20,962 nt of DNA from positions 1 to 20,962 of the IMG/VR virus record IMGVR_UViG_3300042554_000442; one strand, given 5' to 3'. The notes beneath the pieces are model-generated. The model saw nothing but the letters and a program-made list of their open reading frames with translations, searched no databases and was not told the DNA's origin. Of the stretch, positions 1-20,962 are shown one piece after another. Source of the stretch: a virus. The translations under genes were made by a program, and so were the position numbers. How positions within the stretch are numbered: the first letter of the stretch is position 1; each line of letters starts with the position of its first letter.

Positions 1-2
1 TA

Positions 3-800
3 CAGACCATAACTGCTACTAGTGCAGTGACGGTCATGTCCTGTGCCATCAAGCGCCTTATAGGTACTGGCACAGTCGAAATGACCACAGACAACGGGAC
101 AACCTGGACTCCTGTGACTGTTACAGCCGGTTGGACTATTGTTTCTATACCTGCCCAGACTCTTGTAAACCCTGTTTGTGGTTTCCGTTTGGCAACAAGT
201 GGCGATAGCGTTGCCATTGATGTTGTCCAAAACGAGTCTGGTACTGGGTCAGTTCCTCCAGCTAACAGCCCAACTACACCTCTTATTACGACTTCTGCAA
301 CAGTAACACGTTTTGCTGACGACCTTCAACTTACAGGTACAAACTTCAGTAATGTTTATAATCAGACTGAAGGTACAATAGTACTTTATTTCTCTACAGA
401 TAACCTAGCTGCGGATAGTACAATCCTCTGTATTGATGATGAGCAACTAAATCAAATAAACCAAGTAGACTGGAGATCATTAGCGTCAGTCGCACTACGT
501 ACTCGTGTTAGAAGTGCCAATGCATCATCTTGTGATATTAACCCAGGTAGCTTTGGTTTTGGAGTACTTATTAAAGTAGCTCATGGTTTCAGACTAAATA
601 ACTTTGCTTCATCAATTAACGGTAATGCTGTACCTACTCCAGATACTACTGGTGATATGCCTTTAACAAATATGACCAGGCTTACATTTGGACAGCGTGG
701 GATAACATCTTTGATACAAGGTATCCTTCACCTACGGTCCCTAGACTTGTATAGTATTAGGCAGTCTAACTCTGTCCTTCCAACATTGTCTACACCGTAA
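3..800 (+). CDS. Tail fibre / receptor-binding protein, C-terminal part (5'-truncated)
   Basis: The reading frame is open to the left edge, so the real start lies outside the window; the GTG at 27 is probably internal. The visible part begins with beta-rich sequence (DNGTTWTPVTVTAG), then a linker of the kind TTSATVTRFADD, which in phage fibre and head-spike proteins commonly precedes a final lectin-like domain. The last 160 residues look like a concanavalin/LamG-type beta sandwich (NQTEGTIVLYFST, GFGVLIKVAHGFRLNNFASS, ending ILHLRSLDLYSIRQSNSVLP). From family knowledge this is a carbohydrate- or receptor-binding domain at the tip of a fibre; the exact ligand cannot be read. The second half of the gene is noticeably AT-richer than the terminase and portal genes downstream. 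The stop TAA shares its last base with the ATG of the next gene. It could instead be a head fibre. Confidence 0.7.
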   Translation, partial: QTITATSAVTVMSCAIKRLIGTGTVEMTTDNGTTWTPVTVTAGWTIVSIPAQTLVNPVCGFRLATSGDSVAIDVVQNESGTGSVPPANSPTTPLITTSATVTRFADDLQLTGTNFSNVYNQTEGTIVLYFSTDNLAADSTILCIDDEQLNQINQVDWRSLASVALRTRVRSANASSCDINPGSFGFGVLIKVAHGFRLNNFASSINGNAVPTPDTTGDMPLTNMTRLTFGQRGITSLIQGILHLRSLDLYSIRQSNSVLPTLSTP

Positions 801-1003
801 TGAAACCTGAAGTACAGGAATTCCTCGAAAGCCTGGAAAAAGAGGACATAGCTGATCTCAAAGAGATCATCCAGAACAAACAACACAAGAAATGGATATT
901 CACTAATGTCCATTACCTCCTCAAGGGTCTTGTGTTTTTGATTACTACCTGGATTCTCTTTGAGACGTTCATCAAGAACCTTTTCATTAAGCTTATTCAT
1001 TGA
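800..1003 (+). CDS. Small single-pass membrane protein, candidate holin
   Basis: This is a 67-residue protein. An acidic, helical N-terminal half (EVQEFLESLEKEDIADLKEII) is followed by a basic patch (KQHKKW) and one hydrophobic stretch around residues 38-58 (LLKGLVFLITTWILFETF), then a short basic tail. The ATG overlaps the preceding stop as TAATG and no Shine-Dalgarno sequence is visible, so translation is probably coupled to the fibre gene. By position (fibre - this - large terminase) and size it matches T7 gene 17.5, the holin, which is also about 67 residues. That is synteny and topology only; there is no sequence motif that proves holin function. It does not look like a small terminase, which would be longer and soluble. 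Holin is an inference of moderate strength. Confidence 0.6.
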   Translation: MKPEVQEFLESLEKEDIADLKEIIQNKQHKKWIFTNVHYLLKGLVFLITTWILFETFIKNLFIKLIH

Positions 1004-2550
1004 CCCCTAAAGACAAGCACAATCAGATACGGGAACTAGCCGAACAGGACCTAGAGAAGTTCATTCGGCTAGTCCATCCCCAAAGGGTCCTAGGGAGTAT
1101 CCACAGCGAGGTTATCCGCTGGTGGACCCGGGAAGGAGCCAAGTCCCACCAGCTTCTCCTGCTCCCCCGAGACCACGGTAAATCCGCTCTGGTAGCTTAC
1201 CGTGTAGCCTGGGAAATCACCAGGAACCCTACGATCCGTGTGCTTTACATTTCCAGTACAGCTAATCTTGCTACCAAACAGCTTAAGTTCATCAAGGATA
1301 TCCTGACTTCAGATATCTACCGCAGATACTGGCCAGAGATGACCAACCCCGAGGAAGGGAAACGAGAAAAGTGGACCGAGACAGAAATCTCCGTAGATCA
1401 CCCCAAGCGCAAACAAGAAGCCGTTCGTGACCCGACTATTTTCACTGCTGGTCTCACTACTACGATTACCGGAATGCACTGCGATATTGCCGTTCTTGAC
1501 GATGTTGTGGTTAGAGAGAATGCTTATACAGTAGACGGAAGAGACAAAGTCCAGGCACAGTACAGTCTGTTGTCCTCCATTGAAGGATCAGACAGTGTCG
1601 AGTGGGCAGTTGGTACAAGGTACCACCCCAAGGACCTCTACAATGATCTCCTACAGATGAATGTAGACGAGTACGACGACGAAGGAGAGATCACAGGCAG
1701 TGAAGCCCTTTATGAAATCTTCGAGAGACAAGTGGAAGACCGAGGCGATGGAACAGGTGAATTCCTGTGGCCTCGACAGCAACGATACGACGGTAAATGG
1801 TTCGGCTTCGATAGTAAGATTCTCGCCAAGAAACGAGCCCAGTATCTCGATAGAATTCAGTTCCGATCTCAGTATTATAACGACCCTAACGATGCTGAGA
1901 ATGCTTCAATCCCTAGAGAGTGTTTTCAGTACTACGATCCAAAACATTTACACCGAAATGCAGGTAGATGGTTCTACAAGGCTCAACGCCTCAACGTCTT
2001 CGCCGCTGTCGATTTCGCCTTCAGCCTGAGACGTAAAGCAGACTACACGGCCATCGTTGTCGTCGGAATAGACAGTAACCAGAATTACTACGTTCTGGAA
2101 ATCTCCCGGTTCAAGACAGACAAGATTTCCGATTACTTCAAGGAAATCCTTGCTCTTCACCAAAAGTGGGACTTTCGTAAGCTCCGTGCAGAGGTCACAG
2201 CAGCCCAGTCTGTAATCGTACAGGACCTCAAGAGTAATTACATCAGACCACATGGTCTGGCTCTGTCTATTGAGGATTACCGGCCTAACAGGCACATGGG
2301 GTCCAAGGAAGAACGAAACGAAGCAATCCTCCAGCCCAGGTACGATAACCGCCAGATATGGCATTATCAAGGAGGCAACTGTCAGGTTCTTGAAGAAGAA
2401 CTTGTTCTCGTGAATCCTCCACACGATGACGTTAAAGACTGCCTGGCCTCGTGTATTGACGCATGTATCGCCCCTTCAAATACCCAAACACAGCCTAGAG
2501 TTCTTAAACCTGGCTTTGGGACTAATAGCCGGTTCGGCGGAATTCTTTAA
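1000..2550 (+). CDS. terL: Terminase large subunit (DNA-packaging ATPase and nuclease)
   Basis: This is the motor that cuts concatemeric DNA and pumps it through the portal into the prohead. The 516-residue protein has the full set of motifs. A Walker A-like LPRDHGKS lies at residues 55-62, Walker B IAVLDD at 163-168 and a coupling motif AVGTRYHP at 203-210. The RNase H-fold nuclease has candidate acidic residues D338 (AAVDFAFS), D348 (KADYTAIV), E398 (RAEV) and D476/D477/D480 (PPHDDVKD). The start is a TTG whose last two bases form the TGA stop of the previous gene (TTGA). The stop TAA overlaps the ATG of the portal gene. The T7-like GTRYHP motif and length fit the podovirus gp19 type. No small subunit gene is visible in the window. 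The family call is secure. Confidence 0.96.
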   Translation: MTPKDKHNQIRELAEQDLEKFIRLVHPQRVLGSIHSEVIRWWTREGAKSHQLLLLPRDHGKSALVAYRVAWEITRNPTIRVLYISSTANLATKQLKFIKDILTSDIYRRYWPEMTNPEEGKREKWTETEISVDHPKRKQEAVRDPTIFTAGLTTTITGMHCDIAVLDDVVVRENAYTVDGRDKVQAQYSLLSSIEGSDSVEWAVGTRYHPKDLYNDLLQMNVDEYDDEGEITGSEALYEIFERQVEDRGDGTGEFLWPRQQRYDGKWFGFDSKILAKKRAQYLDRIQFRSQYYNDPNDAENASIPRECFQYYDPKHLHRNAGRWFYKAQRLNVFAAVDFAFSLRRKADYTAIVVVGIDSNQNYYVLEISRFKTDKISDYFKEILALHQKWDFRKLRAEVTAAQSVIVQDLKSNYIRPHGLALSIEDYRPNRHMGSKEERNEAILQPRYDNRQIWHYQGGNCQVLEEELVLVNPPHDDVKDCLASCIDACIAPSNTQTQPRVLKPGFGTNSRFGGIL

Positions 2551-4352
2551 TGGCTGGTAAAACACTAGATATAGACTCGGTCCTTACCCCTGATAAGCTC
2601 GGTACAGAAATTGCCAGACAGTACATCCAGTGGGATACGTTCAGGCAAGTAAAGGTAAAAGAGTGGCGTGAGGTCCGGGAGTACATCTTCGCTACCGATA
2701 CCCGTAAAACGAGTAACGCAGCTACCCCTTGGAAGAACACAACGACAATCCCGAAGCTCTGTCAGATACGGGATAACCTTTACGCTAATTACACGGCGGC
2801 TCTATTCCCAAAGAGGAAATGGCTCTCCTGGACAGGTAACGACAAGGACAGTAACGCCAGAGCAAAGCGTGAAGCCATTGAAGCGTATATGTCCTATGTC
2901 ATCGAACAGGACAATTTCAAGAAAGAAGTCGACAAACTCATCCTGGACTACATTGACTATGGCAACTGCTTTGCCGGTGTAGACTGGATAGACGAGACCC
3001 AGCAGCTTGCAGACGGACAGACCAAGGTAGGCTACGTAGGGCCTACTGTTAAACGGTTTTCCCCTCTTGACATTGTCTTTAACCCTACGGCCCCTGACTT
3101 TATCCAGTCACCCAAGATCATCCGTTCTATTGTCTCTCTGGGAGAGGTCAAGGAAATCCTGACCCGCTTCTCGACAGACGCCAACAAAGATCAGTACGAA
3201 GCCCTCTGGCAGTATCTTCGACGCATACGATCTTCTTCGGAAGGTAACATTGGTCTTGGTACAGCAGAGAAAGATGCTCTCTACCGAGTAGACGGGTTTC
3301 ATAGCTACCAGGCTTACCTGGCTTCTGGGTACTGTGAACTGTTAACCTTCTACGGTGACATCTACGATTCCGACAAAGACGAGTTCCTCAGGAACCAGGT
3401 CATTGTCGTAGCCGACCGTCACAAGATCATCAGGAACTCCCCTAACGAGAGTTTCTTTGGTCATCCTCCGATCTACCACGTAGGCTGGAGGGTCCGTCAG
3501 GACAACCTCTGGGCCATGGGTCCTCTCGATAATCTCGTCGGTATGCAGTATCGCCTGGATCACGTAGAGAACCTCAAGGCCGACGCCTTCGATCTTCTGA
3601 CCTTTCCTCCTCTGAAGATAAAAGGCTACGTAGAGGATTTCGAATGGGGTCCTTTCTCTCGTATTTATACCGGAGACGACGGCGACGTAGAAATCCTAGC
3701 CCCTCCTTACCAGGTCCTCCAGGTCAACAACGAAATCCAGGCTCTAGAGGCCCAGATGGAGCAGATGGCCGGGGCGCCCAAGGAGGCCCTGGGATTCAGG
3801 ACTCCGGGAGAGAAGACAGCCTTCGAGGTCCAGAGGCTAGAGAATGCAGCCTCCCGGGTGTTCACCAATAAAGCTACCCGCTTTGAGGAACACCTCGTAG
3901 AGCGGCTCCTCAACGCCATGTTGGAGCTTGCCAAACGGAACTGGAACCCGGCTATGAGCACGATCCCCGTGTTCGATGACGAGTTCAAGATTACGACCTT
4001 CAGGGACCTGACCCCAGCCGATCTCACAGGATCGGGGACTATCCGTCCCATCGCTGCAAGACACTTTGCCGAAAAGGCAGAGAAAATCCAGAACCTGAAT
4101 AATCTGTTTAACTCGCCTCTCGGCCAGCAACCAGATGTCCTGATGCACTTCTCGGGTATCGAGACTGCAAAGCTCCTGGAAGACCTTCTGGACCTTCAAG
4201 ATTACGAACTCGTACAGCCGTACATTCGGTTGTCTGAGCAGGCAGATGCCCAGCGTCAAGCTCAGTCCCATCAGGAGCAAGTCCAGGTAGAAGCCCTGAC
4301 ACCCTCAGGCCTTACCGCTGACGACACAGATCAACCCTTCGGAGTCCAATGA
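2550..4352 (+). CDS. Portal protein (head-tail connector)
   Basis: This 600-residue protein would form the dodecameric ring at the single portal vertex, through which DNA enters and leaves and to which tail adaptors bind. It sits directly after the large terminase, sharing TAATG. Recognisable features are the N-terminal helical region (residues 25-95, containing REVREYIFATD and LYANYTAALFPKRKW). The segment GPTVKRFSPLDIVFNPTAPDF, about residues 164-184, is typical of podoviral portals. A helical C-terminal half contains APKEALGFRTPGEKTAFEVQ, which fits the stem/crown region. The C-terminal tail is rich in Gln and Glu, as in many T7-like connectors. A weak ribosome site (GGCGGA, 2536-2541) lies 8 bases before the ATG. 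The stop overlaps the next ATG as ATGA. The length is close to T7 gp8 (about 536), slightly longer. Confidence 0.9.
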   Translation: MAGKTLDIDSVLTPDKLGTEIARQYIQWDTFRQVKVKEWREVREYIFATDTRKTSNAATPWKNTTTIPKLCQIRDNLYANYTAALFPKRKWLSWTGNDKDSNARAKREAIEAYMSYVIEQDNFKKEVDKLILDYIDYGNCFAGVDWIDETQQLADGQTKVGYVGPTVKRFSPLDIVFNPTAPDFIQSPKIIRSIVSLGEVKEILTRFSTDANKDQYEALWQYLRRIRSSSEGNIGLGTAEKDALYRVDGFHSYQAYLASGYCELLTFYGDIYDSDKDEFLRNQVIVVADRHKIIRNSPNESFFGHPPIYHVGWRVRQDNLWAMGPLDNLVGMQYRLDHVENLKADAFDLLTFPPLKIKGYVEDFEWGPFSRIYTGDDGDVEILAPPYQVLQVNNEIQALEAQMEQMAGAPKEALGFRTPGEKTAFEVQRLENAASRVFTNKATRFEEHLVERLLNAMLELAKRNWNPAMSTIPVFDDEFKITTFRDLTPADLTGSGTIRPIAARHFAEKAEKIQNLNNLFNSPLGQQPDVLMHFSGIETAKLLEDLLDLQDYELVQPYIRLSEQADAQRQAQSHQEQVQVEALTPSGLTADDTDQPFGVQ

Positions 4353-4621
4353 AGCTTTCACTAGCCTGGTCGAAGCATATCAAGGACCCGAAGAAACGAA
4401 AAGAATTTGAGCAGACGATACTAGCCTCAGCGACCATGAGGGAACGTCTACTCCAAATACTAGACGAAGATGAGCGTAGCCTCGAAGCGTCTATGTGTTC
4501 CACCAAAGACTTCGAGAATGCGTCATGGGCCTACAAACACGCCTACGCACTCGGAGAGAAATCAAGAATCAAAAGGCTCCGTGACCTCCTGGAGCTAAAG
4601 GATCGTAGTGACAACCAGTAA
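4349..4621 (+). CDS. Small phage protein of unknown function between portal and scaffold
   Basis: This is a 90-residue, highly charged, probably all-helical protein (HIKDPKKRKEFEQTILAS, LQILDEDERSLEASM, SRIKRLRDLLELKD). No signal peptide, membrane segment or catalytic motif is seen. The ATG overlaps the portal stop as ATGA, and a good ribosome site GGAG (4341-4344) lies 4 bases upstream. Its last 14 bases overlap the scaffold gene in another frame. Short helical proteins are often found at this position in T7-like podoviruses, but I cannot assign a function. By location it is likely expressed with, and may assist, portal or prohead assembly; that is inference from context only. Confidence 0.8.
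   Translation: MKLSLAWSKHIKDPKKRKEFEQTILASATMRERLLQILDEDERSLEASMCSTKDFENASWAYKHAYALGEKSRIKRLRDLLELKDRSDNQ
4597..4602 (+). promoter_or_regulatory. Ribosome binding site deciding the GTG start of the scaffold gene
   Basis: The sequence AAAGGA lies inside the end of the previous gene, 5 bases before the GTG at 4608. No other start codon with a comparable site occurs nearby, so it supports GTG 4608 despite the 14-base overlap with the preceding gene. Confidence 0.6.
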
Positions 4622-5360
4622 TCTTTTTACCGGTGACCCCGGTGCAGTAACCCCTCCTGTAGATACCAACAAAAACTATTTCGAAGAACTAGTTGGCGAA
4701 GGTAAAAAGTTCAAGACCCCTGAGGAACTTGCAAGAGGAAAGGCAGAAGCTGACGCCTTCATTGAACAGCTAAAGGCAGAGCAAGCAAAGCTCCGCGAAG
4801 ACCTGAATACGAAACTTACTCTGGAACAGTACATAGACAAGATGGCTGCCACCGGACAGAATCCGAATCCCCCGCCTAATGAACCGAACGGCAATCAGGG
4901 AGAAAACCTTCAGGGTCTCAAACCAGAGGATGTTGAACGATTAATTGATCAACGTGTCTCTGCACGAGAAGCTGAACGTATTCAGACTGAAAACCTCAGG
5001 ACCGTCAAGGAAACCCTCTCGCAGACCCTTGGCCCTGATTTCCCAACCAAACTCAAGTCAATTAGCCAGTCTATAGGTATGTCAGAAGATGACATGAATG
5101 ACATGGCTAGACTCCGTCCCAAGGCCCTATTGGCTCTGGTACAGGCACAGAACCCAGGACAAACCCAGGTACAATTCCCTGGTCCCTTTACCCCTCCTAC
5201 TTCTGTGAATCGTCCACAAACCAGTGTGACTGGTGATCGTACAAAGAAGTTCTACGACGATCTAAAGGCCAAAGACCCCAAAGCCTACTGGACCCCTAAA
5301 ATCCAGAACCAAATCCATCAAGACGCACTTCGACTTGGGGAGAAATTTTTCGATTCATAA
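4608..5360 (+). CDS. Capsid assembly scaffolding protein
   Basis: This 250-residue acidic, low-complexity helical protein lies immediately before the major capsid gene, the standard place for a scaffold. Residues 38-72 (EELARGKAEADAFIEQLKAE onward) form a likely coiled coil. Residues 83-100 are a Pro/Asn/Gly-rich linker. Residues 103-135 are a second charged helix (LKPEDVERLIDQRVSAREAE), followed by a Pro/Gln-rich region at 182-205. The C-terminal 40 residues (RTKKFYDDLKAKDPKAYW and beyond) are basic-helical, as expected for the capsid-binding tail of T7 gp9-like scaffolds. From family knowledge it directs prohead shell assembly and leaves before or during packaging. The start is GTG with a good ribosome site. 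There is no protease motif, so it is probably expelled intact. Confidence 0.85.
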   Translation: MTTSNLFTGDPGAVTPPVDTNKNYFEELVGEGKKFKTPEELARGKAEADAFIEQLKAEQAKLREDLNTKLTLEQYIDKMAATGQNPNPPPNEPNGNQGENLQGLKPEDVERLIDQRVSAREAERIQTENLRTVKETLSQTLGPDFPTKLKSISQSIGMSEDDMNDMARLRPKALLALVQAQNPGQTQVQFPGPFTPPTSVNRPQTSVTGDRTKKFYDDLKAKDPKAYWTPKIQNQIHQDALRLGEKFFDS

Positions 5361-5370
5361 TAGGTTATAA

Positions 5371-6318
5371 ATGTCCGGTTTTACCGCATCAAACAACGAG
5401 CACCTCATCCGCTCGAATCTCTGGTCTTCCCAGATTAAGGAAGTCCTCCTGGATGAACTCTTTGCCACCAAGTACGTAGACATGATCACGGACTTCCCGG
5501 ATGGCGATACCCTGAACATCCCGTCTATCGGTCAGGCTGAGACGCTTGACTACGAGGAAGGTCAGGCAGTCCGTTACACGGCAATGGATACCGGTAACTT
5601 CACGTTCTCCATCAACAAGTACAAGTCTTCGGCTACGTACATCACGGAGAAGATGAAGCAGGACTCGTTCTACATGTCCCGCCTTGTGTCCTCGTTCGTG
5701 CCTAAGCAGGCCCGTTCGATTGCCAAGGTCATGGAAGTAGACGTTCTGGCTATCGGTAACTCAGGTCAGACGGCTTCGAGCCTGAACACGATCAACGGTG
5801 CACCCCACCGCTTCGTTGCAACTGGTACGAACGATGTCATTGTCCCGCAGGACTTTGCGAAGGCTAAGTTCTCGCTCCAGAAGGCCAACGTCCCGATGAC
5901 GAACCTCGTCGCGATTGTTGACCCCTCAGTTGAGTATCAGCTTTCGACGATTACGAACCTTACGAACATCTCGAATAACCCGAGGTGGGAAGGTATCGTC
6001 CGTGACGGTATGTCCACTGGTATGAAGTTCGTTATGAACGTCTACGGCTTTGACGTGTACGTTTCTCAGAATCTTCCTTCCAGCATTTCGGAGACGATTA
6101 ACTCCAACTCTGTTACAAACGGTGTTGCGAATTACTTCTTCTCGGCTGCACCCGACGTTCTTCCGTTCGTTGGTTCTGTTCGCCAGCCGCCCAAGGTTGA
6201 CTCCGAGTATAACAAGGACCTCCAGCGCGAAGAGTACGTGACGACCTGTCGCTATGGCTACAAGCTGTTCCGTCCGGAAAACCTCGTCACGATCATCTCT
6301 GACGCTTCCCAGGTCTAA
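5371..6318 (+). CDS. Major capsid protein
   Basis: This 315-residue protein directly after the scaffold gene builds the icosahedral shell. The N-terminal pattern fits the HK97-fold capsid proteins of T7-like and marine podoviruses: SNLWSSQIKEVLLDELFATK, then DFPDGDTLNIPSIGQAETLDYEEGQ, then a long helix SFYMSRLVSSFVPKQARSIA. The C-terminal half has the beta-rich P- and A-domain-like stretches ending YVTTCRYGYKLFRPENLVTI. The ATG at 5371 follows a modest TAGG ribosome site (5361-5364). Codon use is strongly skewed compared with the tail genes: most threonines are ACG and Asn and Phe are mostly AAC and TTC, consistent with selection for very high expression. No frameshift-extended minor form is evident. 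The identification rests on gene order and overall pattern. Confidence 0.9.
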   Translation: MSGFTASNNEHLIRSNLWSSQIKEVLLDELFATKYVDMITDFPDGDTLNIPSIGQAETLDYEEGQAVRYTAMDTGNFTFSINKYKSSATYITEKMKQDSFYMSRLVSSFVPKQARSIAKVMEVDVLAIGNSGQTASSLNTINGAPHRFVATGTNDVIVPQDFAKAKFSLQKANVPMTNLVAIVDPSVEYQLSTITNLTNISNNPRWEGIVRDGMSTGMKFVMNVYGFDVYVSQNLPSSISETINSNSVTNGVANYFFSAAPDVLPFVGSVRQPPKVDSEYNKDLQREEYVTTCRYGYKLFRPENLVTIISDASQV

Positions 6319-6319
6319 T

Positions 6320-6324
6320 AGGAG
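6320..6324 (+). promoter_or_regulatory. Strong ribosome binding site of the decoration gene
   Basis: AGGAG lies 6 bases before the ATG at 6331, followed by a T-run. It is the best Shine-Dalgarno match in the head block and suggests abundant translation of the following gene, in line with a structural protein needed in many copies. Confidence 0.6.
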
Positions 6325-6330
6325 TTTTTT

Positions 6331-6822
6331 ATGGGTTGGTATAATAACGACGGTCTTTACATTAAGTACGGGACCGAAGAGGCCCAGATGGGCGTTGCGG
6401 GCGAGTACAACATGGCTGGCCCCCAGCAAATGATTGAGCTTACGATCTCGGCAATGACGGCTCTTGGTACGACTGCGGCTATCCAAGAGGAAAACGTAGT
6501 TGTTCCAAAAAATGCCCGTATTGAAAAAGTCGAAGTCATTACGACTACGGCATGTACGTCTGGTGGTTCGGCTACGCTGAACATCGGTCTTATCCGTACG
6601 GATCGTTCTACGGAACTCGACTACGACGGATTTGTTGCCGCTCTGGCGTTGGCTTCGTTTAACGCTGCTGGTGAGACGGTTGCTCTTACCAATGGTTCGA
6701 CCAGTGCTGGTGCTTTGATTGGTACGACATTGTCAAACAACGGGTATCTTACGGCTGACTATGACACTGCGGCGTTTACCGCTGGTGCCATTAAGGTCCG
6801 TATTTACTTCACCCGTGGTTAA
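6331..6822 (+). CDS. Probable capsid decoration (cement) protein
   Basis: This 163-residue beta-rich protein follows the major capsid gene after 12 bases. It starts MGWYNNDGLYIKYGTEEAQ, contains the segment NVVVPKNARIEKVEVITTTA, and ends in the strand KVRIYFTRG. Small proteins of this shape (GLYIKYGTE at the N-terminus, IPKGARI-type strand, GALIGTTLSNNGY near the C-terminus) occur next to capsid genes in many podoviruses and are thought to coat the shell. It has no signal peptide, cysteine-rich motif or catalytic site. It shares the ACG-rich codon style of the capsid gene and has the strongest ribosome site nearby, both suggesting high copy number. A role in shell stabilisation is inferred from position and family resemblance; it could also be a minor head protein. 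Confidence 0.68.
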   Translation: MGWYNNDGLYIKYGTEEAQMGVAGEYNMAGPQQMIELTISAMTALGTTAAIQEENVVVPKNARIEKVEVITTTACTSGGSATLNIGLIRTDRSTELDYDGFVAALALASFNAAGETVALTNGSTSAGALIGTTLSNNGYLTADYDTAAFTAGAIKVRIYFTRG

Positions 6823-6836
6823 TTGAACGACTAACT

Positions 6837-6857
6837 GGAGGCTCCTTCGGGGCCTCC
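6837..6857 (+). terminator. GC-rich hairpin after the head genes (possible partial terminator or processing site)
   Basis: A 9-bp stem (arms GGAGGCTCC and GGGGCCTCC, with one G-T wobble) closes a 3-base TTC loop. It sits in the largest non-coding gap of the window, between the decoration gene and the next gene. There is no T-run after it, so it is not a classical intrinsic terminator. In T7 the main terminator also follows the capsid gene, and phage mRNAs are often cut at hairpins by RNase III. Its 5' arm contains GGAGG, a perfect ribosome-site sequence that would be buried in the fold. Which role applies cannot be told from sequence. Confidence 0.5.
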
Positions 6858-6870
6858 TACATTGAGTACT

Positions 6871-7371
6871 ATGGCTCTTCATTCTTCACTAACTGATCCC
6901 GATATTCACGAACCCAAGGGTGTATCTACTGCTGCTGATGGAGAAGTCTATAAGGCTGATGGTGCAGGGTCTGGTACTTGGGAACCGGTACTTCCTACTC
7001 AGACCGGCAATTCCGGTAAGCAAATTGTTACAGACGGTACCTCTGAATCCTGGTCTGGGGACTCCTCAGTAAGGGCTCGGGGTACCGTTACTATTTCGGG
7101 TACTACTCCTACGCTACAGGCAGGTTCGGTAAACGTGGCCTCTGTCGTTCGTAACACTACTGGTGAGTACACGGTTACATTTACAACTGCATTGGCTTCT
7201 AATCGTATCCAAGTTTCCATTAACGGTGGTCACGGTACTTACACCGCTGTTATAGCCTCTGCTCCTACTGCAAACAGAAGTACTACTGCATTCAAGATTT
7301 TTACGACAGTCCATGCAGTTGGTACAGTGGACCCTTCGTACTTAGACTTCGTGGTTTATGGTGGTTGGTAA
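6871..7371 (+). CDS. Small virion fibre-like protein
   Basis: This 166-residue protein is predicted from the ATG at 6871; a TTG at 6862 in the same frame would add three residues. I prefer the ATG because MALHSSLTDPDIHEPKG is the usual look of the N-terminus of such phage proteins. The first 45 residues (IHEPKGVSTAADGEVYKADG) resemble the anchoring segment of small head- or tail-fibre proteins. The rest is a beta-rich module (RARGTVTISGTTPTLQAGS, TTGEYTVTFTTALASNRIQV) resembling C-terminal modules of phage fibres. It ends FVVYGGW. There is no catalytic motif. It lies between the decoration gene and the tailspike, separated from the former by a hairpin. The role, a head fibre or small appendage, is inferred. 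The initiation region has no clear ribosome site outside the hairpin. Confidence 0.65.
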   Translation: MALHSSLTDPDIHEPKGVSTAADGEVYKADGAGSGTWEPVLPTQTGNSGKQIVTDGTSESWSGDSSVRARGTVTISGTTPTLQAGSVNVASVVRNTTGEYTVTFTTALASNRIQVSINGGHGTYTAVIASAPTANRSTTAFKIFTTVHAVGTVDPSYLDFVVYGGW

Positions 7372-10300
7372 TTGGCTAAGGTAACATTATCCGATCTGGA
7401 GAATCTAAACAACCCTGTTACTGCTGTTGCTATAATTAACCGTAATAACCAGGCTCTCAGGGTTGCACTAGAAAAGGCTTTATTCAGGGACGGATCAACA
7501 CCTCACAGTATGTTGTCCGACCTGGATATGAACTCGTACCGTATCCGGAACCTTCCAGAACCTGTAGAAGACTCGGATGCTGTTACCAAAGAATACGCTG
7601 ACGGGCTAATCGGAGACATAGCTAACGCAGAGGCTAATGCTGTTGCTGCGGCTGCCTCTGCTGTCTCCTCTGCATCGTCTGCTGCTGCTGCCAGTGCCTT
7701 CGCTACTATTGCCCAGGCTGCTGCTGACAGTGCTGACGGCCTTGCTGGGCTTGCCTCAGTTAAGGATTACGGTGCTCTAGGGGATGGTGTTACAGACGAT
7801 AGTCGGGCATTTATTGACGCTGTCAATGCCAACGGTATTGTAGTTATCCCTGAGACCGATGACTTTTACGTCCTCAACGACATGATCCAAATACCCGAGG
7901 GCCATAAGGTCATGGGTCTTGGATTTCCTACACTTCTTTGTGAAGTCGGTCGTAAGCGTGAGTCTACAGTCACCCTTACGTTCTCCGCAACAAGCGGAAA
8001 CAATATAACCATTACTGCCTCTGCTCCGTATTTCTTTGACGACCAATGGAGCAAGCGGGATATCCGTGTTTTTGACAGTGGCTTTAGCGCAGAACCTAAG
8101 TTTGTTTGGTTAGGTACCCGTGTAAGTACGACACAGATCACTGGATGCTCTGTCCTTAACGGAAATAACTTTGCTGCTGGTGAAACACTTTCTAGTACAG
8201 GCCCTCACGTATGGGAGTACGGACGGGCTGCTTTTGATTTCAAGTCATTTTCCCAGCTTGAGAATGTCCGTATTGTAACGACACTCAATGCCCACCAGAC
8301 ACGTTATGTCAATGGACGTTGGGCCTGTGGTCTTTCGATTGGTGACCCATGGATGAACTACCTTGGGGATGACGAACTCAAAGAGTTTATCGTTGTCAGG
8401 AATGTCCATGTTCATGGTAACGAACAAGAGAACCGTGTTATCCACGGGCACCATGCCTATGGCTGGGTAGAAAACTGTTTATTCGAAAACGTCCTTGTGA
8501 CTGGCAAGGCTAACTTTGCCTTTGTCAACCACTGGACTACTGACGCCATGTACAATGAACAGGCGTACACCACTAAAGCATGGCAACCTTGTAAGAATAC
8601 CTACCGAAATTGTCATGCCTTTGTCAATCCTCCTTTTGGCATGCCGTTTGCCAATGCTGGTAACGACATAAGAATACCTGTACCTTCAGGACAAAGCTCA
8701 CCTCCGTGGTGGAATACTGTTTCTACTGGCGATGCTGTTACGATTTCATCATCTGTTTCTAGGCTTCCTACACCACTTCAAACAGGCTTAAACTATTACG
8801 TAATAAAACGCCCTGCTCCGTACTCTCAGTCCTGGTATTGTATCCAGTTAGCTGAGACAAATGCTGACGCTTTAGCCGGTAATGCTATTCACCTTGGTGT
8901 TATGAATACCGGAGAAGCCGGTACGATGACTATTACTAAGGTTTCTGGTGGTTCTGCCTCACAATGTCTTATGGCTTTGACAAAGACAGGCCGTAATGGA
9001 TTTCGATGGTCTGGTGCTGCTTTCTCAACATTTGAGAGCTGCACTACAGATTTTGGTGAAGCTTTCGAGATTTTTCCTGGAGACCGTGCAGGCTACGCCC
9101 AGAACATCGACCCAAACGATACTTGTTCCGGACTAGAGTACAAAAGCTGTATTGCTTATGACCCAGATGGTTTTGGTTTCCAATGCGCCGCTAATGGAAA
9201 CATTGGTGGGACCTACGGAGATATTGCCAATGCTGGTGGACCCAATGATATTTGGTATGGAAACCAGTGGGGTGTAAATTCATCTCTATCGGTAGACAAT
9301 TGCCGTGTGGTTATGAGTAGATCGTCCTACACAAGGGCCTTGCCGTTCTCCTTTGCCTGGATGAACAAAGTAACAATGACTGATTGTGAGGTCGAGACAG
9401 ACAACGCCTCACTTAGTAAGCATGGTGTCAATGTCTACGGTGTCACAGACTTCAGGATGGACAACAGTTACATTACCACAAGGCTTGGTGCCTTGGTGCG
9501 TAACTCCAAAATGGCTGTCTTTGAAGGTTCTAGGTTTTCAAATAGAGCAGTTAATTACGCGTCATCTTCTCCTACAGCCTTTGCCGTGGGTGCTACTGAA
9601 CGCACTACCTCACTTTACTCTGCTCTTGCGGTAGGTGATACTACTCTGAGGTTTAACCAGTTTGCTGTTGCTGGTTCAGCGACTGCAAACATGGAGCTAA
9701 CTACAGCAATTCCTTCTGTGGCTGGCACAGGGTACGCTGTTGGTAACGTTTTGTCAGTAGCCGGTGGAACAAAAACCACTACAGCAACTCTTATAGTATC
9801 GTCTATTGATGGTTCTGGTGGTATTACTGGTGTTACTATTGACGTTGCTGGTGTTTATTCAGCAATCCCTACAGTCACTAATAACAACAATAACGCTGTT
9901 ACAGGTGGTGCAGGCACTGGTGCCAGAATTTACCTCCGTTGGGGTGTAGATTCGGTAACAGTCACTGATGCAGGTTCTGGGATGTTTGACGCCCCCAGGG
10001 TTATCTTTGTGATCTCTGCTGGTGACCTGTCCTCGGTTATACGTCCTTCGGCTACGGCGACATTGACCTCTACTGGAGCTGACGAAGGTGAAGGTGTGGC
10101 CTCTATTGCTGTGACAGACGAAGGTGATGGTATGTCGGTTATACCGAGTATCATCCTTTCCGACGGTGGTATGACTATCTGCCCAGGGTCTATTATTGCT
10201 TACGAGGTTACAGGAACAGCTACTGCTGGGGCTTCTACAACCCTTACAGATGGCGCTGCAACCTGGACTACAAATATCTTTACGGACTATATTGTAGAGA

Positions 10301-11343
10301 TCACAGGTGGTACAGGCGTAGGACAGCAGAGACGTGTTGCCTCAAATACTGGAACTGTCCTGACAGTCAACGGGGCCTGGGATACAAATCCTGATGCTAC
10401 CAGTACCTACAAGATTTCAGGTACTGTCCAGTCTCGTGGTGTTGCTACCCAGGAACAGGCATTCACAAATATACCTCTGCCTATCTGGCCTTCAAGGATA
10501 GCTATCCCTTCTGGCGCTACAGTAAAAGTCCGTGCTCAGACTAACGCTTTGATTGTTAGTAGTTGTGAAATCGAGGGGTACTCTTATGGTATCCGTACTG
10601 CTGGCGTTGTACCAAACAGGAATATCAAGATCACGGACAATATCTTCCGTGGTATTGGATACTTTAATATAGACCTTACCGCAGCCATTAACTCACACGT
10701 TGAAGGTAATACATTCTCTGATGTAGGTCGGTTGTCTACTACCCTTGATACTCGTGTTATCCAGATTGGTAACTACGCCCAGAATATTGCCATTAGAAGC
10801 AATACCTTTTCTGACGATGGTAAGGCAAAGTTCCTTGTGTACGTTACCTCAGGGGCCAAGAGAATCTCTATCTTTGATAATGATTTCCTGACCCCTAACA
10901 ATGGTGAGGCCTCCGCTGCTGCAATGTTCCTTGTGAACTCTGACAACAGCCTTTGGCAGATCACAGAAGATAACAACCGCTTTGGCCCTCTAGTAACTGT
11001 TAAGCGTAATGGTACATCTGTTGGTAGGTATCTTTATGACGGTACTGTAACTCAGGGTACCAACAAATCCACTGGAGTTACCCTGAATACACGTTCAGGT
11101 GCAATTACCATGAACGCTGCTGCATTGGCTGCTGATACCACGGTGTCTTTTACTCTAACCAGTACAGGCATTGACTCAGATGATGAAATCTCTGTGTGGC
11201 ATAGCAGTGCAGGAACCCTTGGGTCTTACATGGTTCATGCTGTTCCTGGAAATGGTGCAGCAACTATTTACGTCCGGAACATTACAGGCGGCAGTCTTTC
11301 CGAAGCTATCGTCCTAAAGTTCCTCATTAAGAAAAGACAATAG
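7372..11343 (+). CDS. Tailspike with pectate-lyase-like beta helix (probable polysaccharide depolymerase)
   Basis: At 1323 residues this is the largest complete gene. It starts with TTG directly after the previous stop (TAATTG). Residues 1-77 (NLNNPVTAVAIINRNNQALR, SMLSDLDMNSYRIRNLPEP) form a virion-attachment domain common in phage fibres. Residues 84-123 are an Ala/Ser-rich stalk. From residue 129, VKDYGALGDGVTDDSRAF is the hallmark entry to a pectate-lyase-3 type right-handed beta helix, running to about 740. Residues 779-1018 are an inserted region of short repeats. Beta-helix-like rungs return at about 1055-1200 (IKITDNIFRGIGYFNI, EGNTFSDVG, IAIRSNTFSDDG). Residues 1224-1320 are a C-terminal beta domain often found on phage fibres, probably for trimerisation or folding. 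From family knowledge it binds and cleaves capsule, O-antigen or exopolysaccharide. Catalytic residues cannot be placed by eye. Confidence 0.88.
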   Translation: MAKVTLSDLENLNNPVTAVAIINRNNQALRVALEKALFRDGSTPHSMLSDLDMNSYRIRNLPEPVEDSDAVTKEYADGLIGDIANAEANAVAAAASAVSSASSAAAASAFATIAQAAADSADGLAGLASVKDYGALGDGVTDDSRAFIDAVNANGIVVIPETDDFYVLNDMIQIPEGHKVMGLGFPTLLCEVGRKRESTVTLTFSATSGNNITITASAPYFFDDQWSKRDIRVFDSGFSAEPKFVWLGTRVSTTQITGCSVLNGNNFAAGETLSSTGPHVWEYGRAAFDFKSFSQLENVRIVTTLNAHQTRYVNGRWACGLSIGDPWMNYLGDDELKEFIVVRNVHVHGNEQENRVIHGHHAYGWVENCLFENVLVTGKANFAFVNHWTTDAMYNEQAYTTKAWQPCKNTYRNCHAFVNPPFGMPFANAGNDIRIPVPSGQSSPPWWNTVSTGDAVTISSSVSRLPTPLQTGLNYYVIKRPAPYSQSWYCIQLAETNADALAGNAIHLGVMNTGEAGTMTITKVSGGSASQCLMALTKTGRNGFRWSGAAFSTFESCTTDFGEAFEIFPGDRAGYAQNIDPNDTCSGLEYKSCIAYDPDGFGFQCAANGNIGGTYGDIANAGGPNDIWYGNQWGVNSSLSVDNCRVVMSRSSYTRALPFSFAWMNKVTMTDCEVETDNASLSKHGVNVYGVTDFRMDNSYITTRLGALVRNSKMAVFEGSRFSNRAVNYASSSPTAFAVGATERTTSLYSALAVGDTTLRFNQFAVAGSATANMELTTAIPSVAGTGYAVGNVLSVAGGTKTTTATLIVSSIDGSGGITGVTIDVAGVYSAIPTVTNNNNNAVTGGAGTGARIYLRWGVDSVTVTDAGSGMFDAPRVIFVISAGDLSSVIRPSATATLTSTGADEGEGVASIAVTDEGDGMSVIPSIILSDGGMTICPGSIIAYEVTGTATAGASTTLTDGAATWTTNIFTDYIVEITGGTGVGQQRRVASNTGTVLTVNGAWDTNPDATSTYKISGTVQSRGVATQEQAFTNIPLPIWPSRIAIPSGATVKVRAQTNALIVSSCEIEGYSYGIRTAGVVPNRNIKITDNIFRGIGYFNIDLTAAINSHVEGNTFSDVGRLSTTLDTRVIQIGNYAQNIAIRSNTFSDDGKAKFLVYVTSGAKRISIFDNDFLTPNNGEASAAAMFLVNSDNSLWQITEDNNRFGPLVTVKRNGTSVGRYLYDGTVTQGTNKSTGVTLNTRSGAITMNAAALAADTTVSFTLTSTGIDSDDEISVWHSSAGTLGSYMVHAVPGNGAATIYVRNITGGSLSEAIVLKFLIKKRQ
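9706..10431 (+). repeat. Insertion with degenerate beta repeats inside the tailspike
   Basis: Residues 779-1020 of the tailspike break the beta-helix pattern. At least three degenerate copies of a motif V-x-hydrophobic-D-x-G-x-G-hydrophobic-x-x-x-P are visible: VTIDVAGVYSAIPTV (821-835), VTVTDAGSGMFDAPRVI (862-878) and IAVTDEGDGMSVIPSII (912-928). A further related segment is VAGTGYAVGNVLSVAGG (783-799). They are followed by a module GTGVGQQRRVASNTGTVLTV (981-1000). These resemble short beta-repeat modules shared among phage adhesins. Confidence 0.6.
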
Positions 11344-12086
11344 TGAATAGAGACGTTTTCTTTACGTACGTACGAAGGAATCCCTTTGGAGGTCGGTTAA
11401 CCCCTCAACAGGTAGACGGCCTCACGAGGATTCTGGACTACTGGGAGGCTAAGTACAAGTCTCGTGACATTCGTTGGTTGGCGTACATGCTGGCTACAAC
11501 GTACCATGAGACTGCCCACACCATACAACCCGTCAGGGAAATGGGTGGTGAAAAGTATCTCCGCTCCAAGAAGTACTACCCCTGGGTAGGTGAAGGCCTA
11601 GTCCAGGTCACCTGGGAGGAGAACCACAGGAAGTTTGGGGCTACCAGACCAGGCCAGCTTATGACCTGGGAGAAAGCCCTCCCTGCTCTTTTCGAGGGAA
11701 TGATCCACGGGAAGTTCACAGGTAAGAGATTGTCACAGTACTTCAATGGTGACGTAGAGAAGCCCCGTGAGGCCCGTGGGATCGTCAACGGTACTGATAA
11801 GGCCGGATTGATTAAAGACTACTACACGGCCTTCCTAGGGGCTTTACGACCCGCTCTGGCTGAGGAGCCTCCGAAGGATGTTACTCCTGGGGCCGACAAG
11901 CCTGATACCACACCTACCACAAAGGACCCTCAGATTGCTATCGCTGTTGGCTCTACTGTTATTCCTGCTGTGGTGGCAGCGGTGACCTCTCCCTGGGGTG
12001 TAGCAGCCTTAGTGGTGGTTGTAGCTGCTCTTGGTATCGCAGGGTACCTTTACTTCCGTAATAAGGAAAAGTACCTCGGTGTTTGA
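11343..12086 (+). CDS. Endolysin (chitinase/GH19-like muramidase) with C-terminal membrane segment
   Basis: This 247-residue protein cleaves peptidoglycan. The catalytic region spans roughly residues 20-165. YHETAHTIQPVREMGGEKYL holds E56, the likely catalytic acid, and E66. It is followed by GEGLVQVTWEENHRKFG at 83-99, the standard substrate-groove motif of phage GH19/lysozyme-like endolysins. Residues 173-196 are a Pro/Thr/Asp-rich linker. Residues 197-236 are strongly hydrophobic (IAIAVGSTVIPAVVAAV and WGVAALVVVVAALGIAGYLY), with a short basic end RNKEKYLGV, predicting one or two membrane helices. Most T7-type endolysins lack this tail, so the enzyme may be membrane-tethered or may combine with a pore-forming role. 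The GTG start overlaps the spike stop (TAGTG), and the gene end overlaps the i-spanin start by 8 bases. The enzyme call is firm; the topology is inferred. Confidence 0.88.
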   Translation: MNRDVFFTYVRRNPFGGRLTPQQVDGLTRILDYWEAKYKSRDIRWLAYMLATTYHETAHTIQPVREMGGEKYLRSKKYYPWVGEGLVQVTWEENHRKFGATRPGQLMTWEKALPALFEGMIHGKFTGKRLSQYFNGDVEKPREARGIVNGTDKAGLIKDYYTAFLGALRPALAEEPPKDVTPGADKPDTTPTTKDPQIAIAVGSTVIPAVVAAVTSPWGVAALVVVVAALGIAGYLYFRNKEKYLGV

Positions 12087-12333
12087 TTTCATCATTGGCT
12101 GGAAAGAAAAGCTCATTGGCATTGGTCTGGCCCTAGTATTATTCTGGGGTTGGATCACCAAGGTAAAATGGCAAGCCCGTAGGGAAGGTGCCAAGGCCGT
12201 AACCGACGCCATCAAGACAGAAACAGAGAAAACCAAGAATGAATGGCAAAAGATTGATGATACCCCTCTTGGGGTTGACGATGCTCTTAGGCGGTTGCGT
12301 GAGCGAGCCCGTCGTGAAGGTCACAACCCCTAG
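12079..12333 (+). CDS. Rz: i-spanin (Rz-like inner membrane spanin subunit)
   Basis: This is an 84-residue protein starting at GTG 12079, inside the end of the endolysin gene. An earlier in-frame ATG at 12031 would add 16 polar residues before the membrane segment and is less likely. Residues 12-27 (LIGIGLALVLFWGWIT) are a single N-terminal membrane anchor. The rest is a charged periplasmic helix (KWQARREGAKAVTDAIKTET, then DDALRRLRERARREG), the usual shape of Rz. A ribosome site AAGGA (12063-12067) lies 11 bases upstream. The o-spanin gene begins within it in another frame. From family knowledge the two subunits bind across the periplasm and fuse inner and outer membranes in the last step of lysis. 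Architecture, order and partner make the call strong even though spanins diverge in sequence. Confidence 0.85.
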   Translation: MFDFIIGWKEKLIGIGLALVLFWGWITKVKWQARREGAKAVTDAIKTETEKTKNEWQKIDDTPLGVDDALRRLRERARREGHNP

Positions 12334-12454
12334 ACTGGCTGCCCCTCCTGTAAGTACCATCGATGCCTTGGAGCACAAGTGCAAGGTTCAGAAAGACGCA
12401 GGAACCTGTAGGTACATTATCCAGCTAGAGAAACATTACGAGAAATTGAATTGA
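12239..12454 (+). CDS. Rz1: o-spanin lipoprotein (Rz1-like)
   Basis: This 71-residue lipoprotein precursor has the signal peptide MNGKRLMIPLLGLTMLLGGC and a lipobox LGGC, so cleavage and lipidation at C20 would leave a 52-residue mature protein on the inner face of the outer membrane. The mature part has Pro-containing sequence (TTPRLAAPPVS), as in Rz1, and two further cysteines, C48 and C57, that could form a disulphide. It starts in a different frame inside the i-spanin gene, overlaps it by 95 bases and continues 121 bases past its end. This is the overlapping, not fully embedded, spanin arrangement. It is one of the clearest signs that the host has an outer membrane. Its stop shares bases with the next start (TTGA). 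The ribosome site is weak, so coupling to the i-spanin is likely. Confidence 0.88.
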   Translation: MNGKRLMIPLLGLTMLLGGCVSEPVVKVTTPRLAAPPVSTIDALEHKCKVQKDAGTCRYIIQLEKHYEKLN

Positions 12455-13218
12455 AGTACACCTTACTGGATATGACCCAGACCGTCCTGTCTTCCATGGA
12501 CAGTGACGAAGTCAACAGCATCGAGGATACGATTGAGGCCCAACAGGTCGCCAAGATTATCCGAACGGTCTACTACGATATTATTTCTCCTACGGACCTC
12601 CCAGAACACTTTGGGTTGTTTAACCTAAATGCGACTGATGTAAGTACTCCGACTATCCTGACTAAACCTGATACTATTGACTTTTTGGAATGGTTCCAGT
12701 ATAATAACATTACCGACGGCGGGGCTGAAGATATATGGGTAGATGTTGAGTACCTGGAGCCCGATGACTTCCTTAGGATGACCCGAAGGTTTGATCAAAC
12801 AGCAAGTACTACTAGTGACTTTGATCTGACTGTCAATGGGTTTACTACTAAGCTTTATATCAAGACGGATAAGTCCCCGACGTACTGGACATCATTTGAC
12901 GACTATCGTGTTGTCTGTGACTCCTACGACTCTTCGGTAGATAACTTCCTCCAGACCTCCAAGAATTCCTGCTTTGGGAAAATGCTCAAGGTCTTTACCC
13001 TTGAGGATACTTTCGTTCCTGATCTGGATGAACAGCAATTCCCGTTGTTACTGAACGAAGCTAAGGCCCTTGCCTGGGCAGAACTCAAGCAGGCTTCTCA
13101 CCAGAAGGCAGAGAAGAGTGCTAGAGCCTATAGAACTAAACTAGAGAGAAACAAAAAAGACCTCCCAGGTAAGGATGGTTGGCAGGCTTCTCTCCCTAAT
13201 TACGGAAGACATCGTTGA
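12451..13218 (+). CDS. Tail tubular protein A / head-tail adaptor
   Basis: This 255-residue protein starts at a TTG fused to the o-spanin stop (TTGA). The opening MKYTLLDMTQTVLSSMDSDE and VNSIEDTIEAQQVAKIIRTV, followed by YYDII, is a familiar pattern of podoviral adaptor proteins equivalent to T7 gp11. The central part is beta-rich, and the C-terminal part is a long helix (LLLNEAKALAWAELKQASHQ then KAEKSARAYRTKLERN) that would pack against the portal. From family knowledge twelve copies form the ring joining portal and nozzle. The gene before is lysis-related, which is unusual, but the next two genes continue the tail tube block. There is no membrane segment. The assignment comes from pattern and from its place two genes before the nozzle. 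Confidence 0.82.
   Translation: MKYTLLDMTQTVLSSMDSDEVNSIEDTIEAQQVAKIIRTVYYDIISPTDLPEHFGLFNLNATDVSTPTILTKPDTIDFLEWFQYNNITDGGAEDIWVDVEYLEPDDFLRMTRRFDQTASTTSDFDLTVNGFTTKLYIKTDKSPTYWTSFDDYRVVCDSYDSSVDNFLQTSKNSCFGKMLKVFTLEDTFVPDLDEQQFPLLLNEAKALAWAELKQASHQKAEKSARAYRTKLERNKKDLPGKDGWQASLPNYGRHR
13204..13208 (+). promoter_or_regulatory. Ribosome binding site supporting the TTG start at 13215
   Basis: GGAAG lies 6 bases before the TTG at 13215, inside the end of the preceding gene. It supports a TTG start fused to the TGA stop at 13216-13218 rather than a later start. Confidence 0.5.
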
Positions 13219-13490
13219 TTGGTTTTGATGACCCTGTGGGTCCTAATGATATTACAAGCGTACGTGAAATCCCACTTGATAACGGGAATATCCTTCGAGC
13301 CTACAGAGAAAACCCATATGGCTTTGTCCGGTTCAAATTAGACAAAGGACAAATTCCTGAGTGGATGCGAGGGGATTACACAAGTTACTACGAGGCCGAT
13401 AAGGCAATCCAACAGTATCTTGCCCAACGACAGATGGAGGCAGAGAAAATCCCTGTAGCCTCCAATAAGTTCGATAAGAAAGAAAAGTAA
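13215..13490 (+). CDS. Small protein of unknown function within the tail tube block
   Basis: This 91-residue charged protein begins IGFDDPVGPNDITSVREIPL and contains NGNILRAYRENPYGFVRFKL, YYEADKAIQQYLAQRQMEAE and a Lys-rich end. The first half looks beta-stranded and the second half helical. It has no membrane segment, signal peptide or catalytic motif. It begins with a TTG fused to the adaptor's TGA stop and ends three bases before the nozzle gene. Short genes at this place, between tubular proteins A and B, occur in several T7-like phages. A role in tail assembly is suggested by position only. Confidence 0.75.
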   Translation: MIGFDDPVGPNDITSVREIPLDNGNILRAYRENPYGFVRFKLDKGQIPEWMRGDYTSYYEADKAIQQYLAQRQMEAEKIPVASNKFDKKEK

Positions 13491-13493
13491 TTA

Positions 13494-15722
13494 ATGCCCC
13501 GTAGTGCTGCTGCTACAGTAGAGAATAACTTTGTAAATGGATTCGTTACCGAGGCTACTGCACTAAACTTCCCTGAAGCGGCAGCTACGGATACTGATAA
13601 CTGTGTGTTTAATGTAGACGGTTCTTTTGAACGTCGCCTGGGGATAGACTACGAGTCGTCATTTGATACCCTCTCGGTCAACCGTGATGGTAAAGCAATG
13701 GCGACTTTTTTGTGGTCAGCAGCCAATGGTGATGGTGACAATAACCTAGTCGTCTCCCAGATAGGCTTGACGCTTTACTTCTATGTCATTGGCCAGAGTA
13801 GTCTGTCCTCAGGTATTCTAGGAGATTCTGTTGATCTGTCTTCCTACGTTACTGACGTTACCGTTAATCCCGAAGAGATCGAGTGTTCCTTTGCTTCCGG
13901 TAAGGGGTACCTGTTCGTCACACATCCGTACATGGAACCAGTGTACATCGAGTACGACGGGACTACAGTTACCGCCTCCCAAATCACAATTAAGGTCCGA
14001 GACCTCGAAGGACTAGACGATACTCTCGACGTAGACGAACGACCAAGCACCCTCTCTGACGAGCACAAGTACAACCTTTACAACCAGGGCTGGGCTCCCT
14101 ACGAGACAGGTGGTGTAAACGATCCTAGACTCTCTGGTATAGCCGCAGGCTCTGCTGATACGCTTCCCACGTCGTACCTCGCTGGTGACCCATTAAGTAC
14201 CTGGGATGCCAACAGAGCGGATTACCCCAGCAATGCTGATGTCTGGTGGCTTTACAAGTCAGCCAATGACGTCTTCCAGCCCAAGATCGCCTCTGCTGTA
14301 ACCCGAGGGAACTCCCCTGCTCCCAAGGGTCATTATATCCTAGATGCCTTCGACATGGACAGGTCTGCTGCTGTGTCCATGTCAGTCAACACAGGCGCAG
14401 GGAGTGTCTCTGTGGCTATTGCGGGACTTCCTGTAGAGTCCGCTGGAGTCTTCCGTCCAAGGTGTTGTGCCTTCTACGCAGGCCGTGTCTGGTATGCTGG
14501 TGTAGATGCCCAGGGGTATTCCAATAAGCTTTACTTCTCCCAGATCGTAACCGACAGCAATAAGGACTTTGGGGCTTGTCATTCCCAGAATGATCCGACC
14601 TCAGAACACTCCTTTGATACCCTTGCTACCGATGGTGGTACTGTCCAAATTCTAGACTGTGGGACTGTCATCAAACTAGTCCCTCTCCACTCTAGTCTGG
14701 TGATCTTTGCAACCAATGGTATCTGGACGATCTCAGGTTCTACCGGTATTGGCTTTACGCCTACCGACATGTCTGTGAATAAAATCTCCAGTAACCCGAA
14801 CCTCTCAGCAAGTTCCTTCGCAGATGTCGCCGGTATGCCTGCGTGGTGGACGACTGACGGAGTGTACATCGTAGCCCAGAGCAATCAGTCTGGTGGTGTC
14901 CAGGTCACGAGTCTCTCTGAGAAGAAGATCAAACGGTTCTTCATTGACGATATCCCTCCCGAGTGTAAACGCTACGCCAAGGGGTACTACAATAACCTCA
15001 CTAAGGTAATCCACTGGGTCTACCGCAGTACGGTTCCGAGATCAATTACAGAGCGGTACGAATACAACAGGGTTCTTTGCTTCAACACTGTCACCCAGGC
15101 CTTCTACAAATGGTCTGTGGAAAGCCCTACGGTTACCATAAACGGTATTGTCTCAGTTAAAGGCAGAGTTTCTAGTATTGATCTTGAGATTGTTACCAGC
15201 GGTGGTTCTGACCTTACGACAAATACTCTAGAAGATATTTACGTCTCAGTAGGTGAAGACGAAGAAATCGCTGGGGTCTTCAAGTACCTCGTCAGCGAGA
15301 ACAACGGTCCTGCATGGGATGTTACCTTTGCTGAGGAGTACGATCCCAGGTACGTAGACTTCTATAGTCAGGATAACGAAGGTGTAGACTACGAGAGCTT
15401 TATCATTTCAGGCTACAGGCTACGTGGTGAAGCCCAGAAGAAATTCCAGAGCAACTACGTCTTTCTGTTCCTCGATAGTCTCGATAGCAATGTCTTGTAC
15501 TTCGGTGCTGTCTGGGACTACGCTAATAGCCAGAACACAGGAGACTTTGGTACCCGCCAGTTAATCGACACTACGTCTGTTACAGGCAGGAATTACAAGT
15601 TCAAGAAGCTAAAAGTCCGTGGCTCAGGATTGTCACTCCAGTTCAAAATCCAGAGTATCACAGGAGAACGGTTCAAGATCGTAGGCTGGAGTGCCTTCGA
15701 CACAGGTAACTCAGTCGTATGA
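13494..15722 (+). CDS. Tail tubular protein B / nozzle protein
   Basis: This 742-residue beta-rich protein begins NNFVNGFVTEATALNFPEAA, then ATDTDNCVFNVDGSFERRLG. This opening is the signature of podoviral nozzle or stabilisation proteins equivalent to T7 gp12. The next several hundred residues carry beta-propeller-like content (VWYAGVDAQGYSNKLYFSQI, FATNGIWTISGSTGIGFTPT, PAWWTTDGVYIVAQSN), matching the platform domain of this family, which is usually 700-800 residues long. From family knowledge six copies form the tail tip below the adaptor ring and carry the fibres. A modest purine-rich site precedes the ATG at 13494. Its stop overlaps the acetyltransferase start as ATGA. It probably holds the tailspike in place, but the contact cannot be seen here. 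Confidence 0.88.
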   Translation: MPRSAAATVENNFVNGFVTEATALNFPEAAATDTDNCVFNVDGSFERRLGIDYESSFDTLSVNRDGKAMATFLWSAANGDGDNNLVVSQIGLTLYFYVIGQSSLSSGILGDSVDLSSYVTDVTVNPEEIECSFASGKGYLFVTHPYMEPVYIEYDGTTVTASQITIKVRDLEGLDDTLDVDERPSTLSDEHKYNLYNQGWAPYETGGVNDPRLSGIAAGSADTLPTSYLAGDPLSTWDANRADYPSNADVWWLYKSANDVFQPKIASAVTRGNSPAPKGHYILDAFDMDRSAAVSMSVNTGAGSVSVAIAGLPVESAGVFRPRCCAFYAGRVWYAGVDAQGYSNKLYFSQIVTDSNKDFGACHSQNDPTSEHSFDTLATDGGTVQILDCGTVIKLVPLHSSLVIFATNGIWTISGSTGIGFTPTDMSVNKISSNPNLSASSFADVAGMPAWWTTDGVYIVAQSNQSGGVQVTSLSEKKIKRFFIDDIPPECKRYAKGYYNNLTKVIHWVYRSTVPRSITERYEYNRVLCFNTVTQAFYKWSVESPTVTINGIVSVKGRVSSIDLEIVTSGGSDLTTNTLEDIYVSVGEDEEIAGVFKYLVSENNGPAWDVTFAEEYDPRYVDFYSQDNEGVDYESFIISGYRLRGEAQKKFQSNYVFLFLDSLDSNVLYFGAVWDYANSQNTGDFGTRQLIDTTSVTGRNYKFKKLKVRGSGLSLQFKIQSITGERFKIVGWSAFDTGNSVV

Positions 15723-16183
15723 CATTAACCCTTAAGATAGCAACCTACGATCATTTCCCTGAAATCCTAGAAATGTTCGAAAGGTTTCATGGGAGTTCAA
15801 ACTACAAGAATTGTGAGTTTGACCAAAGCAAAATGTCCGATGTTGTTATCAATGCAATTGAAGACAAATCCTCTCAATGTCTTGTGGTTTTAGTAGACGA
15901 GAGTAATTCTGCTAAAGGTGTTCTATTCGGTTCAATCAGTGAGCAGATTTTCAATAGAGAACGTACTGCATTTGAAATCGTATGGTGGGTAAACCCAGAG
16001 TACAGGAATACCAGGGCATCCATAAGACTATTTAAGGCTTTTGAATATTGGGCTAAGAAAACTAACTGTACAAATATTGTAACCGGAGCAGCAGAAGAGA
16101 CAAAGGAAACTGCTGGTGTAAAAAGATTTTACGCAAAGCACGGTTACTCCCCTGTAGAATGTAATTTTATAAAGAGAATATAA
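15719..16183 (+). CDS. GNAT-fold acetyltransferase-like protein
   Basis: This 154-residue protein has the overall plan of a GNAT N-acetyltransferase. N-terminal helices (FPEILEMFERFHGSS) lead to a strand SQCLVVLVDE, then GVLFGSI, then the central strand and following helix FEIVWWVNPEYRN to SIRLFKAFEYWAKKTNC, and it ends in AKHGYSPVECNFIKRI. The acetyl-CoA loop, normally R/Q-x-x-G-x-G/A, reads RNTRAS at residues 96-101 and lacks glycine. Similar proteins occur in podoviruses at the place of T7 gene 13, just before the internal virion proteins. Their substrate is not established, and some may act structurally. The gene is more AT-rich than its neighbours, hinting at separate ancestry. It overlaps genes on both sides (ATGA and TAATG), so it is translated with the tail block. 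No substrate is inferred. Confidence 0.75.
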   Translation: MTLTLKIATYDHFPEILEMFERFHGSSNYKNCEFDQSKMSDVVINAIEDKSSQCLVVLVDESNSAKGVLFGSISEQIFNRERTAFEIVWWVNPEYRNTRASIRLFKAFEYWAKKTNCTNIVTGAAEETKETAGVKRFYAKHGYSPVECNFIKRI

Positions 16184-16692
16184 TGTGTATTTCAGCTTTT
16201 GCTCTTGCTGCTATCGGTCTTGGCGTTTCTGCTGCTGGTCTTGGTGTCCAGATGTACGGCATGTCTCAAACTGCTGACGCCAACAAGAAGCTTTCAGAAC
16301 AACAGAAACAAGCTGAGGCAGTACGCCAACAGCAGATGACCCTTGAGTCCATGAGACGCAAGAGGGAGATCATCCGTAATGCCCAGGTCGCATCTGCTCA
16401 GGCTACAGCTACGGCCTCTGCCCAGGGTGGTGCTGAATCCTCTGGTCTCATGAGTGCCCTGAGCACAGTCTCTGGACGTGCCGCTGGTGCTACCCTGGCT
16501 ACTAATCAGAACGAGGAACTCGGCAACAAGATGTTTGCCATTAACTCCCGTTCGGCTGACATCATGGGTGAACGTGCTTCTGCGGAAGCTACTACTGGCT
16601 TTGGATCAGGGTTGTCTTCCCTCGGTGGTGCTCTGACCAAGAATTCCAGCGAAATCCATAAGATCGGTAGTTACATTTTTGGTCGTGCTTAA
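16183..16692 (+). CDS. Internal virion protein (gp14-like, ejected channel component)
   Basis: This 169-residue protein begins with a hydrophobic helix (residues 4-26, SAFALAAIGLGVSAAGLGVQ) followed by a Gln-rich charged helix (KLSEQQKQAEAVRQQQMTLE then SMRRKREIIRNAQVASAQA). A long Ala/Gly/Ser-rich part comes next and the end is small and polar. This is the usual form of T7 gp14-like internal virion proteins, which lie just before the large internal proteins and insert in the outer membrane during DNA ejection. The ATG shares bases with the previous stop (TAATG) and has a purine-rich upstream site (AAAGAGAA). The placement before a giant ejection protein supports the call. A minor tail protein is a less likely alternative. 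Confidence 0.78.
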   Translation: MCISAFALAAIGLGVSAAGLGVQMYGMSQTADANKKLSEQQKQAEAVRQQQMTLESMRRKREIIRNAQVASAQATATASAQGGAESSGLMSALSTVSGRAAGATLATNQNEELGNKMFAINSRSADIMGERASAEATTGFGSGLSSLGGALTKNSSEIHKIGSYIFGRA

Positions 16693-19600
16693 TTGAATAT
16701 TGAAAATCAGCAAGCCCCTGAAGAAACCTCGCAAGCCCCTGAAGAAACCTCGATGGGTGATGGTTCCGTAGGTGGAATCATCCCTGTCGGACCTGTAGCT
16801 TCCCCTCCAGGGGACTTTGATGAATCGATTGTCTTTGGTGAAGAACCAGAAGCAGTCGGGGACGATCAGGTCGTCTTCACAGATACGGGTCCTGTCAAAG
16901 CTGGGTTAGACTTAAATCTAGCAAAGCAGAAGGCAGCCAAGATGCACTTTGCCCTCGGAGAGAAATCTCCGGGGCTTGACGTATTGACGAACCTTTACGC
17001 CTCGGGAACCGAAGGGTCTCTCAGGGAATCCCTGTCAAGGGAAGAGTCCCAGCAGCAGGATGAGTTCAGGAACCAGATCATCAGGGAGAAGGCAGCCCGT
17101 GGGGAGCCGATCAACCCAGACGACATTGCTGCTCTGGCTGGCCTGGCCAAGTACATCCCAAAGAGTTCACCTGAGACTGTCTTCGAAAGGAAATACGCCA
17201 GTGCTCTGATCAACTCGGCACAAGTCTTGGTAGGTGGCTCTGAGTCTCCGATCTCCCAAGGGTACCGTCAGGACCCTGAGAGGGTAGCAGACACAACGAA
17301 CATCGCTGAGAGACTAATTGCCCGTCAGGAAATCATCAAGAATGTCCTCCATGATGTCGAAGGCATTGCCAAGGGACAGTCATGGGGAGGCTGGCTGGTC
17401 GATCAAGCCAAGAGCTTTGTTCCTCTTTACGGGACAGTAAAGCTCGGCTGGGGTGAGAAACGCTCGGACAGTTACCTTCGTGGTAATATCGTCGAAGACA
17501 TGGTCAATCACTTCTGGCGTATGCCCCTAGACGACCTGCCAACCAAACTCAGGGAGTACCTGTTTAACATCGCCAAGGACAATCCCTCACTGGCCCGAGA
17601 GGTCGCTGGGGCCATGTTGTCGCATACCTCCAGTAGCCAGTTTATCGACAATGCCTTTACGGTCATAGACGTTGCAAGCGTGACCCCCATTAGAACGGCC
17701 ACCAGAGCCGCAGGGAAGACCGTGGAGGCTGTTAGGGATATCCGGAGTACCCGGGTAGCAGAAAGAGAATACGCCCTCCAGAAGGCCTCCCCAGAGGCTC
17801 CTAGAGCACCAGTCACAGACCCAGCTATTGAAGCCACCAAGAGTATCGTAAAGGCCAATGCCGACGAGACCCCTGATCTCCCGCGTATGCTTGAGGTCAT
17901 GGGTGATCCCGTCAGGGCCTCTGAGGTCACGGCTACGTCCCGTGCTGCTGAAATCCTTGGACAGGGTGATGCCTCTGGTCAAGCCAAGAACCTCATGCGT
18001 ACCGTCATGGATGTCTTCCGACCAGAGAAGGTCGTCACAGGGGCACCAGAGGGTATCGCTGCTGTCAGGGCTGAGAGGCTCATTGAACACCTTAAGACTC
18101 ATTCAGAGCGTATTGCTACGGCTGTTACGGACCTGGTGAAGGTCTCCAGGGCACCCGAGGAAGCCTACGTCAAGGCTATCCAGAGGGAGAGTCAAGCCCT
18201 TCAGGAACAGGTCATCCATGGTGGTGCAACCAACGATGCGATTATCTCAGTCAACTGGGTAAAACCAGAGGACACGTTAAGCAACGTAGCTAGTGTCTCT
18301 GTGTCTCTCGGCAAGACCGATGGTGGGACATTCTCGACTGTAGCTGAAGCAATCCACTACGGTAGCCAGAGATACGGTCTTGTTGTCAATGCTGCTAACG
18401 TCCAGCAGGTAGGCCAAGGGTACGTCCTTAAGGTCGTCAGGAACATTGATGAGACCTCTGATGCCTTCAGGGAGTCGATCAAGACAACAAATAACACCCA
18501 GAGGTCATCCCTATGGGATACCCTTCTAGGAGGTCTACGTTCTGCTGATGACCGGGTTTCTCCGTTTATGCGAGAGAACCGTAAGGCTGCTGTTAATGCC
18601 CATAGTCTCTTGGAGAAGACCTTCAAGGACATGATCTCTGACATTGGTAGGGTCAACAAGAAAGAACGGGAAGAGGTTTTCCGTGTCATGAAGGCCGACA
18701 AGATGGAAACCGATCCAGCCTGGAAGGCCAAGTACGCTGGAGAGGAACCTCCTCGTGGACGCTTCAGGGATACTGTCGAAGACTTCGAGGTCTCTTTCGC
18801 CAGAGCTAATGGAGGAAAGATTCCGACTGAAGCCCAGACCAAGGCGTACTTTACGTACCGCCAGTTGAACGACTGGGACTGGATACTCCGCAATGTCGGT
18901 GTCTACAGGGATCGTGCACGTCAGGGATACGGAACCGTTGTCCTTAAAGACAGGGAACTCCACCCTGACACGAACCTCATGAGGGACAAGCTCGACCAGT
19001 TCATTGGTAAGGCCATTGACGATCTTCCATATAACTCGACTACAGATGCTTCGGTCCTGATCCATAACGCAGGAGCAGAACCTAGAAGGCTTCGTCTCCA
19101 TTCGATCAAGGCGGATGCTACCCAGTTCGAAGAGATCAACAGGCTTCGGTCTGAAGGGTACCGGATCGTCAAGGTAGAAAACCCTACCCGTGTTCCTTTT
19201 GAGGACAGACTGGGTAAGGACACGGTGAACTACATCGTTACCAAGGATGTAGAACTTGCACCTCTGGAGTTTACCCAGATACCTTACCGTCCCGGATGGC
19301 ATACCGAGTACGCCCAACCGTTCTTTGTAAAGCAACCCAAGGGACGTAAAGGTGGTGGAAATGGGTTACCCGATAGCTGGATATATGAGGGTGATACGTC
19401 TGTCTTCGGGTTCAACACCAAGGCAGAAGCAACCAAGTACGCTACAGCCATGGAGCAAGCCCGTATACTCCTGAAGGAAGGACGCAGGGCTGAACTCGAT
19501 GCGTTCCTGCCTAAGAATCTCCCGTGGACTATTAAGGAATTTGAATCATTATTTCAGTCAAAGCCGTTATCTAATGGCAAGATGACGGAGCCGATGCTTG

Positions 19601-20962
19601 ACATTAACTCCCCGTTCTTTCAGGTTGAGTCAGGCAAGTACACCACAGATGCCTACGGGGATAAACTTCGTAGCCACTTCACAGGCTTTGAAGATACCAT
19701 CAGGAGCCCTCACAACGACTTTGCCAACGTAGACAAGAAGTTCTTAGGCCAGAGAGACAACCCCCTGTGGACTGTCTCCGAACGTGGATCAGAACTCAAA
19801 CCAATTCTTGAATTTGCTGACGAGATAGACCCTGGACTGTCGATGGACAGGACCATGGCTAACATCATGCGTACGAGGACCTTTGCTGATTACAAAATCG
19901 GACAGGTCGAAGCATGGATGTCCCAGTTCTCCCACCTCCTCAGGGAAGGTATTGAGAACAAAGAACTCGTCATGTCTAACCCGACACATTACATCCACCA
20001 TGGGGAATTCGTAAGGCTTACCCCAGACAATGCTGCTGAACTCCAGGCAGCCAAGAACTCCCGTAAGGCCATGATCGAACTCCTGGGTACGGAGAGCGAC
20101 TTCCAGCTTCGTTTGGACTCGTACCGTTACAAGCTCATGGACTCGATTTACAATGGTGACTTTGGCTTCATAGGAGGTCAAGAGGCTTCAAATAAAGCAG
20201 CTAATTGGCTTGTACACCGTCCTGGTAAGGACCCTGTGAGTACCCTCCGTCACATGGCCTTTCACTTCAACATCGGATTGTTCAACCCCTACCAGCTTGT
20301 CCAGAACGCAGCTACCATGAGTAACGCGATAGCTATTGCTGGGCCTGTAAATGGCTTCCAGGGGGCTGCTGCAATCCTCCCTATGCGCTGGGCTTTGACC
20401 GACGAAAGGGTCCTGGATAAGGTCTCTCGTAACATGAGTTCATTTGGGTGGAAGCCCGAGTGGTTCAAGGAGTCCTACCAGGAACTCAAACGTACAGGTA
20501 AATGGATCATCGAAGGTGAGCATACCTGGAAAGATGACATCTCAGGCCCGTCTATTGTTCAGGGCAACTACGGGAAGTTCCTTGACTCCGGATTGTTCTT
20601 CTTCAAGGAAGGTGAACGTGCTACCCGTCTGGCTTCATGGAATGCTGCTTACCTCGAATGGCGTAAAGCCAACCCGAGTGCAGTCATCAACGATGCAGTC
20701 CGTAGGGGTTTGATTGACCGTTCAGACCTGATGTCTGCCAACATGACCCGTGCAAGTAACGCTTCATGGCAGCAAGGTATCCTGTCTATTCCCGGTCAGT
20801 TCCTGTCGTACCATGTACGCCTTGCAGAGCAGATGCTCGGAAAGAGGCTGACCTGGCAGGAGAAAGCCCGTGTGGTTGGTGTCAATTCTGCTCTTTACGG
20901 AATACCGATTGGTGTCTTTGGATCGTCAGGGTTAGGTTCACTCACCGGAGGTCTGTATCCTG
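16693..20962 (+). CDS. Large internal virion / DNA-ejection protein (runs off the right edge)
   Basis: A single frame stays open from the TTG at 16693 to the window end, giving at least 1423 residues without a stop. The TTG follows the previous stop directly (TAATTG), as at the tailspike; an ATG at 16753 is the alternative start. The N-terminus is acidic, Pro-rich and contains a duplicated heptapeptide. Most of the rest is helical and charged. Hydrophobic stretches appear late (FHFNIGLFNPYQLVQNAATM near residue 1192, and VNSALYGIPIGVFGSSGLGS near 1397). The segment ILSIPGQFLSYHVRLAEQML is typical of the C-terminal part of podoviral gp16-like ejection proteins. Unlike T7 gp16, I see no lytic transglycosylase motif in the visible part. 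By position after the gp14-like gene it should form the trans-envelope ejection channel. No separate gp15-like gene precedes it. Confidence 0.82.
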   Translation, partial: MNIENQQAPEETSQAPEETSMGDGSVGGIIPVGPVASPPGDFDESIVFGEEPEAVGDDQVVFTDTGPVKAGLDLNLAKQKAAKMHFALGEKSPGLDVLTNLYASGTEGSLRESLSREESQQQDEFRNQIIREKAARGEPINPDDIAALAGLAKYIPKSSPETVFERKYASALINSAQVLVGGSESPISQGYRQDPERVADTTNIAERLIARQEIIKNVLHDVEGIAKGQSWGGWLVDQAKSFVPLYGTVKLGWGEKRSDSYLRGNIVEDMVNHFWRMPLDDLPTKLREYLFNIAKDNPSLAREVAGAMLSHTSSSQFIDNAFTVIDVASVTPIRTATRAAGKTVEAVRDIRSTRVAEREYALQKASPEAPRAPVTDPAIEATKSIVKANADETPDLPRMLEVMGDPVRASEVTATSRAAEILGQGDASGQAKNLMRTVMDVFRPEKVVTGAPEGIAAVRAERLIEHLKTHSERIATAVTDLVKVSRAPEEAYVKAIQRESQALQEQVIHGGATNDAIISVNWVKPEDTLSNVASVSVSLGKTDGGTFSTVAEAIHYGSQRYGLVVNAANVQQVGQGYVLKVVRNIDETSDAFRESIKTTNNTQRSSLWDTLLGGLRSADDRVSPFMRENRKAAVNAHSLLEKTFKDMISDIGRVNKKEREEVFRVMKADKMETDPAWKAKYAGEEPPRGRFRDTVEDFEVSFARANGGKIPTEAQTKAYFTYRQLNDWDWILRNVGVYRDRARQGYGTVVLKDRELHPDTNLMRDKLDQFIGKAIDDLPYNSTTDASVLIHNAGAEPRRLRLHSIKADATQFEEINRLRSEGYRIVKVENPTRVPFEDRLGKDTVNYIVTKDVELAPLEFTQIPYRPGWHTEYAQPFFVKQPKGRKGGGNGLPDSWIYEGDTSVFGFNTKAEATKYATAMEQARILLKEGRRAELDAFLPKNLPWTIKEFESLFQSKPLSNGKMTEPMLDINSPFFQVESGKYTTDAYGDKLRSHFTGFEDTIRSPHNDFANVDKKFLGQRDNPLWTVSERGSELKPILEFADEIDPGLSMDRTMANIMRTRTFADYKIGQVEAWMSQFSHLLREGIENKELVMSNPTHYIHHGEFVRLTPDNAAELQAAKNSRKAMIELLGTESDFQLRLDSYRYKLMDSIYNGDFGFIGGQEASNKAANWLVHRPGKDPVSTLRHMAFHFNIGLFNPYQLVQNAATMSNAIAIAGPVNGFQGAAAILPMRWALTDERVLDKVSRNMSSFGWKPEWFKESYQELKRTGKWIIEGEHTWKDDISGPSIVQGNYGKFLDSGLFFFKEGERATRLASWNAAYLEWRKANPSAVINDAVRRGLIDRSDLMSANMTRASNASWQQGILSIPGQFLSYHVRLAEQMLGKRLTWQEKARVVGVNSALYGIPIGVFGSSGLGSLTGGLYP
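16711..16752 (+). repeat. Perfect 21-bp tandem duplication in the N-terminal coding part of the ejection protein
   Basis: Two exact adjacent copies (16711-16731 and 16732-16752) each encode QAPEETS in frame. The second copy ends directly before the ATG at 16753. Exact identity at the DNA level suggests recent slippage or selection for a repeated acidic linker. Confidence 0.9.

Follow-up and report, generated by a model that had tools for sequence, protein, structure and literature searches.

Identification of a GH19 endolysin in a podophage fragment

The question raised by this locus is what a hydrophobic C-terminal tail contributes to a phage endolysin that has no holin gene directly beside it. 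The DNA analyzed here (the window, 20,962 nucleotides) comes from a Zobellviridae-like podophage, of which it is a 21-kb fragment, with a TerL that is 64–70% identical to those of the Zobellviridae/Cobavirinae phages SIO1, P12053L, ICBM1, CRP-4, and CRP-5. The virion module contains a GNAT acetyltransferase gene (15719-16183; PF00583, E 1.5e-7), as has also been reported for cobaviruses, and a 1423-aa ORF running off the end of the window (16693-20961) occupies the position that in cobaviruses belongs to the large internal virion protein.

The endolysin is encoded on the + strand by an ORF at 11343-12086 with a GTG start, giving a protein of 247 aa whose N-terminal MNRxxF is common to its homologues. 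The preliminary description, made from the nucleotide sequence, had proposed a complete GH19-like catalytic domain, which was borne out by a profile match to PHROG 181 (endolysin; E 1e-19), by a PDB profile search with the 4ok7 endolysin as top match (E 5e-13), and by Foldseek, where GH19 chitinases and phage GH19 endolysins ranked top with modest E-values.

11343..11858, + strand: catalytic GH19 domain (endolysin residues 1-172; PHROG, PDB profile, AlphaFold2/Foldseek)

Glu56 and Glu66 were invariant among 56 aligned endolysin homologues, and we take them to be the GH19 catalytic Glu pair. Profile and structure comparisons alike showed a GH19 fold with the conserved Glu pair, and judged by its sequence and model the protein is a peptidoglycan hydrolase of the GH19 family that serves the phage as its endolysin.

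Architecture of the C-terminal tail

The catalytic domain is followed by a linker and a hydrophobic tail, with the following parts:

11859..11927, + strand: acidic Pro/Thr-rich linker (residues 173-195; from sequence; low pLDDT, 52-59)
11928..11981, + strand: tail helix 1 (residues 196-213; AlphaFold2 helix; weakly hydrophobic, rich in Gly/Ala/Ser/Thr)
11982..11990, + strand: SPW break between the tail helices (residues 214-216; AlphaFold2)
11991..12059, + strand: tail helix 2 (residues 217-239; AlphaFold2 pLDDT 87-90; predicted firm transmembrane segment)
12057..12086, + strand: cationic C-terminus RNKEKYLGV and stop codon (net charge +2; sequence and charge count)

A C-terminal membrane domain had been placed at 11931-12086, which corresponds exactly to residue 197 to the stop codon, and the Pro/Thr linker said to precede it was likewise found, with an acidic character (net charge -2 over residues 166-197 by charge count). 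The tail comprises two hydrophobic stretches broken by SPWG and followed by FRNKEKYLGV. The first (residues 198-216) has a Kyte-Doolittle mean of 2.03 and a Wimley-White octanol sum of -0.5 kcal/mol, and the second (residues 220-238) reaches 2.38 and -5.5 kcal/mol, respectively. The structural prediction that had been called for (AlphaFold2, 56 sequences, mean pLDDT 89) returned two helices at residues 196-213 and 217-239 separated by the break at 214-216, with small residues making up 53% of helix 1. Two separate 19-mers with a Kyte-Doolittle mean of at least 2.0 within the last 60 residues were seen in 3 of 200,000 random draws from the window proteome, but never in 100,000 shuffles of the endolysin or in any other window gene tested; chance is thus excluded as the origin of the hydrophobic C-terminus.

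The suggestion that the tail forms two membrane helices held for its second half only in full. Helix 2 is firmly predicted by sequence and model as a transmembrane (TM) segment, whereas helix 1 is marginal on the octanol scale, making two membrane helices likely but not certain. In the model of a relative (L136), helix 2 alone was confident and helix 1 was short and poorly predicted; the tail may therefore be a single TM, and the safer statement is one firm helix accompanied by a weak or surface helix. The hydropathy profile contains no hydrophobic segment N-terminal of residue ~196, in keeping with the earlier view that the topology differs from that of N-terminal SAR endolysins (P1 Lyz, 21 R, Mu gp22): the idea of a membrane-tethered endolysin is shared, but those enzymes depend on an N-terminal hydrophobic segment and Sec export.

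The tail among GH19 endolysins

About 100 homologous endolysins were collected, including phage records, and these fell into three groups (final assignment partly by eye): enzymes without a tail, enzymes with a Pro/Ala linker and a short cationic amphipathic helix, and enzymes with a hydrophobic tail and a cationic end. As to whether the tail is conserved, a point raised at the outset, it was found across many GH19 endolysins, mostly from alphaproteobacterial phages, and hydrophobic tails also end the endolysins of two terL relatives of the window phage (L136 and L163). When tails were compared by HHalign, those of the window group matched the L025 group with probabilities of 90-92% and those of the L027/Brucella group matched the L025 group with 54-73%, and by these alignments the tails of the three groups would constitute one domain. 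HHalign probabilities of the tails against 2TM, 3TM, XhlA, phrog_35975, and Siskin profiles were 4% or less. On a tree of the enzyme domain, the tail label required 8 changes, at least 5 of them forced by supported branches. A tblastn search of phage records with the tails alone (low-complexity filter on; one query approximate at its start) returned phi2LM21 itself as sole match.

The endolysin C-termini of L025, L049, L060, L066, L069, the window, and L136 share an aromatic residue, an Arg/Lys-Glu-Arg/Lys stretch, and a Gly followed by a hydrophobic last residue. Overlap with the next start codon appears a doubtful source of the terminal Gly-Val/Ile conservation, since the overlaps vary between loci. 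One further record (L131, IMGVR_UViG_3300042914_001077) carries the endolysin gene without a single base difference.

The lysis cassette and a candidate holin

Downstream of the endolysin gene lie two spanin genes:

12079..12333, + strand: 84-aa Rz-like i-spanin with an N-terminal TM (weakly matched by a PHROG Rz-like profile, E 0.067)
12239..12454, + strand: 71-aa o-spanin, an Rz1-like lipoprotein with the lipobox LGGC (matched by a PHROG Rz-like spanin profile, E 0.0013)

The i-spanin gene begins with a GTG at 12079, sharing its first 8 nt with the end of the endolysin gene, and is itself overlapped by the o-spanin gene. No holin gene was found directly adjacent to this cassette, exactly as first reported, the next genes being those for the i-spanin and then the o-spanin. 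A scan for promoters and terminators gave nothing useful above chance. A small membrane protein is, however, encoded elsewhere in the window:

800..1003, + strand: 67-aa candidate holin or lysis regulator (N-terminus acidic, single TM at residues 40-58; directly upstream of terL)

The 67-aa protein has no Pfam or PHROG holin match. With a profile seeded by an 82-aa lysis-cassette protein that follows the o-spanin in L022 and is related to phrog_35975, it was the best match beyond the profile's own family over all ORFs searched (E 0.09), and HHalign aligned it to this lysis-cassette family with a probability of 87% (38% identity over 45 aa). The phrog_35975-related family occurs close to GH19 endolysins at several other loci, amphipathic- and TM-tailed alike. 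Small TM proteins were found at or near the slot upstream of terL in many terL relatives; the proteins filling this slot are often unrelated. The copy in L131 is 88% identical to that of the window. If a holin, pinholin, or releasin is encoded separately, the 67-aa protein is by sequence the best, if weak, candidate.

Many TM-tailed relatives likewise retain a 3TM (PF11351-like), XhlA-like, or phrog_35975-like membrane gene nearby. The earlier suggestion that the phage has no dedicated holin was accordingly not upheld: the absence of a holin is unproven because the record is a 21-kb fragment and holds the candidate at 800-1003, and relatives keep membrane genes of their own. Such a candidate would suit a tail that is a plain affinity device for membrane or envelope, doing no more than enriching at the membrane an endolysin that a holin releases in the canonical way, and the short cationic amphipathic helix found in the same place in many relatives would suit it too. 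Helix 2 of the window endolysin is, however, full-length and strongly hydrophobic (Wimley-White -5.5), unlike the amphipathic helices, and we consider an affinity tail of this kind very doubtful.

Exchange between the tail and a separate two-TM gene

The neighborhoods of the homologues differed according to the tail. A small two-TM gene adjoined 28 of 35 amphipathic-tailed endolysins compared to 4 of 38 TM-tailed ones (6/38 with one more seed), counts that are exploratory because the two-TM seeds were picked after the neighborhoods had been inspected. A seed-free hydropathy rule for the two-TM gene gave 21/35 and 7/38, respectively. Fisher's test on 4/38 versus 28/35 yielded a naive p of 1e-9, the rows being related, and a tree-controlled test of tail against two-TM gene was not significant (5 independent pairs on supported branches, ~1-2 of them informative). 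Several amphipathic-tailed loci without a two-TM gene are exceptions to the pattern. As to whether relatives lack holins, TM-tailed endolysins were mostly without a two-TM gene, but many of them kept 3TM, XhlA-like, or phrog_35975-like genes nearby.

The clearest case was offered by Brucellaceae-type prophages, whose enzyme domains are 50-59% identical and whose i-spanins and o-spanins are homologous in most loci, with an XhlA-like gene in some of the cassettes. Falsochrobactrum copies combine an amphipathic tail with a 69-aa two-TM gene between the endolysin and i-spanin genes, whereas other Brucellaceae-type loci have the TM tail and lack the 69-aa gene (L124, L125, and L126 compared to L101, L102, L028, L031, and L038). 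A Brucella-type lysis cassette was also seen in L111, titled Bacillus subtilis SK6B4, which is probably contamination or a mislabelled contig.

This pattern suggests that the tail stands in for a separate two-TM protein. Since the tail tends to occur where the small membrane gene is missing, it may do part of a holin's job, and the scarcity of the two-TM gene beside TM-tailed endolysins is compatible with a holin-like role. An origin of the tail as a fused copy of the neighboring two-TM protein was not supported, as HHalign gave no similarity between the two and direct fusion is therefore not demonstrated.

Comparison with characterized endolysins

Endolysins with a C-terminal TM are already known (Siskin, M4Lys, Enc34, LysAP), and the layout described here is a variant built on GH19. 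Enc34-type endolysins (Siskin gp38, M4Lys of BSPM4, Enc34 ORF39) resemble the window protein in having an N-terminal catalytic domain, a linker, a C-terminal pair of hydrophobic helices running from weak to strong, and a cationic end, and in being followed by an i-spanin and an o-spanin. They differ in their catalytic domain, which is PHA02564 as opposed to GH19 by profile and structure, and in a holin gene directly upstream of the endolysin. Homology between the window and Siskin tails was not detected (HHalign probability 0.5-2.7%, a weak test with a single Siskin sequence). The Siskin endolysin is annotated as N-in, C-in with two C-terminal TMs. LysAP from Acidovorax phage AP1 likewise carries a TMD at its C-terminus, close to a cationic end and required for localization and lysis in E. 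coli, but it has a GH24 lysozyme fold, one predicted TM, and an adjacent holin, HolAP. The catalytic family, in turn, is shared with the 4ok7 endolysin, Acinetobacter podophage endolysins, and NV1.1.1; where the window enzyme has a TM tail, these have either nothing beyond the catalytic domain or a short amphipathic helix. By analogy, the window endolysin would work most like the Siskin, M4Lys, Enc34, and LysAP proteins.

The experimental work on these proteins bears on how much of lysis the tail might accomplish. M4Lys, when expressed alone, requires its TMD to lyse E. coli and does so independently of Sec, but the TMD alone is non-lytic. A tail that oligomerizes and permeabilizes or depolarizes the inner membrane, with no other holin needed, would agree with lysis of E. 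coli by M4Lys or LysAP alone, with the lack of an adjacent holin in the window, and with the frequent absence of a two-TM gene at TM-tailed loci. We nevertheless consider a self-sufficient tail unlikely, given the non-lytic M4Lys TMD, the membrane genes (3TM, XhlA-like, or phrog_35975-like) persisting in many TM-tailed relatives, the 67-aa candidate holin, and the failure of the tail to match holin-like profiles by HHalign.

LysAP has been termed a C-terminal SAR endolysin and its lysis is azide-sensitive. If the model put forward for it applied here, the firm helix would be exported, with the enzyme periplasmic and inactive on the membrane until a pinholin or releasin collapses the potential. 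Helix 1 resembles SAR segments in its weak hydrophobicity and high content of small residues, and the one-TM protein of 67 aa could be the pinholin or releasin, comparable to Mu gp25, the releasin that Mu has in place of a holin. The window endolysin, however, has no N-terminal export signal, a C-terminal segment has been argued to be unable to send a folded N-terminal domain to Sec by known routes (PMC8943055), and M4Lys lyses independently of Sec; export of this kind appears improbable here. How endolysins with C-terminal TMs are translocated was left open by the Enc34 authors (PMC8943055).

Proposed mechanism and implications

The explanation we favor, if by a modest degree, is a GH19 endolysin tethered by its C-terminal membrane tail, with the tail replacing in cis a two-TM protein, the 67-aa protein setting the timing, and the spanins finishing lysis. 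The need for the TMDs of M4Lys and LysAP in expression tests was counted in its favor. The GH19 fold, the two tail helices, the conservation of the tail, and the cassette pattern are computed results; membrane insertion, topology, timing, and the role of the 67-aa protein are inferred. Most likely, the endolysin would be made in the cytoplasm and its tail inserted into the inner membrane through helix 2, with the cationic end cytoplasmic and helix 1 either forming a hairpin with helix 2 (N-in, C-in) or resting on the membrane surface. The flexible linker would then hold the catalytic domain at the membrane. Depolarization or opening of the membrane at the time of lysis would release the enzyme or give it access to the wall, with the tail acting in cis instead of the two-TM protein that adjoins tail-less relatives. 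The timing would be set by a different small membrane protein, in this phage probably the one encoded at 800-1003, and the spanins would complete the outer-membrane step. More speculatively, and in our judgement with a low probability, the tail may represent a distinct domain family that has replaced a separate two-TM holin-type protein several times in GH19 phages, so that one chain combines a wall hydrolase with a membrane-lesion or lesion-partner function while one further small membrane protein provides the timing.

Cobavirus endolysins (ICBM1, ICBM2, P12053L, SIO1), from the phage group to which TerL (64-70% identity) assigns the window, were published as lacking membrane-anchoring domains, with a canonical holin route inferred (PMC6775973). 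This statement fails for some terL relatives, namely the window phage, L136, and L163. The layout of Enc34-type endolysins thus recurs on an unrelated enzyme domain, GH19, and is widely distributed, and it bears on the question raised in the Enc34 paper of how endolysins with a C-terminal membrane domain reach the wall (PMC8943055). The exchange between the tail and the two-TM gene is the most useful new element, though no more than suggestive, and the Brucellaceae-type cassettes, which differ mainly in the tail or the 69-aa gene, provide a natural comparison in which the function of the tail is testable by swapping.
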